Source: Tepidiformaceae bacterium
Lineage (GTDB): Bacteria; Chloroflexota; Dehalococcoidia; Tepidiformales; Tepidiformaceae
Direction: 5' to 3'
Assembly: GCA_958295975.1 (NCBI GenBank)
Contig: OY282446.1
Coordinates: 1,713,289-1,777,288 of the forward strand
DNA length: 64,000 nt
In this document: in pieces, positions 1-64,000 of the stretch
Position numbering within the stretch: the first letter of the stretch is position 1
Layout of the letters: every line of letters starts with the position of its first letter
Translations under genes and position numbers: made by a program
The notes under the pieces: generated by a model
Told to the model about the DNA's origin: nothing
The model's database searches: none
The model's input: the letters and a program-made list of their open reading frames with translations, nothing else

Positions 1-1301
1 AGCAGCGATCCCAGCACGGCCACCGAGAAGGTGCCCCCGACCTGGCGGAAGAAGTTGACCGACGCCGTACCCGTGCCCAGCAGGCGGTGGGGCAGGGCGT
101 TCTGCACGGCCAGCTGGAACGTCGGCATCCAGAAGCCGATGCCCAGCCCCAGCAGCACCATGTAGCCCCGCGTCGTCCACGCGGGCGACGTCTCGTTCAG
201 CGTGGAGAGCAGGTAGAAGGCGGTGATCAGGGCGGCGCCCCCGACCAGGGCGAGCGCGCGCAGGTCCCGTCCCCGGCTGAGCAGCTGGCCCGTGGTCACC
301 GAGCCGAACACCATGCCGCCCATCATGGGCATCACGATCAGGCCCGTGTTCGTGGCGGAGACGCCCTGCACGCCCGCGAGGAAGAGGGGCAGGAACTGGA
401 GCGCGCCGAAGAGGGCCGCCCCCAGCACCATCGTGGCCAGGATGGAGACCGCGTAGACGCGGTTGCGGAAGAGGCCGAGGGGGAGCACCGCCTCCCGCGC
501 GCGCCGCGTCTGCACGAGGAAGGCGAGGAAGAGCGCCCCCGCCACGCCCAGCGAGGCGAGCACCGGCGCCTCGCCCCAGCCGTACTGGTTGCCCCCCCAT
601 GAAAGCCCCAGCAGCAGGGGCACGGTCACGCCCACGATCAGCGCCGCCCCCGTCCAGTCCACGATCGCCTTCCCGCGCTGGCGGTACCAGGGCATGCCGA
701 AGGCCACCAGCGCCAGCGCCACCGTGGCCACGGGGATGTTGATGTAGAAGATCCAGCGCCACGAGAGGTTGTCCGTGAGCGCGCCGCCCACCAGCGGCCC
801 GATGATGCTGGCCAGCCCGAACACGCCCCCGAAGAGCCCCATCCAGCGCCCCCGCTCGCGCGGCGCGAAGAGGTCGCCCACGGAGGTGAAGGCGGTCGTC
901 ATGATCAGCCCCGCGCCCACCCCTTGGACGGCGCGGAAGGCGATCAGCTGGATCATGTCGCCCGCCGCCCCGCACAGCCACGAGCCCGCCACGAACACGA
1001 CGATGCCCGCCAGCATGAACGGCTTGCGCCCGTACAGGTCCGACAGCTTGCCCACCACCGGCACCAGCGCCGTCGAGCTGAGCATGTAGGAGGTGAACGG
1101 CCACACGTACAGGTCGAAATCGCCGAGGCTCTCCACGATGCGCGGCAGCGAGACGTTCACGATCGTCTGGTCGAGCGCCGCCAGGAACATGGTGGCGAGC
1201 ACCCCCGCCAGCACCAGCGCCTTGCGCCGCGCGGGCAGCGTCATGCCCGGCGGCAGGTCGCCGCCCGGCGTCTCCACGCCGCGGCCCCCGGGCATCATCA
1301 T
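1..1301 (-). CDS. DHA2-family MFS drug exporter, 3' end cut by window edge
   Basis: The reading frame is open from the ATG at 1301 to the left window edge, so about 433 N-terminal residues are visible. It is a multi-pass inner-membrane proton-driven exporter of the EmrB/QacA (14-helix) family. Visible family marks are the first-helix motif LDQTIVNVSLPRI, the loop motif GKLSDLYGRKPF and the helix-5 motif VGGALTDNLSWRWIFYIN. The start ATG overlaps the stop of the upstream substrate-binding protein gene (ATGA), so it is probably translated as the last known gene of the ABC importer operon. Three in-frame ATG codons lie at 1301, 1298 and 1295. The substrate cannot be told from sequence. Confidence 0.9.
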   Translation of the reverse strand, partial: MMMPGGRGVETPGGDLPPGMTLPARRKALVLAGVLATMFLAALDQTIVNVSLPRIVESLGDFDLYVWPFTSYMLSSTALVPVVGKLSDLYGRKPFMLAGIVVFVAGSWLCGAAGDMIQLIAFRAVQGVGAGLIMTTAFTSVGDLFAPRERGRWMGLFGGVFGLASIIGPLVGGALTDNLSWRWIFYINIPVATVALALVAFGMPWYRQRGKAIVDWTGAALIVGVTVPLLLGLSWGGNQYGWGEAPVLASLGVAGALFLAFLVQTRRAREAVLPLGLFRNRVYAVSILATMVLGAALFGALQFLPLFLAGVQGVSATNTGLIVMPMMGGMVFGSVTTGQLLSRGRDLRALALVGGAALITAFYLLSTLNETSPAWTTRGYMVLLGLGIGFWMPTFQLAVQNALPHRLLGTGTASVNFFRQVGGTFSVAVLGSL

Positions 1302-2320
1302 CGCCGCTGCCCCTCGCCCGCCAGCGCCGCGTCCACCTTCGCGGCCACGGCGTCCGGCGTCCAGGCGCTCCAGCGCTCGCGCCGCGTGCGCAGGTAGTGA
1401 ATGGCGCCCTCCTCGAACGATGCGTCGTTCTCCAGCAGCCACAGCTGAAGATACACCTGATCCTCCGTGGAGTAGTCCCACGCGCCCAGGAATTCGACGA
1501 TCTCGGGGGCGCGTGCGGGCAGCGTTTCGTGGACGCCGATGAGGATGTCCACCACCGGGAAGCCGCAGGCCAGGTCCGTGGCCCAGCACTCCTCCGTCCA
1601 GGCCGGTTCCTCCAGCAGGTACAGGTCGAGCGTGGCCGTGGGGCGCGAGGGGTGGCCCACGTACCCGATCCAGGGCTCGCCCCGGGCGTAGGCCCCCTCC
1701 AGGTCGGCGAACACGGCCGCCTCCGAGCCCGGCGTGACCAGGTCGATCACGTCGCCCAGGCCGTAGGCCTCGATCTTGCGCGCGATGATGCCCTCGCAGG
1801 CCCAGCCCGCGATGCAGTTCAGGAGCCGGATCCGGCCGTGCGATTCCGCCGTCGCGAACGCATCGACGTAGTCGGGAAGGTCGAAGACGGAGACCAGCCC
1901 GGGGTTGGCGTCCCTGACGTAGCGCGGGATGGCGAATCCCTGCCAGTTCTCCCGCAGGCTCTGCCCCACGGCGGCGACCGTATCGCCGGCCTTGCCCCAG
2001 GGCCCCGAGGCGTTCGGGAGCCAGACCTCCATGACGACGTCGACGTCCCGCTGCGCCAGCCCCTGGATGAGCGGAATCGTCTCGCCGCTGATCACGTCGG
2101 TCGGGTAGCCGTAGCCGTGCCGCACGATGTACTCCGCGATGCGCGTCTGCAGGCGGGCGGATTCCCAGTTGGGCGCGCCGAAGACGATGCGCTCCTTCCG
2201 CTCGTCGCCGTCGCCGCCGCAGGCCGCCGCCAGCAGCGCCAGCGCCGCCGCCGCGATCAGCGCCTGGCGGGCCTTCGCGCGGAGCGGGACGGGCTGCGCT
2301 CCGGCGGGGGCGTTCGCCAT
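1298..2320 (-). CDS. Glycine betaine/proline-type ABC substrate-binding lipoprotein (paralog 1)
   Basis: A 340-residue exported lipoprotein with a hydrophobic signal ending in the lipobox LLAAAC near residue 34. The mature part matches the OpuAC-type periplasmic binding fold of quaternary-amine importers (VFGAPNWESA near the start, GYGYPTD, EVWLPN). It should capture a compatible solute or related trimethylammonium compound outside the membrane and hand it to the permease at 4638-5684. Two Cys pairs (NCIAGWACE and EECWATDLAC) are shared with the neighbouring paralogs and probably form disulfides. It is the most distal of three tandem copies, starting 6 bases after paralog 2 ends. The ligand is inferred from the family. 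Confidence 0.88.
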   Translation of the reverse strand: MANAPAGAQPVPLRAKARQALIAAAALALLAAACGGDGDERKERIVFGAPNWESARLQTRIAEYIVRHGYGYPTDVISGETIPLIQGLAQRDVDVVMEVWLPNASGPWGKAGDTVAAVGQSLRENWQGFAIPRYVRDANPGLVSVFDLPDYVDAFATAESHGRIRLLNCIAGWACEGIIARKIEAYGLGDVIDLVTPGSEAAVFADLEGAYARGEPWIGYVGHPSRPTATLDLYLLEEPAWTEECWATDLACGFPVVDILIGVHETLPARAPEIVEFLGAWDYSTEDQVYLQLWLLENDASFEEGAIHYLRTRRERWSAWTPDAVAAKVDAALAGEGQRR

Positions 2321-2326
2321 TTCCGG

Positions 2327-3334
2327 CTAGCCCTCGTCCGCCAGCGCCGCGTCCACGCGCTCGGCGATGTCCCGGGGGATGTATGTGCTCCACACGTCCC
2401 GTTGCGTGCGCAGGAAATGAATGGCGGCGTCGTCGACGGAGGCGTTGTGCTCCTCCATCCAGCGCACCAGATCGTGGTGGGTGGCGGTGTCGTAGTCCCA
2501 CGTGCTGAGGAACCCCACGACCTCGGGGGCGCGCGCGCGCAGCGACACGTGCGCGCCGATGGTGATCGTCGAGCTGGGGTAGGCGCAGGCCATGTCCGTC
2601 TCCCAGCACTCCTGCGTCCAGGGCGGTTCCTCCAGCAGGTAGACCTCGACCTCGGCCGAGGCGATGCTGGGGCTCCAGAGGTAGCCGAACCAGGGCTGCC
2701 GCAGATCCGCGGCCCGCCGCAGCTCGATCGCCACCGCCGCCTCCGAACCCGGATCGACCAGCTGCACGATGTCGCTCAGGCCGTATCCCTCGAACTTGCG
2801 CGCGTTCACTTCCTCGCAGGCCCAGCCCACGATGCAATTAAGGAAGCGCGCCCTGCCGTGCGATCCCTCGACGGTGAACAGATGGGCGTAGTCCGGCAGG
2901 TCCAGAATCGACACCAGCCCCGGGTTATCGTCCTTGACGTGTTGGGGAATGGCGAGCCCCTGCCAGTTGTCCCTGAGCGTCCGGCCCGCGCGGAAAACCG
3001 TGCCGTTCTCCCGGGCCGCCTCCCAGGCGTTCCGCAGGGACGGCAGCCACACCTCCATGAAGATGTGCGCGGCGCCGCGCTCCAGCCCCTGGAAGAGCAG
3101 GACCGTCTCGCCGCTGATCAGGTCGGTCGGGTAGCCGTAGCCGTGCTCGACGATGTAGGCGACGATGCGCGTCTGGATTTCGGCGGACTCCCAGTTCGCG
3201 TCGGCGAAGACGATGGGATCCTTGGCGTTCTCGTCCCCGCAGGCCGCCGCCAGCAGCAGCGCCAGCGCCCCGGCGAGCGCGGCCAGCCGCCGTGCCCCGC
3301 TTGCGAACGCTCCGGCCCGTTTCCCCTGCTGCAT
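2327..3334 (-). CDS. Glycine betaine/proline-type ABC substrate-binding lipoprotein (paralog 2)
   Basis: A 335-residue lipoprotein with signal peptide and lipobox LLLAAAC. It aligns along its whole length with the copies on either side: VFADANWESAEIQTRI, YGYPTDLISGET, MEVWLPS and the two conserved Cys pairs (NCIVGWACE, QECWETDMAC). A purine-rich stretch (AAGGCGGGG) precedes the ATG. It lacks the long Thr/Ala/Pro linker of paralog 3. Residues in the central ligand-contact region differ from the other copies, so a different ligand or affinity is plausible but not shown. Confidence 0.88.
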   Translation of the reverse strand: MQQGKRAGAFASGARRLAALAGALALLLAAACGDENAKDPIVFADANWESAEIQTRIVAYIVEHGYGYPTDLISGETVLLFQGLERGAAHIFMEVWLPSLRNAWEAARENGTVFRAGRTLRDNWQGLAIPQHVKDDNPGLVSILDLPDYAHLFTVEGSHGRARFLNCIVGWACEEVNARKFEGYGLSDIVQLVDPGSEAAVAIELRRAADLRQPWFGYLWSPSIASAEVEVYLLEEPPWTQECWETDMACAYPSSTITIGAHVSLRARAPEVVGFLSTWDYDTATHHDLVRWMEEHNASVDDAAIHFLRTQRDVWSTYIPRDIAERVDAALADEG

Positions 3335-3376
3335 AGCCCCGCCTTGCCCCGGCGATCATCGCACGATGCGATGGAT

Positions 3377-3413
3377 GGCGCTCCCCCGCCCGTCGCGCGG
3401 GCGGGGGAGCGCC
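3377..3413 (-). other. Perfect 16-bp intercistronic hairpin
   Basis: Bases 3377-3392 and 3398-3413 are perfect inverted repeats around the 5-base loop TCGCG. The hairpin sits just after the stop of paralog 3 and before paralog 2 on the transcribed minus strand, with no T-run. A stable hairpin here may protect the upstream messenger end or attenuate transcription into the distal copies. That role is inference. Confidence 0.75.
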
Positions 3414-3437
3414 GGGGTCCGTGGCGATGCGGGCGGG

Positions 3438-4580
3438 CTAGCCCTCGTTCGCGAGCGCGGCGTCGACGCGCTCGGCCACGTCGGCGGGCACGAACGCGCT
3501 CCAGGCGTCGCGCCGTGCCTGCAGGTACCAGATGGCCGCGCCGTCGGAATCCTCGTTGTTCTCGCCCATCCACACTTCCGCCGCGATCTGGTCGCTCGCG
3601 GGGAAGTCCCACTGCTCGAGGAAGGAGACCACGTCGGGCGCGCGGTCGGCCAGCGACGCGTGCACCATGATGAGCACGTCGGACGGCGGGTAGGCGCAGG
3701 CCTTGTCGGTCTCCCAGCACTCCGCCGACCAGTCCGGTTCCTCGAGGCGGTAGAGGGCGAGGGCGACCGTCGGCGGCGTCGGCGACCAGATGTAGCCCAG
3801 CCACGCGTCGCCCCTGGCGTAGGCGCCTTCGAGGTCGGCGAACAGCCCCGCTCCCGATCCGGGGTTCTGCACGTCGAGCACGTCGCTCAGGCCGTAGCCC
3901 TCGATCTTGGCGGCGTTCACCTGTTCGCAGGCCCAGCCGGGGATGCAGTCCACGAAGCGCGCCTTGCCCCGCGACTCCGCCGTCACGAACAGATCGGCGT
4001 ACTCGGGCAGGTCGCTCACGGAGACGAGCCCGGGGTTCGCGTCCTTCACGTACTGGGGGATGACCCACGCCTCCCAGGCCTGGTCCAGGCTGTTGCCAAG
4101 GTTCAGGAGCGTGCCTTCCTCGACGTCCTCCAGCCATTCCGCCTGCGTGGGCCAGATCTCCATCGTCACGTCGACGTCGTTGTTGATCAGCGCCTGCCAG
4201 AGGGAGACGGTATCGCCGCTCTGCAGGTCGGTCGGATAGCCGAAGCCCTCCCGGACGATGTAGGCCGCGATGCGGTTCTGGATCTCGGCGGAGACCCAGT
4301 TCAGGTCGGAGAAGACGATCGTCCCCTTGTCGCCCGTCGAGGCGGCGGCGGTCGGTTCGGCCGTGGCCGCGGTCGTGGCGGCGGCGGTCGGTTCGGCCGT
4401 CGGTTCGGTGGTGGCGGCGGCGGTCGGCTCGGTCGTGGCCGCGGCGGTGGCGGCGGCGGTCGGTTCGGTGGCGGCGGTCGGTTCCGGGGCGTCGTCGTCG
4501 CCGCAGGCCACGGCCAGCAGCGCCAGCGCGCCCGCGAGGGCGGCCAGCGCCGCCAGAACCGGTTTCCTGGGAATGTGCAT
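3438..4580 (-). CDS. Glycine betaine/proline-type ABC substrate-binding lipoprotein (paralog 3)
   Basis: A 380-residue lipoprotein and the first binding protein after the permease. The signal peptide ends in LLAVAC, followed by a linker of about 45 residues made of TEPTAA-type repeats (roughly residues 33-80) that tethers the binding domain. The OpuAC-type domain follows (VFSDLNWVSAEIQNRI, GFGYPTD, WPTQAEW, Cys pairs DCIPGWACE and AECWETDKAC). An AAGGAG sequence lies 11 bases before the ATG. This copy is probably the canonical partner of the transporter because it is adjacent to it. The repeats are coding low complexity, not a CRISPR or mobile repeat. Confidence 0.9.
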   Translation of the reverse strand: MHIPRKPVLAALAALAGALALLAVACGDDDAPEPTAATEPTAAATAAATTEPTAAATTEPTAEPTAAATTAATAEPTAAASTGDKGTIVFSDLNWVSAEIQNRIAAYIVREGFGYPTDLQSGDTVSLWQALINNDVDVTMEIWPTQAEWLEDVEEGTLLNLGNSLDQAWEAWVIPQYVKDANPGLVSVSDLPEYADLFVTAESRGKARFVDCIPGWACEQVNAAKIEGYGLSDVLDVQNPGSGAGLFADLEGAYARGDAWLGYIWSPTPPTVALALYRLEEPDWSAECWETDKACAYPPSDVLIMVHASLADRAPDVVSFLEQWDFPASDQIAAEVWMGENNEDSDGAAIWYLQARRDAWSAFVPADVAERVDAALANEG

Positions 4581-4610
4581 ATGCGTGCTTTCTCCTTGCG
4601 AGTGTTTGGC

Positions 4611-4632
4611 CGGCGCCCCGGGGCGGGCGCCG
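4611..4632 (-). other. Intercistronic hairpin between permease and binding protein
   Basis: Bases 4611-4618 and 4625-4632 form an 8-bp GC-only inverted repeat around 6 bases, just after the permease stop on the minus strand. There is no T-run, so full termination is unlikely. Partial attenuation or mRNA protection is possible. Confidence 0.5.
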
Positions 4633-4637
4633 CCGGG

Positions 4638-5684
4638 CTAGCCCACGCCGATCCCCCGCGACGATTGCTGGCGGCTGGCGAACGCCTGCGTGATGCGGTC
4701 GATGATGATGGCGAGGAAGACGATGCCCAGCCCCGCGAGGAAGGCGTTGCCCGCCTCGATGCGGCCGAGGGCGCGGTTCACGTCCTCGCCCAGCCCGCCC
4801 GCGCCCACCAGCGAGGCGATCACCACCATCGCCAGCGCCATCAGCGTCGTCTGGTTGACCCCGGCCATGATGGTGGGAATGGCCAGCGGAATCTTCACCT
4901 TCAACAGCAGCTCCCACGGCGTCGCCCCGAAGGACTCCGCCGCCTCCAGCGTCTCCGCCGGCAGCTGCCGGATGCCGAGGTTCGTGAGCCGCACCGCGGG
5001 CGGCACGGCGTAGATCAGCGTGGCGATCACGGCGGGCACGTTGCCCAGGCTGAAGAAGGCGATGCTGGGCACGAGGTAGACGAAGCTGGGCATCGTCTGC
5101 ATCGCGTCGAGGAGCGGCCGCAGCAGGCGGTCGAGCCGGTCGCTCTGCGAGGCCCAGACGCCCATGGGCACGGCGATGAGGACGGAGAGCCCCACCGTGA
5201 TGGTCATCAGCGCCACCGTCTCCATGGTGCTTTCCCACAGCCCGAAGGTGGCCAGCAGGGCCAGCGCCGCGCCGGCGAAGAGCGCCATGCCCAGCCCCAC
5301 CGCGCGCCAGGCGAGCAGGGCCACGCCCGCGATGAAGGCGGGCCAGGGCAGCCACAGCAGGAAGTCCTCGAACTTCACCAGCACCCACGTGATCGCTTCC
5401 TTGATGGCGTCGAAGAGGAAGTCCAGGTGCGTCGTCATCCAGTCGACGATGTCGTCGATGCCCCTGCCCACGTCGCGCCCCACGTCCACGGGGAACTCGC
5501 GCCCCCAGCCCCAGCCCGCGCCCACGAGCACGACGACGAGGATGACGAGCGGCACGGCCCAGCGCAGCCACACGAGGCGCTGCGCCCAGCGCGGCGCGCC
5601 CTCGCCGAGGGGCTGCTCCATCCGCGCCCAGGCCGCGCGCAGCTGGTCGACGGTCGTACGCTCCGGGCGCGACTGCTCAGCCAT
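4638..5684 (-). CDS. ABC importer permease, glycine betaine/proline type
   Basis: A 348-residue multi-pass inner-membrane permease of the ProW/OpuAB family. Several hydrophobic segments are visible from about residue 33 onward. The cytoplasmic coupling loop near residues 235-262 has the EAA signature (ETLEAAESFGATPWELLLKV then IPLAIPTIMAG). The N-terminal soluble part before the core (residues 1-90) is longer than in minimal permeases. It overlaps the ATPase gene by 8 bases and is followed by the binding proteins, so it forms the membrane channel of this importer. Confidence 0.92.
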   Translation of the reverse strand: MAEQSRPERTTVDQLRAAWARMEQPLGEGAPRWAQRLVWLRWAVPLVILVVVLVGAGWGWGREFPVDVGRDVGRGIDDIVDWMTTHLDFLFDAIKEAITWVLVKFEDFLLWLPWPAFIAGVALLAWRAVGLGMALFAGAALALLATFGLWESTMETVALMTITVGLSVLIAVPMGVWASQSDRLDRLLRPLLDAMQTMPSFVYLVPSIAFFSLGNVPAVIATLIYAVPPAVRLTNLGIRQLPAETLEAAESFGATPWELLLKVKIPLAIPTIMAGVNQTTLMALAMVVIASLVGAGGLGEDVNRALGRIEAGNAFLAGLGIVFLAIIIDRITQAFASRQQSSRGIGVG

Positions 5685-6945
5685 CGTCCGCTCCGTTCGC
5701 CCCGGCGGACTCGTCGGAGGTCATGGCCTCGGCCAATGCCTCCAGCGGAATCTCGCCCACCAGCATGCCGTCGCCGTCCACCACGGGGATGGAGTGGGCG
5801 GCGCGCAGGCCGTGCGCCACCAGGTCGTCGAGCACGGTGTCCCCCGTGACGGCGTCGGTGGCGGTCAGCGGCAGGTCGCCCACGGGCGGATCGCCGTCGC
5901 GCACGGCGCGGCGCAGGCGGGCGCCGCTCTCGACGCCGAGGTAGCGCCCGGCGCCGTCCACGATCATGGCGTGCACGCGGTCGTCCGCCACGATGTCGTC
6001 CAGCGCCTCGGAGGCGAGGCGGTCGCCGCGCACGACGCGGGGCAGCTCGTGCATGATCGACTCGGCCGTCACCATCGACTGCAGCCGCACCTCCTTGGTG
6101 AAGTCGCGCACGAAGGCGTCGGCGGGGTTGAGCACGACGTCGGTGGGCGAGTCCAGCTGCACGATGGCGCCGTCGCGCATGATGGCGATGCGGTCGCCGA
6201 TGCGCACGGCCTCGCTCAGGTCGTGCGTGATGAAGATGATGGTCTTGTGCACGCGCTCCTGCAGGGCGCTGAGTTCGTCCTGCAGGTCGCGCCGGATGAC
6301 GGGGTCGAGGGCGCTGAAGGGCTCGTCCATGAGCAGCACGGGCGCATCAAGGGCGAGGGCGCGGGCGAGGCCCACGCGCTGCTTCATGCCGCCGCTCAGC
6401 TGGTCCGGCATGTTCGCGCCCCAGCCGCCCAGCCCCACCGCCGTGAGCGCCTCCTCCGCGCGCTCCCGCCGCCGCCGCCGCTCCACGCCGTTCACCTCCA
6501 GCCCCCAGCAGACGTTGTCGAGCACGTTGCGATGGGGCATGAGGCCGAAGTGCTGGAACACCATGGCGAGGTCGGTGCGCCGCAGCTGGCGCAGGTCGCT
6601 GGCGCTCAGCGAGGTGACCTCGTGGTCGCCCAGCCAGACCTCGCCCGCCGTGGGCTCGATCAGCCGGTTGATGCAGCGCACCAGCGTCGATTTGCCGCAG
6701 CCGGAGAGGCCCATCACGATGAACAGCTCGCCGCGCTTCACGTCGAACGACACGTCCGAGAGCGCCAGCACGGAGCCGTGCGTCTCCTGCACCGCCTCCC
6801 GCGAGGCGCCCTCCCGCGCCATCTCCAGCGCCGCCTGTTCGTCGCCGCCGAAGAGCTTGTAGACGTTGCGCACGGAGACGGCGACGTCGCCGTCCGCGCC
6901 GCCGTTGGCCGCCAGTTCGCCCGCGGTCGCCGGTTCCACGCTCAT
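5677..6945 (-). CDS. ABC importer ATPase with CBS domains (ProV/OpuAA type)
   Basis: A 422-residue cytoplasmic ATPase that powers the importer. Walker A is GLSGCGKST (about residues 79-87), the signature is LSGGMKQRVGLARAL, and Walker B is VLLMDEPFSALDP. The C-terminal third (about residues 285-410) contains a CBS-domain pair ending in LVGEIPLEALAEAM. In the OpuA family this pair senses ionic strength or nucleotides. The family, not the sequence alone, gives the quaternary-amine specificity. A good ribosome site (GAGGAGG) lies before the ATG, and it is the first gene of the operon. Confidence 0.95.
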   Translation of the reverse strand: MSVEPATAGELAANGGADGDVAVSVRNVYKLFGGDEQAALEMAREGASREAVQETHGSVLALSDVSFDVKRGELFIVMGLSGCGKSTLVRCINRLIEPTAGEVWLGDHEVTSLSASDLRQLRRTDLAMVFQHFGLMPHRNVLDNVCWGLEVNGVERRRRRERAEEALTAVGLGGWGANMPDQLSGGMKQRVGLARALALDAPVLLMDEPFSALDPVIRRDLQDELSALQERVHKTIIFITHDLSEAVRIGDRIAIMRDGAIVQLDSPTDVVLNPADAFVRDFTKEVRLQSMVTAESIMHELPRVVRGDRLASEALDDIVADDRVHAMIVDGAGRYLGVESGARLRRAVRDGDPPVGDLPLTATDAVTGDTVLDDLVAHGLRAAHSIPVVDGDGMLVGEIPLEALAEAMTSDESAGANGADDG

Positions 6946-6978
6946 TGGTCCGCCCTCCTCGCCGGAGGCATGGCGCGC

Positions 6979-7009
6979 ATTCTACACCATGCGCCGCCGC
7001 GCGCTGCAA
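6979..7009 (-). promoter_or_regulatory. Candidate promoter of the ABC importer operon
   Basis: On the minus strand TTGCAG (7009-7004) and TAGAAT (6984-6979, preceded by TG) are 19 bases apart, upstream of the ATPase gene and its ribosome site. The -10 is a 5 of 6 match; the spacing is slightly long. Confidence 0.5.
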
Positions 7010-7019
7010 GCGCGGGCGC

Positions 7020-8162
7020 TCAGGGGCCGAGCAGCTCGCCCGCGCGCGTGTCCATGACGGCGGCGATGTTGCGCTCGGCCATGACCGCGATCAGCGCCTC
7101 GCCCGCCGCGATCAGCTCGCGGAAGGCGCGGTGCTCCGCCTCCGGCGCGTCCGGCGGGGGCGGCTCGCGCTCGGCCATGCCCTTCATGCCGATGATGGGC
7201 GCGTACATGCTCCACAGCAGCCCCAGCCGGTAGTCCTCGCGGCAGCGGTCGAGCGAATAGCCGGTGACGCCGCGCGCCACGAGGCCCGCGTGGTAGCGCG
7301 CGAGCAGGCCCTCCTCGATCCCGCGCCGCCGCTCCGGGGCGAAGCCCTGCGAGAGGAAGTAGGCCATGTCCCGCAGCCCCGACCCGCGCCCCGCCAGCTG
7401 CCAGTCGAGGAAGACCACCTCGTCCGCGCTCCCCGGCGCGCCGAAGAGGAAGTTCTCGATGCGGAAATCGCCGTGCACGAGCGTCGAGGCGGACGCCGCG
7501 CCGCGCGCGAAGATGTCCCCGAACTCCCGCACGAGGCGCTCGCCCACGGGCACGAAGGCCGCATCCACGCGCGGCGCGATGCGCTCGGCGAACGGCCCCC
7601 AGCCGTCCTCCACCAGCGGCGCGTTCAGCTCCGCCTGGCGCTCCGGCGAGGGCAGCCACGAGGCCGCGCGCAGCCGCTCGCTCTCCCACCAGCGGGCGTG
7701 CAGGGCCGCCAGCGCGTCCACGATCGCCCCCGCCCGCTGCGGCGGGCACGACTCCATCTGGCTCGGCGATTCGAGGCCGCTCAGGTCCTCCAGCAGCAGG
7801 GCGTAGGAGCGCCAGCCCGCGTGCGCCGACCCGTGGCAGGCCGGAACGCGGGCCCCGCAGTCGCCGCCCGCCTCCCGGTAGAAGGCCAGCTCCGTCGCGA
7901 CCGCCTGCGCCGCCCAGGGACGCAGGTAGGCGGGGAAGTCGACCGCGACCGGAACCTTCGCCACCAGGCTCGCCGGGGCGGAGGCGTCCGCGCCCTCGTA
8001 CGCGGGGATGACGCGCACGGTGTCGCTGATGTAGCCGAAGCCGATGCCCTCGCCGCTCAGCTCGACGGCGCGCACGCGCCCGCGCGGCAGCGAGCCGTCC
8101 GCGCGCAGCGCCTCCGTCAGCCACTCCGCCGTGATCCCGTCGCGCCCCGCCAGCGGTTCCAC
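7020..8162 (-). CDS. Aminoglycoside phosphotransferase-like kinase
   Basis: A 380-residue cytoplasmic protein of the APH/choline-kinase-like fold. The catalytic loop is LVHGDFRIENFLFG (about residues 232-245) and the metal-binding segment is VVFLDWQLAGRG. It resembles the ecdysteroid-kinase-like/acyl-CoA-dehydrogenase-associated branch more than true resistance enzymes, so its acceptor is unknown. Start is the GTG at 8162, with GGAGG 6 to 8 bases upstream. It lies 12 bases after the cupin gene and is probably cotranscribed with it. Confidence 0.82.
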   Translation of the reverse strand: MEPLAGRDGITAEWLTEALRADGSLPRGRVRAVELSGEGIGFGYISDTVRVIPAYEGADASAPASLVAKVPVAVDFPAYLRPWAAQAVATELAFYREAGGDCGARVPACHGSAHAGWRSYALLLEDLSGLESPSQMESCPPQRAGAIVDALAALHARWWESERLRAASWLPSPERQAELNAPLVEDGWGPFAERIAPRVDAAFVPVGERLVREFGDIFARGAASASTLVHGDFRIENFLFGAPGSADEVVFLDWQLAGRGSGLRDMAYFLSQGFAPERRRGIEEGLLARYHAGLVARGVTGYSLDRCREDYRLGLLWSMYAPIIGMKGMAEREPPPPDAPEAEHRAFRELIAAGEALIAVMAERNIAAVMDTRAGELLGP

Positions 8163-8174
8163 GCCGCCCTCCGC

Positions 8175-8549
8175 CTACGACTCCAGCACGGTCGTCTGCG
8201 AGCCCGCCGCCATGATCGCCAGGTGCGCCATGGGCGAGCCCGTGTCGTGCGCGCCGTGCCAGTGGTCCTCGCCCGCGGGGATGACGGCGCAATCGCCCGC
8301 GCTGACCACGTGCTCGCCCGCGCGGTCGCCCACCTTGCCGATGCCGGACACCACGTACAGCACCTGGTCGCTGGTGTGGCGGTGCCAGCCCGCGCGCGCC
8401 CCGGGCCCGAACTGCACCACCTGCACGGCCAGCTGCCCCGAAGCCGCGCCCGTGAGCGCGCGCCCCCACACCTGGCCGCCCTCGAAGATGGCCGCGTCCG
8501 TGCGCTCGATCGTCTCGCCGTCGTCCGATTTCAGGATGTGCATCGCCAT
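8175..8549 (-). CDS. Small cupin-domain protein
   Basis: A 124-residue single-domain cupin. Metal-ligand positions of the two cupin motifs are visible: GWHRHTSDQVLYVVSG (motif 1, about residues 56-71) and PAGEDHWHGA (motif 2). The ATG at 8549 was chosen because AGGAGG lies 5 bases before it and the domain begins soon after; longer upstream extensions have no support. Substrate or ligand unknown. It is upstream of the phosphotransferase and probably in the same transcript. A TATGCT hexamer at 8577-8572 is a likely -10. Confidence 0.85.
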   Translation of the reverse strand: MAMHILKSDDGETIERTDAAIFEGGQVWGRALTGAASGQLAVQVVQFGPGARAGWHRHTSDQVLYVVSGIGKVGDRAGEHVVSAGDCAVIPAGEDHWHGAHDTGSPMAHLAIMAAGSQTTVLES

Positions 8550-8615
8550 AGCGCCCTCCTCGCGGGGCCGGAGCATACGCTTGCGGCGGATGCCCGCGCG
8601 CGGCAGTCTCACGGC

Positions 8616-8984
8616 GTGAAGTGCATGATCGCGGCCGCGGCGCTGGCGTTGGCCGTCCTCGCCTGCGGCGGCGATCCCGCCCCCGTCGCCACGCCCGCGC
8701 CGCCGCCCACGGCCACGCCGACCGCCTCCGAGCCGCCGCCCGCGCCCACCGCTCCCGCCGCTGCGACGCCCGCCGCCATCGTCGAGCCGGACTACTGCAT
8801 CGAGCCCGTGTTCCTCGCGCACGACGTGTCCGACGGCGTGCTCACCCTCATCCACGAGGTCGAGGCCATCCGCGACGCAGCCAACGCGGACGCCATCGAC
8901 GCCCTGCTGGAGCTGCTCGAGGCCTACGACGGGCCATACGACGAGCTGTTGCTGGAAGTCGGCTGCGATCCCTCCGCGTGGTAG
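8616..8984 (+). CDS. Small lipoprotein, unknown function
   Basis: A 122-residue exported lipoprotein. A short signal (from the GTG at 8616; ATG at 8625 is the alternative) ends in the lipobox LAVLAC, followed by a Pro/Thr/Ala linker of about 45 residues. The mature domain of about 60 residues has two Cys (DYCIEP and VGCDPS) and helical acidic segments. I recognise no family. It is divergent from the cupin gene across a 66-base gap where opposing -10-like hexamers overlap. Confidence 0.65.
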   Translation: MKCMIAAAALALAVLACGGDPAPVATPAPPPTATPTASEPPPAPTAPAAATPAAIVEPDYCIEPVFLAHDVSDGVLTLIHEVEAIRDAANADAIDALLELLEAYDGPYDELLLEVGCDPSAW

Positions 8985-8996
8985 CGCCCGGCGCGG

Positions 8997-9002
8997 TAAG
9001 GT
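8997..9002 (+). promoter_or_regulatory. -10-like hexamer for a leaderless transcript
   Basis: TAAGGT lies 6 bases before the ATG at 9009, a spacing seen before many starts in this window. It would drive the DUF429-SelW-UGSC operon. Confidence 0.4.
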
Positions 9003-9008
9003 ACTGAC

Positions 9009-9782
9009 ATGGGTGACGCGAAGTTCGTGGGCGTGGACTGGGCGAAGGGCGGCTGGTTCAGCATCGCCTACGACGCGGCGGGGGAGTGGGAGGCGAATCA
9101 CGGCGCGTTCGCTGAAATCGTCGAGCGCTACAGCGAGGCGGAACTGATCTTGGTGGACATTCCCATCGGATTGGCGAAAGGCGAATACGAATGGCGGAAG
9201 TGCGACCTTGAAGCCCGGCAGTGCTTGGGTTCTCACTGGCAGAGCGTTTTTCTCACGCCCCCGCGCTACGTTGTGGAGGAGGCCCGAAGGGCGAAAGAAT
9301 CCAATCTCAAGGGGCGTGAATTTCAAAATGTTCTTACCCGGATCAACAACCTACGCCGTGAGGGAACAAGATTTAGCGCTCAAGCATGGAATATCACCCC
9401 CATGATCGCCGAAGTGGATGAATTTATTTCGTCCCGCTCACTGAATGCCCTACCGAAGATTAGGGAAGTCCATCCAGAAATATTGTTTTGGGCACTGAAC
9501 GGCAAAAACAATATGTGTTGCAGTAAGAAAACGCTAAAAGGCGTCTATGACCGTATGAATGTTCTTCGCAAAATTGAAAAACGGACTGATGCAATTCTTG
9601 AACATGTGCTCCCACTCACTTGCGATCCGAAGATCGTTGGTGGAGACGACATCCTCGACGCGCTCGCAGCCGCCGTCACGGCGCGCCTCGGCACACTGGC
9701 CGGGCGGCTTCAGACACTCCCTGAGAACCCCCTGCCCGACGACTGTGGGGAGATGGTGTTCTACAATCCCCACGATGCCTGA
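9009..9782 (+). CDS. DUF429 protein (predicted RNase H-fold nuclease)
   Basis: A 257-residue cytoplasmic protein with the DUF429 motif series: GVDWAKGGW at the N-terminus, VDIPIGL (about residue 50), a segment ending in SVFLTPPR, EVHPEILFW, and DDILDALAAA near the C-terminus. The acidic residues in the first, second and last motifs would bind metal in the RNase H-like fold. The nuclease activity is a prediction from fold comparison. The central third (about 9280-9600) is visibly AT-richer than its surroundings, which could reflect transfer or relaxed constraint. The next gene overlaps its end by 8 bases. Confidence 0.85.
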   Translation: MGDAKFVGVDWAKGGWFSIAYDAAGEWEANHGAFAEIVERYSEAELILVDIPIGLAKGEYEWRKCDLEARQCLGSHWQSVFLTPPRYVVEEARRAKESNLKGREFQNVLTRINNLRREGTRFSAQAWNITPMIAEVDEFISSRSLNALPKIREVHPEILFWALNGKNNMCCSKKTLKGVYDRMNVLRKIEKRTDAILEHVLPLTCDPKIVGGDDILDALAAAVTARLGTLAGRLQTLPENPLPDDCGEMVFYNPHDA

Positions 9783-10026
9783 CCAGCCCGGCCTCGCCGT
9801 CCGCCTCGAATACTGCGCGCAGTGCGGCTACCTGCCCCGCGCCCAGTGGATGCTGGGCGAACTGCTCGCCGCCCTGCAGGAGGACGTCGCCAGCTTCACG
9901 CTCGTCCCCGGCGGCGGCGGATGCTTCGAGTGGGCCGTGGACGGCGAGACCGTCTTCTCGAAGCGCGCCAGCGGCCGCTTCCCCGAAGTCGACGAGATCA
10001 TGGAGCTGCTCGCGGACCGCCTGTAG
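9775..10026 (+). CDS. SelT/SelW/SelH-family thioredoxin-like protein, Cys form
   Basis: An 83-residue Rdx-family protein. The redox motif YCAQCGY lies at about residues 13-19; in selenoprotein homologs the second Cys position is Sec, and here both are Cys. Downstream GGCFEWAVDGETVFSKRASG matches the conserved family core. It probably acts as a small thiol-disulfide oxidoreductase in the cytoplasm. The ATG at 9775 overlaps the DUF429 gene by 8 bases, and the gene is directly upstream of the UGSC selenoprotein, suggesting a shared redox role. Confidence 0.88.
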   Translation: MPDQPGLAVRLEYCAQCGYLPRAQWMLGELLAALQEDVASFTLVPGGGGCFEWAVDGETVFSKRASGRFPEVDEIMELLADRL

Positions 10027-10052
10027 CGTCCGCGCGGGAAGGAGCCCGTACC

Positions 10053-10595
10053 GTGTCCACCGAACCCGTCGTCACCGTCTACGACCCCCGCGGTCACGCG
10101 CGCGTCGTCGCGCAGGAGGCCGCGCCGCGCCCGTCCGCGCTCGACGGCCTGCGCCCGGGCGTGCTGGAGAACCGCAAGGCCAACGCCCGCCTGCTGCTGG
10201 AGTCGATGGTGGACGGGCTGCGCGCCTTCGCCCCCTTGGGCGCGACCACGACCGGCGGCAAGCCCGTGGCCGGTCCCGCCAGCCGCGCCACCATGGCCCT
10301 GCTGGTGGAGGGCTGCGACTTCGTCGTCGTGGGGTCCAGCGACTGAGGCTCCTGCACGGCGTGGAGTGTCCACGCCGCCATCGCCCTGGAGAAGCGCGGC
10401 GTGCCCACCGTGACGGTGGTGACCGACGCCTTCCTCGACCTCTTCCGGCTGGAAGCGGAACAGCGCGGCGCGCCCGATCTGTCCCGCGTCGTCATCCCCC
10501 ATCCGCTGGGCGGCATCCGGCCCGGGGCCGTGCTGGAGCGCGCCCGCGAGGCCGCCCCCGCCCTGCGCGACGCCCTGCTGGGGAAGGGATCGTGA
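10053..10595 (+). CDS. UGSC-family selenoprotein with in-frame TGA (Sec) codon
   Basis: Reading from the GTG at 10053 (GGAAGGAG 8 bases upstream) the frame meets TGA at 10344-10346 and continues open to 10595, giving 180 residues with Sec at about position 98. The residues around it are VVVGSSD-Sec-GSCTAWSVHAA, the signature that names the UGSC family, in which Sec or Cys precedes GSC. The part after the TGA (GVPTVTVVTDAFLDLF, then IPHPLGGIRPG) is needed for a complete domain and has no start of its own fitting the fold. A perfect hairpin sits 11 bases beyond the TGA. Biochemical function is unknown. The next gene overlaps its stop (GTGA). Confidence 0.9.
10357..10377 (+). promoter_or_regulatory. 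Bacterial SECIS-like hairpin
   Basis: Bases 10357-10365 pair perfectly with 10369-10377 (9 bp) around the loop GTG. The loop lies 20 to 22 bases after the TGA at 10344-10346, and it carries G at its first position. Bacterial SECIS elements bound by SelB lie immediately downstream of UGA inside the coding region, with an apical-loop G at this kind of distance. Pairing is seen; function is inferred. Confidence 0.82.
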
Positions 10596-11704
10596 GCGAC
10601 GCCGAGTCGCTGACCGCGCTGGCGGGAACGCTGGAGGTCGAGGAGCTCGGCGCGGGCCGTCGCGCGGCCACGGTCGAGGCCCCCGCCGACGTGGCCGCGC
10701 TCAGCCGCGAGTTCGCCGCGCGCGGCTGGTCCGACGGCCTGCCCGTTGTGCCCCCCACGGAGGAGCGCGTGGCGGCCATGCTGGCGGGCGCGCCCGACCG
10801 CGATGCGCTCGAGGTGGTCGCCATCCTGCCGCCGCGGCGCGGCGAGGCCACGGTCCACGCCATCGCCGTGAACGCGGTCATGGCGGGCTGCGCGCCGGAG
10901 CACCTGCCGGTGCTGCTGGCCGCCGTGCGCGCCGTCGCCCACCCCGAATTCAACCTCTCCGGCGTGAACGCGACCACGCATCCGGTCTCGCTCTTCCTGC
11001 TGGTGAGCGGGCCCGCCGCCGAACGGCTCGGCGTGCACGGCGGCGCGGGCTGCTTCGGCCCAGGCTTTCCCGCCAACGCCACGCTGGGGCGCGCCCTGCG
11101 GCTGATCCAGCTCACCGTCGCGGGGGCGTGGCCCGGGCGCGGCGATCGCGCCACGCAGGGGACGCCCGCCAAGCTCGCCTTCTGCGCCGCCGAGAACGCG
11201 GCGCGCAGCCCCTGGCCGCCCTTCCACGCGACGCGCGGCCTCGCCCCGCAGGCGAGCGCCGTCACCGTCTTCGGCTGCGAGGGGCCGCACAACATCCAGG
11301 ACCACGGCAGCAACACCGCCCTCGGCACGATGCGCACCATCGCCGGGGCCATGGGGCAGGCGGGCAGCAACAACATCCTCGCGCGCGGCTCGCCCGTGCT
11401 CGCCTTCGGGCCGGAGCACGCCGCCACCGTGGCCGCCGAGGGCTGGTCGCGCGAGGACGTGCAGCGCTACCTCTTCGAGCACGCCCGCTACCCGCTCGCC
11501 GGGCTCTCCGACGAGTTCTTCGGGGCCGTGCAGGACCACGTCTCGCAGGGCGTGCCCGTGCCGCCCTTCCCGCGCGACGCCCTCGCGCCCATCGCCGACG
11601 GCCCGGAATCGATCCACGTCATCGTCGCGGGCGGGCCGGGCAAGCACTCCTGCTGGCTGCCCACCTTCGGGGGCATGACGCGCCCCGTGACGGTCCCGCT
11701 TTAG
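10592..11704 (+). CDS. Conserved partner of the UGSC selenoprotein, unknown function
   Basis: A 370-residue soluble protein starting at the GTG at 10592, which overlaps the selenoprotein stop by 4 bases, so the two are translationally coupled. I do not recognise an enzyme family. Visible features are RGWSDGLPVVPPTEERV near residue 45, GCFGPGFPANATLGRALRL near residue 155, and Cys/Gly/Asn-rich stretches such as FGCEGPHNIQDHGSNTALG and GQAGSNNILA. The motif-like, well-ordered sequence suggests an enzyme. Coupling suggests it uses or partners the Sec protein. Its stop overlaps the convergent N-acetyltransferase stop. Confidence 0.8.
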   Translation: MSDAESLTALAGTLEVEELGAGRRAATVEAPADVAALSREFAARGWSDGLPVVPPTEERVAAMLAGAPDRDALEVVAILPPRRGEATVHAIAVNAVMAGCAPEHLPVLLAAVRAVAHPEFNLSGVNATTHPVSLFLLVSGPAAERLGVHGGAGCFGPGFPANATLGRALRLIQLTVAGAWPGRGDRATQGTPAKLAFCAAENAARSPWPPFHATRGLAPQASAVTVFGCEGPHNIQDHGSNTALGTMRTIAGAMGQAGSNNILARGSPVLAFGPEHAATVAAEGWSREDVQRYLFEHARYPLAGLSDEFFGAVQDHVSQGVPVPPFPRDALAPIADGPESIHVIVAGGPGKHSCWLPTFGGMTRPVTVPL

Positions 11705-12624
11705 CGCACGCCGCGCCCGAACCAGACGGGCGGGATGCCCACGGGGCGCATCCCGAAGCGCTCCGCCAGGATCGTCTCCAGTTCGCCCGCCGAGCGGATG
11801 GCGCGGCGCTCCATGGCTCCGTCCCGCGTCGTCATCAGCAGCCCGCGCGCGGCGGTCACGCGCCCGCCCCCCTCCAGCGGGCGCGTCACGATCCAGCCCT
11901 TCGTGAACTGCGAGTTCGCCGAGGTCGTGTGGAACACGCACATGGGGCCGAAGTCCGGCGCGCGCACCGGCGCGGTGCGGAAGTGGTAGACCGTCTCGCG
12001 TTCGGCGTCGTCGTGCGCGCGGTACTCCACGCGCCAGGCGTCGGCGGAGGCGGCGCGCGGCTCGGCGGCGGGTTCGCCGTCGGCGTGGCGCACCACGCGC
12101 CAGGCGCCGCCGCGCTCCTGCGGCATCCAGCTCCCGTCCCACGGCAGGGGCCGCTGGAAGGTCTCGCCGTTGCCCACGTCCGTCAGCCAGTCGCCGTCGG
12201 GCAGGGCCACGCGCAGCGTCATGTGGTCGAAGGGCGGGCCGAAGCCGCCCTCGCGCCGCCGCATCTGCCCCTCCATCGTCGCCACCTCGAAGCCGAGCCC
12301 GCGCAGCGCCCCCGCCAGCAGCAGGTTCAGCTCATAGCAGAAGCCGCCGCGCCGTCGCGTCACCAGCTTGCGCGCGAGGTGGTCCAGCGTGAGCGCATAG
12401 GGCCGCCCCAGGTGCAGATCGAGGTTCTCGAAGGGCACGGCGAAGTGCTGGGCGCGGTGGACGGCGCGCAGCCCCTCCGCATCCGCGTCGGGCCGCGCGC
12501 GCAGCCCGATGCGCCGCAGGTACGCATCAAGCGCGTCGCCGTGGAGGGCCCCGGCCCGTTCCCGCAGGTCACTCGCCCCGGTCGGAATGTCCGGTATGCT
12601 CAGAGCGTGGCGGGCGCTTGTCAA
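11701..12624 (-). CDS. Arylamine N-acetyltransferase
   Basis: An enzyme that transfers acetyl from acetyl-CoA to arylamines or related acceptors by a Cys-His-Asp triad. All three sites are visible: Cys in RRGGFCYELN, His in FDHMTLRV, Asp in LTDVGNGETF. The early motif HFAVPFENLDLHLG is also typical. Length (about 300 residues) is slightly above the usual 270-280. The start is uncertain: no ATG or GTG precedes the domain closely, and the TTG at 12624 was chosen. It is convergent with the gene to its left, and its 5' end overlaps the upstream region of the lipoprotein gene on the other strand. Confidence 0.88.
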   Translation of the reverse strand: MTSARHALSIPDIPTGASDLRERAGALHGDALDAYLRRIGLRARPDADAEGLRAVHRAQHFAVPFENLDLHLGRPYALTLDHLARKLVTRRRGGFCYELNLLLAGALRGLGFEVATMEGQMRRREGGFGPPFDHMTLRVALPDGDWLTDVGNGETFQRPLPWDGSWMPQERGGAWRVVRHADGEPAAEPRAASADAWRVEYRAHDDAERETVYHFRTAPVRAPDFGPMCVFHTTSANSQFTKGWIVTRPLEGGGRVTAARGLLMTTRDGAMERRAIRSAGELETILAERFGMRPVGIPPVWFGRGVR

Positions 12625-12663
12625 CCAGACGCCACGGCGGAGGCCCGGACGAAAGGTGACACT

Positions 12664-13713
12664 GTGAAGACACGCTTGATGCGCCGCGGCTGGCTCGTGG
12701 CCGTGATCGGCGCGCTGGCCATCGTCGCGGCGGCCTGCGCCTCGGACGGCGACGCGACCCCCACGGCAACGCCGACGGCGGTTCCGACTGCCACGGTGGC
12801 CACGGCGACTCCGACCGCGACTCCGACCCCCTCGCCGGTTCCCACCCCCACGGCGACCCTGACGGCGACTCCGACCGCGACTCCGACCCCGACGGCGGCG
12901 CCCACCGCGGCGCCCACGCCGACGGCGGCGGCTCCGCTGGCGCTGGCCGATACCTACGTCAGCGGCGGCAACGCGGACGCCGATGTCGTGGTCGTCAATG
13001 CCCAGGGCGGCCCCGTGCCCTACCTCCTGCCCCGCGAGGCAATCATCGCCCCGCTGATCGCGCTCAACCTCGAACGGGCCTACGTGGTGAACGTCCACCA
13101 GGCCCAGACGCTCGATCCCGACGCCTTCGCCGGGGAGGACATCGCCTTCGAGGACGCGCGCGCGGCCGACGTCGCGACCGTGGAGATGCTGGCGGCGGTC
13201 GTCGATCACTTCCTTGAGCGGGGCAAGACCGTCTACGTGGTCGGCATCTCCTTCGGCGCGTTCGTGGTGCAGGAGCTGCTGGCCACGCAGGGCAACGTGG
13301 CCGAGGGCTACCTCATCATGGTGGGCCGCATCGACATGCCCGAGGAGGTGTGGACGGAGTTCGCCGAGGGCAGGCCCGTCGGCTTCGTGGACGGCGTCGA
13401 GATCGTGACGTTCACGTCCGAGGAGGCGGGCATGGGCGGCGCGGGCGAGATCAGCGACCGCAACATGGCCCGCCTCGCCGCCGGCCTCGGCCACCACCGC
13501 TACAGCGAACGGCTCGCGGGCGTCGACCTGTCCAACGTCTTCTACGTCTCCGGAAGCGTCGACGAGCAGGTGGGGCGGCTGAGCGACGCCGAGGTCGCCT
13601 TCCTGTACGAGCGCGGCGCCGACGTCACCGTCTACGAGGGCGGCCACGAAACCCCCGACGCCGTCATCCGCGACGCCCTCGAGCGCCTCCTCCCGCCGGA
13701 GCTGCTCTGGTAG
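12664..13713 (+). CDS. Alpha/beta-hydrolase-like lipoprotein
   Basis: A 349-residue exported lipoprotein. The signal ends in IVAAAC, followed by about 60 residues of TPTATP-type low complexity. The domain then shows a nucleophile-elbow motif GISFGAF (about residue 195), an Asp in SGSVDEQVG and a His in YEGGHETPD, in the order expected of an alpha/beta hydrolase triad. Substrate unknown. The GTG at 12664 gives a classical signal peptide. An in-frame GTG at 12607, 6 bases after TATGCT (12595-12600), would be a leaderless alternative that adds 19 residues. Confidence 0.78.
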   Translation: MKTRLMRRGWLVAVIGALAIVAAACASDGDATPTATPTAVPTATVATATPTATPTPSPVPTPTATLTATPTATPTPTAAPTAAPTPTAAAPLALADTYVSGGNADADVVVVNAQGGPVPYLLPREAIIAPLIALNLERAYVVNVHQAQTLDPDAFAGEDIAFEDARAADVATVEMLAAVVDHFLERGKTVYVVGISFGAFVVQELLATQGNVAEGYLIMVGRIDMPEEVWTEFAEGRPVGFVDGVEIVTFTSEEAGMGGAGEISDRNMARLAAGLGHHRYSERLAGVDLSNVFYVSGSVDEQVGRLSDAEVAFLYERGADVTVYEGGHETPDAVIRDALERLLPPELLW

Positions 13714-13766
13714 CCGCCAGCGCTCCGGCTCGCGGGATGCCGCGTTGACCGCTACCGCGCGGGGCC

Positions 13767-13772
13767 TACGAT
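13767..13772 (+). promoter_or_regulatory. -10-like hexamer for a leaderless transcript
   Basis: TACGAT ends 6 bases before the GTG start at 13779, and no ribosome-site-like sequence fits between. Confidence 0.4.
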
Positions 13773-13778
13773 GCGCCC

Positions 13779-14204
13779 GTGCCCGAGCCCCGCAACCGCA
13801 ACATCTTCCTCCTCATCTACGGCCTCCTGTTCAGCGTTGGCACGGGCCTGATCGTGTATCAGGGGCCGGACGGTGATGCGATGGGGCGGGTCGATCAGGT
13901 AATCTGGATGTGGGGAGCGGTGGCGCCGCTGGCGGCTGTGTCCGTTCCGGGCGCCGTCATCCTGACGGAAATCGCGAGGTGGATCATGGTGCTGGCAGCC
14001 TGGCTGGAGAACCGTCTGGAGCGCTCGCGCGAGGAGTATCGCGCGAGGATCAGCGAGGAGGCGCGCGCCGAGGCCCTCGCCGAGGCCCGCGTCGAGACGG
14101 ACCGTGAGTGGGAGGGCTGGAACAGGCGGCGCGAAGAGGCCGCCGCGCGCAATGAGCCCTTCGCCGAGCCCCCGCCCTCCATGAGCCGCAACGGCCGCGG
14201 CTAA
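13779..14204 (+). CDS. Small membrane protein with coiled coil, unknown function
   Basis: A 141-residue protein with two predicted membrane helices (about residues 8-27 and 44-68) followed by a long charged helix rich in Glu, Arg and Ala (about residues 75-125), likely a cytoplasmic coiled coil. I recognise no family. The GTG start fits a leaderless transcript. It stands alone between the hydrolase lipoprotein and a convergent flavin oxidase gene. Confidence 0.6.
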   Translation: MPEPRNRNIFLLIYGLLFSVGTGLIVYQGPDGDAMGRVDQVIWMWGAVAPLAAVSVPGAVILTEIARWIMVLAAWLENRLERSREEYRARISEEARAEALAEARVETDREWEGWNRRREEAAARNEPFAEPPPSMSRNGRG

Positions 14205-14237
14205 CGCAGCGGCCCTACGGCGTCCGCGTGACGGCCA

Positions 14238-14831
14238 TCACCGCCCCTCCGGGTCGAGGCCGCGCGCCGCGCGCTCCCGCTTCATCAGCACCGCGTCCGA
14301 ACTCAGCCGCGGGCCCAGCTCCTCCTCCGTGATCTCGCCCCGCACCATGCGGTCCGACTTCGAGCCGTCGAACGTGATCCACTTCTCCGGCGTGATCTCG
14401 ATGACGATGCGCAGGGGCGAATCGAGCCGCGTCACGAACTCGTCCTCGGCGGCCTGGTCCGTGGGGAAGGCCTTGCGCGCCAGCGCGCGGTAGAACCAGT
14501 CCTTCGTCTCGCGGTCCTCGCGCACGACGCCGCGGCCCTTGGCCGTGATGGAGCCGCGCGGCTCGAAGCCGGGCGCGCAGACCGCGCTCACGGCCACGGA
14601 GACGCGCGGGTCGCGGCGGATGGCGGACACGCGGTGGCGGTGCGCCGCGCAGGTGATCCAGAACCTGCCGTCGCGCCACAGGAACTGGTGGTAGACGCCC
14701 ACGGCCCAGCCGTCGCGCGTGCCCCACATGAGCACGCACTCGCGCGCGTCCGTGAGCAGCGCGTCGATCTGCTCGTCGTCGAAGGGGAAGATGGAGACGA
14801 CCTCGTGGTCGTCCATGACGGCTTCGGGCAT
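14238..14831 (-). CDS. Pyridoxamine 5'-phosphate oxidase-like flavoprotein
   Basis: A 197-residue protein of the PPOX split-barrel family, which binds FMN or F420 and reduces or oxidises small molecules. Family features are the early barrel strands (VLMWGTRDGWAVGVYHQFLW), the segment ITCAAHRHRVSAIRRDPRVS and a late WITFDGSKSDR. The ATG at 14831 was chosen because AGGAGG lies 6 bases upstream; a longer frame to 14999 has no such support. The cofactor cannot be settled from sequence. Confidence 0.83.
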   Translation of the reverse strand: MPEAVMDDHEVVSIFPFDDEQIDALLTDARECVLMWGTRDGWAVGVYHQFLWRDGRFWITCAAHRHRVSAIRRDPRVSVAVSAVCAPGFEPRGSITAKGRGVVREDRETKDWFYRALARKAFPTDQAAEDEFVTRLDSPLRIVIEITPEKWITFDGSKSDRMVRGEITEEELGPRLSSDAVLMKRERAARGLDPEGR

Positions 14832-14925
14832 GGCGGTCCTCCTCGCGTGCGATGCTTCGGGGCGTGCGATGATACGCCCGCCGGAGGCGCGCGCGCCGGA
14901 CGGCGGAGGGGAGAAGAGTGCGCGC

Positions 14926-16239
14926 ATGGCCGAAGCCGAAGCCGCCCCCGGCCTGCGCGACACCTTCCGCGCCGCGGGCGACGCCTTCCGCGACCGCAAC
15001 TTCAGCCGCTACTGGGTCAGCAACGCGCTCTTCTTCCTCGGCCAGGGGCTGGTGCTGCTGGGCGCGCAGTGGCTGCTGGTCAACCTCACCGAATCGCGCG
15101 CCGTGCTCGGCCTCATGGGCGCGGTGCACGCCGTCGTGGTCATCGTCCTCTCCCCCATCGCGGGCGTCATCTCCGACCGCACCGCGCGCCGCGACCTGCT
15201 CATCGGCGGGCGCGTGGGGCTGGCCGCCGTGGCCGTGGGCATGGGCGTCATCGTCATCCTCGGGCAGGCGCAGGTCTGGATCGTGCTCGTGGCGGTCGGC
15301 CTCGAGGCCGCCTTCCTCGGCCTCAGCCAGCCCGCCACGCAAAGCTACGTCTACGACCTCGTGGGCGCGCGCCGCCTGATGACCGCGGTGGCCCTGATCA
15401 CCATCCCCACGGGCGTGCTGCAGGTGGCCGGACCCTCGGTGGGAGGCCCGCTGCTCGCCGCCGTCGGCCCGGAGGCCACCTACCTCATCAGCGGCGGCGG
15501 CTTCGTGCTCGGCGCCCTGCTCATGATCGCCATCCCCATCAAGGGCAGGACCGCGATGGCCACCGCCTCCGCCCTCTCCTTCTTCACCGACGTGGCGGAG
15601 ACCGTGCGCCACCTGCGCCGCGACTCCCTGCTCGTGTGGGTGCTCACCCCGGCCACGCTGATCACGCTCTTCGCCGGGACCATCCTGCTCATGCGCCCCG
15701 TATTCGCCAAGGACGTGCTGGACGTGGGCGAGCTCGGCTTCGGCTGGCTGAGCGCCATGTTCGGGCTGGGCAGCGTGGCCGGGTCGATCGCCGTCGTCGC
15801 CCTCGGCGAGCGGCTCCGGCTCAAGGGCCTCGTGCTGCTGCTGGCCCCGCTCGACTGGTGCGCCTGCATGATCGCCTACGCGCTCTCGCCCTGGTTCGCG
15901 CTCACGCTCGGCATCGAGTTCGTCATGGGCATCAGCTCGCCCTTCTGGATGACGTCCATGATGACCATCCTCCAGATCCGCGTGCCCGAACGCCTCCGCA
16001 GCCGCGTGCTCGCCGTCTACTTCATGGTGCTCCAGTTCATGCAGCTGAACTGGCTCTATTCGGGCGCGCTGGCCGACCGCATCGGCGACCGCGAGGCCCT
16101 GTTGGTGATGGGCGCGATCCCGTTCGGGCTGCTCATCCTCATGCTCATCTTCATCCGCCCGCTGGTCACGCTGGGCAGCGCCCGCAACCCGCTCGTCACC
16201 TGGGAGCCGCCGGACGACGACGGGAGTACTGCTACGTAA
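14926..16239 (+). CDS. MFS transporter (EntS/MFS_3-like)
   Basis: A 437-residue 12-helix inner-membrane permease, probably an exporter. The N-terminus (DRNFSRYWVSNALFFLGQGL) and the loop-2 motif GVISDRTARRDLLIGGR are typical of the MFS_3 group that includes EntS-like siderophore and macrolide exporters. The start ATG at 14926 has GGAGGGGAG upstream. The last 8 bases overlap the convergent methyltransferase gene. No siderophore genes are nearby, so the substrate is open. Confidence 0.88.
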   Translation: MAEAEAAPGLRDTFRAAGDAFRDRNFSRYWVSNALFFLGQGLVLLGAQWLLVNLTESRAVLGLMGAVHAVVVIVLSPIAGVISDRTARRDLLIGGRVGLAAVAVGMGVIVILGQAQVWIVLVAVGLEAAFLGLSQPATQSYVYDLVGARRLMTAVALITIPTGVLQVAGPSVGGPLLAAVGPEATYLISGGGFVLGALLMIAIPIKGRTAMATASALSFFTDVAETVRHLRRDSLLVWVLTPATLITLFAGTILLMRPVFAKDVLDVGELGFGWLSAMFGLGSVAGSIAVVALGERLRLKGLVLLLAPLDWCACMIAYALSPWFALTLGIEFVMGISSPFWMTSMMTILQIRVPERLRSRVLAVYFMVLQFMQLNWLYSGALADRIGDREALLVMGAIPFGLLILMLIFIRPLVTLGSARNPLVTWEPPDDDGSTAT

Positions 16240-17833
16240 GGGTTCGACGCACGCGCTCGGCCATGCGGGCGGCGCGCTCGCACGCCTGGCGCGCCGCGAT
16301 CTCGTCCTGCATCCACTTGTCCCGCTTGTTCGACTTCCACAGGCCCGCCAGCGTGAGCGTATCGCGCTTCTTGCCCCCGTTACAGGGCTGACAGAGCAGC
16401 ACACGGTTATCGATGGTGTTCTTGCCGCCATCTGCACGCGGACGAATGTGATCCAGTTGCATGAACGGACCTTCAAGGGAGCGCCCGCAACCGCCGCAGA
16501 TGACGTTCTTCCCATCGGCCTGCGCTTCCTCAAGATAGGCGCGGATTTCGGGGTGCCGCAGCGTCTCCCACCTGGCGGGCTGGTACTGCGGGGGGAGATC
16601 GAACGCTGGGGCGGCGATTTCGCGGTCGTCCGTGCGGTCGGGCGGAGTGGTAGCGTAGTGGACCTCGCCATGCGCCAGAAGCCGCTGCTGGCTCTTTTCC
16701 TTATGCGCCATACCCCGCCGTAGACTCTCGGGAACGATGTCGGGAATTAGTCTGCCATCGGCGAAACGGACAGCGATCTCGGCTCGAATATCCGTCGGCA
16801 GCTTGGACACATCAAGGTTCTCTTCCTTGACATGAGCGCAGACCTCGGCCAAGATATCGTTCTTCACGCTCGCCACGTCCATCACCCCAGCACCAACGAG
16901 CCGAACGACTACCGCCATCATTGCTCCATTCCAGAAGTCAATGCCAATCCACTGACGGTGGAGGCGCTCGGCAGCGACAACGGTAGTAGCACAGCCTGCG
17001 AAAGGGTCGAGCACGATGTCGCCCTCGTTGGAAGACGCCTTGATAATACGTTCGTAGAGCTTCAACGGTTTCTGCGTCTTGTATCCGTAGTTTTCTGCTC
17101 TGATATTACGCACCATCGAAATGTCTATCCACCAATCCTCAATAACCTTCCCTTCTTCGTTGATTTCCCGCGAAGAAAAATCCATACCATCCGTTGGTTC
17201 TCCTCCATACTTGGAGCGCGCAACAGAAGATGCAGCATAAGGAACTCGTACTTCGTTACGATTGAATGGGGTTTCCTTGCTCTTTGCGTAGAAGAGAATG
17301 ACATCATGTTTTCGTGGGAACCAATTGTGGGTATTGCTCGGTCCAGTGTACGCCCACACAATCTCGTTCCTGAAGTTGCCTCTCCCGAAGATGGAATCGA
17401 GCATCGCCTTCAGGTAGTGCGATGCTGTGTGGTCGCAATGCAGGTACAGGCTCCCGTCGTCCCGGAGCACCCTGTGCATCTCCATGAGTCGCACGCCCAT
17501 ATAGCACAGGAACGCGCCCATGTCGCTCCCGTCCTCCTTCTGCTTCCCCTTCTTCTTCCAGATCGCGTTCGCCGTATCGATGACTTCCCACACGGCGGGC
17601 TTGTCGTCCTTGATGGCGTCGATCCACTCCGCATGGACGTCCTCTTCCCAGCGCCAGCGGTCCTCGAACTTGCCGCCAGCGGCGAGGGAGTCGGGCGTGG
17701 CATGGAAGTCACGGCCCTTGTTGAAGGGCGGGTCCGTGGCGATGAGGTGGATCGTGCCGGAGTCGATGGCTTGGAGGAACTTGAGGTTGTCGCCGTGGAA
17801 GAGCGTGCGGTTAAAAAAGTTGGGTTCGGGCAT
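16232..17833 (-). CDS. Site-specific DNA methyltransferase fused to HNH nuclease domain
   Basis: A 533-residue fusion. The N-terminal two thirds is a beta-class N4-cytosine/N6-adenine methyltransferase: the catalytic motif TDPPFNKG (about residue 33) comes before the SAM-binding motif DPFAGCATTVVAAERL (about residue 285). The C-terminus (about residues 435-495) is an HNH-type domain with a CGGCG knuckle, LDHIRPRADGG, and LCQPCNGGKK, so both zinc-knuckle pairs and the catalytic His are intact. One chain may therefore both modify and cut DNA, or recognise modified DNA. The 17040-17350 stretch is AT-richer. No separate endonuclease gene is adjacent. TAGGCT and AAGGT precede the ATG. Confidence 0.9.
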   Translation of the reverse strand: MPEPNFFNRTLFHGDNLKFLQAIDSGTIHLIATDPPFNKGRDFHATPDSLAAGGKFEDRWRWEEDVHAEWIDAIKDDKPAVWEVIDTANAIWKKKGKQKEDGSDMGAFLCYMGVRLMEMHRVLRDDGSLYLHCDHTASHYLKAMLDSIFGRGNFRNEIVWAYTGPSNTHNWFPRKHDVILFYAKSKETPFNRNEVRVPYAASSVARSKYGGEPTDGMDFSSREINEEGKVIEDWWIDISMVRNIRAENYGYKTQKPLKLYERIIKASSNEGDIVLDPFAGCATTVVAAERLHRQWIGIDFWNGAMMAVVVRLVGAGVMDVASVKNDILAEVCAHVKEENLDVSKLPTDIRAEIAVRFADGRLIPDIVPESLRRGMAHKEKSQQRLLAHGEVHYATTPPDRTDDREIAAPAFDLPPQYQPARWETLRHPEIRAYLEEAQADGKNVICGGCGRSLEGPFMQLDHIRPRADGGKNTIDNRVLLCQPCNGGKKRDTLTLAGLWKSNKRDKWMQDEIAARQACERAARMAERVRRTLT

Positions 17834-17863
17834 GGGCGTACCTTGCGCTGCCGCTGGAGCCTA

Positions 17864-18694
17864 TCACACGCCGGAGGCCGCGCGGTCGTAGAGCTCGATG
17901 AATTCGCCGGAGGGGCCGACGATCTGGGCGAAGCCGGAGCCGTCCGGCGGGAAGAGCCAGCGGCCCGCGCCGCCCGCATCCACGCGCCCGGCGATGGCCG
18001 CGAGGTCGGCGTTGAGCAGGCGGAAGTGGTTCGAGCCCGGGTAGCGCTTGCCCGCGTCCGGGGGCGCGACGGGCGTGCCCTCCTCCACCACCAGCTCGAC
18101 GCGCCCGCCGCCGCCCGCCAGCGTCCAGCGCTCGTCGCCGTCGCCGTCCGTGGCCAGCGGGGAGAGGCGGTAGCCGAGGGCGCGCGCGTAGAAGCGCCAG
18201 GCGGCGGCGAAGCCCGCGCGCGTGTAGTGGACGCGGGCGAAGGGTTCGCCGCGCGTGAGCGCGCAGGCCTGCCCGTCGAGCGTGAAGGCGATGCCGTCGT
18301 CGCCGTCCGCGCCCGCCGCCGCGCGCGCGAGCTCGGGGGCCGTTGCGCGCAGGGCCCGCCAAGCCGCGTCGGGGTCGGCGGCGGCGATGCCGATGGTGAG
18401 GTCGCCCTGCGCGGGCGAGTCGCCCGGGCGCTCGCGGCGGGTGGCTGCGGCGGTCAGCTCCACGAGGTCGAGCTGCTGGCCGGTGGCCGGATTTTCGACG
18501 GTCCAGGTGCGGATTTCGTCGCCGAGCAGGGGCGCGATCAGCTGGCCGATGGCGTCGCCGGGCTCGTTGCGGTAACGGCGCGGCTCGCCGCCGCCCCCCT
18601 CCACGTCGGTGAAGCCGAGGGCGGCGATGGCGGCGGTGGTCGCCTCCAGGTCGCGCACGGCGAGGCCGTGGTGCGCCTGCGTGACGGCGGCCAT
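17864..18694 (-). CDS. VOC-family protein with two glyoxalase-like domains
   Basis: A 276-residue protein with two tandem VOC (glyoxalase/bleomycin-resistance/dioxygenase) folds: the first begins at QAHHGLAVRDLEATTAAI, the second near RVHYTRAGFAAAWRFYARAL and ends in GPSGEFIELYDR. Metal-ligand positions are only partly conserved, so enzymatic activity is uncertain. ATG at 18694 chosen from the domain boundary. It starts 2 bases after the SDR gene ends and is probably cotranscribed with it. Confidence 0.78.
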   Translation of the reverse strand: MAAVTQAHHGLAVRDLEATTAAIAALGFTDVEGGGGEPRRYRNEPGDAIGQLIAPLLGDEIRTWTVENPATGQQLDLVELTAAATRRERPGDSPAQGDLTIGIAAADPDAAWRALRATAPELARAAAGADGDDGIAFTLDGQACALTRGEPFARVHYTRAGFAAAWRFYARALGYRLSPLATDGDGDERWTLAGGGGRVELVVEEGTPVAPPDAGKRYPGSNHFRLLNADLAAIAGRVDAGGAGRWLFPPDGSGFAQIVGPSGEFIELYDRAASGV

Positions 18695-18696
18695 CG

Positions 18697-19482
18697 CTAG
18701 GCGCCCGCGCCGGGGGCGAGGGCTGCGATTTCGCGCAGGCCCCGTTCGCGCGGCGTGCCCGAGGCCGCGAACAGGTACGACTGGCCGGTGGGGCCGTCGG
18801 GGCCGTGGGCGAGCACGTGCAGGGCCGCGCGCGCGATGTCGGCGGGCATGATCTCCGCCGGGGAGTCGTGCGTGGCGCGGAACATGGGCGAATCGGTAGC
18901 GCCCATGCAGAGCGCGTTCACGCGGATGCCGTGCGGCTTCAGCTCGACCGCCCAGGTCTCCGTCAGCCGCCACTGCGCCCACTTGGCGCAGTCGTAGCCG
19001 GTGGCGGGCGCGAGGCCGGTGATGAGGTGGCCCTCGTGCACGTGCTCGGTGATCACGTTGAGGATGTCGCCGCCGCCCGCCGCGCGCATGGCCGGGACCG
19101 CCGCCAGGGCGCAATGGAAGCTGCCCAGCGCGCAGATGTCCATCGAATCCCGGAAGGCGCGCGCCTGCGATTCGTAGGTGCCCGAGGTGAGCGCCGTATC
19201 GACCCACACGGCGGCGTTGTTCACGAGGATGTCGATGCGCCCGAAGCGCTCGAGCACGCCGTTCATGGCGCGGCGCACCTGCGCCCGGTCGGCCACGTCG
19301 CAATCGACGGCGAGGCCCTCGCCGCCCGCCGCGCGCACGAGCCGCACGGTCTCGGCGTTGTTGGCCGCGTCGACGTCGAGCGAGGCCACGCTGGCCCCCT
19401 GTTCCGCGAAGGCGACGGCGAACCCCCGTCCGATGCCCTCGGCCCCGCCGGTCACGACCGCGACCTTTCCCTCGAGCTGCAT
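18697..19482 (-). CDS. Short-chain dehydrogenase/reductase
   Basis: A 261-residue NAD(P)-dependent SDR. The Rossmann motif TGGAEGIGRGFA is at residues 11-22, NNAAVW at about 88, and the catalytic Tyr and Lys in YDCAKWAQW; the position before the catalytic Tyr where Ser is usual lies in VITEH, so the Ser is replaced (Thr or Glu region). The acidic residue after strand 2 (LDVDAANN) suggests NAD preference. GGGGAGG precedes the ATG. Substrate unknown. Confidence 0.87.
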   Translation of the reverse strand: MQLEGKVAVVTGGAEGIGRGFAVAFAEQGASVASLDVDAANNAETVRLVRAAGGEGLAVDCDVADRAQVRRAMNGVLERFGRIDILVNNAAVWVDTALTSGTYESQARAFRDSMDICALGSFHCALAAVPAMRAAGGGDILNVITEHVHEGHLITGLAPATGYDCAKWAQWRLTETWAVELKPHGIRVNALCMGATDSPMFRATHDSPAEIMPADIARAALHVLAHGPDGPTGQSYLFAASGTPRERGLREIAALAPGAGA

Positions 19483-19564
19483 GACGCGCCTCCCCTGCTC
19501 CGTCGAGCGCGCCGATTCTGGCCCATCGCGCGCCGTTCCGCCAGACGCCCCAGCGCCGCCCCGC

Positions 19565-19570
19565 TAGAGT
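19565..19570 (+). promoter_or_regulatory. -10-like hexamer for a leaderless transcript
   Basis: TAGAGT ends 7 bases before the ATG at 19578, the spacing shared with other starts here. Confidence 0.4.
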
Positions 19571-19577
19571 GGCGGGC

Positions 19578-20390
19578 ATGGACGCGGACCGCTACCTCGC
19601 CGCCAACCGCCGCCGCTGGGATGAGCGCGTCGCCATCCACCGGCGCTCGGACTTCTACGACGCGGCGGGCTTCCTCGCGGGGGGCAGCGCGCTGGAGCCG
19701 CTCGAACGCGAGGAGGTGGGCGCGGTCGCGGGCCACACGCTCGTCCACCTGCAGTGCCATTTCGGCCTGGACACGCTCTCGTGGGCGCGGCTGGGGGCCG
19801 CGGTCACGGGCCTCGATTTCTCCGCGGAAGCGGTGCGCGAGGCGCGCGCCCTCGCCCGCGAGGCCGGGCTCGCGGGCGAATTCGTCGAGGCCGACGTGTA
19901 CGACGCCGTCGCGGCCCTCGGCGGGCGCGCCTTCGACGTCGTCTACACGGGCAAGGGCGCGCTCAACTGGCTGCCCGACGTCGGGCGCTGGGCCGCAACG
20001 GCGGCGGCGCTGGTCGCCCCCGGCGGGCGCTTCTACCTGCTGGAGTTCCACCCCTTCGGCGACGTGTTCGACGATGAGGCGGACTCCCTGCGTTTGCGCT
20101 ACCCCTACTTCCCCCGCGCGGAGCCGCTGCGCGTCGACGATCCGGGCACCTACGCGGACGCCGCCGCGCGGACCGTGCACAACGAGGCCTACGAGTGGAT
20201 GCATCCGCTGGGCGAGGTCGTCTCCGCGCTGGTCGCCGCGGGCCTGACCATCGAGTTCCTGCACGAGTTCGACTACACGCTCTACGAGCGTTTCCGCTTC
20301 ATGCGGCGCGAGGGGCGCGCGTGGACGCTGCCGGAGCACCGCGAAAGCGTGCCCCTGCTCTACTCCATCCGCGCCCGCAAGCCCGTCTGA
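19578..20390 (+). CDS. Class I SAM-dependent methyltransferase
   Basis: A 270-residue cytoplasmic methyltransferase. The SAM-binding region reads VHLQCHFGLDTLSWARLGA (about residues 58-76), followed by the acidic GLDFSAEAV and the later APGGRFYLLEF. The sequence after the core (YEWMHPLGEVVSALVAAGL) is typical of small-molecule methyltransferases. The acceptor is unknown. The ATG at 19578 is preferred over the in-frame GTG at 19569, which overlaps the -10-like hexamer. The end overlaps a convergent gene by 31 bases. Confidence 0.82.
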   Translation: MDADRYLAANRRRWDERVAIHRRSDFYDAAGFLAGGSALEPLEREEVGAVAGHTLVHLQCHFGLDTLSWARLGAAVTGLDFSAEAVREARALAREAGLAGEFVEADVYDAVAALGGRAFDVVYTGKGALNWLPDVGRWAATAAALVAPGGRFYLLEFHPFGDVFDDEADSLRLRYPYFPRAEPLRVDDPGTYADAAARTVHNEAYEWMHPLGEVVSALVAAGLTIEFLHEFDYTLYERFRFMRREGRAWTLPEHRESVPLLYSIRARKPV

Positions 20391-20896
20391 GCCAGCGCGT
20401 CCAGCTCCGCCAGCAGGGACGGCCAGAGGGAGCGCGCGGGCCAGGCGAAGGCGTCCGCGCCCGCGTCCCGCCGCGCGCTCCAGCCGTCCGCGGGCGCGCC
20501 CCGCCGCAGGCGCGCCGCGAATTCGCGCCAGACGGCCACGGGCTCGCGGTAGACGCGCAGGGGCGCGGTCCAGCCCTCCGTCAGCGAGACGCGGGGGAAG
20601 CGGTCGTGGTCGCGCGCGGCGCGGCGCGGGGCGCAGGCGTCGTGCGCGCCGGGCAGGTCGTGCGCCGCGCACACGCCGAGCACGCCCCAGCGCCGCGCGA
20701 AGGCGGGGAATGCGGCCAGCGGCGCGTCCTCCAGCGCGAGGAAGGCGTCGAGGCAGCCGTCGGGCGATCCGCCGCGCGCGAAACCCCGGTCGGGCGTGTC
20801 CGCCGCGCGCACGCGCCACAACAGCCAGCCGCCGCCGTCCGCCTCCTCGAGCACGGCGGCGTCGAGGGGCACGGCCAGCGTCCGCGCCGCGCTCAC
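20360..20896 (-). CDS. Conserved hypothetical protein
   Basis: A 178-residue protein I cannot assign. It starts at the GTG at 20896, which overlaps the stop of the SRPBCC gene (GTGA), so it is translationally coupled to it. Visible features are an acidic N-terminal half, the segment FARRWGVLGVCAAHD, paired His/Cys in the middle (HDLPG, HDACAPRR) and an arginine-rich tail. The Cys and His residues could bind metal, but no zinc-finger pattern is convincing. Its 3' end overlaps the convergent methyltransferase. Confidence 0.55.
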   Translation of the reverse strand: MSAARTLAVPLDAAVLEEADGGGWLLWRVRAADTPDRGFARGGSPDGCLDAFLALEDAPLAAFPAFARRWGVLGVCAAHDLPGAHDACAPRRAARDHDRFPRVSLTEGWTAPLRVYREPVAVWREFAARLRRGAPADGWSARRDAGADAFAWPARSLWPSLLAELDALAQTGLRARME

Positions 20897-21384
20897 TCCG
20901 CGAGCGTGGCCAGGTGCGCCGCGAACCGCTCGAACGTCTGCCGCACGCCCCACTCCATACCCGATTCGAGGTGGCCCGCGCGCGTCTCCGCCGACGGATG
21001 CAGGACGACGGCGGTGAGGCGCGTGCCGCCCGCTCCCTCCGCGTCGAACGTGGTGGTGACGACGGTCTCGATGTCGGGCATCCCCTCCCACGCCTCGGTG
21101 TTGACGATGCGGTGGGGCGGCGCGACTTCGCGGTAGACGCCAAACAGGCCCGTCTCCTCGCCCTCCGCGTCGCGCGTGACGAAGCGCCAGCGCCCGCCCG
21201 CGCGCAGGTCCTGTTCGCAGGCGATCAGCTCGTGCCCCTCCGGCCCGTACCAGTGCCTCATGCTTTCGCAATCGGTCCAGGCCGCGAAGACGCGCTCCGG
21301 CGGCGCGGGCAGCGAGCAGGCCATGACGATCTCGCGCTCGCCGCGCGCCTCCAGGGTGAAGCCGATGTCAGCGCCTTCGGTCAT
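20893..21384 (-). CDS. SRPBCC/AHSA1-like domain protein
   Basis: A 163-residue single-domain START/Bet v1-like protein of the AHSA1 group. The opening REIVMACSLPAPPERVFAAW and WYGPEG, then GGRWRFVTRD and a C-terminal helix (ESGMEWGVRQTFERFAAHLA), are typical. Such proteins bind hydrophobic ligands in a cavity; ligand unknown. It lies 13 bases downstream of the enoyl-CoA hydratase gene and is probably in the same operon. Confidence 0.85.
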   Translation of the reverse strand: MTEGADIGFTLEARGEREIVMACSLPAPPERVFAAWTDCESMRHWYGPEGHELIACEQDLRAGGRWRFVTRDAEGEETGLFGVYREVAPPHRIVNTEAWEGMPDIETVVTTTFDAEGAGGTRLTAVVLHPSAETRAGHLESGMEWGVRQTFERFAAHLATLAE

Positions 21385-21397
21385 CGTTCCGCTCCCG

Positions 21398-22192
21398 TCA
21401 GCGTCCCTTGAAGACGGGCGGGCGCTTCTCCATGAAGGCGCGCCGCCCCTCCACGTAGTCCTCGCTGGCGAAGCAGGCCTCCACCATGCGCTCGATGGCG
21501 TCGAGGTCGCGCTCGCCCGCGTCCTTCTCCACCTCCGCGACGGAGGCCCGCAACAGGCGCAGGGTGAGGGGCGCGTTGGCGGCGATGGCGTCCGCCATGC
21601 CCGCCACCGTCGCCTCCAGCTCGTGCGCGGGCGCGACGCGGTTGACCAGCCCCCAGCGCAGGGCGTCGGCGGCGGGAAAGCGCGCGCCCGTGAGCAGGAT
21701 TTCGCGTGCCGCCGCCGCGCCCACCGTCCGCACCAGCTGGCGCGTGCCGTCGAAGCCGTAGCCCAGCCCGAGGCGCGCGGCGGGGATGCCGAACTGCGCG
21801 TCCTCCGAGGCCACGCGGAGGTCGGCCCGCAGCGCCGTGAGCAGCCCGCCGCCCATGCAGTAGCCGCGGATCATGGCGATCAGCGGCTTGCCCAGCCCGG
21901 CGTAGGCGCGCGCGGCCTCCGCGCCCACGCGGTCGAACTCGGCGATGGAGGCCGGATCGGAGCGGCGCCGCTCGAACTCGGAGATGTCCGCGCCGGAGAC
22001 GAAGGCCTTGTCGCCCGCCCCCGTCATCACCACCACGCGCACCTCCGGGTCGTCGCGGAAGGCGCGCAGGATCACGGCCACGGCCCGCTGCATGTCGAGG
22101 CTGAGCGCGTTGCGGCGCTCGGGGTTGTTGAAGATCATCCAGCCGCGGCCGCCCTCCGTGCGGGCGATCATGCGGTCCGTCTCGAGCTCCAT
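21398..22192 (-). CDS. Enoyl-CoA hydratase/isomerase family protein
   Basis: A 264-residue crotonase-superfamily enzyme. The oxyanion-hole segments FVSGADISEF (about residue 65) and GYCMGGGLLTALRADLRVAS (about residue 105) are present. The position aligned with catalytic Glu in hydratases falls near QFGIPAARLGLGYG, which suggests a non-standard hydratase or isomerase. It probably acts on acyl-CoA in beta-oxidation-like catabolism. ATG 22192 chosen because AGGAAA precedes it and the fold begins within 10 residues. Confidence 0.86.
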   Translation of the reverse strand: MELETDRMIARTEGGRGWMIFNNPERRNALSLDMQRAVAVILRAFRDDPEVRVVVMTGAGDKAFVSGADISEFERRRSDPASIAEFDRVGAEAARAYAGLGKPLIAMIRGYCMGGGLLTALRADLRVASEDAQFGIPAARLGLGYGFDGTRQLVRTVGAAAAREILLTGARFPAADALRWGLVNRVAPAHELEATVAGMADAIAANAPLTLRLLRASVAEVEKDAGERDLDAIERMVEACFASEDYVEGRRAFMEKRPPVFKGR

Positions 22193-22312
22193 GCGCGTTT
22201 CCTGACCGGGGCGCGTCCCGCCCATGGTATGGGAGGCCGCGGGCGGGAACGGCGCCCCCCGCAAGCCTACCGCGCTTGCGCGCCTGCGCGCTATCTGCCA
22301 ACATCCGCCGCG

Positions 22313-22410
22313 ACTCTGGACAAGTCAAACCCAGGCCGGGGCCGGCAGCTGGACGGGGCGTCCTCCGCCCCCTTGGCGGCCAACCGGATACTGGTGGACT
22401 TGTCCAGAGT
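22313..22410. repeat. 98-bp element bounded by perfect 14-bp inverted repeats
   Basis: ACTCTGGACAAGTC at 22313-22326 is the exact reverse complement of 22397-22410, with 70 bases between. It lies in the 249-bp gap between the divergent enoyl-CoA hydratase and protease genes and ends 31 bases before the protease start. It could be a miniature inverted-repeat element, or a long-stem leader RNA or operator. No clear target duplication flanks it and no second copy was seen in the window. Confidence 0.6.
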
Positions 22411-22441
22411 ACGCCCGCGTCCCAGTCACAAGGGGGCTTTC

Positions 22442-24499
22442 GTGAAGCGTACGCCGCGCCACAGTTTCATCGCCGTCGCCTTGGCCGGAGTGTTCGGCCT
22501 CGCCCTGCTGATGGGCGCGGATGCGCAATCGGGCGCGACCGCCAACGTCGAGGTGCGCGTCTGGCAGCGCGTCACCGACGCGCGGGCGCTCTACATCAGC
22601 GCGCGGCCCGAGGGCGGCAGCTGGCGCACGCTCGGCACCATCCCCATCGAAATAAGCGGCATCAGCGGCTCCCGCGCCTACCGCTACGGCGACATCACCG
22701 TGACCGTCCCCCGCACGGGCGCGCCCGCCGCCGTGGTTGAGGTGCGCGTCTGGCAGCGCGTGCGCGACGACCTCAGCCTCTACATCAGCGCACGCCCGCG
22801 CGGCGGCTCGTGGGGCACGCTCGGCACCATCCCGCTCGACATGTCCGGGCGCAGCAGCACCGGCACTTTCCGCTACGGCGACATCACCGTGCGCGTCCCC
22901 CTGCCCGCCGCCGCGCCTACGCCAACGCCGTCGCCCTCCACGAGCGGCCGCGACGCCGAGACCTGCGACTTCGCGGACTCCGCGAAGAAAGTCGTGGCCA
23001 GCACCGTCAAGGTCACGACGGCGAGCAGCACTGGCTCGGCCTTCTACGTCGGCAACGGCGAGTTCGTGACGGCGGGGCACGTGATCGATGACGTGCGCAC
23101 GGCCACGCTCACGAACGCGCGCATCAACGTTACCGCCTCAGTCGTCGGCTACTTCCCCGGCACGGAGGGCGACGTGGGCGTCCTGCGCGCCTCGGGCGTC
23201 ACGCTCGCGCCGCTCGAATGGGCGGGCAGGATGGGCATCGGCGAGGCGGTCACCTTCGCAGGCTATCCGCATGGCTTGGGCACGAACGCTTCCATCAGCC
23301 GCGGCATCGTCTCGCGCCTCTTGACCGCGGGAGGCGTCTCCTACATCCAGACGGACGCGCAGATCAACCCGGGCAACAGCGGCGGGCCGCTCTTTGACGA
23401 GTGCGGGCGCGTGGCGGGCGTGGCCAGTGCCCGCATCGACCGCAGCGCGTCTGGCCGGCACGCCGAGGGGCTGGGCTTCGCCGTGGCCGAGCCGAGCCTG
23501 AGCCGCCTGCTCATCAGCATCCGCGCCGGTTCCGGGCCCGCCGCGCAGGCGCAACCTACGTGGGAGCAGATCGACGCGCTTGAGGATGCGGTCGTCGATG
23601 CCTGGAACGAGAACATCACCGCGCTCAACGTGCTTGGCGACCAGTGGGAGAGTATCCACGACCAAGAGGATCCGCCCTCGAACAGGCTCGCGACCAACGC
23701 CCGCGGGCGACGCGACCTCGCGCAGGCCACGCTGGACCGACTGACGCCCCTGCGCTCCGACCCGGCGACGCGGAACTCCACCGCCCAGCGCAACATTGAA
23801 GCCGCAATCGCTTACTGGACCGCCAATGTTGCGAGACTGGAAGCGCAAGAGAGCTACGCCCTCGACATCGGTACATGGGGCGAGGTGCTGTCAGAGGAGG
23901 TCAAGCGGGCCGATGCCCTTGTGACCTACCGGCGCGAGAAGTGCGAACTCTGGCAGGTCATGTACTCGAACTGGCAGGAAGCGTGCGACGATGTCAGCGA
24001 CGCGGAGCAGGCCGCTGCGGACAGCCGCGCGGAGGCGGAAGAGCAGGCCGTCTGGGAACAGCGGGATGCGTTCGATGATACCGTGAACGAGCGTTGGAGC
24101 GAAGCATCTGACAATCTCGGCGCACTGGATGATCAGTGGGACGCCATCAGCGACTCCGAGTATCTCCCTTCGCAGAGGCTTGCGAGGATCGCCCGCCAAC
24201 AGGCTGCGATCAGCCGTGAAGTGCTGACCTTCCTGCGCGGTTTGTCCGGCGATCCGGCACTGGCCAACGCGACCGTGACCAGCTCGTGGCGAGCGGCGAT
24301 TACCTACTGGGAACGCTACCTCGAAGAGGTCCAGGCATGGGAGGCGTACGCGCTGAACCGCGTGCAGGAGGCGAGCGTCGATCAGGCGAACGACCGCAGG
24401 AACGCCGCCTACACTGCGTACCTGCGGGCGAGGTGCGACCTCTGGCGGCTCCAGGAGTACACGAACGCCGACGAGCTGTGCGCGGAGGCCGGGCGGTAG
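22442..24499 (+). CDS. Exported trypsin-like (S1C) serine protease with two N-terminal repeat modules
   Basis: A 685-residue exported protein. A signal peptide (GTG at 22442, AGGGGG 7 bases upstream) is followed by two copies of a 55-residue module (VEVRVWQRV...RYGDITV). A Pro/Thr linker leads to a DegP-like protease domain with all three triad residues: His in TAGHVID, Asp in EGDVGVL, Ser in NPGNSGGPLF. There is no PDZ domain. The C-terminal 300 residues contain two related helical segments (around AWNENITALNVLGDQW and RWSEASDNLGALDDQW) that look like a duplicated coiled-coil region. It probably acts at the cell surface. Substrates unknown. Confidence 0.88.
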   Translation: MKRTPRHSFIAVALAGVFGLALLMGADAQSGATANVEVRVWQRVTDARALYISARPEGGSWRTLGTIPIEISGISGSRAYRYGDITVTVPRTGAPAAVVEVRVWQRVRDDLSLYISARPRGGSWGTLGTIPLDMSGRSSTGTFRYGDITVRVPLPAAAPTPTPSPSTSGRDAETCDFADSAKKVVASTVKVTTASSTGSAFYVGNGEFVTAGHVIDDVRTATLTNARINVTASVVGYFPGTEGDVGVLRASGVTLAPLEWAGRMGIGEAVTFAGYPHGLGTNASISRGIVSRLLTAGGVSYIQTDAQINPGNSGGPLFDECGRVAGVASARIDRSASGRHAEGLGFAVAEPSLSRLLISIRAGSGPAAQAQPTWEQIDALEDAVVDAWNENITALNVLGDQWESIHDQEDPPSNRLATNARGRRDLAQATLDRLTPLRSDPATRNSTAQRNIEAAIAYWTANVARLEAQESYALDIGTWGEVLSEEVKRADALVTYRREKCELWQVMYSNWQEACDDVSDAEQAAADSRAEAEEQAVWEQRDAFDDTVNERWSEASDNLGALDDQWDAISDSEYLPSQRLARIARQQAAISREVLTFLRGLSGDPALANATVTSSWRAAITYWERYLEEVQAWEAYALNRVQEASVDQANDRRNAAYTAYLRARCDLWRLQEYTNADELCAEAGR
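22547..22711 (+). repeat. VEVRVW/RYGD module, copy 1 (in protease)
   Basis: This stretch encodes 55 residues running from VEVRVWQRV through SARPEGGSWRTLGTIP to RYGDITVTVP. It is closely similar to the stretches at 22736-22900, 51023-51190 and 62569-62742. Confidence 0.85.
22736..22900 (+). repeat. VEVRVW/RYGD module, copy 2 (in protease)
   Basis: A second 55-residue copy (VEVRVWQRVRDD, SARPRGGSWGTLGTIP, RYGDITVRVP), 25 bases after the first, of exactly equal length. It indicates an internal tandem duplication in the protease gene. Confidence 0.85.
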
Positions 24500-24503
24500 C
24501 CCC

Positions 24504-25694
24504 CTAGACGACGCCGCGGGCGCGCAGGTCGCGGATGGCCTCCGCGCCCAGGCCGAGTTCGCGCAGGATTTCGTCGGTGTGTTCGCCCAGCTCGGGCGTG
24601 GGGCGGTGGGATGGGGGCTGGGGCGTGCGCGTGAGGGAGATGGCCTGCCCCACGACGCGGATGTCGCCGAGCAGGGGATGGGCCACCGGCCGCGCCATGT
24701 CCAGCGTCCCCACCTGCGGGTCCGCGAAGACCTCGTCGATGGCGTTGATGGGGCCGCAGGGCACGCCCGCCTCGTTCAGCGCCGCGATCCAGTCCGCGCT
24801 CGTGCGCGAGGGCGTGACGGCGGCGATGCGCGCGTTCAGGGAGGCGCGGTTGCGCGAGCGCAGCTCCGTCGTGGCGTACTCCGGCGCGGCGATCAGCTCC
24901 GGCAGGCCGAGGGCGCGGCAGAGCCGCCCCCAGAGCACGCTCCCCGAGGCGGCGATGTTGATGTGGCCGTCCGCCGTGGGGAACACGCCCGTGGGGATGC
25001 TGACGGGGTGGTCGTTGCCCGCCTGGGGCGCGACCTCGCCCGCGATCAGCCAGCGCGCCGCCTGGAAATCGAGCATCTGGATCTGCGCCTCCAGCAGCGA
25101 GGTATGCACCCACTGGCCCTCGCCCGAACGCTCGCGCTCGAACAGGGCCAGCAGCACGCCCTGCGCCAGCAGCATCCCCGCCGACAGGTCGGCGAGGGGG
25201 ATGCCCGCGCGCACGGGCCCCTGCCCGGGCAGGCCCGTGATGGACATGAGCCCGCCCAGCCCCTGCGCGATCTGGTCCAGCCCGGGGCGGTCGCGGTAGG
25301 GGCCCTCCTGCCCGAAGCCGGAGACGCTGCCGTAGACGATGCGCGGGTTCACGGCGCGCACGGCCTCGTAGTCGATGCCGAGGCGGCGCTTCACGTCGGG
25401 CCGGTAGTTCTCGATAACCACGTCCGCGTCCTCCGCCAGACGCAGGAAGAGGCCGCGCCCCTCCGGCGCCTTCAGGTTGAGCGTGAGGCCGCGCTTGTTG
25501 CGGTGCAGGTTCTGGAAATCGTAGTCGTGGCGCTCGCCGGTGATGCTTTCGGGGGCGTCGGGGCGTGGGGGCTGCTCGATCTTGATCACCTGCGTGCCCC
25601 AGTCGGCCAGCTGGCGCGCGCAGGTCGGCCCCGCGCGCGCGCGCGTCAGGTCGAGCGCGCGCAGTCCCTCCAGCGGCAGCCGCGATTCGCTCAC
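24504..25694 (-). CDS. CaiB/BaiF (family III) CoA transferase
   Basis: A 396-residue enzyme that moves CoA between carboxylic acids. The N-terminal LEGLRALDLTRARAGPTCAR, the NLHRNKRGLTLNLKAPEGR segment and VSGFGQEGPYRDRPGLDQIA are typical of family III. The catalytic Asp is expected near residue 170, where IPLADLSAGM fits. GTG start at 25694 with GGGAGGG upstream. Its neighbours (CMD protein, P450, GMC oxidoreductase) suggest degradation of an unusual acid or terpenoid-like compound. Substrate unknown. Confidence 0.9.
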   Translation of the reverse strand: MSESRLPLEGLRALDLTRARAGPTCARQLADWGTQVIKIEQPPRPDAPESITGERHDYDFQNLHRNKRGLTLNLKAPEGRGLFLRLAEDADVVIENYRPDVKRRLGIDYEAVRAVNPRIVYGSVSGFGQEGPYRDRPGLDQIAQGLGGLMSITGLPGQGPVRAGIPLADLSAGMLLAQGVLLALFERERSGEGQWVHTSLLEAQIQMLDFQAARWLIAGEVAPQAGNDHPVSIPTGVFPTADGHINIAASGSVLWGRLCRALGLPELIAAPEYATTELRSRNRASLNARIAAVTPSRTSADWIAALNEAGVPCGPINAIDEVFADPQVGTLDMARPVAHPLLGDIRVVGQAISLTRTPQPPSHRPTPELGEHTDEILRELGLGAEAIRDLRARGVV

Positions 25695-25751
25695 GTTCCC
25701 TCCCGCGCCGATCCTACGCAGGCGCTATCGTGTGCGCGAAGGAGCGCCGCC

Positions 25752-26312
25752 ATGTCCCGCCTTCCGCCGCTCGACGAAGGGGGCCTCGCGCCCGAACAGC
25801 GCCGCGTGGCCGAGGCCATCCGCGACGGGCCGCGCGGCGCGGGCGCGTCCGTGCTGGCGGGGCCCTTCGGCGTGTGGCTGCACAGCCCGGGGCTGGCCGG
25901 CCCCGCGCAGGCGCTGGGCGCGCACTGCCGCTTCGGCGCGTCGCTCCCGCGCGACGTCTCCGAGTTCGCCATCCTGCTCACGGCCAAACGCTGGCGCGCG
26001 CAGTACGAGTTCTGGGCGCACGCCCGTCTGGCGCGCGAGGCGGGCGTGCCCGACGACGTGATCGAGGCCATCCGCACGGGCGCGCCCTTCACGCCGGAGC
26101 GCGCCGACCTGGCCCTCGTGCAGCGGCTCGTGGGCGAGTACTTCGAGACCAGCCGCGTCTCCGACGCCACCTACGGCGAGGCGCTGGCGGCCTTCGGCGA
26201 ACGCGGCCTCGTCGACCTCGTGGGCACGGTGGGCTACTACGGCCTCGTCTCCGCCACGCTCAACGTCTTCGAGGTGGAGCTGCCGCCGGGCGAGGCCGAG
26301 CCGCTGCCCTGA
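25752..26312 (+). CDS. Carboxymuconolactone decarboxylase-like protein
   Basis: A 186-residue all-helical protein of the CMD/AhpD superfamily. The core segment EFAILLTAKRWRAQYEFWAH (about residues 76-95) matches CMD-like proteins that lack the redox Cys pair of AhpD, so a decarboxylase or lactone-acting role is more likely than peroxidase. It is divergent from the CoA transferase gene across 57 bases that contain TATCGT, a possible -10. AAGGAG lies 9 bases before the ATG. Substrate unknown. Confidence 0.83.
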   Translation: MSRLPPLDEGGLAPEQRRVAEAIRDGPRGAGASVLAGPFGVWLHSPGLAGPAQALGAHCRFGASLPRDVSEFAILLTAKRWRAQYEFWAHARLAREAGVPDDVIEAIRTGAPFTPERADLALVQRLVGEYFETSRVSDATYGEALAAFGERGLVDLVGTVGYYGLVSATLNVFEVELPPGEAEPLP

Positions 26313-26336
26313 CGCTTCCCGCCCGCGCCGGAGCGC

Positions 26337-27650
26337 TCAGAGGTCGAAGTCGATGTCCAGGTGCTGGAGGCCGCGCACGCCGCCGCGTCCGGGCGGCGGG
26401 AAGGCGATGCCCTCGTTGGGCACGTCGGCCAGCCGCGGGTTCTTCAGCGTCTCCAGCAGGATGCGCGAGGCGATGACCGACTCCTGCCGCGCCAGCGCGT
26501 AGCCCATGCAGAAGTGCGTCTCCTGTCCGAAGCCGAGGTGGCTGGCCACTCCGTCCTTCCAGTAGCCCGTGCGCAGCTCCTTCCCGAAGTAGAGGTCGTC
26601 GCGGAAGATGTCGAAGCGGTCGGGGTTCTTGAACACGCGCTCGTCGCGGTTGCCGGAGCCGAGGCCGAGCCATGCCGTGGCGCCCACGGGCAGCACGCGG
26701 TCGCGCAGCTCCACCTCCACCTTCGCGCGGCGGCGCTGCCAGTGGTTGGAGCCGTCGAAGCGCAGCATCTCCGTGAACACGCGGTCCATGAGCGCGGGAT
26801 CGTCGCGCACGGCCTCGTACTGCGCGGGGTGGCGCAGCAGGTTCCACCACATGGCGTCGATGGCCTTGTGCGTGGTGTCGCCGCCGCCCACCAGCAGCAG
26901 GGCCACGTAGCCGCGGATCTGGTCGCGCGTCATGTGCGCGCCGTCCTTCTCGGCGTGGCAGAAGGTGGAGAGCAGGTCGTCGCGCGGCTCGGCCATGCGC
27001 GCGTCGATGAGCGGGTCGAGGTAGGCGAAGAGCTCGTCGCGCGCCTTCATGCCGCGGCGGAAGTGGGCGCGCCCGTAGCCATTCCCCGCGAACAGCTCGT
27101 CGTAGATGTGCTCGAAGTAGTCGTTGTCCGCCTCGGGCAGGCCGAGCATCCCCGCGATCACGCGGATGGGGAAGCGCGCGCTGAACTGGGCCACGAGGTC
27201 CACGCGCCCGCGCGCCGCCTGCCCCGCCGCGCGGTCCGCGCGCGCGTTCGCCAGGAAGCGCCCGACGATGTCCGCGGCGATGCGCTCGATGAGGGGCACG
27301 CGCGCGAGCAGGCGGTTGCCCACGAATTCGCCCGCCACGATGCCGCGCAGCCACACGTAGTCCGGCCCCTCGCCCAGCTCGTTCAGCGTCTGGCCGAGGG
27401 GCGTGTCCGAGCCGAACTTGAACTTGCCGCGCGGGTCGTAGACGGCGCGCGTGAACTGCGCGTTGTTCTTGTAGATGGCCCAAATGTCCTCGTAGCGCGA
27501 GACGATCCAGCGGTTCTGGAACTTGTCCTGGTAGACGGGCTCGTGGTCGCGCAGCCGCCGGTAGAGCGGGAAGGGATCGACGCGGAACTCCTCGGTGAGG
27601 AATTCGCCCGGCTCGATCAGGCCGGGGTCGCTCGCGGTCGGCGCGGTCAT
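26337..27650 (-). CDS. Cytochrome P450
   Basis: A 437-residue soluble bacterial P450 monooxygenase. The I-helix oxygen-binding motif is VGGGDTTHKA (about residue 245), the K-helix ExxR is EMLRF, and the heme-ligand loop is FGQETHFCMGYALARQE (Cys near residue 390). The ATG at 27650 has AAGGAGG 6 bases upstream, and that site lies in the end of the GMC gene, so the two are coupled. No ferredoxin or reductase gene is in the window. Length and motif order are normal, similar to CYP107/CYP125-like enzymes, but the substrate cannot be assigned. Confidence 0.94.
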   Translation of the reverse strand: MTAPTASDPGLIEPGEFLTEEFRVDPFPLYRRLRDHEPVYQDKFQNRWIVSRYEDIWAIYKNNAQFTRAVYDPRGKFKFGSDTPLGQTLNELGEGPDYVWLRGIVAGEFVGNRLLARVPLIERIAADIVGRFLANARADRAAGQAARGRVDLVAQFSARFPIRVIAGMLGLPEADNDYFEHIYDELFAGNGYGRAHFRRGMKARDELFAYLDPLIDARMAEPRDDLLSTFCHAEKDGAHMTRDQIRGYVALLLVGGGDTTHKAIDAMWWNLLRHPAQYEAVRDDPALMDRVFTEMLRFDGSNHWQRRRAKVEVELRDRVLPVGATAWLGLGSGNRDERVFKNPDRFDIFRDDLYFGKELRTGYWKDGVASHLGFGQETHFCMGYALARQESVIASRILLETLKNPRLADVPNEGIAFPPPGRGGVRGLQHLDIDFDL

Positions 27651-27661
27651 GGCCGCCTCCT

Positions 27662-29164
27662 TCATTCGCCGTCGCGCATCCAGCGGGCGATGCGCTCGCC
27701 GATCATGATGCAGGTGAGGTTCGTGTTGGCGCGCACGATGGTGGGCATGATGGAGGCGTCGGCCACGCGCAGCCCCTCCACGCCGTGCACGCGCCCGTGC
27801 GCGTCCACCACCGCGTCGGGGTCGTCCGCGGGCCCCATGCGCGCGGTGCCGGCGGGATGGAAGTTGTGCGAGCCCGCGGCGCGGATGTGCGCGTCCAGCG
27901 CCGCCTCGTCCGCGAACGCCTCCGCGGGCGGCGTCTCCAGCGCCTCCGCGTACTGCGCGATGGCGGGGCGCCCGGCCATGCGCCTGCACAGCCGCAGCCC
28001 CTCGCGCAGGCGGCGCACGTCCTCCTCCTCGGCGAAGAAGTTGAGCTCGATGCGCGGCTGGTGGCGGAAGTCGGCGCTCTCCACGCGCAGCCGCCCGCGC
28101 GAACGGGGGCGCTGCAGGATGGCCAGCAGCGCGAAGCTCCCCTCGCGCCCGGGGAAGTGGTTGACCATGTAAATCTGCATGTCGTTCGGCTCGCCGCCCG
28201 CGGCCCCGTAGCGCAGCATCGTCTGCACGGGCGGGTCGGGCAGCACGGAGACGCCCGCTTTGGCGCGGCAGGTGAGCGCCACGAGCGGGTGGTCGATGAG
28301 GTTGCGGCCCACGCCCGGCGACTCCCGCGCGAGGGGCGCGCCGATGGCCTCCACCTCCTCGCGCGCGCCGACGCCGGAACGCACGAGGATGGGCGGCGAC
28401 TGGACGGCCCCCGCCGCGAGCACGACCTCGCGCCCCGCCACGCGCTGCAGCTCGCCGCCGCACTCCGCCTCCACGCCCGCCGCGCGCCCGTCCTCGATCA
28501 GCACGCGGTTGACGAGGCAGCCGCCGCGCACCGTCAGGTTGAGCCGGTGGCGGGCGGGATCGAGGTAGGCCATGGCCGTCGAGATGCGCGTATCGCCCTC
28601 GCGGTTCTGGGCCATGGGGCTCACGCCCGTGGCCTCCGGATGGTTGAAGTCCGCCGCGTAGGGGAAGCCCTCCTCGCGGCAGACGTCGATGAAGGCGCGC
28701 TGCAGGGGGCGCAGCTCGTCGGCCCGCCAGCGCACGATGGGCAGGGGGCCGTTCGCGCCGTGGAAGTCGCCCCCCATGTCGCGGTCGCGTTCGAGCGCGC
28801 GGAAGAAGGGCAGGCAGTCCGTCCAGGCCCAGCCGTCGTTCCCCAGCGCGGCCCACTCGTCGAAATCCTCGGGCGCGCCGCGGATGGCGAGCGTGCCGTT
28901 CACCGCCGAGGAGCCGCCCGTCACGCGCCCGCGGGGGTAGGCCACCTCGCGCCCGGGCACGGCCTCCGCCGTGAAGCCCCAGTCGTGGTCGGTCACGGAG
29001 ACTTGGTGGGCGTAGCGCAGGTCGTGGGGCGTGGCCTCGCGGCCCGCGTAGTCGGGCCCCGCCTCGAGCAGCAGCACGGAGCGGTCGGCGTCCTCGCTGA
29101 GGCGCGCGGCCAGCGCCGCCCCGGACGATCCGGCCCCCACCACGATGACGTCGTACGCGCTCAC
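27662..29164 (-). CDS. GMC-family FAD-dependent oxidoreductase
   Basis: A 500-residue flavoprotein of the glucose-methanol-choline family (choline dehydrogenase-like). The FAD dinucleotide motif VVGAGSSGAALAARLSED is near the N-terminus, followed by LLEAGPD, the signature RGRVTGGSSAVNG and the active-site His in GSHNFHPAGTARMG. Start: the GTG at 29164 lies 7 bases after TATGCT (29177-29172); the upstream ATG at 29176 is inside that hexamer, so the GTG is preferred. It oxidises an alcohol, perhaps the product of the P450. Confidence 0.92.
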   Translation of the reverse strand: MSAYDVIVVGAGSSGAALAARLSEDADRSVLLLEAGPDYAGREATPHDLRYAHQVSVTDHDWGFTAEAVPGREVAYPRGRVTGGSSAVNGTLAIRGAPEDFDEWAALGNDGWAWTDCLPFFRALERDRDMGGDFHGANGPLPIVRWRADELRPLQRAFIDVCREEGFPYAADFNHPEATGVSPMAQNREGDTRISTAMAYLDPARHRLNLTVRGGCLVNRVLIEDGRAAGVEAECGGELQRVAGREVVLAAGAVQSPPILVRSGVGAREEVEAIGAPLARESPGVGRNLIDHPLVALTCRAKAGVSVLPDPPVQTMLRYGAAGGEPNDMQIYMVNHFPGREGSFALLAILQRPRSRGRLRVESADFRHQPRIELNFFAEEEDVRRLREGLRLCRRMAGRPAIAQYAEALETPPAEAFADEAALDAHIRAAGSHNFHPAGTARMGPADDPDAVVDAHGRVHGVEGLRVADASIMPTIVRANTNLTCIMIGERIARWMRDGE

Positions 29165-29171
29165 GGGCGCA

Positions 29172-29177
29172 AGCATA
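29172..29177 (-). promoter_or_regulatory. -10-like hexamer for a leaderless transcript
   Basis: TATGCT on the minus strand ends 7 bases before the GTG at 29164 and overlaps the competing ATG at 29176, which decides the start of the GMC gene. Confidence 0.5.
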
Positions 29178-29207
29178 CGCCGCCGCGCGCCCCCCGCCGG
29201 TGCTTCG

Positions 29208-30440
29208 CTAGGCGCGCTTCACCTCGGCGTACTGCGGGGGCGGGCCCTCGCCCAGCCACGTCTTGCCCATGAGCCCGTAGTGGCGCCAGCTGACGCCGCC
29301 GTGCGCCGCCGCCTGATGCGCGTCGCGCAGCTTGCGCTCCAGCGGGTGGGTCATGCGGCTGGCCGTCGTGCCCGCCGTGTTGTGGATCACGTCGACCACG
29401 CGGCGCGAGGCCTGCGCGGCGTGCGTGGAGGCCAGCAGCCCCAGCCGCAGCAGCGGCCATTCGGGGATGGAGCGCCCGCCGTCGAGCGGCCCCAGGTTCT
29501 CCTCGATGTCCGCCTGCGTCTCCAGCACGAAGGCGCGCGCGGCGTGCAGCGTGGCCTCCATCTCGCCCAGCCGGATGTAGGCCTCGGGCTGGTCCTTGAG
29601 CACGGAGCCGGACATCCACGGCGTCTTCGTGAGCGCCAGCTCGGTGAAGGCGTCGATGGCCCCGCGCGCGATGCCCAGCGCCACGGCCGCCTTGTTGTAG
29701 GGCACCTGCGAGGGGTTGCGGAGCGTCGGGTTCTCCCAGTGCTCCGTGGAGGCCAGCGCGTTCTGGGGCAGCACGTGCTTCGGCGGCACGTAGCCGTCCA
29801 CGATGCGCACGTCGTGGCTGCCGGAGCCGCGCAGCCCGGCCATGTCCCAGGTGTCCACCGGCTCGAACTCGCCGCGCGGCACCATGAAGGAGGCGTCCGC
29901 CGGTTCGCCCGTCTCCTCGTCCACGGTCTCCGCCGCGGGGTTGAGCACGAGGTTCCAGGTGGCGTTGTAGCAGCCGCTGGCGAAGGCCCCCTGATAGGTC
30001 GTGCGCCAGCCGTCGCCCTCGCGTTTGGCCGTGCGTCCGGGGAACTCGCCGTTGGGCGTGCCCAGCCCCGAGCAGACGAGCAGGTCCCAGTCGTCGCTGA
30101 TCTCGTGCGCGAAGGCGGGTTCCATCTGGCGCAGCACGAGCGAGTTGATCTCGGAATTGATCTGCACGCACCAGCCGATGGAGCCGTCGATCGCGGCGGA
30201 GGCCTCGATGGCCTCGATCTGCCCGTGCGCGAACAGATTCTCGCCGCCCAGCTCGGTGGGCATGGCGAAGCGGTAGAGCCCGGCCTTCGCCATCTCCTTC
30301 GACACCCAGTCGGGCAGCCGCCGCAGCTGCTGCGCCTCGTCGCCGCCCTCCGCCAGCGCCTCGCGGATGCCGGCGATGCGCTCCACCACCGGCGTCTTCG
30401 CCAGCTCCGCGCTCCGGTCCAGAATCTCCTGTCGCACCAT
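29208..30440 (-). CDS. Acyl-CoA dehydrogenase-like flavoprotein (HsaA/HpaB-type)
   Basis: A 410-residue protein with the acyl-CoA dehydrogenase fold in the form used by two-component flavin monooxygenases. Visible features are AIDGSIGWCVQINSEIN (about residue 80), the middle-domain DTWDMAGLRGSGSHDVRI and the C-terminal helical domain with NTAGTTASRMTHPLER. The middle motif binds the flavin pyrimidine in this family. Either dehydrogenation or hydroxylation is possible. ATG 30440 was chosen for GGAGG 8 bases upstream and TATCAT as a -10. It is upstream of the GMC and P450 genes on the same strand. Confidence 0.84.
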   Translation of the reverse strand: MVRQEILDRSAELAKTPVVERIAGIREALAEGGDEAQQLRRLPDWVSKEMAKAGLYRFAMPTELGGENLFAHGQIEAIEASAAIDGSIGWCVQINSEINSLVLRQMEPAFAHEISDDWDLLVCSGLGTPNGEFPGRTAKREGDGWRTTYQGAFASGCYNATWNLVLNPAAETVDEETGEPADASFMVPRGEFEPVDTWDMAGLRGSGSHDVRIVDGYVPPKHVLPQNALASTEHWENPTLRNPSQVPYNKAAVALGIARGAIDAFTELALTKTPWMSGSVLKDQPEAYIRLGEMEATLHAARAFVLETQADIEENLGPLDGGRSIPEWPLLRLGLLASTHAAQASRRVVDVIHNTAGTTASRMTHPLERKLRDAHQAAAHGGVSWRHYGLMGKTWLGEGPPPQYAEVKRA

Positions 30441-30540
30441 GGCCGCGCCCTCCGTTCGCTTCGGGTTTCGCGCGGATGATACCGGAGCGGCGCGCGCCCG
30501 TGTGCTACGGTGGGCGGCATACCGTTCGCGGAGGCCCCCC

Positions 30541-30984
30541 ATGCCCGACGTCGCGCCCGTTCCCGACGGCTACACCGCCGTCACGCCCTACCTCGTGGCC
30601 GAGGACGCCCCCCGCCTCATCGAGTTCCTCGCCGAGGCCTTCGGGGCGGTCGAGCGCATGCGCATCCCCATGCCCGACGGCGGCCTCGGCCATGCCGAGG
30701 TCGAGATCGCCGGGGCCGCCGTCATGCTCAGCTCCGCCGCCCCGCCCGAATTCGCGCCCACGCAGTCCCAGCTCCACCTCTACGTCGAGGACGTGGACGC
30801 CGTGTACGAGCGCGCGGTGGGCGCGGGCGGCGCCGCCGTCGCCGAGCCCGCCGACCAGTTCTACGGCGACCGTCTGGGCCGCGTGGCCGACCCCGCCGGC
30901 AACGTCTGGTCCATCGCCACGCACGTCGAGGACGTGACCCCGGAGCAGATCATGGAGCGCATGGCGGCCATGGGCGAAGGCTAG
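30541..30984 (+). CDS. PhnB-like VOC-family protein
   Basis: A 147-residue single VOC domain of the PhnB/glyoxalase-like group (VTPYLVAEDAPRLIEFLAEA, MPDGGLGHAEVEI, LHLYVEDVDAVYERAV, RLGRVADPAGNVWSIATH). Metal ligands of true glyoxalases are partly kept. GGAGG precedes the ATG, and TGCTACGGT upstream resembles an extended -10. Function unknown. Confidence 0.83.
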   Translation: MPDVAPVPDGYTAVTPYLVAEDAPRLIEFLAEAFGAVERMRIPMPDGGLGHAEVEIAGAAVMLSSAAPPEFAPTQSQLHLYVEDVDAVYERAVGAGGAAVAEPADQFYGDRLGRVADPAGNVWSIATHVEDVTPEQIMERMAAMGEG

Positions 30985-30995
30985 CGCCATCGTGC

Positions 30996-31001
30996 TAGAG
31001 T
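30996..31001 (+). promoter_or_regulatory. Extended -10-like hexamer, leaderless transcript
   Basis: TGC followed by TAGAGT ends 6 bases before the ATG at 31008. Confidence 0.45.
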
Positions 31002-31007
31002 GACGGC

Positions 31008-31274
31008 ATGGCGCTGACCTTCGACACGGGCAAACACGCGCGCGCCATCCGCGAGGGTGGCGTGCCCGCGCCCGCCGCCGACGCCATCGTGGACGCGATC
31101 GCGGACGCCACGGACTCGCTCGTCACGGAGGAGTTCCTGCGGAACGAGCTGGCCCTCCAGACCGAGCGGCTGCGCGCGGAGATGTGGCGCGCCATGTACC
31201 TGTTGCTCGGCGCCGTGACGCTCAGCGTCTCCGCCATCGCGGGCATCGCGTTGGCCATCGCCAAGCTGTTCTAG
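31008..31274 (+). CDS. Small coiled-coil, tail-anchored membrane protein
   Basis: An 88-residue protein with an amphipathic charged region (about residues 10-58, with EEFLRNELALQTERLRAEM) followed by one C-terminal membrane helix (about residues 62-86). The arrangement resembles the CCDC90/DUF1640 group of small tail-anchored coiled-coil proteins. No function is established. It heads a run of three small genes on the same strand with short spacers. Confidence 0.6.
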   Translation: MALTFDTGKHARAIREGGVPAPAADAIVDAIADATDSLVTEEFLRNELALQTERLRAEMWRAMYLLLGAVTLSVSAIAGIALAIAKLF

Positions 31275-31282
31275 GAGGGCGC

Positions 31283-31399
31283 ATGGAGAGCGTGCTGGAG
31301 GGGCTTGAGGACGACATCGATGCAAGCAGGGGCTTGATTGTACGGGTCGAAGGCTGTAGCGTACCCAGAGAATCGCGCCCTAGAAGAAGCAAGGAGTAG
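31283..31399 (+). CDS. Very small protein, 38 residues
   Basis: An ATG at 31283 has a strong ribosome site (AGGAGG) 5 bases upstream, placed just after the stop of the preceding gene. The next gene starts 2 bases after its stop. The product is acidic at the N-terminus and basic at the C-terminus. It may be a real small protein or a coupling cistron that feeds ribosomes to the gene at 31402. Confidence 0.45.
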   Translation: MESVLEGLEDDIDASRGLIVRVEGCSVPRESRPRRSKE

Positions 31400-31401
31400 C
31401 C

Positions 31402-31692
31402 ATGACGGATCTGACGAAAGAAGAATGGCTCAAGCTCCAAGTGGAGAAGGCTGAGGCGCATCCGGAGATGGTGAAGCTGGTCGAAAAGATCAGCGCTCTT
31501 ACGGATGAACAGATCGAAGACATCTCTAGTAAGAGCGAAGAGTACGTGGAAAGCATGAGGGTGACTCAGTCCCTGCCCGGTGCTGAAATCGTCGATTTCC
31601 TTGCTAACCTGTTGGAAGTGTCTGACGCAACTGCAACGGCACTTATTGTCCTCTACTGGCGAATGAGGAACCGCAAAGACAAGGGCGATTAG
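31402..31692 (+). CDS. Small hypothetical protein
   Basis: A 96-residue, mostly helical, Glu- and Lys-rich soluble protein (MTDLTKEEWLKLQVEKAEA at the start). AAGGAG lies 6 bases before the ATG. Its base composition is visibly AT-richer than flanking genes, which fits an acquired gene. I recognise no family. Confidence 0.6.
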   Translation: MTDLTKEEWLKLQVEKAEAHPEMVKLVEKISALTDEQIEDISSKSEEYVESMRVTQSLPGAEIVDFLANLLEVSDATATALIVLYWRMRNRKDKGD

Positions 31693-31736
31693 GCGGAAGC
31701 TGCGTGCCCGCGCCCGCCCTGTTCGCGGAAGCGCGC

Positions 31737-32624
31737 TCAGTCGCGCAGGCGCACGCGGAACTGCGCGGGGTCCAGCCCGGCGTGCTTGACGATGAGCCGA
31801 GCGTTGCTGGCGCAATAGCGAGCATCGAACTTCCCTTCAAGCCAAAACGGGCCAACCTGCAGGGGCTGGGAAAATAGCGCTCCGCTCGGGTGTTCCGGCT
31901 CGCTGGCGATGACATGGCGCTTCTGAAGCGTGATGGGCGGCAGCGTCTCGTCGTAGTGCTCCTCTTGCCAGAGCCATCGCGTCACTTCCACCGGAAGGGC
32001 GATCCACGTTTCGATGTCGATTTGCGTGGCATCAGGGAACTGAATTGCGCTGGGCGGAGCGTCGTTCAAAGCGGGATACACGGCTGCCAGCGAATGCCAG
32101 CCTATCTCCGTGCCCGCGTCCCACTGCGGCGGCTCGGGTTCGCTGAGCGCCTCCCCGGCGATGTGCGAGAGGAGCAGCGGACGCCAGAGCGCCAGCGCGC
32201 TCACGCACACGGCCTCGGCCTCCCCGGCGAGGTCGAAGGCGGCGATGGGGCGCTCGGTCTCCCGGCTGGCCGCGTACAGCTCCCAGCGCCAGCCGTCGGT
32301 GATGGCGCCGTACGCCGCGCCCGTCTCGCGCGCCGCGATGAGCAGGGCGTCAACGCTCTCCCGCAAGGGCTCGTCCAGCGCGTGCGCCTCGACCAGCGCC
32401 ACCAGCCGCCCGTCGTCGAGCAGGCCGTACTCGTGCGCGCCGGAGCCGCTCCGGTATTCGGGGACCACCAGCGCCGGGTCCTCGGTGTCCCAGCCGAGCC
32501 GCCGCAGCAGGGGGTCCACGAGGGCGTACCGCGTCAGTGGCTGGCTTTCGCGCAGGGCCGCGCCGTGAAGGTCCGCGACCCTCTGAATGGTCCGAATCAG
32601 CGCCAGCAGGTCGTCCAGCGGCAT
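31737..32624 (-). CDS. Restriction type I R-subunit N-domain-like protein, probably inactive
   Basis: A 295-residue protein. The first 130 residues resemble the N-terminal nuclease domain of type I restriction subunits (YALVDPLLRRLGWDTEDP, then YGLLDDGRLVALVEAHALDE, then TDGWRWELY). In active domains the third segment reads with an E-A-K triad; here the Lys position is His and the preceding Asp position is Glu, so nuclease activity is doubtful. No helicase domain follows. The C-terminal half is unrecognised, Trp-rich, and AT-richer. The ATG at 32624 follows TATAGT by 7 bases. Confidence 0.6.
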   Translation of the reverse strand: MPLDDLLALIRTIQRVADLHGAALRESQPLTRYALVDPLLRRLGWDTEDPALVVPEYRSGSGAHEYGLLDDGRLVALVEAHALDEPLRESVDALLIAARETGAAYGAITDGWRWELYAASRETERPIAAFDLAGEAEAVCVSALALWRPLLLSHIAGEALSEPEPPQWDAGTEIGWHSLAAVYPALNDAPPSAIQFPDATQIDIETWIALPVEVTRWLWQEEHYDETLPPITLQKRHVIASEPEHPSGALFSQPLQVGPFWLEGKFDARYCASNARLIVKHAGLDPAQFRVRLRD

Positions 32625-32631
32625 CGCCCGC

Positions 32632-32637
32632 ACTATA
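32632..32637 (-). promoter_or_regulatory. -10-like hexamer for a leaderless transcript
   Basis: TATAGT on the minus strand ends 7 bases before the ATG at 32624. A plus-strand TATACT at 32641-32646 next to it probably serves the divergent oxidoreductase gene. Confidence 0.45.
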
Positions 32638-32700
32638 CCGTATACTCCCGCCCGCGCCCCCATCCCGCGCCCCCATCCCGCGCCCCACAGGAGCCCGCGC

Positions 32701-33792
32701 ATGACCCCCCTCCGCATCGGCCTCATCGGCAGCGGCGGCATCGCCCGCGCCCACATGCACGCCTTCACCGAGCACCGCGACGAGGTCGAACTGGTCGCCG
32801 TCTGCGACATCCGCGAGGAGGCCGCGCGCGCCTACGCCGCCGACGCGGGCGTCGATGCGGGCGCCGTCTACACCGACGCCGACGCCCTGCTCGCGCGCGA
32901 CGACGTGGACGCTGTGGACATCGCCACCATCCACGACCAGCACGCCGACAACGCCATCGCCGCCGCGCGCGCGGGCAAGCACGTGCTGCTCGAAAAGCCC
33001 ATGGCCACCTCCGTGCCCGAGGCGCGCGCCATCGTCGACGCCTGCGAGGACGCGGGCGTCACCTTCATGGTCGCGCAGATGCTGCGCTACCTGCCCCACT
33101 ACCGGAACGTGAAGCGCATCGTGGAGGCGGGCGAGCTGGGCCGCATCTGGGCCTGCCGCGCCGACAGCTGGTTCGGGGCCGCCCTGCCCGGCACCATGAC
33201 GCGCCCCAACTGGTGGGGCTTCGACGGCAAGCGCAACGGCGGCGGCTGCGTGATGATGGTGAGCACCCATCAGGTCGACCTGCTGCGCTACTTCGTGGGC
33301 GACGTGGTGCGCGTTTCGGCCAAAACCTGGGGCGACCACCCGCTCATGTCCAACGGCGCCGAGGACCGCGCCGTCGCCTCCTTCGAGTTCGCCAACGGGG
33401 CCATGGGCACGCTCCTCTCCAGCTACAGCGCGCGCACGCCGTGGATGTACCAGTCGCTGCTGCTGGGCGAGAAGGGCACCATCTACACGGCCCCGCCGCT
33501 CGAGGGCGGCGTCATCGACCAGCACCACGCGCCCGCCATGATCGCCTCCGAGGGGCGCGAGACGCGGCCCGGCCGCAACGGCATCGACGCCTTCACGGAG
33601 GTGGCGCCGCTGATGGACGGGCTGGTGGGCGACAATCCCTTCACGAACGAGATCGTGCATTTCGCGCGCTGCATCCGCGACGGCGTGGAGCCCGCGAGCA
33701 GCGGTCGGGACAACCTGAACACGATGGAGGCGGTGCACGGCGTGTACGCCTCGGCGGCGGCGGGCCGCCCGGTCGAGGTGTCCGAGCTGTAG
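32701..33792 (+). CDS. Gfo/Idh/MocA-family oxidoreductase
   Basis: A 363-residue NAD(P)-dependent dehydrogenase. The Rossmann motif IGLIGSGGIARAHMHAF is at residues 6-22, the conserved lysine is in LLEKPMATS (about residue 98), and the C-terminal domain has GGGCVMMVSTHQVDLLRYF with the catalytic-site His. It likely acts on a sugar, inositol or related hydroxy acid. CAGGAG lies before the ATG. It stands between the degenerate restriction-like gene and the EcoRII-type cluster and looks like ordinary chromosomal sequence. Confidence 0.92.
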   Translation: MTPLRIGLIGSGGIARAHMHAFTEHRDEVELVAVCDIREEAARAYAADAGVDAGAVYTDADALLARDDVDAVDIATIHDQHADNAIAAARAGKHVLLEKPMATSVPEARAIVDACEDAGVTFMVAQMLRYLPHYRNVKRIVEAGELGRIWACRADSWFGAALPGTMTRPNWWGFDGKRNGGGCVMMVSTHQVDLLRYFVGDVVRVSAKTWGDHPLMSNGAEDRAVASFEFANGAMGTLLSSYSARTPWMYQSLLLGEKGTIYTAPPLEGGVIDQHHAPAMIASEGRETRPGRNGIDAFTEVAPLMDGLVGDNPFTNEIVHFARCIRDGVEPASSGRDNLNTMEAVHGVYASAAAGRPVEVSEL

Positions 33793-33842
33793 GTGGCGCG
33801 TTGTGAATAGGTGTGCCACGATGCGCGCGGAAGGGGCTGCGC

Positions 33843-34895
33843 GTGAACGATCCCGCTTTCCGGTTCATCGACCTGTTCGCCGGAATCGGGGGACTGCGGC
33901 GCGGCTTCGACGCGCTGGGCGGGCGCTGCGTCTTCACCTGTGAGTGGGACAAGTACGCCCAGAAGACCTACGCCGCCAACTACGACGACGGCCCCGATCA
34001 CGTCATGGCCGGAGACATCCGGGACGTCGATCCGCGCGACATCCCCGATCACGACCTGCTGCTGGCCGGTTTCCCCTGCCAGCCGTTCTCCATCGCGGGC
34101 GTCAGCAAGAAGAACGCCCTGGGGCAGCCCACGGGCTTCCGCTGCGAAACGCAGGGCACGCTCTTCTTCGATACGGCGCGCATCATCGAGCATCACCGCC
34201 CGCGCGCCTTCGTGCTGGAGAACGTGAAGAACCTGCTCAACCATGATCGCGGGCGCACCTTCCAGGTCATCCGGGCCACGCTGGAAGAGGAGCTGGGCTA
34301 CCGCATCAGCTGGCGCGTGATCGACGCAAAGGGCTTCGTCCCCCAGCACCGCGAACGCATCTTCATCGTGGGCTTCCGCGACGAAACGGAGTGCTCGCTG
34401 GACGACCTGGAACTGCCCGACCCGCTGAAGGGGCCGAGGCTGCGGACGATCCTGCACCCCGAGGATGGCAGTGAGGGGAAGGACGGCCACTACACGGACG
34501 AGCGGGGGAAGGTGGGCGGGCGGTACGCGCTCACCACGCATCTCTGGTACTACCTGCAGGACTACGCGGAGAAGCACCGCGAGCGCGGCAACGGCTTCGG
34601 CTTCGGCCTCGTCGGCCCTGGCGACGTGGCGCGCACCCTCTCCGCCCGCTACTACAAGGACGGCTCCGAGATTCTGATCGACCGTGGCGAGGACCAGAAC
34701 CCGCGCCGCCTCACGCCCCGCGAGTGCGCGCGGCTGATGGGGTTCGACGCGCCGGGCGGTTCCGATTTCGTCATCCCCGTCTCCGACACGCAGGCGTACA
34801 AGCAGTTCGGGAATGCGGTGGTGGCGCCCGTGGCCGGGGCGGTGGCGCGGCACATGGTCCCGCACTTGGTGCGGGAACCCGTCGCGGTGGGCTGA
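33843..34895 (+). CDS. DNA C5-cytosine methyltransferase (EcoRII-system partner)
   Basis: A 350-residue enzyme that methylates the C5 of cytosine in duplex DNA. Ten-motif order is intact: motif [16 protein letters not shown], catalytic motif [13 protein letters not shown], motif VI ENVKNL, motif [15 protein letters not shown], motif [14 protein letters not shown] and motif [11 protein letters not shown]. The GTG at 33843 is chosen because motif I begins 8 residues later and GGAAGGGG is upstream. With Vsr and EcoRII-type nuclease genes directly downstream it should protect the same site, by analogy CCWGG. Specificity is inferred from the neighbours. Confidence 0.94.
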
Positions 34896-34900
34896 CGCTC

Positions 34901-35353
34901 GTGCCCGACGTGGTGGACGCCCCCACGCGCAGCCGCATGATGTCCGGCATCCGCGGGCGGGACACGAAGCCCGAAATGCTGATCCGCAAGGGCCTCCACG
35001 CGCGCGGCTACCGCTACCGCCTCCACGCCCGCACGCTGCCGGGCAGGCCCGACCTCGCGTTCCCGTCGCGCAAGGCCGCCATCTTCATCCACGGCTGCTT
35101 CTGGCACGGGCACGACTGCCCGCTCTTCAAGTGGCCGTCCACGCGGGCCGAATGGTGGCGGGCGAAGATCGAGGGCAACCACGCCCGCGACCGTGCCGTG
35201 CGCGCCGAACTGGCGGACATGGGCTGGCGGCAGCTCCGCGTCTGGGAGTGCGCCCTCAAGGGCCGCCAGCGGCGTGACCCCGACGACCTGCTGGACCTGG
35301 TCGTGGACTGGCTGGACGGCTCCGATCCCGACCGCGAGACGGGAGGCGCATGA
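34901..35353 (+). CDS. vsr: Very short patch repair endonuclease Vsr
   Basis: A 150-residue endonuclease that nicks 5' of T in T:G mismatches arising when 5-methylcytosine deaminates. Typical segments are TRSRMMSGIRGRDTKPEML, LPGRPDLAFPSRKAAIFIHG and CFWHGHDCPLFKWP, containing the Asp and His residues of the metal site. The GTG at 34901 starts 5 bases after the methyltransferase stop. Its position between methyltransferase and restriction genes fits its role in protecting methylated sites. Confidence 0.95.
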   Translation: MPDVVDAPTRSRMMSGIRGRDTKPEMLIRKGLHARGYRYRLHARTLPGRPDLAFPSRKAAIFIHGCFWHGHDCPLFKWPSTRAEWWRAKIEGNHARDRAVRAELADMGWRQLRVWECALKGRQRRDPDDLLDLVVDWLDGSDPDRETGGA

Positions 35354-35844
35354 TGTCGCTGCGGGAACTGGAGGAGTGGCTGGATGAGCAGTCCCGCCCG
35401 GGCGTGTTGTGGTTTGTGAAGCGGCTTTCCGGCAACGATACGCGGAGGGCTCAATCCAATCAGTCCGGCCCGTACATTCCGAAGAGCGTTGTTTTTGAAG
35501 TTGCCCCGTCCGTGAACAGGACGGATATCCTGAACCCGCGCGTGAGCATTGATGTGAGGGTCGACAGCCACGATGAGTCCTTGTCTGTCAATGCCATTTG
35601 GTACAATAACCGATCTCGCGGAGAAGGAACGCGGAACGAGATCAGAATGACGGGTTGGGGCGGTGCCTCCTCTGCCCTTCAGCGCGATGAGAACACCGGC
35701 TCCCTCACGCTCTTCGCTTTTCAGATCAACGGTGACGACCCTCGCTGCCGTGTGTGGGTGTGCAGGAATGTGGAGGAGGAGAATGCCGTGGAGGGCTTTA
35801 TTGGCCCGGTTGATCCGGGGAAGTGGAGAGTCTGGAGGCCTTGA
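35350..35844 (+). CDS. EcoRII-type restriction endonuclease, N-terminal effector-binding part
   Basis: A protein of 163-164 residues matching the N-terminal, DNA-binding regulatory domain of EcoRII (VKRLSGNDTRRAQSNQSG followed by PYIPKSVVFEV). In EcoRII this domain and the catalytic domain form one chain of about 400 residues. Here the frame stops at 35844 and the catalytic part continues in another frame. ATG codons at 35350 and 35353 both fit the GGAGG site; the second has better spacing. The ATG overlaps the Vsr stop. Base composition becomes AT-richer here. Confidence 0.82.
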   Translation: MMSLRELEEWLDEQSRPGVLWFVKRLSGNDTRRAQSNQSGPYIPKSVVFEVAPSVNRTDILNPRVSIDVRVDSHDESLSVNAIWYNNRSRGEGTRNEIRMTGWGGASSALQRDENTGSLTLFAFQINGDDPRCRVWVCRNVEEENAVEGFIGPVDPGKWRVWRP

Positions 35845-36359
35845 TCGCCCGGACCTCATTGAACGGTTGCGCCCCAGAAGGTTTCTCCAGTTTTGATGAA
35901 TTTCTTCCCTATACGCAGACCGTGCTTCAGCGTCGAAAATCGCGCTCCGGACGTTCGCTGGAATTGCAAATGCGCGAAATCTTTCGTGAAGAAGGGATAG
36001 TTGAAGGGCGGGACTACGAATACCAGACCAGGATCAGTGTCGGGCGGCAACCGGACTTTCTCTTCCCCGGCTTGATGGCCTATCGCGACGAATCATTCCC
36101 CGCGAGCAATCTTCGCATCCTCGCCGTGAAGACCAGGCTGAAGGAGCGCTGGCGGCAGATACTGGATGAGGCTCCCCGCATCGAACGCAAACACCTGCTG
36201 ACGCTTGACGATGCCGTGACCGCCCCGCAATTCGCCGCGATGCGCGAAGCGACCATCCAGTTGGTCGTGCCGAAGGGGCTGTGGAAAGATTATCCGACGG
36301 AGGCGCGCCCCCATCTCCAGACGCTGGAGGACTTTCTCGGTGAGGTTCGGGAGTCATGA
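35823..36359 (+). CDS. EcoRII-type restriction endonuclease, catalytic part
   Basis: A 178-residue protein matching the C-terminal catalytic domain of EcoRII and the single-domain relative PspGI. The conserved series is RKSRSGRSLELQMREIF, then GRQPDFLFPG and LAVKTRLKERWRQIL (a PD-(D/E)XK-like core), then EAPRIERKHLLTL. The GTG at 35823 lies 22 bases inside the upstream gene, in the -1 frame relative to it. The frame is closed upstream by a TGA at 35811-35813. Either this is a true two-gene endonuclease, or the overlap is a frameshift in a once-single gene or a sequence error. Confidence 0.85.
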   Translation: MESLEALIARTSLNGCAPEGFSSFDEFLPYTQTVLQRRKSRSGRSLELQMREIFREEGIVEGRDYEYQTRISVGRQPDFLFPGLMAYRDESFPASNLRILAVKTRLKERWRQILDEAPRIERKHLLTLDDAVTAPQFAAMREATIQLVVPKGLWKDYPTEARPHLQTLEDFLGEVRES

Positions 36360-36381
36360 GCCGCCAGAGGTGGTGGCGACG

Positions 36382-36669
36382 CTAGTTGCCCCAGAAGCGG
36401 ACGATAGCGTTGCCGATAAGAGTGGCGAGTGCGATAACGATGCTGAGCACCCACGTCCACAAGGAACTGAGGGTGGCCAGCTTGGCATTGGCCAAATCTT
36501 CTTTCCGGGCATAGTGTTTGTCCCACTCTCCGGCTCGGTCATCCAACCGCCTTTCCAGCGCCTTGATACGCTCTTCCAGTCGCGTCATGTCATCCGAGCG
36601 CGCGAACCTGTCGGCGCGCTCTTCCATCGAGGTCACCCGCTCGCCGAGAGAGGCGCGTCGTTCGTTCAC
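36382..36669 (-). CDS. Coiled-coil, tail-anchored small membrane protein
   Basis: A 95-residue protein with a heptad-like charged region (about residues 5-62, with MEERADRFARSDDMTRLEER) and one C-terminal membrane helix (about 68-92). The layout resembles phage XhlA-type or other small tail-anchored proteins, without clear identity. It overlaps the upstream gene by 4 bases (ATGA), so the two form an operon, next to the restriction genes. Role unknown. Confidence 0.6.
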   Translation of the reverse strand: MNERRASLGERVTSMEERADRFARSDDMTRLEERIKALERRLDDRAGEWDKHYARKEDLANAKLATLSSLWTWVLSIVIALATLIGNAIVRFWGN

Positions 36670-36962
36670 GTCGGCTGCCCCGTGATCTCCGAGCGTTCCA
36701 CATTTTTGAACCAGTCCCAGATTTCGGTGTAGTACCGGCCAGAGTAGGCACCGTTCAACTTCAGGACGAGGCCGAGGACTTCCTCAATGAACTCCGGACC
36801 GGAGATGCCGACGGTCTTCGCCACGTCGCTCACAGTTTCATTGCTGGTCACGAGGTAGGCGGTCTCGCTGAGTGCCGCATGGCTGTTGCCGGGATAGGCG
36901 GATTCCAAGCGCGCTTTCAGTTGGTCGTTCTTCTGCTCGAGGATGACGGCGAACGTCGGCAT
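36666..36962 (-). CDS. Small hypothetical protein, partner of 36382-36669
   Basis: A 98-residue soluble protein (MPTFAVILEQKNDQLKARLE at the start). The first 30 residues have alternating strand and helix character; the C-terminus carries an aromatic patch (GRYYTEIWDWFKNVE). No family recognised. A two-gene arrangement of a small soluble protein plus a tail-anchored coiled-coil protein next to restriction genes could be a small accessory or toxin-type module, but no direct evidence supports that. Confidence 0.6.
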   Translation of the reverse strand: MPTFAVILEQKNDQLKARLESAYPGNSHAALSETAYLVTSNETVSDVAKTVGISGPEFIEEVLGLVLKLNGAYSGRYYTEIWDWFKNVERSEITGQPT

Positions 36963-37075
36963 CGCGGCGTCTCCCTTCCTTCAGAGTGGGCGGGCAATGG
37001 TACGGCGCGCCCGATCATGCCGCAAGGTTCCTCCTTCGCTCGTGAGATGATTCCCCTTGCCCTCTCCTCAAGAGA

Positions 37076-38071
37076 CTACGCTGGCTGCGCACGTTCTTCA
37101 ACTTTCTCGAGGGCGCGGCGCAGGGCGGCGCGCTCGTCGGCGGCCCAGCGCTGCGAGAGGGCCGTGTGCGGCGCGAGGCTGGTCGAGCCGTGCCAGGCGC
37201 CCGGATAGACGTGCAGCTCGACGGGCACGCCCGCGTCGGCGAGCGCCCGCGCGTAGGCCACGTCCTCGTCCACGAAGAGGTCGAGGTCGCCCACGTTGAC
37301 GTAGGCGGGGGGCAGGCCGGCGAGGTCCGTGGCGCGCGCGGGGGCGGCGTAGGGGGAGACGCCCTCGCCGCCCGCGTTTCCGGCGAGGTAGGCGTTCCAG
37401 CCGGCGAGGTTGGCCTCGCGGTCCCAGGTGCGCGGGTCGGCGATGGCGTGGCTGCTGCGCGTGACGTTGCGGTCGTCGAGCATGGGGTAGACGAGCAGCT
37501 GGAAGCAGGGGCGCACGGGGCCGCGGTCGCGGGCGGCCAGCGCCGTGCCCGCGGCCAGCCCGCCGCCCGCGCTGCCGCCGCCGATGGCGATGCGGTCGCG
37601 GTCCACGCCCAGCTCGCCCGCCGCGTTCCACAGCCACGCCAGCCCGGCATGGCAGTCCTCCAGCGGGGCGGGGAAGGGGTGTTCGGGGGCGAGGCGGTAG
37701 TCCACGGAGGCGACGAGCACGTTCAGCTCGCCGGCGATGGCGGCGCAGTAGGGGTCGCTGCCGCTCACGTCGCCGAACACCATGCCGCCGCCGTGGATCC
37801 AGTAGAAGGCGGGCGCGGGGGAGGGCGGGTCGGCGGGGCGGTAGAGGCGCACGCGCACGTCGGGCTCGCCGGGCGGGCCGGGGACGAGGCGGTCCTCCAG
37901 CGTCACGCCCTCGGGCAGCGGGGGCCGGGGCGCGGCCGCCAGCAGCTCCCTGAGCTTCGCGCGCGTGCCGGGGATGTCGGACCAGTCGCGCCGGTCGCGC
38001 GGGATGGCCGCGAAAACGGGGCGGTGCTCGTCGTCGATGCGGCTGGCGATGTCGATGGGCTCGATGTCCAT
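37076..38071 (-). CDS. Alpha/beta hydrolase, hormone-sensitive-lipase family
   Basis: A 331-residue esterase-like enzyme. The oxyanion motif HGGGMVFGD (about residues 91-99), nucleophile motif GGGSAGGGLAAG (about residue 165), Asp in VGDLDLFVDE and His in PGAWHGS are all present. It hydrolyses short acyl or aryl esters in the cytoplasm. GAGGAGG precedes the ATG. It has normal high-GC composition and separates the two methyltransferase clusters. Confidence 0.92.
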   Translation of the reverse strand: MDIEPIDIASRIDDEHRPVFAAIPRDRRDWSDIPGTRAKLRELLAAAPRPPLPEGVTLEDRLVPGPPGEPDVRVRLYRPADPPSPAPAFYWIHGGGMVFGDVSGSDPYCAAIAGELNVLVASVDYRLAPEHPFPAPLEDCHAGLAWLWNAAGELGVDRDRIAIGGGSAGGGLAAGTALAARDRGPVRPCFQLLVYPMLDDRNVTRSSHAIADPRTWDREANLAGWNAYLAGNAGGEGVSPYAAPARATDLAGLPPAYVNVGDLDLFVDEDVAYARALADAGVPVELHVYPGAWHGSTSLAPHTALSQRWAADERAALRRALEKVEERAQPA

Positions 38072-38132
38072 GCGGTTCCTCCTCGCGCGCGGCGCGGGCA
38101 GTGTAGCGCGTGCGCGTCCCGCGCGATTGCTG

Positions 38133-38138
38133 TAGTAT
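38133..38138 (+). promoter_or_regulatory. -10-like hexamer upstream of the defence-candidate operon
   Basis: TAGTAT ends 7 bases before the ATG at 38146 and would give a leaderless transcript for the four-gene operon. Confidence 0.4.
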
Positions 38139-38145
38139 CCCTGCG

Positions 38146-39156
38146 ATGCTGACTGCGGGATGCCTGTTCAGCGGCATGGGGGGATTTGCGTCCGGCCTCG
38201 ACGCGGCCGGGTTCAAAATCCTCTGGGCGAATGATAACGACGCGTTCGCCTGCGAGACCTTCCGACACCGTTTCCCGGATGTGAAGGTCGTCGAACAGGA
38301 CGTCAACGCTCTGAGCGTCGAGGGCGACTCCCTTGATCCCGTCGATGTTCTCGCCGCTGGCTTCCCGTGCCAGAGCTTCTCTCAGGCGGGTGATCGGCGT
38401 GGGTTTGACGATCCGCGGGGCAAGACCTTCTCGAAGATTCCCCAAATCATTGCGGCCTACCCCATTGAGGATCGGCCTAAACTTGTTATCCTTGAGAATG
38501 TTCCTCACCTACAGCATGGCGCAGACGGCCTGTGGTTTCAGCGGGTGCAGCGGGAGCTGCGCCGGGCTGGGTACTGGTTTCGTGCTGAATCCTGCTGGAC
38601 GGCCAACGTCAAGGATGTGACGAGGATTCCCCAGGATCGTGAAAGGCTGTTCATGGTCGCGGCGTCTCGGGAACACTTTTCGTATAATCCGTTCCGGCCG
38701 GATTCTCTGCGAAGGCATTCCGATATCCGCTTGGAGATCGATGATATTGTTGATCGCACTGCAAAAGCGGAAAAAACCGCCTACCTCCAGAAGGACAACC
38801 GCTACTACAAACAAATTTCCGCAACTATGAAAACAGGGACATCGGACAAGAACATTTTCCAGCTTCGGAGGTCGTATGTGCGAGAAAAAAAGGAAGGCCT
38901 CTGTCCAACGCTTACCGCGAACATGGGGATTGGTGGACACAATGTTCCCTTCATTCGTGACGACTGGGGTATTCGGAAATTGAACATTCAGGAAGTCGCT
39001 AGGTTCCAAGGATTCACCGATTCTGAAATCCTGTTCCCCGATATTCCGGAAGCGGAGCAGTATCGGTTACTTGGAAATGCAGCCTGCGTGGAGCTCGCAA
39101 GAATGGTTGGAGAGGAATGTTCGAAAATCCTTCGGGCGTGTGAGCGGAATGGATAA
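38146..39156 (+). CDS. DNA C5-cytosine methyltransferase (operon with GHKL ATPase)
   Basis: A 336-residue C5-methyltransferase distinct from the one at 33843. Motif I is CLFSGMGGFASGLDAAGF, catalytic motif IV is AAGFPCQSFSQAGDRRGF, motif VI is VILENVPHL, motif VIII is PQDRERLFMVAA, and motifs IX-X are NIQEVARFQGF and YRLLGNAACVELARMV. The target-recognition region between VIII and IX differs from the EcoRII partner, so a different site is expected. The AT-rich codon use contrasts with the hydrolase to its left. Its stop overlaps the ATPase start by 8 bases. Confidence 0.93.
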   Translation: MLTAGCLFSGMGGFASGLDAAGFKILWANDNDAFACETFRHRFPDVKVVEQDVNALSVEGDSLDPVDVLAAGFPCQSFSQAGDRRGFDDPRGKTFSKIPQIIAAYPIEDRPKLVILENVPHLQHGADGLWFQRVQRELRRAGYWFRAESCWTANVKDVTRIPQDRERLFMVAASREHFSYNPFRPDSLRRHSDIRLEIDDIVDRTAKAEKTAYLQKDNRYYKQISATMKTGTSDKNIFQLRRSYVREKKEGLCPTLTANMGIGGHNVPFIRDDWGIRKLNIQEVARFQGFTDSEILFPDIPEAEQYRLLGNAACVELARMVGEECSKILRACERNG

Positions 39157-41026
39157 GATTGGCTGGGAGTTCCCTCTCACCAATGGCGGGAGGGTTGATG
39201 GATTTAACGATCCGGGTATCGCGACGTTTAACGGTGCTCCGTTGTCCAGCTTGGCGCGTGAGACGATCCAGAATTCTCTTGATGCTCGTGGACAGAGTGG
39301 CCCTATTGATGTCGCGTTTGAATTGTTTAATCTTGGGAAAAATGATGAATTCGGGAAGGATGATCTGGATAAGGTGATCGATAAGTGCATCGCCATGGCC
39401 AAGGAGTCTGAGGACAACAAGGCTCAGTCGACTCTGGAGAAGGCTCGCGAAATCTTGGCGTACGATAAAGTGCCTGTTCTGCGAATTTCGGATAGCAAGA
39501 CGACCGGGCTGCGGGGTCATCTCTGGAGGACGTTGGTCAAGATGCAGGGGCTTAGCCAGAAACGCGCCGAGGGCGCTGGAGGATCTCACGGAATTGGGAA
39601 ATATGCACCCTTTGCGGTTTCGCCTCTTCGGACGGTCTTTTATTGGACTTGCTTTGAGGAGAATGGAAGGATCACCGAGCGGTTCCAGGGGAAGGCGGTG
39701 TTGATGTCGCACCGTGGTATCAATGGGGAAACCCAAGGTACGGGATTCTACGGCTTCGTGGATGGGTGTGAGAGTCTTGCTGAAAATTTCCCTCCCATTT
39801 TTCGGAATGTCGACAAATCTGGTGCTCCGATGATTGGAACGAGCCTGTCGATATTGGGATTTCCCGAGACACATTGGCAAGAAGAAATCGCGAAAAACGT
39901 GCTCGCCAACTTTTTCCCTGCGCTAATGTGGGGCGCACTAACGGTGACAATTGAGCGAGAGGGTGAAGAACTCGATGAAATTAATAGCCAGAGTATCGGT
40001 GATTGGTTTCGTATCCTGAAAGATGGAGAAAACCCCAGCCAAGATTCCGAAGAAAACTTGACTGAGGCTGAATTGTTCTCGGATCTGATAAGTGATCCTG
40101 TTCTTGCGGAGAAGGAGGATGTTGATTTTGGCCACGTTCGCCTTTGGGTCCGAGTGGCCGAAGGTATGCCCAGTAAAGTGGCACTGGTCCGTCAGACAGG
40201 CATGGTGATCACAACGCAACAAAAGCGCTTGTTGCGCTTTCCCGGGCTTCGAGATTTTATCGCTCTCTGCCATTTCGATGCGGAGAAAGGAAATGAGCTT
40301 CTGCGAGGGATGGAGAATCCCGAGCACACTCAGTTTGAGGTGGATCGTCTCCCTGAAACTGAGCGAAGGCGCGGTGAGAGGGCGTTGCAGAGAATTACTA
40401 AATGGATTCGTGATGAGATCAAGAAAGTGGCTTCTCCGCCCGAGGCGACTCGGCGTACTGTGCTCCACGAGCTGAGTATGCTTCTTCCGGACCTGGAGCC
40501 CGACGAAAGCTTTGGGGATGGTGAGGATGGTTCTGATGCTGCGGAATTGGCATTTGGCGGTCCTCCGTTGATCCGTCTCAAGCCGCGTCGCCGTCCGGTG
40601 GTGCCGGGCGATGATGGTGAAGAGTCTTTTCTGGATGATGACGACAGTAATGCTGGTGCTGGAGAGGGAGAGGGCAATGGGAATGGTGGGGATGGGGAGG
40701 CCGGACAGACCACTGGCGGGACCAAAAGGCGGAAGACGGTCTCCGTCAGGGATGTGCGAGTGATTCCCGTTCCCGGTGCGGAGTCGCGCTTCCGCGTTGG
40801 GTTCACGCCTGAATCTGATGTTGTTGCCCGAATTACCTTGGCGGAGGCAGGGGACTCGGGAGAGATTCGGCGGAGCGATCTTCACTATTCGCTGGATGGT
40901 GTTCCTTTCCCTGAGCGTGGCATCCGGATGAGGCGGGGAGAGCGGATTCACTTCGAATTTACGGGCGACGAACCCATTAATGGTCGGGCGTGGCGTCTTG
41001 TGGTGTATGGTGAGGATGAGTCGTGA
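39149..41026 (+). CDS. GHKL (HSP90/MutL-like) ATPase, predicted
   Basis: A 625-residue protein. The N-terminal 180 residues carry the Bergerat-fold signatures: N-box LARETIQNSLDA, a G1-like VLRISDSKTTGLRG and a lid GAGGSHGIGKYAPF. The middle (about residues 180-450) is unassigned. A Gly/Asp/Glu-rich linker (about residues 480-540) leads to a C-terminal domain of strand character ending in RAWRLVVYGEDES. ATP-driven conformational change on DNA is a plausible role, as for MutL/MORC-type ATPases linked to modification systems. The ATG at 39149 is preferred; a GTG at 39140 is in frame. AT-rich and tightly coupled on both sides. Confidence 0.8.
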   Translation: MDKIGWEFPLTNGGRVDGFNDPGIATFNGAPLSSLARETIQNSLDARGQSGPIDVAFELFNLGKNDEFGKDDLDKVIDKCIAMAKESEDNKAQSTLEKAREILAYDKVPVLRISDSKTTGLRGHLWRTLVKMQGLSQKRAEGAGGSHGIGKYAPFAVSPLRTVFYWTCFEENGRITERFQGKAVLMSHRGINGETQGTGFYGFVDGCESLAENFPPIFRNVDKSGAPMIGTSLSILGFPETHWQEEIAKNVLANFFPALMWGALTVTIEREGEELDEINSQSIGDWFRILKDGENPSQDSEENLTEAELFSDLISDPVLAEKEDVDFGHVRLWVRVAEGMPSKVALVRQTGMVITTQQKRLLRFPGLRDFIALCHFDAEKGNELLRGMENPEHTQFEVDRLPETERRRGERALQRITKWIRDEIKKVASPPEATRRTVLHELSMLLPDLEPDESFGDGEDGSDAAELAFGGPPLIRLKPRRRPVVPGDDGEESFLDDDDSNAGAGEGEGNGNGGDGEAGQTTGGTKRRKTVSVRDVRVIPVPGAESRFRVGFTPESDVVARITLAEAGDSGEIRRSDLHYSLDGVPFPERGIRMRRGERIHFEFTGDEPINGRAWRLVVYGEDES

Positions 41027-41877
41027 TGTTTGATCCCCGGAAATCGTACCTGTATCCGGTCCTTCGCCCGCAGAGCGAGGACTATCCGGAGGCTGAGTTC
41101 CAGGTTGCCGTGAGCGTTGGACGTATTGAGCGGACCACGGCCCTCGTCGTTGAAGCTGATTTCATGCTCAGCGATCCGGATCTTCTGAGGCTTGTTGAGC
41201 AGGGGAGTGCTTGCTATGCGCTGCAGGTGCGTTCTCCGAAAACGTATTATCGGTCTGCCTTTTCGACTAGCGAGAATCACATCAGGCAGAATTTTCCGCC
41301 AGGTCTCGTTGCGGGACGTACGGAATTTTCTCCGTTTCTTGTGGCAACGAATCATATCCATGATTTCTGCGCCTATGGATGGCACAAAGATTATGCTGGA
41401 CTGAGTTTTGATATTGCGACCGGATCGGTGCTTGCTGTCGATTGGCCTGACGAGCATACGATTGATACGACTGAGGAAGCGCCACTGGGTTCTATCTTCG
41501 AGCTGGTTGAAACCAGTAAGCTCTCTGGCGGAATGTGGGGGATCGACCACGCCGGTGAGCGTATTCGTATCGAGCTGTCTCCGCAAGATTACGCACGATT
41601 CAAAGCAGCAAGGGAGAATGTGAATAATCAGCCGGAGGCTGCTTATATCATGAATTCAATTTATCTTCCGGCACTGATATGGTTGCTTCAGGAGGGAGAC
41701 AAGGACAGTGAGGAATTGAGTGAAAAGCGCTGGTTCCGGGCAGTGAATGCTCGCCTTGAAGCGAAAAATTTGCCGTTGCTTGGGGGTAATTCCAACCGAG
41801 TGATTGATTCGCAGCATTTGCTGGACTATCCATTCGAAAAACTTCCTCTCTTGATCGAGCAGGATGTGATGCTGTGA
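41026..41877 (+). CDS. Unknown protein of the GHKL-methyltransferase operon
   Basis: A 283-residue protein that I do not recognise. The start ATG overlaps the ATPase stop (TGATG). The first 180 residues look strand-rich (EFQVAVSVGRIERTTALVVE, YALQVRSPKTYYRSAF), followed by a more helical end. No PD-(D/E)XK, HNH, GIY or other nuclease motif is obvious. Position between an ATPase and a DUF6339 protein suggests a structural, recognition or effector subunit. AT-rich like its neighbours. Confidence 0.75.
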   Translation: MFDPRKSYLYPVLRPQSEDYPEAEFQVAVSVGRIERTTALVVEADFMLSDPDLLRLVEQGSACYALQVRSPKTYYRSAFSTSENHIRQNFPPGLVAGRTEFSPFLVATNHIHDFCAYGWHKDYAGLSFDIATGSVLAVDWPDEHTIDTTEEAPLGSIFELVETSKLSGGMWGIDHAGERIRIELSPQDYARFKAARENVNNQPEAAYIMNSIYLPALIWLLQEGDKDSEELSEKRWFRAVNARLEAKNLPLLGGNSNRVIDSQHLLDYPFEKLPLLIEQDVML

Positions 41878-42617
41878 AGGCAAGGTATTTTACCGAAACT
41901 TCTGTTGCGCGTCTGCGTCTTGAAGCGGAGAATCGTCTTGCTGTGTACTATTCTGGCGAAGATTTGGCCAACCTTGCTCCGATGGATGCTGTGCGAGATT
42001 CGCGTGTCGATATGACTTCTTTCGCGGACCACCTCAGCTATGCGGAACCTGCGTCCGGTACTGATGTCGACAACGCGCTGTGCGTCTTCGACGCACTGAG
42101 TGCCCTGACTCCTCAGCAGGCTGCTGATGAAAGAATTTGGGTTTACTTGTGCCATAACGACTGTGCGGACTACGTGCGCTGGAGGTGGCTCGGCAGCCGT
42201 CCCGAGTCTGATGATGTGGCTCGATCAAGAGTGCTGAATCACTTTTTCGCACGAGATAATCGTGCTCTTATTCGTGATAATGGTATCTCGCGCCTCTGGT
42301 GGCTCGGGCATATCGCGCACGGCATTGATAGCGCAAATCCCCGCCGATTCCTAGAGATCGTTCTTCATCGCCAAGATGTTCGTTCGGCGCTTCTTGAACG
42401 TCCTTCGGTGGCAATGAATGAACGTGTTTTGCGTTCAATCTACCAAGTGATGCATGGACATTGGCAGTCTGACAGCAAATTGTTTCAGCGGGAGACATTC
42501 CGGCGTTGGATGGTCGGTTTGAACCGACGCGGGGGGGTGATTCTCCTTGATGCGCTCGATTCCAGCCAGCTGGATGAGTTGATCAGGGACGAGGCTCGTG
42601 TTGCCCTGGAGTCTTAA
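41874..42617 (+). CDS. DUF6339-family protein
   Basis: A 247-residue protein matching my recollection of DUF6339: an N-terminal ENRLAVYYSGEDLANL, DVDNALCVFDALSALTPQQA, DERIWVYLCHNDCADYVRWR and the strongly conserved-looking RALIRDNGISRLWWLGHIA. It is helical and Trp/Arg-rich. No biochemical role is known to me. GTG start overlaps the previous stop (GTGA), so all four genes of this operon are coupled. Family membership should be confirmed by profile search. Confidence 0.72.
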   Translation: MKARYFTETSVARLRLEAENRLAVYYSGEDLANLAPMDAVRDSRVDMTSFADHLSYAEPASGTDVDNALCVFDALSALTPQQAADERIWVYLCHNDCADYVRWRWLGSRPESDDVARSRVLNHFFARDNRALIRDNGISRLWWLGHIAHGIDSANPRRFLEIVLHRQDVRSALLERPSVAMNERVLRSIYQVMHGHWQSDSKLFQRETFRRWMVGLNRRGGVILLDALDSSQLDELIRDEARVALES

Positions 42618-42677
42618 GACGGTGAAATGCGCCTTCGCCTACACTGTGGCCATGCGAATGGCGCGCGGGGCGCGGGC

Positions 42678-43694
42678 GTGAGCGTGGGGCAGGCCGTGCC
42701 CGTGCTGGTGGCGGACGCCCCCGACGCCGACCTCCAGCGGCGCTTCCTCCACGAAATGCTGCTCATGCGGCGCTTTGAGGACAAGTGCGCGGAGATGTAC
42801 ACGCGCGGCAGGATTCGCGGCTTCCTCCACCTCTACTCCGGGCAGGAGGCCTGCGCCACGGGGGCCATCCACGCCCTGCGCGCGGACGACAAGATCGTGA
42901 CGCACTACCGCGACCACGGCCACGCCCTCGCGCGCGGGCTGGAGGCGCCGCGCATCATGGCCGAGCTGTTCGCGCGCGTGGGCGGCACCAACGGGGGGCG
43001 TGGCGGCTCCATGCACCTGTTCGACGCGGCCCGCGGCTTCCTCGGCGGCTACGCCATCGTCGCCGGGCACATGCCCATCGCCGCCGGGCTGGGGCTGGCG
43101 GCGGTCATGCGCCGCGAGGACTGGGCCGCGCTCTGCATCTTCGGCGACGGCGGCGTGGGCGAGGGCGAATTCCACGAGGCGCTCAACCTGGCCGCCATCT
43201 GGAAGCTGCCCGTCGTCTGGTTCTGCGAAAACAACGGCTACGGCATGGGCGTGCCCTTCGACGACTCGCTCGCCAACGACGTCTACAAGATCGCCGCCGC
43301 CTACCGCATGCCCAGCGTGCGCATCGACGGCATGGACGTGCTGGAGGTGTACTCCGCCACGCAGCTCGCGCTGGCCCACTGCCGCGAGGGGCACGGCCCC
43401 TACTTCATCGAGGCGCTCACCTACCGCTTCCGCGGCCACTCCATGGCCGACCCCGAGCTGTACCGCGCGCGGGAGGAGGTGGAGGCCTACCGCCAGCGCG
43501 ACCCCATCCAGCGGCTGAAGCGCTCCATGACGGCGGACGGGCTGCTCGACGAGGCCGCGTGGGAGGCGCTCGTCGTGCGCGTGGGCGCCGAGGTGGACGA
43601 GGCCGTGGCCTTCGCCGAGGCCAGCCCCGAGCCGGGCCTGCACACCCTCCACGACCACATCACGAAGGAGCGGGACGCGGAGGCGGGGGCATGA
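42678..43694 (+). CDS. 2-oxoacid dehydrogenase E1 alpha (pyruvate/acetoin type)
   Basis: A 338-residue thiamine-diphosphate-dependent decarboxylase subunit. The ThDP motif GDGGVGEGEFHEALNLAAIW with the later NN ends in ENNGYGMGV; GGRGGSMHLFD and FLGGYAIVAGHMPIAAG place it with PdhA/AcoA rather than the branched-chain type. GC returns to the genome level here, marking the end of the AT-rich island. The GTG at 42678 was chosen from homology of the N-terminus and lies 32 bases after TACACT (42640-42645); a GTG at 42684 is also possible. The next gene overlaps (ATGA). Confidence 0.92.
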   Translation: MSVGQAVPVLVADAPDADLQRRFLHEMLLMRRFEDKCAEMYTRGRIRGFLHLYSGQEACATGAIHALRADDKIVTHYRDHGHALARGLEAPRIMAELFARVGGTNGGRGGSMHLFDAARGFLGGYAIVAGHMPIAAGLGLAAVMRREDWAALCIFGDGGVGEGEFHEALNLAAIWKLPVVWFCENNGYGMGVPFDDSLANDVYKIAAAYRMPSVRIDGMDVLEVYSATQLALAHCREGHGPYFIEALTYRFRGHSMADPELYRAREEVEAYRQRDPIQRLKRSMTADGLLDEAAWEALVVRVGAEVDEAVAFAEASPEPGLHTLHDHITKERDAEAGA

Positions 43695-44668
43695 CCGAGC
43701 TGCGCATGCGCGACGCCATCCGCGAGGCCCTGCGCGAGGAGATGCTGCGGGACGAGCGCGTCTTCCTCCTGGGCGAGGACATCGGCGCCTACGGCGGCTC
43801 CTACGCCTGCACGCGCGGGCTGCTGGACGAGTTCGGCCCCGAGCGCGTGCGCGACACGCCCATCTCCGAGTCCGGCATCGTGGGCATGGGCGTGGGGGCC
43901 GCGCTCGCGGGCTTCCACCCCATGGTCGAGATCATGACCATCAACTTCAGCCTCGTGGCGCTCGACCAGATCGTGAACAACGCCTCCAAGCTGCACTACA
44001 TGAGCGGCGGGCAGGTGCACGTGCCCATGGTGCTGCGCATGGCCAGCGGCGGCGGCAGCCAGCTGGGCGCCACCCACAGCCACAGCCTCGAGGGCATGTT
44101 CGCCCACTTCCCCGGCCTGCTCGTCGTCTGCCCCTCCTTCCCCGCCGACGCCAAGGGGCTGCTGAAGCGCGCCTTCCGCGAGCCCAACCCCGTCGTCTTC
44201 ATCGAGCACACGGCCCTCTACGGCCTGCGCGGCGAGGTGCCCGACGACCCCGACCACCTCGTCGAGTTCGGGCGGGCGGCGGTGGTGCGCGCGGGCGCGG
44301 ACGTGACCATCGTGGGCTACAGCGGCAGCGTGCATCAGGCGTGGCGCGCCGCCGGCATGCTGGACGCGGAGCACGGCCTCTCCGCCGAGGTCATCGACCT
44401 GCGCACCCTGCGCCCGCTCGACATCGCCACCGTGCTCGAATCCGTGCGCCGCACCAACCGCGCCGTCATCGTCGAGGACGACTGGAAGTTCGGGGGCTTC
44501 GCGGGCGAGGTCGCCGCCCAGATCATGGAGCACGCCTTCGACTGGCTCGACGCGCCCGTGGCCCGCGTCTGCGGCGCGGACGTGCCCATGCCCTACAACC
44601 GCAACCTCGAATACGCCGCCCTGCCGTCCGAGGAGGACGTGGTCGAGGCGGTGCTGGCGATGCTCTGA
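43691..44668 (+). CDS. 2-oxoacid dehydrogenase E1 beta (pyruvate/acetoin type)
   Basis: A 325-residue beta subunit that completes the E1 heterotetramer. Recognisable segments are LRMRDAIREALREEMLRDE, FLLGEDIGAYGGSYACT, THSHSLEGMFAHFPGL (His-rich active-site loop) and VEDDWKFGGFAGEVAA. The start ATG overlaps the alpha-subunit stop. It assembles with the alpha subunit and the E2 encoded next. Confidence 0.94.
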   Translation: MTELRMRDAIREALREEMLRDERVFLLGEDIGAYGGSYACTRGLLDEFGPERVRDTPISESGIVGMGVGAALAGFHPMVEIMTINFSLVALDQIVNNASKLHYMSGGQVHVPMVLRMASGGGSQLGATHSHSLEGMFAHFPGLLVVCPSFPADAKGLLKRAFREPNPVVFIEHTALYGLRGEVPDDPDHLVEFGRAAVVRAGADVTIVGYSGSVHQAWRAAGMLDAEHGLSAEVIDLRTLRPLDIATVLESVRRTNRAVIVEDDWKFGGFAGEVAAQIMEHAFDWLDAPVARVCGADVPMPYNRNLEYAALPSEEDVVEAVLAML

Positions 44669-44677
44669 GGGGGCCGC

Positions 44678-45919
44678 ATGGCGTTTGAAGTGACGATGCC
44701 GCGGATGGGCGCCGACATGACCGAGGGCACGCTCGTGCGCTGGCTGCGCCAGCCCGGCGACGCCGTCGCGCGCGGCGATGTCATCGCCGAAATCGAGACC
44801 GACAAGGCCACCGTCGAACTCGAGGCCTTCGAGTCCGGCACCGTGCGCCAGCTGGTCGCGGCGGAGGGCGAAACCGTCCCCGTCGGCGACGTGATCGCCC
44901 TGCTGGGCGCGCCCGACGAGGCGCTGCCCGCCGTCGAGCACCACCCCTTGCCCGACAAGCCCTCGCATCGCGCCATCGAGGCCCCGTCCGGTTCCGCGCC
45001 GCCGCCCGACGACGGCGCCGCCCCCGCGGGGGGGCGTACGCGCGTCTCGCCCGTGGCGCGGCGCATCGCCGCCGACGCCGGCATCGACCTCGCCGCCGTG
45101 GCCGGGTCCGGCCCCGACGGGCGCATCCTGCGGCGCGACGTGGAGGCGGCCATCATCGCGCGCGACCACCACGCCCCCGCGGGCGCGCCCGTGGTCGAGC
45201 CCGCGCCGGAGTCGCCGCCGCCCCCGCCCCCCGACCCCGCCCGCGTCGAGCCGCTCACGCGCATGCGCGCCGCCATCGCCCGCAACATGGCCGAGGCCAA
45301 GCGCGTCCAGCCCCACTACTACCTCGCCGTGGACGTGGACATGACGGAGGCCATGGCCTTCCGCGCCCACGCCAACCTCATCCTCGACGCGGCCCGCCGC
45401 CTGAGCGTGAACGACCTGCTGGTGAAGGCCTGCGCCGCCGCCCTCGCGCGTCATCCGAAGTTCAACGCCGCCTTCACCGACGACGGCATCCAGTACCACG
45501 CCCGCATCGACATCAACATCGGCGTGGCGCTCGACGAGGGGCTGATCGCGCCCGCCCTGCTCGACGCGGGCAGCAAGGCGCTGCCGGACATCGCGGAGGC
45601 GTCGAAGGCGCTGGTGGAGCGCGCCCGCGCGGGCCGCCTGCGCGCCGCCGAGTACGCGGGCGGCACCTTCACCATCACCAACCTCGGCGCCTACGGCATC
45701 GACGCGCTCACGGGCGTCATCAACGCGGGCCAGGCGGCCATCCTCGGCGCGGGCGCGGTGACGGAGCGCGCGGCGGTGGTGGACGGCGCGCTGGCCGTGC
45801 GCCAGCTGATGACGCTCGCGCTCAGCGCCGACCACCGCGTCACGGACGGCGCGGAGGGCGCGCGCTTCCTCGCCGACGTCCGCGCGCTCCTGGAATCCCC
45901 CGCCCAGCTGGCGCAGTAG
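44678..45919 (+). CDS. Dihydrolipoamide acyltransferase E2 (pyruvate/acetoin type)
   Basis: A 413-residue E2 core. Lipoyl domain at residues 1-80 with the lipoylated Lys in EIETDKATVELEAFESG; a peripheral subunit-binding domain near residues 123-160 (RVSPVARRIAADAGIDLAAV); Pro-rich linkers; and the catalytic domain ending in the active-site SADHRVTDG. It transfers the acyl group to CoA. No E3 gene follows, so the complex must share a dihydrolipoamide dehydrogenase encoded elsewhere. Confidence 0.95.
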   Translation: MAFEVTMPRMGADMTEGTLVRWLRQPGDAVARGDVIAEIETDKATVELEAFESGTVRQLVAAEGETVPVGDVIALLGAPDEALPAVEHHPLPDKPSHRAIEAPSGSAPPPDDGAAPAGGRTRVSPVARRIAADAGIDLAAVAGSGPDGRILRRDVEAAIIARDHHAPAGAPVVEPAPESPPPPPPDPARVEPLTRMRAAIARNMAEAKRVQPHYYLAVDVDMTEAMAFRAHANLILDAARRLSVNDLLVKACAAALARHPKFNAAFTDDGIQYHARIDINIGVALDEGLIAPALLDAGSKALPDIAEASKALVERARAGRLRAAEYAGGTFTITNLGAYGIDALTGVINAGQAAILGAGAVTERAAVVDGALAVRQLMTLALSADHRVTDGAEGARFLADVRALLESPAQLAQ

Positions 45920-45982
45920 GGGCGGGCGGGATGGAGGACAGCGCCCTGACGGCGTCCGCGCCCAGCTTGGACCCCAGAAACC

Positions 45983-46031
45983 CTGCCACGCGGAGAAGCA
46001 GAAACCCATAGCGTGGCAGCCTGGCTGCCAC
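45983..46031 (+). other. Two mutually exclusive hairpins after the E2 gene
   Basis: Segment 46011-46019 (GCGTGGCAG) can pair with 45983-45991 (9 bp, 19-base loop), or its last 7 bases can pair with 46025-46031 (5-base loop). The 263-base gap 45920-46182 otherwise shows no gene. No T-run follows. It may be a weak terminator or 3' mRNA stabiliser. Confidence 0.4.
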
Positions 46032-46182
46032 TCTCCCCCGCAAGCGCTCCCTGTTCGCGAAGATTGTCCAGCACGGCGCTTTCTTGCACGGGGTGTACGA
46101 ATCCTGTCCTTCCTCATGCGAAGAAGGGGAAATCTCCATTTATTATTAGTACGCCAAATATGCAGAAATTCGACGGCAACAG

Positions 46183-46428
46183 TTACACCAAGCGCGGGAT
46201 GTACTGCACTCCGAGGTACGTGACCACTCCGAACAACACCGCCAAGGCAATGCGATTGCGCATCCGACGCGGACGCCACGCCCAAACCCGGGCAATCTGG
46301 TGGGCAATGCTGCCGTTTGCCGCCACAGAGCTATCGCGGGCGCGCCGAAGGCGTTCGGCCACCACGGCGGCTCGGAATTTCCGGACACGTTCCTGCCGTT
46401 CACGGTCCGCTTCTCCAAGGTCCACCAT
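46183..46428 (-). CDS. Small basic protein with C-terminal membrane helix
   Basis: An 81-residue protein: an Arg-rich helical region (about residues 5-58) followed by one membrane helix (about 60-77, IALAVLFGVVTYLGVQYI). AGGAGA lies 8 bases before the ATG. No family recognised. AT-richer than the genome average and isolated between convergent-facing neighbours. Confidence 0.5.
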   Translation of the reverse strand: MVDLGEADRERQERVRKFRAAVVAERLRRARDSSVAANGSIAHQIARVWAWRPRRMRNRIALAVLFGVVTYLGVQYIPRLV

Positions 46429-46470
46429 TGCCGTCTCCTGCCCTGAAGATTGACAGTGCCATAGTACTGC

Positions 46471-46704
46471 ATGGAGGGGAGTTCTGTCAGCCGAGCGCGT
46501 GGAGACCCCACGCTGTCGTCGCGTGGGCGCGCGCGTCCGTATTTCTCGAGGACTCCCGGCGACCTTCGTGAGGCCGTGCAGGTGGCGAGCAGCGGTATCT
46601 TTGTCGAAACGAATCTGAGCGCCCTCGGCATCGTCGAGCGCTGCCAGCAGGTGATCGAGCTGTGCGGATTCAATCCGCGCGAGTTTGCGGTCGAGACGCG
46701 CTAG
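46471..46704 (+). CDS. Doubtful small protein
   Basis: A 77-residue frame with an Arg/Ser-rich first half and an ordered-looking second half (SGIFVETNLSALGIVERCQQ). Its stop shares the CTAG with the convergent retropepsin-like gene, a common gene-end arrangement in this window. No ribosome site is clear. It could be a fragment of an older gene. The 46429-46700 gap otherwise holds nothing I can support. Confidence 0.3.
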   Translation: MEGSSVSRARGDPTLSSRGRARPYFSRTPGDLREAVQVASSGIFVETNLSALGIVERCQQVIELCGFNPREFAVETR

Positions 46705-47150
46705 CGCCGCCGGGGGATGGTCAGGTCGGCGGAGTCCACCTCCGCTTCGAGCGCGTTCGCGGGCGCGTCGTAGCGCAGGCGCCAGCGGTTCAGGATGTCG
46801 CGCCCCAGCAGCGACGGCAGCCCGCGGTTGTGCTCGCCCGGCTCCGCGATGGCGAGCTCGGTGCGGTAGACGTACAGGCTCGCCTCATCGGAGAACATGA
46901 TGCTGGTGTCTGCCCGATAGAGGCGCGTGTCCCCGCCGACGCTGCTCACCAGGTCGCGCGTCGGCGTCAGGTTCTCGATTTCCATCCCCGCGGCCTGGGC
47001 GTCTTTGGGCATCAGGAGCGTGATCTCGGCTCCGGTATCCAGAAGAAACGAGACTCTTATCGCGATTCCCAGGCTGATGATGGCGATCCTTCCCTCCATG
47101 GAGGGGTACGGATACATCGGAGCGTCCCTGAACTGGCCAGTGAGCGTCAT
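46701..47150 (-). CDS. Retropepsin-like aspartic protease-fold protein
   Basis: A 149-residue protein with the single-domain retroviral-protease-like pattern: the catalytic triad motif LLDTGAEITLL (about residues 35-45) and, near the C-terminus, LLGRDILNRWRL, which corresponds to the second-strand G-R-D/N motif. It would act as a homodimer. Its start ATG overlaps the stop of the DUF5678-like gene (ATGA), so the two are coupled. Target unknown. Confidence 0.8.
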   Translation of the reverse strand: MTLTGQFRDAPMYPYPSMEGRIAIISLGIAIRVSFLLDTGAEITLLMPKDAQAAGMEIENLTPTRDLVSSVGGDTRLYRADTSIMFSDEASLYVYRTELAIAEPGEHNRGLPSLLGRDILNRWRLRYDAPANALEAEVDSADLTIPRRR

Positions 47151-47443
47151 GCCTGGAGGACGTAGGTGCGCTGCTTCGTTGCGACGAACTCGATGCAAGC
47201 ATCCCCGCGCGGGATGCCGCGCCGGTCCATCTCCGCCAGCAGGGCTTCCTGCGTCTCCGCCGCCAGCGTGCCGTCCCGGGAGACCGCGACCCACATGTCC
47301 GGATACTTCTTGATGAAATGGTCGCGGTTGGCGTCGAAGGTCCGCACGAGGGCCGAAAACTCCTCAATCCCGCGCGCGACCTCGTCGGGGTCGCCGATCA
47401 GCTCCAGCAGTTCCGCTTCCGTCATCGGGGCGCGCTCCGGCAT
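47147..47443 (-). CDS. DUF5678-like small protein
   Basis: A 98-residue protein whose C-terminal 60 residues (KKYPDMWVAVSRDGTLAAET, then a short helix and FVATKQRTYVL) fit the DUF5678 pattern: a strand pair with W-V-A-V, D-G and a later helix. The ATG at 47443 lies 6 bases after TATACT (47455-47450), which decides the start over the in-frame ATG at 47425. It pairs with the retropepsin-like gene, an arrangement that suggests a joint function. Confidence 0.68.
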   Translation of the reverse strand: MPERAPMTEAELLELIGDPDEVARGIEEFSALVRTFDANRDHFIKKYPDMWVAVSRDGTLAAETQEALLAEMDRRGIPRGDACIEFVATKQRTYVLQA

Positions 47444-47449
47444 GGGCCC

Positions 47450-47455
47450 AGTATA
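47450..47455 (-). promoter_or_regulatory. -10-like hexamer for a leaderless transcript
   Basis: TATACT on the minus strand ends 6 bases before the ATG at 47443. Confidence 0.5.
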
Positions 47456-47471
47456 GCGCCCCGCGCGGGCC

Positions 47472-48026
47472 TCAGCGCAGCCGCTTCCCCATGACATAAA
47501 ACGGCGGGCCGTTGGGCGTGAACGGCATCTCCGCGAGCACCTCGAAGCCGAGCCGCGCGTAGAGCTCGTGGGCGCGGCTGTCCGCGCGCGTGCTCAGCAC
47601 GCAGGCGGCCTCGGGGCGGCCCGCCAGCAGCGCCCCCACCAGCAGCGCGCCGACGCCGCGGCTCTGCAGGGCGGGATGGACGGCGATCTCGACCAGCTCG
47701 TAGGCGTCGTCCAGCCAGCGCCTGCGCGCCCCGCGGTCGAGCTGGCGGGCCACGGTGTCGCGCCACCACTGGCCGCGCAGGCTGCGGTAGCCGTAGGTCA
47801 TGCCCGCCACGCCGTGGTCGGGCAGGCCCGCCGTGCCCGCCTCGCCGAGGGCCACGAAGCCGCGGTAGCCCGCGATCTGGCGGTGCTGCTGCTGCAGGCG
47901 GCGGCGGATTTCGGCGCCGCGGTTGGGGTCGCGGTAGGGCGGCAGGGCGAAGGCCTCGGCGTAGACGGCGACGGCCCCCTCGAAGCGGGGGCCGTCCTCG
48001 GGGAGCGGCTCGATGCGCCAGCTCAT
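47472..48026 (-). CDS. GNAT-family N-acetyltransferase
   Basis: A 184-residue acetyl-CoA-dependent acetyltransferase. The acetyl-CoA-binding motif A is visible at VEIAVHPALQSRGVGALLVG (about residues 112-131), and the C-terminal AHELYARLGFEVL is typical. The ATG at 48026 overlaps the stop of the MoxR-like gene (ATGA), so it is in the same operon. Acceptor unknown. Confidence 0.88.
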   Translation of the reverse strand: MSWRIEPLPEDGPRFEGAVAVYAEAFALPPYRDPNRGAEIRRRLQQQHRQIAGYRGFVALGEAGTAGLPDHGVAGMTYGYRSLRGQWWRDTVARQLDRGARRRWLDDAYELVEIAVHPALQSRGVGALLVGALLAGRPEAACVLSTRADSRAHELYARLGFEVLAEMPFTPNGPPFYVMGKRLR

Positions 48027-49420
48027 CCGCGATACTGGATGCGGGCGCCCACGCGGTCCTTGTTGAGCCGCTTGTTCAGGTGCAGCCCCTCGAGGATGAA
48101 CTCGATGGCGGCGGCCAGCTCGCCGGGCGTCTCCGCGCCCGCCGTGCGCAGGGCCTCGTCCAGCCCCTCGATGGCGTCCGTGAGCCGCCGGTAGTCGCTG
48201 CTGGCCGTCATCTCGCCCACCTCGACGGAGACGCCGGACTTGAAGCGCGCGACCACCGTCTCCAGCTCCGTGAGGTTGTAGAGGCGGTTGAAGACGGTGA
48301 CGACGGCGCCCTGGATGAGCTTCTCGATGATCTGCTCCTCGCGTCCGTCCTCCACCGTCTCCAGCTCCACCTTGCCGGTGAGGGCGGGCACCACGAAGGG
48401 CAGATCGCTCACGCGGGGCACGGCCTCGTCCTCGCCGTTCACGATGGCGCGGCGGAGGGCGTTGGCGAGCATGCTCTCGTAGTTGGCGATGCTGGCGCGC
48501 ACGCTCACGCCGGAGCGCTGGTTCACGTCGGGGCTGCGCCGCGCCAGCCGCGTGATCTCGGCGATGATCTCCGTCATGTAGACGGGCACGGCCACGTTGA
48601 AGTCCGCCGGCATGGGGTGGTGCTCGGCCTCGACGATGTCGATCTCGTGCTCGATCGTGCGCGGGTAGTGCGTCCGCACCTGCGCGCCGTAGCGGTCCTT
48701 CAGGGGCGTGATGATGCGCCCGCGGTTCGTGTAGTCCTCGGGGTTCGCGCTGGCCACCACGAACACGTCCAGCGGCAGGCGCACGCGGTAGCCCCGAATC
48801 TGCACGTCGCGCTCCTCCATGATGTTGAGGAGGCCCACCTGGATGCGCTCGGCCAGATCGGGCAGCTCGTTGATGCAGAAGATGCCGTGGTTGGTGCGCG
48901 GCACCAGCCCGTAGTGGATCGTGAGCTCGTCCGAGAGGTAGCGCCCCTCGGCCACCTTGATCGGGTCCACCTCGCCGATCAGGTCCGCGATGGTGATGTC
49001 CGGCGTGGCCAGCTTCTCGCCGTAGCGCGCGTCGCGGTCCAGCCACACGAGCGCCGCCGCGTCGCCCCGCTCCTCCGCGATGTGGCGACCCTGGCTCGTG
49101 ATGGGGGCGAACGGATCCTCCGGAATCTCGCAGTCCGCGAGCACGGGCAGGGCCTCGTCCAGCAGGCTCGTGAGCGAGCGGATGATGCGCGACTTGGCCT
49201 GCCCGCGCTCGCCCAGGAAGATGATGTCCTGCCCCGCCAGGATGGCGTTCACGACGTGGGGGATGACCGTCTCGTCGTAGCCGTAGACGCCGGGGAAGAG
49301 CTCATCCCCCGCGCGGATGCGGGCGATGAGGTTGCGCCGCATCTCCTCGCGCACGGGCACGGGCCGGTAGCCCGACTCCCGCAGTTCGCCGACGGTCCGG
49401 GGCCGTTCGCGTGCGCTCAC
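48023..49420 (-). CDS. MoxR/ChlI-type AAA+ ATPase
   Basis: A 465-residue AAA+ ATPase of the MoxR/magnesium-chelatase-I clade. The Walker A-like loop reads FLGERGQAKSRIIRSL (about residue 72; a Q replaces the usual T/V-G spacing), Walker B is GIFCINELPDL, and sensor 1 is FVVASANPEDY. Such ATPases usually remodel a partner with a VWA domain, but no VWA gene is adjacent here. GTG at 49420 chosen with AGGAG about 11 bases upstream. It heads an operon with the GNAT gene. Confidence 0.88.
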   Translation of the reverse strand: MSARERPRTVGELRESGYRPVPVREEMRRNLIARIRAGDELFPGVYGYDETVIPHVVNAILAGQDIIFLGERGQAKSRIIRSLTSLLDEALPVLADCEIPEDPFAPITSQGRHIAEERGDAAALVWLDRDARYGEKLATPDITIADLIGEVDPIKVAEGRYLSDELTIHYGLVPRTNHGIFCINELPDLAERIQVGLLNIMEERDVQIRGYRVRLPLDVFVVASANPEDYTNRGRIITPLKDRYGAQVRTHYPRTIEHEIDIVEAEHHPMPADFNVAVPVYMTEIIAEITRLARRSPDVNQRSGVSVRASIANYESMLANALRRAIVNGEDEAVPRVSDLPFVVPALTGKVELETVEDGREEQIIEKLIQGAVVTVFNRLYNLTELETVVARFKSGVSVEVGEMTASSDYRRLTDAIEGLDEALRTAGAETPGELAAAIEFILEGLHLNKRLNKDRVGARIQYRG

Positions 49421-49504
49421 TGGCTGGCGCTCCTCTCCCGCGTCCGCCGGGGCGGTCGGGGCAATGTGCCCCCACGATAACGGGCGATGGGCCAAGCCGC
49501 CCGC

Positions 49505-50218
49505 TCAGCACCCTGCGAACAGCCCGGGCTGCGCCCCGCGCTCGTCCGTCAGCTCCGCGATCAGCTCCGGCCCGTCGTTGCGCACGCTGTTCACCAGCCG
49601 CGCGACGGGCCGCATGGCCAGCGCGTCCTCCGGCGCGGGCGCGAGCAGCGCCGTCAGCGCCGCCGCCTCGCGCTCGCCCGCGAAGAGCCAGTCGTCGATG
49701 CGCTCCTCCGGCAGGATCGCGGGCATGCGGTCGTGCACGCGCGCGGCCAGCGCGTTGGGCGCGCAGGTGAGGATGGCGAAGGTGGCCTCCCAGGCGTCCG
49801 GCGCGGGCCGCCACCACCCGTAGATGCCGGCGAAGGCCAGCAGCCCGCCGTCGGGGCGGTGGAACCAGAACGGCTCGCGCGCCTCCTTCGCGCCCGCCCA
49901 CTCGTAGTAGCCGTCGGCGGGCACGACGCAGCGGCGCTTGCGGAAGGCCTCGCGGAAGAGGGCACGCTCGGCGACGCCCTCCGCGCGCGCGTTGATGCCG
50001 CGCGCCGCCCGCGCGCGGTCCTTCGCGCCGGGCGGCAGCAGCCCCCAGCGCGCGGGCAGCAGCTCGCGGTCCTCGCGCTTCATGCGCACGATGAAGTGCT
50101 CGTCCGTGGGCGCGATGTTGAAGCGCGGCTGGTGCGGGGGCCGCTCCCCCTCGGCCACGCCGAACGCCTCCGCCACGGCCTCGGCGTCGTCGACCGTCAG
50201 CGTGAAGCGCCCGCACAC
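49505..50218 (-). CDS. HMCES/YedK (SRAP) DNA-protein crosslink repair protein
   Basis: A 237-residue SRAP-domain protein. After removal of the initiator, Cys2 of VCGRFTL forms the thiazolidine crosslink to abasic sites in single-stranded DNA. Other conserved parts are RFNIAPTDE, ARWGLLPPGAKD, GINARAEG, RRCVVPADGYYEW and CAPNALAARVHDRMP, including the active-site Asn, Glu and His. The GTG at 50218 is fixed by Cys2 and by TATCCT 7 bases upstream. Confidence 0.95.
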   Translation of the reverse strand: MCGRFTLTVDDAEAVAEAFGVAEGERPPHQPRFNIAPTDEHFIVRMKREDRELLPARWGLLPPGAKDRARAARGINARAEGVAERALFREAFRKRRCVVPADGYYEWAGAKEAREPFWFHRPDGGLLAFAGIYGWWRPAPDAWEATFAILTCAPNALAARVHDRMPAILPEERIDDWLFAGEREAAALTALLAPAPEDALAMRPVARLVNSVRNDGPELIAELTDERGAQPGLFAGC

Positions 50219-50225
50219 GCGCCTC

Positions 50226-50231
50226 AGGATA
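50226..50231 (-). promoter_or_regulatory. -10-like hexamer for a leaderless transcript
   Basis: TATCCT on the minus strand ends 7 bases before the GTG at 50218, a start independently fixed by the catalytic Cys2. Confidence 0.5.
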
Positions 50232-50269
50232 GGGGATGGGAGAGCGGTGGGGGTGGCCCATATAAGACA

Positions 50270-50292
50270 GAGACCGCCTCGTGGGCGGTCTC
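50270..50292 (-). terminator. Rho-independent-like terminator of the HNH nuclease gene
   Basis: Bases 50270-50278 and 50284-50292 form a perfect 9-bp stem with a 5-base loop. On the minus strand the stem is followed by a T-rich TGTCTTATAT. It lies about 100 bases after the stop of the nuclease gene (50393). Confidence 0.65.
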
Positions 50293-50392
50293 GACCCTGC
50301 CGCCGAGGCGACAGGGGAGGTACAACAAGGGTGCCGGATGTCGTGCGCGGTGTCAAGGCGCACGGCGCTTCGCGTCCTCGCCATCCGCGGGG

Positions 50393-51283
50393 CTACGATT
50401 CGCAGTACAGGCCGTCGCCATCCGAGTCCCTCGTCCTGATCCCCATCCTGCTCACCTCCTCGGCCGTCAGGTTCGCGTATCCGGCGGCCCGGGCCTCGTC
50501 GCAGGTCGAGAAGCGTGGCGTGGCCACCGGTGTGGGCGTAGGCGTGGGCGTGCTTGTGGGGCTGGCCGTGGGCGTGGAACACCGCGCCTCCGTCATCGCC
50601 AGCGCCCGATCGTCGCGGGCGGGCAACGCCAGATCGTACCGCGCGACCAGCGCCCGCCAGGCGGCGGCGTATTCGCAGCGCCACTGTGCGGGCATGTAAT
50701 CCGCCGGGCCCTTGTCGCTCTTGCGGCTGTTTTCGCTCGCCGTGACCGCGATGAGGTTCTCGCGGTCGTTCACGAAGTCCCGCACCATCTCGTCGGGCCA
50801 TGCCGCGCCGCCGTTCTCGCAGGCGTACTTGCGCGCGACGATGTGGTCGATCTGGAGCCCGTCCTTCGTGGACAGTCGCGTCCCGGTGTACGCGCCGAGA
50901 TACGAGCCATCGGACTGGCGTGCGTCTTCCTGCTCCGCCGCGCGAACGCTGCTGCGGAACGAGCTCCAGGGCGCGCGTGAGGTATCGCATGGGTTGGGAG
51001 TTGGCGTGGGCGCGTCGGGCAGCGGCACGGCGAGCGCGATGTCGCCGTAGCGGAAGCGCCCGCTGGAGCTCACGCCGTCCGTGAGCGGAATGGGGATCGT
51101 GCCCAGCGTGCGCCAGCTGCCGCCCTCGGGGCGCGCGCTGATGTAGTTCCGCTCCGGATCGTTCACGTCCTCCCAGACGCGAACCTCGACGGTGGCGGAG
51201 CGCCCGTCCCGCTGGGCGATGACGCCCGCCGCCACGCTTACGGCCAGCGCCGTCGCCAGCGCCCCGATGACCCAGTTCTTCAC
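50393..51283 (-). CDS. Exported HNH (DUF1524-like) nuclease with surface module and excalibur-like end
   Basis: A 296-residue exported protein. After a signal sequence (about residues 1-25) come one VEVRVW/RYGD module, a Pro/Thr linker, and a nuclease domain with LQIDHIVARKYACENGGAAW, NDRENLIAV and NSRKSDKGPADYMP, the DHI...N...N order of HNH/DUF1524 (GmrSD-C-like) nucleases. A second Thr/Pro linker leads to an excalibur-like Ca-binding tail (STCDEARAAGYANL, then DSDGDGLYCES). It probably degrades extracellular DNA. Divergent from the branched-chain dehydrogenase operon. Confidence 0.88.
   Translation of the reverse strand: MKNWVIGALATALAVSVAAGVIAQRDGRSATVEVRVWEDVNDPERNYISARPEGGSWRTLGTIPIPLTDGVSSSGRFRYGDIALAVPLPDAPTPTPNPCDTSRAPWSSFRSSVRAAEQEDARQSDGSYLGAYTGTRLSTKDGLQIDHIVARKYACENGGAAWPDEMVRDFVNDRENLIAVTASENSRKSDKGPADYMPAQWRCEYAAAWRALVARYDLALPARDDRALAMTEARCSTPTASPTSTPTPTPTPVATPRFSTCDEARAAGYANLTAEEVSRMGIRTRDSDGDGLYCES
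51023..51190 (-). repeat. VEVRVW/RYGD module, copy 3 (in nuclease)
   Basis: Fifty-six residues from VEVRVWEDV through ISARPEGGSWRTLGTIP to FRYGDIALAVP, closely similar to the two protease copies. Confidence 0.85.
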
Positions 51284-51325
51284 GCCGGTCTCCCGCCGGC
51301 GCCGCCCCCCAAAAATTCAAATCGC

Positions 51326-51366
51326 GACGCCGCGCGCGAAGGCGCATAGCCTTCGCGCGCGGCGTC
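51326..51366. repeat. Perfect 18-bp inverted repeat in a divergent promoter region
   Basis: Bases 51326-51343 and 51349-51366 are exact reverse complements around the loop GCATA, flanked by A/T tracts. It lies between the divergent nuclease and branched-chain dehydrogenase genes, so it is not an ordinary terminator. It may be an operator, a leader hairpin or a REP-like element. Confidence 0.7.
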
Positions 51367-51411
51367 AATTTCCGGCTTCCGTGCCCGCCGGAGCGCCGCC
51401 CCCGTTCCTGT

Positions 51412-51417
51412 TAGCAT
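51412..51417 (+). promoter_or_regulatory. Extended -10-like hexamer, leaderless transcript
   Basis: TGT followed by TAGCAT ends 6 bases before the ATG at 51424. Confidence 0.45.
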
Positions 51418-51423
51418 GGCCGC

Positions 51424-52455
51424 ATGTCCGCCAGCGAAGCCGCCGCCGCCCGCTCCGGCGAGATGCTCGACGACTACCTGCTCAGCGAGCGCCAGCTGGA
51501 GGCCATGTACCGCGCCATGCTCCTCTCGCGCCGCCTCGAGGAGCGCATGATGACGCTCAACCGGCAGGGGCGCGCCGATTTCGTCATCGCGGGCGCGGGG
51601 CAGGAGGCGGCGCAGGTGGGTGCGGGCATGGCTCTGCGGCCCGGCGTCGATTACGCCGCCCCCTACTACCGCGACCTCGGCGTCATGCTCGTGCTCGGCA
51701 TGACCCCGCGCGAGGCCATGCTCAACGCGCTGGGCAAGCGCGACGACCCCAATTCCTTCGGCCGCCAGATGCCCTCCCACTGGGGCAGCGCCGCGCGTCG
51801 CGTGATCACGCAGTCCAGCGTCGTGGCCACGCAGCTGGTGCACGCCGTGGGCGTGGCCCTGGCGGCGAAGATGCGGAACGACCCCATCGTCGCCTTCGCC
51901 AGCTGCGGCGAGGGTGCCACCAGCCGCGGCGACTTCCACGAGGCGCTCAATTTCGCCGCCATCCACCGGCTGCCCGTCATCTTCTACGTCGAGAACAACG
52001 GCTACGCCATCTCCATGCGCACGGAGAAGGAGATGCCCGTGCCCCACGTGGTGGACCGCGCCGCCGCCTACGGCATCCAGAGCGCCGTGGTGGACGGGCT
52101 CGACGCCGTGGCCGTCTACCAGACCGTGCGCCCCGCCGTCGATCAGGCGCGCCGCGGGGCCGGGCCGTTCCTCATCGAGGCCAAGTGCTTCCGCCTCTGG
52201 GCCCACTCCAGCGACGACGACCAGACCCGCTACCGCCCCCGCGAGGAGCTGGAGGACTGGGCGCGCAAGGACCCCATCGCCCTCTTCCGCGCCCGCATCG
52301 AGGAGGACTGCCTCTTCCCCCCCGAGGACCTCGACGCCATCGAGGCGGGCGTCGAGGTGGAGGTGCGCGCCGCCGCCAGGTGGGCCCTCGACCAGCCCGA
52401 TCCCGCGCCCGCCGACGCCCTCGGCTTCGTCTACCGCGGGGATTCCGGTGGCTGA
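51424..52455 (+). CDS. Branched-chain 2-oxoacid dehydrogenase E1 alpha
   Basis: A 343-residue ThDP-dependent subunit. QSSVVATQLVHAVGVALAAK and FASCGEGATSRGDFHEALNF with ENNGYAIS are typical of the branched-chain (BCKDH) group, unlike the GRGGSMHL type of the first operon. The complex oxidatively decarboxylates the 2-oxoacids of Val, Leu and Ile to acyl-CoA. ATG at 51424. It overlaps the beta gene by 8 bases. Confidence 0.92.
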   Translation: MSASEAAAARSGEMLDDYLLSERQLEAMYRAMLLSRRLEERMMTLNRQGRADFVIAGAGQEAAQVGAGMALRPGVDYAAPYYRDLGVMLVLGMTPREAMLNALGKRDDPNSFGRQMPSHWGSAARRVITQSSVVATQLVHAVGVALAAKMRNDPIVAFASCGEGATSRGDFHEALNFAAIHRLPVIFYVENNGYAISMRTEKEMPVPHVVDRAAAYGIQSAVVDGLDAVAVYQTVRPAVDQARRGAGPFLIEAKCFRLWAHSSDDDQTRYRPREELEDWARKDPIALFRARIEEDCLFPPEDLDAIEAGVEVEVRAAARWALDQPDPAPADALGFVYRGDSGG

Positions 52456-53425
52456 GGTCAGCGTCATCGAGGCCGTGCGCGGCACGCTCGACGAGGCCCT
52501 CGCCGCCGACGAGCGCGTCTTCCTCATGGGCGAGGACCTGGAGGCGGGCGGAGTCTTCCGCGCCACCGACGGCCTCGCCGCCAAATACCCCGGGCGCGTC
52601 ATCGATACGCCCCTGGCCGAGTCCTCCATCATCGGCGTCGCCATCGGCGCGGCCCACTACGGCCAGCGCCCCGTGGCCGAAATCCAGTTCGCCGACTTCA
52701 TCCACGCGGGCTTCGACCAGCTCTGCAGCGAGGCCTCGCGCTGGTCCTACCGCACGCGCGGCGAACAGCACCTGCCCATGGTCGTGCGCACGCCCTGGGG
52801 CGGCGGCGTGCACGGCGGCCAGCACCATTCGCAGAGCATCGAGGCCTGGTACGCGCACATGCCCGGCCTGAAGGTGGTGGCGCCCTCCTTCCCCGCCGAC
52901 TACCGCTCGCTGCTGAAGGCCGCCATCGCCGACCCCGACCCCGTGCTCTTCCTCGAGCACAAGCGCACCTACCGCCTCATCCGCCAGGAGATGGACGGCG
53001 CGCCCGCGGAGGAGCGCATCGGGCGGGCGCGCGTGACGCGGCGCGGCGACGACCTCACCATCGTCGCCTACGGGTTCATGCTGCACGAGGCGCTGGCCGC
53101 CGCCGACGAGCTGGCGGGCGAGGGCGTCGAGTGCACGGTCGTCGACCTGCTCACGCTCAACCCCCTCGACCGCGAGACCCTGCTGGAGGCCGTGCGCGCC
53201 ACGGGCAAGGCGCTCATCGTGCACGAGGACACGCTCACGGGCGGGCTCGGCGGCGAGATCGCGGCCATCATCGCCGAACACGCCTTCGAGGACCTGGACG
53301 CGCCCGTGCGGCGCCTCGCCGGGCCGGACATCCCGCCCATGCCCTTCCACCACGAGCTGGAGTCGTTCTTCATGATCGACCGCGCCAAAATCGCCGCCGC
53401 CGCCCGCGATCTGGCGGCCTGGTAG
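52448..53425 (+). CDS. Branched-chain 2-oxoacid dehydrogenase E1 beta
   Basis: A 325-residue beta subunit. SVIEAVRGTLDEALAADERV, FLMGEDLEAGGVFRAT, GGGVHGGQHHSQSIEAWYAH and FLEHKRTYRLIRQEM match the branched-chain type. GTG start at 52448 lies inside the end of the alpha gene. It forms the E1 tetramer with the alpha subunit. Confidence 0.94.
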   Translation: MAEVSVIEAVRGTLDEALAADERVFLMGEDLEAGGVFRATDGLAAKYPGRVIDTPLAESSIIGVAIGAAHYGQRPVAEIQFADFIHAGFDQLCSEASRWSYRTRGEQHLPMVVRTPWGGGVHGGQHHSQSIEAWYAHMPGLKVVAPSFPADYRSLLKAAIADPDPVLFLEHKRTYRLIRQEMDGAPAEERIGRARVTRRGDDLTIVAYGFMLHEALAAADELAGEGVECTVVDLLTLNPLDRETLLEAVRATGKALIVHEDTLTGGLGGEIAAIIAEHAFEDLDAPVRRLAGPDIPPMPFHHELESFFMIDRAKIAAAARDLAAW

Positions 53426-53434
53426 GAGGCGCGC

Positions 53435-54661
53435 GTGACCACGGTGACCATGCCCCGGCTTGGCGAGAGCGTGACCGAGGGCACCGTCGTGCGCTGGCTG
53501 AAGCAGCCCGGCGAGGCCGTCGCCCTCGACGAGGCGCTCTGCGAAATCGAAACGGAGAAGGTGACCGCCGAGCTGCCCTCGCCCTACGAGGGCGCGCTCG
53601 GGGAAATCCTCGCGCCCGAGGGCGAGGTCGTCGCCGTGGACGCGCCCCTCTGCACCATTCTCGAAACGGAAACGTCCGCCCCGCCCCCGTCCGTCGCGGA
53701 GCTCGCGCCCGTGCCGGACGTCCCCGAAGCCGCCCCCGCCGACCGCAGCCGCGCGGGCGTCCATTCGCCCGTGGTCCAGCGTCTGGCCGCGAAGCACGGC
53801 GTGGACCTGGCCGCCATCGCGGGCAGCGGGCGCGGCGGGCGCGTCACGCGCAAGGACGTGCAGACGGCCATCGATGCGCGGGCGCGCGCGGCGGCGGAGT
53901 CCGCGGGCGAGCGCCCCGCCGAGCCCGTGCTCCTGCGCGAGGTCGTCATCCCCGCCGCCGAGGCGCCCGTGATCGAGACGGCGGAGGCGTTCGACGTGGT
54001 GCCCCTTTCGCCCACGCGCCGCACCATCGCCGAGCACATGGCGCGCGCCACGCGCGAGGCCCCGCAGGCGTGGATGCTGGTCGAGGCCGACGTGAGCGGG
54101 CTGGTCGCCCTGCGCGCCCGCGAACGCCAGCGCTTCGCCGGCGTGGACCTCACCTACCTGCCCTACTTCGCCTCCGCCGTGGCCGCCACGCTCACCGATT
54201 TTCCCGCCCTCAACGCGCGCTGGCACGGCGACGAACTGCGCCAGTACCGCCGCGTCAACCTCGGCGTCGCCATCGCCACCGAGCGCGGGCTGGTCGTGCC
54301 CGTCGTGCCCAACGCGCGCGACCTGAGCGTGGCCGGGCTGGCCCGCCGCATCGACGACCTCGTGGCGCGCGCGCACGCGGGCGCGCTCCGCATTGAGGAC
54401 ATGGAAGGCGGCACCTTCACCGTGAACAACACGGGGGCCTTCGGCGCCATCGCCTCCAACCCCATCGTGAACCACCCGCAGATCGGCATCGTCACCATGG
54501 AGCGCGTCGTGCGCCGCCCCGTGGTCGTGGAGGGCGACGCCATCGCCATCCGCTCGGTGATGAACGTGGCCCTCAGCTTCGACCACCGCGCCCTCGACGG
54601 GGCGGAGGCGGGCGCCTTCCTCGGCGCGCTGCGCGAGCGGCTGGAGGCGCTCGGCGCCTGA
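53435..54661 (+). CDS. Branched-chain dihydrolipoamide acyltransferase E2
   Basis: A 408-residue E2. Lipoyl domain at residues 1-78 with the lipoylated Lys in EIETEKVTAELPSPYEG; subunit-binding domain near residues 110-148 (HSPVVQRLAAKHGVDLAAI); catalytic domain with FGAIASNPIVNHPQIGI and the active-site SFDHRALDGAEAG. Its start lies 9 bases after the beta stop (GTG). No E3 gene follows. Confidence 0.95.
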   Translation: MTTVTMPRLGESVTEGTVVRWLKQPGEAVALDEALCEIETEKVTAELPSPYEGALGEILAPEGEVVAVDAPLCTILETETSAPPPSVAELAPVPDVPEAAPADRSRAGVHSPVVQRLAAKHGVDLAAIAGSGRGGRVTRKDVQTAIDARARAAAESAGERPAEPVLLREVVIPAAEAPVIETAEAFDVVPLSPTRRTIAEHMARATREAPQAWMLVEADVSGLVALRARERQRFAGVDLTYLPYFASAVAATLTDFPALNARWHGDELRQYRRVNLGVAIATERGLVVPVVPNARDLSVAGLARRIDDLVARAHAGALRIEDMEGGTFTVNNTGAFGAIASNPIVNHPQIGIVTMERVVRRPVVVEGDAIAIRSVMNVALSFDHRALDGAEAGAFLGALRERLEALGA

Positions 54662-54675
54662 CGCGCCCGCTCGGC

Positions 54676-55545
54676 TCAATCCAGCCAGCGGTGCGGGCGC
54701 GAGCGCAGGTGCCCCAGCCCCAGCGCCTCGCAGAGCGCCAGCCAGGGTTCGCGTGGCACGCCCCGCCACTCCAGGTCGGCGAAGCGCTCCGTGACGGGGG
54801 CGTCGCGGCGCAGCGTGGCGAGCGTGCGGTACAGCTCCGCCTGCGCGCGCCCCTCGCGCAGCGCCCGCGCCAGCCGCGCCGCCCCGCGCACGCGCGCGTC
54901 CCATACGCCGTGGCTGTCGGGGATGGCCTCGAGGTGGCCGTAGCGCGCGAGCACCGCCGCCGTCGATTTCGGGCCCCAGCCGGGCAGCCCCGGGTAGCCG
55001 TCGGCGGAGTCCCCCACCAGCGCCAGGTAGTCGGGGATGGATTCCGGCGGCACGCCGAACTTGTCGCGCACGCCGTCCGCGTCCAGCGTCACGTCCCTGC
55101 GCCGGTCGAGCAGCACCACGCGCTCCCCGACGACGCACTGGGCCAGGTCCTTGTCGGGCGAGGCGATGATCACGCGCCCGGCCTCTTCCGCGAAGCGCGC
55201 CGCGCCCGCCGCGATGCCGTCGTCGGCCTCGAACTCCTTCATGCGCCAGACGGTCACGCCCAGCGCCTCCAGCGCCTCCTCGGCCAGCGGGAACTGCGCG
55301 AGCAGCTCGGCGGGCACGCCCGCGTCCGTCTTGTAGCCCGCGTACAGCTCGTTGCGGAAGGAGTGGATGACGGTGTCGCTGGCGGCGGCCACGGCGAGGG
55401 GCGCGTGTTCCCGCAGCAGCGCCAGCGCGCTCGCCGCGAGGCCCGCCACGGCGCCCACCTCCAGCCCCTCCGGCGAGCGGCGCGGGGGCGCGCCGAAGTA
55501 CGCGCGGAACAGCTCGTAGGTGGCGTCGAGCAGGACCAGCCGCAT
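54676..55545 (-). CDS. 5'-3' exonuclease (FEN/Pol I N-domain-like)
   Basis: A 289-residue stand-alone flap-type nuclease with a PIN-like domain and helix-3-turn-helix. Metal-binding acidic residues are in LLDATYELFRAYF, KEFEADDGIAAGA and IASPDKDLAQ; the H3TH is DYLALVGDSADGYPGLPGWG with KSTAAVL. It may process Okazaki or repair intermediates. Chloroflexota often also encode Pol I; that gene is not here. The unusual ATYELFRAYF opening lacks the standard DG of bacterial exonucleases. Confidence 0.9.
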   Translation of the reverse strand: MRLVLLDATYELFRAYFGAPPRRSPEGLEVGAVAGLAASALALLREHAPLAVAAASDTVIHSFRNELYAGYKTDAGVPAELLAQFPLAEEALEALGVTVWRMKEFEADDGIAAGAARFAEEAGRVIIASPDKDLAQCVVGERVVLLDRRRDVTLDADGVRDKFGVPPESIPDYLALVGDSADGYPGLPGWGPKSTAAVLARYGHLEAIPDSHGVWDARVRGAARLARALREGRAQAELYRTLATLRRDAPVTERFADLEWRGVPREPWLALCEALGLGHLRSRPHRWLD

Positions 55546-55557
55546 GGCCGCGGCGCG

Positions 55558-56064
55558 CTACCGCTGGTAGACGATGTCGTCCGTCGAGTGGAGGCCCTGC
55601 GTGAAGGCGGGCGCGCCCGCCCAGGTCTCCCCCACCGCGTCGATGCGCGTGTAGTCGTGCACGACCGTGCGGCGCAGGATGCGCCACTCGCCGTCGCGCC
55701 GCTCGAAGCGGTCCACGTAGCGCCCGCCCCAGAGGAAATCGCGGTCGGGGCCGCCGTCCTCGCCGGGGACGCGGTGCAGCGCGAGGCAGTAGGACTCGCA
55801 CCACGCGAACTCGCCCTCCACGTCGATGACCGCGTTGCCCACGCGGTGCTGCGTGAAGCGGTAGGCGCCGAGGCCGCGGGCCGCGTTCGCGGCGAAGGCC
55901 GCGGGCGTCGTGTCGTCGCCGTAGCGCAGCACCGCGTCGGGATGGAAGCAGCGCTCCACGAGCGCGAGGTCGAGGCGGTCGATGCCGCGCGCGTAGAGCA
56001 GGAGCACGCGCGCGATCTCGCGCTCCGCCATGAGCGTGTCGATGGTCGTGGGACTCGCGGACAT
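55558..56064 (-). CDS. NTF2-like SnoaL-type protein
   Basis: A 168-residue cone-shaped alpha+beta protein of the SnoaL_4 group. EREIARVLLLYARGIDRLDL, FHPDAVLRYGDDT, FLWGGRYVDRFERRDGEWRI and LRRTVVHDY are typical. These act as dehydratases, isomerases or ring-hydroxylating subunits. GGGAGGCCC precedes the ATG and TAGAAT lies upstream. The exonuclease gene follows after 12 bases. Confidence 0.85.
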   Translation of the reverse strand: MSASPTTIDTLMAEREIARVLLLYARGIDRLDLALVERCFHPDAVLRYGDDTTPAAFAANAARGLGAYRFTQHRVGNAVIDVEGEFAWCESYCLALHRVPGEDGGPDRDFLWGGRYVDRFERRDGEWRILRRTVVHDYTRIDAVGETWAGAPAFTQGLHSTDDIVYQR

Positions 56065-56095
56065 GGGGCCTCCCGGCGTTGGGGTGGGCGCGATT

Positions 56096-57403
56096 CTAGC
56101 GCTCGCCCGCCAGCGATGGCATGGCGCGCGCCGCCGCCGCGCGCTCGCCCGGACGCTTCGGCGGCCCCGCGATGGCGAAGAAGACGGTCCCCAGCAGGGC
56201 CACGCCCGCCAGCAGCGTGAAGCCGATGCGGTAGTCCCCGAAGGCGTCGGCGAACACGCCCGCGATGATGGGGCCGGAGGTCATGCCCGACATCACGATG
56301 AGCGAGGAGAAGCCCATGATCTTGCCGAAGTCGCGCCGCCCGAAGTAGTCCGCCCGCAGCGCCTGCTGCATCGGCCCGCGCGTGCCCCAGGCCAGCCCGT
56401 TGAGCACGGCGAAGGCGAGGATCATCCAGAAGGCCGCCGCGTAGGTCACCAGCAGCAGGGCGACGACATGCCCGATCATGCAGATCACCAGCAGCACGCG
56501 CTTGTTCAGGCGGTCGCCGAGGAACCCCCCTCCCACCTGCCCCACGAACTGGAAGACGGCCATGATCAGGATCACGAAGGCCGCCGTCGCCGTGGAGTGC
56601 CCCAACTCCTCGATGTGCAGGACGAGGTGCACGAGCAGCGCGCCGATGATGAACACCGCCGCCGCGTGGCCGATGGAGATGTACCAGAAGCTGGGCGAGC
56701 GCAGCGCCTCGCGCGTCGTGAAGTCGGCGTCGGCCGCGATCACCACGGGCCCGCCGCCGGCGCTCCTCCGCGGCGTCTCCGGCGGGACGCCGTCCACCGT
56801 CTCGCCGCGGTCTTCGGGGCGGTGGTGGATGAAGGTGGCGACGATCTGGCCGGCGACGAAGATGATGACGCCCGCGGCGATGGCCGTGCCCCGCCAGCCG
56901 ATCTCCTGCATGGAGAGGTAGACGAGCGGCGCGAGCAGCGCGCCGATGGAGAAGCCCGACGACATCAGCCCCAGCGCCAGCGAGCGCTTCCGCTCGAACC
57001 AGTTGACGATGGCCACCACCAGCGTCACGAAGCCCGCCAGGCTGGAGCCCACCGCGATCAGGAAGAAGGTGAGGAAGAAGGTGGGCACGGAGTTGATCTG
57101 GCTGAAGAGGACGAAGCCGAGGGCGGTGGTGGAAATGCCGATGCGGATCATGATGCGCGGCCCGAAGCGGTCGACGGCCCAGCCCTGGAAGGGGCCGAGG
57201 ATGCCGCTCTCGATGCGTGTCATGGCGAAGGCCAGCCCGAAGATCGTCCCGCTCCAGCCGAACTCGTCCTTCAGCTCCGACACGTAGAGGCCGAAGGCGT
57301 GGAACATGAGCCCGCCGATGAGCATCTGGATGGCGCAGCCGCCAGCCACCATCCACCAGCCGTAGAACACCTTGCGGGGGAACCGCGGGAACCGCGAATG
57401 CAT
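56096..57403 (-). CDS. MFS transporter (monocarboxylate/OFA-like)
   Basis: A 435-residue 12-helix permease. The N-terminus KVFYGWWMVAGGCAIQMLIG, FGLYVSELKDEFGWS and WAVDRFGPRIMIRIG fit the oxalate/formate and monocarboxylate transporter group. It likely imports or exchanges an organic acid. ATG at 57403 follows TATCGT by 8 bases. A cytosolic loop of about 45 residues separates the two halves. Confidence 0.88.
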   Translation of the reverse strand: MHSRFPRFPRKVFYGWWMVAGGCAIQMLIGGLMFHAFGLYVSELKDEFGWSGTIFGLAFAMTRIESGILGPFQGWAVDRFGPRIMIRIGISTTALGFVLFSQINSVPTFFLTFFLIAVGSSLAGFVTLVVAIVNWFERKRSLALGLMSSGFSIGALLAPLVYLSMQEIGWRGTAIAAGVIIFVAGQIVATFIHHRPEDRGETVDGVPPETPRRSAGGGPVVIAADADFTTREALRSPSFWYISIGHAAAVFIIGALLVHLVLHIEELGHSTATAAFVILIMAVFQFVGQVGGGFLGDRLNKRVLLVICMIGHVVALLLVTYAAAFWMILAFAVLNGLAWGTRGPMQQALRADYFGRRDFGKIMGFSSLIVMSGMTSGPIIAGVFADAFGDYRIGFTLLAGVALLGTVFFAIAGPPKRPGERAAAARAMPSLAGER

Positions 57404-57411
57404 TCCCCCGC

Positions 57412-57417
57412 ACGATA
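57412..57417 (-). promoter_or_regulatory. -10-like hexamer for a leaderless transcript
   Basis: TATCGT on the minus strand ends 8 bases before the ATG at 57403. Confidence 0.4.
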
Positions 57418-57442
57418 ACCGCTGCCCGCCGCCGCCGCCGGG

Positions 57443-58051
57443 TCAGGGTCTGTCGTACCGGCGCCTGTCGCGCACCTGTTCGTAATCGTCCCGGGTCAGC
57501 CGGTGGTGCCAGATGTTGGCGTTCGGGACGGTCAGGGGTGGGTTGTTGTCGCCCGCCCCCCTCCAGACCGCAACTTCGGGGGTGATCCCGAGGTCGGGAT
57601 GCTCCACCAGAAATTCAAGTGCGGGGAGAAGGTCGGTGTCTGTCGAGAAGAGGATGCCGACGTCAAAGCGCTTCTCGACCGCTCCCGTCACGAAGTCAAT
57701 CGCCAGCTTGACGTCGACGCCCTTCTCCCGAGGCTGGGCTCCGCGCCCGTACCGTAGCGGGCGCTGGGAGACGAAGACGCCCTGTCGTCGCCACTCCGTG
57801 ATCTGACGCCTGCGAGCGGCATAGCCTTGCCGGTCGCGCGCCTGCGAGGGGATTCCCGTGTAGAGCCGCACCTCCGACAGCAGCCGACTGCCGGGAGATT
57901 GCGCGCGCTGGCAGAGAAGCTCACCGAGTTCGCGTGGGGAGATCTGGCCGTCGGCCCCGTGCCCGCGATCTCCGTGAAACGCGGCGTGGGCTCGCCGGTA
58001 CACGTTCTGGTAATCGATGAAGAGGGCCACGCGGGACAGCTTGTCGGACAC
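57443..58051 (-). CDS. NYN-domain (LabA/DUF88-like) predicted ribonuclease
   Basis: A 202-residue PIN-like protein. The acidic residues of the NYN active site are at ALFIDYQNVYR (about residue 10), KGVDVKLAIDF (about 105) and FSTDTDLLPALEF (about 130). It probably cleaves RNA. The GTG at 58051 is preferred because the domain begins right after it and TAAACT lies 8 bases upstream; a longer frame to the GTG at 58138 exists. AT-richer than average. Confidence 0.85.
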   Translation of the reverse strand: MSDKLSRVALFIDYQNVYRRAHAAFHGDRGHGADGQISPRELGELLCQRAQSPGSRLLSEVRLYTGIPSQARDRQGYAARRRQITEWRRQGVFVSQRPLRYGRGAQPREKGVDVKLAIDFVTGAVEKRFDVGILFSTDTDLLPALEFLVEHPDLGITPEVAVWRGAGDNNPPLTVPNANIWHHRLTRDDYEQVRDRRRYDRP

Positions 58052-58059
58052 GGATGGGA

Positions 58060-58065
58060 AGTTTA
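58060..58065 (-). promoter_or_regulatory. -10-like hexamer for a leaderless transcript
   Basis: TAAACT on the minus strand ends 8 bases before the GTG at 58051. Confidence 0.45.
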
Positions 58066-58247
58066 CTTGACACGCGACGTCCTTGTCCCGATACTCCTCC
58101 TCACTCCTGCCCGCCGTCCGGAGATCGCCTTCTCGCACCTGATGTCCAGTAGGGCATAAAGGGGAGGGCCGAGCCGCACTGGCGGGTTTGTTTTTGGCGT
58201 TTCCGGCTTGACGGATGATCGTCGCGGATGCAAAATGAGTGTACTTG

Positions 58248-58288
58248 CCCGCCGTCCGGCCCCTTCGGGCCGCACGGCGGGTTTTCTT
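58248..58288 (+). terminator. Strong rho-independent terminator 53 bases before uvrA
   Basis: CCCGCCGT (58248-58255) pairs with 58274-58281, an inner GC stem closes around TTC, and TTTTCTTT follows (58282-58289). It points toward uvrA. No plus-strand gene lies between it and 54661. A promoter-like TTGACG (58208-58213) and CAAAAT (58231-58236) with 17-base spacing lie just before it, so it may end a short leader RNA. Confidence 0.75.
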
Positions 58289-58296
58289 TGCGTCCC

Positions 58297-58323
58297 GCGC
58301 CCGCCGTCGCTTGCGGCGGGCGC
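58297..58323 (+). other. 10-bp hairpin in the uvrA upstream region
   Basis: Bases 58297-58306 pair perfectly with 58314-58323 around a 7-base loop. It ends 3 bases before the TAGAAT hexamer, so it may influence promoter access rather than translation. Confidence 0.45.
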
Positions 58324-58326
58324 TGC

Positions 58327-58332
58327 TAGAAT
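58327..58332 (+). promoter_or_regulatory. Extended -10 of uvrA
   Basis: TGC followed by TAGAAT (5 of 6 matches) ends 9 bases before the ATG at 58342, giving a nearly leaderless uvrA transcript. Confidence 0.55.
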
Positions 58333-58341
58333 CGACGGCCC

Positions 58342-61266
<2,925 letters not shown>

Positions 61267-61270
61267 GCGC

Positions 61271-62020
61271 TCACCGCCGCACGCAGTAGCGCAGGTACAC
61301 CTCGTCCGTCTCCGGGTTCGCGTGCGCCGAGAGGAGCGCGAGGCGCGGCGCGTCCGCCCGCGTGAAGGCGCGCGCCCCCGCCACCGCCGTCAGCGTCCCC
61401 GCGCCGCCCACGACCACCGGCCCCAGCGTCACGAACGCCTCGTCGATGGCGTCCAGCGCGTACAGGGCGGCGTAGACCGTGGGGCCGCCCTCCACCAGCA
61501 GCGTCTCCGCGCCCAGCGTGTGGCGCATGTGGCGCAGCATGGCCGGAACCTCCCCGCCCGCGGGCAGTATGACCACGGGGCGTCCCGTGGCCTCGATGGC
61601 GGCGCGGCGCTCGTCCGGCGCGCGCTCCGAGAGGTAGACCACGGCGGGGAAGTCGCGCGCCGTGAAGAAGGCGCGCTCCAGCGGCAGCGCGCCGCCCGCG
61701 CTCAGCACCGCCGCCACGGGCAGGCGCGGCTTGCCGCGCGCCAGCCGGACCGCCTCCAGCGCCCCGTCGCCCAGCCGCGAGGACGTGCCGCTGGCGCGCA
61801 GCGTGCCCGCGCCGTTCAGCACCACGTCCGCGTTCGCGCGCAGCTCGCGCATGAGCCGCTGGTCCGTGGCCGAGCCGATGCCCCGCTCCGTGCCCTCGAT
61901 CACGCTCTTGCCGTCCGCCGACATCACCATGTTGGCGAGCGCGTAGGGGCGGTCGGGGGGCGGCGGCGGCAGCTCCAGCGCGGCGTAGTCCGGCTTGCCC
62001 GGAGACCACGCGCCGCTCAC
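61271..62020 (-). CDS. RibD C-terminal-like reductase (DHFR fold)
   Basis: A 249-residue protein of the RibD-C/dihydrofolate-reductase-like family. RPYALANMVMSADGKSVIEG is the NADPH-fold start, DVVLNGAGTLRASG follows, and LLVEGGPTVYAALYALDAID is the family signature. It could reduce a riboflavin precursor or a related deazaflavin compound; no deaminase domain is attached. The start overlaps hisI by 4 bases. Confidence 0.88.
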   Translation of the reverse strand: MSGAWSPGKPDYAALELPPPPPDRPYALANMVMSADGKSVIEGTERGIGSATDQRLMRELRANADVVLNGAGTLRASGTSSRLGDGALEAVRLARGKPRLPVAAVLSAGGALPLERAFFTARDFPAVVYLSERAPDERRAAIEATGRPVVILPAGGEVPAMLRHMRHTLGAETLLVEGGPTVYAALYALDAIDEAFVTLGPVVVGGAGTLTAVAGARAFTRADAPRLALLSAHANPETDEVYLRYCVRR

Positions 62021-62343
62021 GGCAGGTCGCGCTCGCGCTCGACCTCGCGGTAGTAGCAGGAGACGTTGTTCGTGTGGCAGGTCGGCCCCTGCGGGCGCGC
62101 CCGCACGAGCAGGGAGTTGTCCTCGCAGTTCTTGTGCAGGCTCACGAACTCGAGCGTGTTGCCGCTGGTCGCGCCCTTCTCCCAGAGCTCGTCGCGGCTG
62201 CGGCTCCAGAAGGTCACGCGCCCCGTGCGGTAGGTGTGCTCCAGCGACGCGCGGTTCATCCAGCCCAGCATGAGCACGCGCTCCGTCTCCGCGTCCTGCA
62301 CGACGGCGGGGATGCGGTCGTGTTCGTCGAACATGAGGGGCAT
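62017..62343 (-). CDS. hisI: Phosphoribosyl-AMP cyclohydrolase
   Basis: A 108-residue enzyme of histidine biosynthesis (third step) that opens the adenine ring of phosphoribosyl-AMP. VLMLGWMNRASLEHTYRTG, VTFWSRSRDELWEKGATSGN and GPTCHTNNVSCYY carry the conserved core with the zinc Cys. The canonical metal-binding DCDxD segment is here KNCEDNSLL, so the first acidic ligand is replaced. ATG at 62343 from the domain start; GGGAG precedes it. Coupled (ATGA) to the RibD-like gene. Confidence 0.93.
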   Translation of the reverse strand: MPLMFDEHDRIPAVVQDAETERVLMLGWMNRASLEHTYRTGRVTFWSRSRDELWEKGATSGNTLEFVSLHKNCEDNSLLVRARPQGPTCHTNNVSCYYREVERERDLP

Positions 62344-62478
62344 GGGCGCGCTCCCGGCGATGGCGTTTCGGGCAAGGATAGCGGAGCGCGCGCGTGCGCT
62401 CGCGTTCCCCCGCGCGCTGGCGGACTTCGGGAACGGTCGGGCCGCGCGGCGCGTAGGATCGGGGGAAGGAGCCGCGCC

Positions 62479-64000
62479 GTGAAGAACGCCGTCATCGCCG
62501 CGCTGGCGGTCGCGCTGGCCGTGTCCATCGCCGTCGGCGTGATCGCGGAGGCGTCGCGCACGGTGAACGTGGAGGTGCGCGTCTGGCAGGACGTGAACGA
62601 CGCGGGCGCGCTCTGGCTCTCGGCGCGGCCCGACGGCGGCTCCTGGGCGGACGCCGGCACCGTGCCCGTGCGGCTCGACGACGGGCTCAGCAGCACGGGG
62701 CGCTACCGCTACGGCGACGTCACGCTCGCGCTCTCCGTGCCGCCCCCGCCGACGTGCGCGGAGCCGTCGCTGGCGCCCGACTGTACGGTCCTGCTGGCCG
62801 CGCGCGATGCGCTCGCGGGGGATGGCGCGCTCAACTGGAGCGCCGCCGTGCCCGTGACGGAGTGGGACGGCGTGACCGTCTCCGGCACGCCGTGGCGCGT
62901 AAGGGGGCTGGACCTGCGGGATCGTGGCCTCACCGGGACCATCCCGCCCGAGCTGGGGAGCCTCCCGCCCACGCTCGCGGTGGTCTACTTGGCGGGCAAC
63001 GCCTTCACGGGCTGCGTCCCCGAGCGCCTGCGGCTGGCGACGACGAACGACCTGGATGTGCTGATGACCTCGCGTAATTTCTCGTGGTGTCCAGTGGCTG
63101 CACTGCCATCCGGCACACTGAGCGCCGGAACCTACCAAATTGATGGTCCCGATGGAGAGATCGTTGACATCCCCGATGGAGGTCCGCAAATAGCGCTAAC
63201 CGGGCAGATCCTGGGTGAGTCCGGTATATCGAACTGTTTCACCACTGTGACCGGGGAAAACGAGCTCTGTCTGGCAGAGGAGATCGGGTTGGAAGTGGGG
63301 CGATGGATAGATTCCGACGCTGCTGACGACGTTAGAATGACTGTAAATACCTTGTTCGACCAGATCTCGGCGACGGCGCGGCCCGCGCCCCCGCGGTCGT
63401 GCGCGGAGCCGTCGCTGGAAGCGGATTGTGCGGTCCTGCTGGCGGTGCGCGACGCGCTCGCGGGGGACGGCGCGCTCAACTGGAGCGCCGCCGTGCCCGT
63501 GACGGAGTGGGACGGAGTGATCGTCTCCGGCACGCCGCGTCGCGTGACGGGGCTGGACCTGCGGAACCGCGGCCTCACCGGGACGATCCCGCCGGAGCTG
63601 GGGAGCCTCCCGCCCACGCTCGCGTGGCTCTACCTGGGGAACTACCTCGCGGGCTACCCTGCGGGCAATGCCCTCACGGGTTGCATCCCTGAACGCCTGC
63701 GGCTGGCGGCGGCGAACGACCTGGAGCAGCTGGTCACGGAGCGCGGCCTCGACTGGTGCCCGGTGGCGACACTGCCATCCGGCACAATTCTGAGCGCCGG
63801 AACCTACCAAATTGATGGCCCCGGTGGAGTGATCGTTGACATCCCCGATGGAGGCCCGCAAATAGCGCTAACCAGGCGTAGCCTTAGTGAATCCGGTATA
63901 TCCAACTGTTTCACCACTGTGGTTGGAGAAAACAGGATCTGCCTGGCGGAAGAAATCGGGTTGGAAGTGGGGCGAAGGATAGATTCCGATGCTGCTGACA
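62479..64000 (+). CDS. Exported LRR surface protein, 3' end cut by window edge
   Basis: The frame is open from the GTG at 62479 (AAGGAG 7 bases upstream) to the right edge, 507 residues visible. A signal peptide is followed by one VEVRVW/RYGD module, then repeated units of about 215 residues. Each unit has a CAEPSL-LxxDC opening, a plant-type leucine-rich repeat (LTGTIPPELGSLPP), two further Cys, and a strand-rich part (LSAGTYQIDGP, DIPDGGPQIALT, CLAEEIGLEVG). It is probably a cell-surface binding protein. Confidence 0.85.
   Translation, partial: MKNAVIAALAVALAVSIAVGVIAEASRTVNVEVRVWQDVNDAGALWLSARPDGGSWADAGTVPVRLDDGLSSTGRYRYGDVTLALSVPPPPTCAEPSLAPDCTVLLAARDALAGDGALNWSAAVPVTEWDGVTVSGTPWRVRGLDLRDRGLTGTIPPELGSLPPTLAVVYLAGNAFTGCVPERLRLATTNDLDVLMTSRNFSWCPVAALPSGTLSAGTYQIDGPDGEIVDIPDGGPQIALTGQILGESGISNCFTTVTGENELCLAEEIGLEVGRWIDSDAADDVRMTVNTLFDQISATARPAPPRSCAEPSLEADCAVLLAVRDALAGDGALNWSAAVPVTEWDGVIVSGTPRRVTGLDLRNRGLTGTIPPELGSLPPTLAWLYLGNYLAGYPAGNALTGCIPERLRLAAANDLEQLVTERGLDWCPVATLPSGTILSAGTYQIDGPGGVIVDIPDGGPQIALTRRSLSESGISNCFTTVVGENRICLAEEIGLEVGRRIDSDAAD
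62569..62742 (+). repeat. VEVRVW/RYGD module, copy 4 (in LRR protein)
   Basis: Fifty-eight residues from VEVRVWQDV through LSARPDGGSWADAGTVP to YRYGDVTLAL. It is the most diverged of the four copies. Confidence 0.82.
62755..63399 (+). repeat. 645-bp tandem repeat, copy 1
   Basis: The unit starts at TGCGCGGAGCC and encodes 215 residues of the LRR protein. The next copy starts exactly 645 bases later and is nearly identical over long stretches. Confidence 0.88.
63400..64000 (+). repeat. 645-bp tandem repeat, copy 2 (cut by window edge)
   Basis: It repeats copy 1 in the same frame with few substitutions and a short insertion (around 63640-63670, encoding an extra YLAGYPAG-like stretch). The sequence runs off the window before the unit ends. 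Confidence 0.88.

Follow-up and report, generated by a model that had tools for sequence, protein, structure and literature searches.

The question raised by this locus is whether a TGA codon lying inside an otherwise open reading frame is read as selenocysteine (Sec) and, with that settled, what the resulting protein may do together with the product of the gene overlapping its end. The window, i.e. the whole stretch of 64 kb that was analysed (G000:C1:1713289-1777288), belongs to a genome consisting of one contig of 2.40 Mb. The features of the locus, with the evidence for each in brackets, are the following:

9009-9782, + strand: DUF429 gene, overlapping the start of the Rdx gene and first of the run, a putative member of the module (PF04250, E 1.8e-36)
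9775-10026, + strand: gene for an Rdx/SelW-like protein in its CxxC form (PF10262, E 8.1e-21)
10053-10598, + strand: gene for a UGSC-family selenoprotein of 181 aa with Sec98, GTG start (PF24696, NF041046, DUGSC alignment)
10344-10346, + strand: in-frame TGA read as selenocysteine, Sec98 (homologue column, selA distribution)
10357-10377, + strand: bacterial SECIS hairpin, 9 bp, loop GTG (RNA fold, synonymous-codon control, bSECIS model)
10595-11704, + strand: gene for the partner protein, 369 aa, GTG start (pairing in 76 of 80 loci)

The selenocysteine codon and its hairpin

The UGSC frame, the start codon of which is preceded by GGGAAGGAG at 10036-10044, runs through the TGA at 10344-10346, continues with the residues GSC and ends 83 codons later at the TGA at 10596-10598, just as the sequence-only reading had described it. 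Its product is matched by the profile PF24696 with an E-value of 2.9e-45 (154.9 bits against a gathering threshold of 25, residues 9-175); since the score with the equivalog model NF041046 (UGSC_fam) is 117.8 bits, slightly below the cut-off of 125, the protein is assigned, on its profile scores, to the Pfam family and not to the narrower equivalog. The string DUGSC is invariant across a 27-member UGSC alignment. Concerning the Sec column in the 87 homologue hits from the partner loci described below, 79 have U and five have C, with strong conservation downstream, so that the objection that homologues might carry an ordinary stop here has failed. The Cys forms belong to genomes without selA over the cut-off (4/4 tested) and the Sec forms, whether UGA or TAG, to genomes with it (6/6 tested). 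The TAG codon occupies the Sec position in a homologue from Blastococcus (L085:4672-4674); the use of TAG in UGSC proteins of Geodermatophilaceae, along with a tRNA-Sec with the anticodon CUA, has been reported previously, as cited in PMC5330540. In three further variants (L104:722-1222, L102:4251-4763 and L099:4366-4860), H-U-G-S-S replaces D-U-G-S-C and the resolving cysteine is absent.

The genome encodes the machinery needed for such a reading, with matches over the curated cut-offs for selA (512.7 bits), selB (288 bits) and selD (346.8 bits), as well as for the tRNA-Sec, selC, with the anticodon TCA (69.6 bits). All four matches lie on the same contig outside the 64-kb window, in which no Sec machinery gene was found, as had been noted from the sequence; the doubt that the genome might lack these genes is thereby removed. 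It should be mentioned that this genome's SelD is a selenoprotein as well, its in-frame TGA falling at the usual CGG-U-ASK position (CGG-U-ASKAG; L010, G000:C1:1262122-1263051).

The hairpin, CGGCGTGGA-GTG-TCCACGCCG, is present at 10357-10377 as the perfect 9-bp stem with loop GTG recognized earlier; it begins 11 nt past the TGA and its loop 19 nt past the UGA. These values comply with the bSECIS model, which comprises a stem of 4-16 bp, a loop of 3-9 nt with G in its first two positions, and a distance of 16-37 nt from the UGA (PMC13188914). Compared with dinucleotide shuffles, the fold is only moderately unusual (z -1.94, with 5/200 shuffles equally stable), as expected in GC-rich DNA, and for that reason a control was run in which, for 108 homologues, the 15 codons after the TGA were exchanged for synonymous ones following the codon usage of the gene concerned; hairpins were counted if their apical loop was correctly placed and had a G at its first or second base. 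Such hairpins are predicted in 105 of the 108 homologues against 48.6 expected, and the folding energy lies below that of the recoded controls in 94% of them (Wilcoxon p 2e-18, a nominal value, the sequences being related), while the same test at four other offsets within the 108 homologues gave no significant excess. This comparison, rather than the shuffling, is the strong evidence for selection of the hairpin at the Sec site, the contrast between positions being clear although the p-value is nominal.

Judged from these sequence comparisons, the locus encodes a genuine UGSC-family selenoprotein with Sec98 at a UGA under a local SECIS hairpin; the profile match, the four sel genes, the U/Cys column and the hairpins of the homologues all bear out the Sec reading of the TGA. 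That the TGA could be an ordinary stop, or a pseudogene or sequencing artefact with a chance hairpin in GC-rich DNA, is a reading favoured by the shuffle result for the single hairpin, but it is hardly credible and, as far as computation can do so, refuted by the identical TGA across dozens of genomes, the cysteine found where selA is missing and the synonymous-site selection on the hairpin.

The partner protein and its pairing with UGSC

The gene that follows starts at a GTG and has 4 nt in common with the end of the UGSC gene (GTGA, 10595-10598), so that the translation of the two genes is probably coupled. The overlap had been noticed before, together with a length of 370 residues, which has to be corrected to 369. 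The statement that the product has no known function stands, sequence comparison with Pfam, NCBIfam and PDB having yielded no match. Its AlphaFold model is of high confidence (pLDDT 92.7), and comparison with solved structures gave no convincing relative, only weak and partial matches with Z under 6; pieces of fumarase, cyclic amide hydrolase and chorismate mutase were among the latter and have not been used. Two further candidate origins were set aside, as profile comparison detected no similarity of the partner to GrdE (Gly_reductase, PF09338) and none was seen to UGSC itself, of which it might have been a duplicate. The near-invariant positions of the family are D47-G48-L49-P50, C99 (in 68 of 69 sequences), N161, G165-R166, E200 and W207, with K193 mostly retained, and in the alignment these residues look like an active or a binding site.

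Scanning the genome contigs with the partner alignment revealed 80 partner loci, covering Chloroflexota, Rokubacteria, Beta- and other Proteobacteria, Actinobacteria, Acidobacteria, Binatia and one haloarchaeon. A UGSC or CGSC gene is present in 76 of them, always on the same strand (76/76), with UGSC first in 68 loci and the partner first in eight, and with less than 200 nt between the matched domains in 70 of the 76. Three of the four unpaired loci (L054, L055 and L063) are located at or near contig ends, the fourth (L126) being a true exception. In about 26 pairs the two domains share one frame with no stop of any kind between them—assembly errors being possible—and such pairs apparently encode a single fusion protein, the Sec codon lying inside its frame. 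Apparent fusions are also seen in a second UGSC subfamily with a motif like A-U-G-S-C-T-P-A-V, in frame with the partner (L084, L088, L090 and L106), and the weaker UGSC hits of Chloroflexota commonly lie in a single frame of 550-660 codons that contains one TGA.

The two families also occur together at the level of genomes. Of the 294 genomes of the class, 87 contain both and 199 lack both; UGSC occurs alone in seven and the partner alone in one (Fisher p 5e-65, with no correction for relatedness). Among the seven genomes with UGSC alone, five show weak hits (E 2e-23 to 7e-4), and the other two, G271 and G288, in which the hit is strong, are incomplete. Within the phylum, a comparison of lists over 400 genomes places UGSC in 42 and the partner in 42, of which 41 are shared. 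UGSC reaches eight or more copies per genome, the partner being present in similar numbers, and the copy numbers are correlated with a Spearman coefficient of 0.96 over 81 genomes. On these sequence data, it is strongly supported that the partner is a near-obligate companion of UGSC across bacteria and some archaea. Adjacency is not universal, because in the genome studied here a second UGSC (L130, C1:1282000-1293000) is situated approximately 0.5 Mb from a second partner (L131, C1:1795000-1806000); a similar separation of the second copies seems to hold elsewhere in the genus.

Concerning the upstream genes, DUF429, Rdx, UGSC and the partner make up a run of four genes on the same strand. The Rdx gene ends 26 nt upstream of the UGSC start, and the two likely share an operon, Rdx being possibly the electron donor to UGSC. 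The genus has an Rdx gene beside its second UGSC as well, and in the locus L050 one lies 1.7 kb upstream of UGSC; near the second UGSC of the window genome such a gene is present too, its arrangement being divergent in relatives. Rdx has not been retained as a general third component, since, apart from this genus and L050, it was not found in the vicinity of UGSC. The neighbours recurring at UGSC loci are CoA-transferase III, ABC transporter, enoyl-CoA hydratase, MmgE/PrpD, FAA hydrolase and amidase, families that are common in the same organisms, so that the gene neighbourhood is not decisive as a clue to the substrate.

Relation to glycine and proline reductases and the proposed function

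Five NCBIfam models of GrdB/PrdB match members of the UGSC family, TIGR01917 doing so in 27 of 56 (best E 3.8e-6), and the models ranking next after UGSC itself are GrdB, PrdB, GrdF and GrdH. For a profile-profile comparison by hhalign, 10 author-selected GrdB/PrdB-like sequences of the class were used, each translated across its in-frame TGA; their C-terminal domains align with UGSC at 94.6% probability (E 7.1e-8) over 77 columns, Sec on Sec. UGSC is, on profile evidence, a short single-domain relative of the GrdB/PrdB selenocysteine domain. The locus does not belong to a classical glycine reductase, as judged from the profile searches, because neither the GRDB domain (PF07355), searched for in the UGSC protein of the window and in its genome, nor Gly_reductase (PF09338), searched for in the genome, gave a match; GRDA was likewise not matched in the genome, an absence of little weight since the control genomes gave no match either. 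It should be pointed out that many genomes of the class contain short GrdB/PrdB-like genes that end at an in-frame TGA, beyond which the sequence is still conserved (L147-L152); PF07355 ends just before the Sec of such genes, and annotation would truncate them.

The predicted structure of UGSC (pLDDT 95.3) consists of five beta-alpha units in a row, with Sec98 just before the helix 99-114, the third one. A sequence search against PDB returned nothing usable, and the structural neighbours of the model are CheY-like, flavodoxin-like and other Rossmann-like domains. The fold is thus predicted to be flavodoxin-like rather than thioredoxin-like, and the model speaks against the thioredoxin-like fold proposed in the 2008 paper on the GOS selenoproteome (PMC2398784).

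In the sequence-only reading the two genes were taken for a Sec-dependent enzyme pair. The pair is strongly supported by the 76 loci, the co-occurrence and the fusions, whereas its being an enzyme would follow from the homology of UGSC to GrdB/PrdB. In glycine reductase and proline reductase, a second subunit holds the substrate while the Sec subunit attacks it and splits a C-N bond, after which thiols free the selenium. By analogy, UGSC and its partner may form a two-subunit selenium enzyme in which the partner binds the substrate and the UGSC selenolate cleaves a carbon-heteroatom bond, a reading to which a probability of about 0.55 is given; for this complex, its chemistry, its substrate and its electron donor we infer the following course. 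The two proteins would probably be made from one transcript with coupled translation and most likely form one complex. UGSC would contribute an alpha/beta domain of the flavodoxin-like type, in which the selenolate sits at a helix N-terminus and a resolving cysteine follows three residues on (U-x-x-C), while the partner, for which a role as substrate carrier is suggested by the gene pairing alone, would bind and activate a small organic substrate in the manner of GrdE/PrdA. Reductive cleavage of the carbon-heteroatom bond by the selenolate would leave an Se-S bond between Sec98 and Cys101, to be reduced by a thiol carrier, for which the CxxC Rdx protein is the candidate in this genus.

Two other functions have to be weighed. 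UGSC might be a general thiol-redox or antioxidant selenoprotein, similar to thioredoxin or peroxiredoxin, that keeps its partner reduced, e.g. via Cys99, as could be expected from the U-x-x-C motif, the almost constant Cys99, the fold suggested in 2008 (PMC2398784) and the neighbouring Rdx; this is, however, rather unlikely given the predicted topology, which is not that of thioredoxin, the sequence relation to GrdB/PrdB and the multiplication of UGSC and partner alike within a genome, which suggests diversity of substrates. Somewhat less probable still is a partner that is itself the catalyst, perhaps depending on a metal or CoA, with UGSC as its dedicated electron-delivery subunit. Such a role would suit the invariant or near-invariant polar residues (D47, N161, R166, E200 and W207, with K193 in most sequences) and the recurrence of CoA-transferases III, enoyl-CoA hydratase, MmgE/PrpD, FAA hydrolase and amidase nearby, yet that recurrence is weak, the families being so frequent in these organisms, and no cofactor motif was recognized in the partner.

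The reductive cleavage by a UGSC-partner enzyme is the preferred reading. Its extension—that the pair represents a widespread, as yet undescribed class of two-subunit selenoenzymes, each combining a GrdB/PrdB-like reductase with a substrate subunit unrelated to the known ones, and that it has multiplied in uncultured bacteria for the reduction or cleavage of various organic compounds—is put forward tentatively, at somewhat short of even odds.

Comparison with known systems

The UGSC family itself is not new, and the selenoprotein of the window belongs to a family described in 2008 in the GOS selenoproteome paper, in the survey of which UGSC proteins counted among the selenoproteins of highest abundance in ocean and freshwater samples (PMC2398784). 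The same paper notes a fusion of UGSC with a conserved domain named 'Unknown_1', which is plausibly the partner presented here. Such selenoprotein families have been regarded as largely uncharacterized (PMC13188914), and the literature searched contained no report on the substrate or activity of any UGSC protein; nor, the Unknown_1 fusion excepted, did it describe the constant partner gene and the relation to GrdB/PrdB. Given a constant, often fused partner and this relation, what had been an 'unknown redox protein' can now be tested as a two-subunit reductase, and the partner family gains a reason for annotation.

With the 2008 family (PF24696, NF041046) the protein of the window shares the sequence family, the UGSC motif, the bacterial SECIS element and the alternation of Sec and Cys, differing in its position just below the NF041046 cut-off. 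The Rdx/SelW-like selenoproteins resemble the present system as small CxxC/CxxU redox proteins with a gene adjacent to UGSC; they constitute, however, a separate family that is only a neighbour and appears at this locus in its Cys form. With GrdB/PrdB the likeness consists in a homologous Sec domain in which the Sec residues align, in the U-x-x-C motif and in a second subunit encoded by an adjacent gene. UGSC differs from GrdB in its length of approximately 180 aa without the N-terminal domain and in lacking the third cysteine of the UxxCxxC motif, and its companion, unlike the second subunit of glycine reductase, is not GrdE-like.
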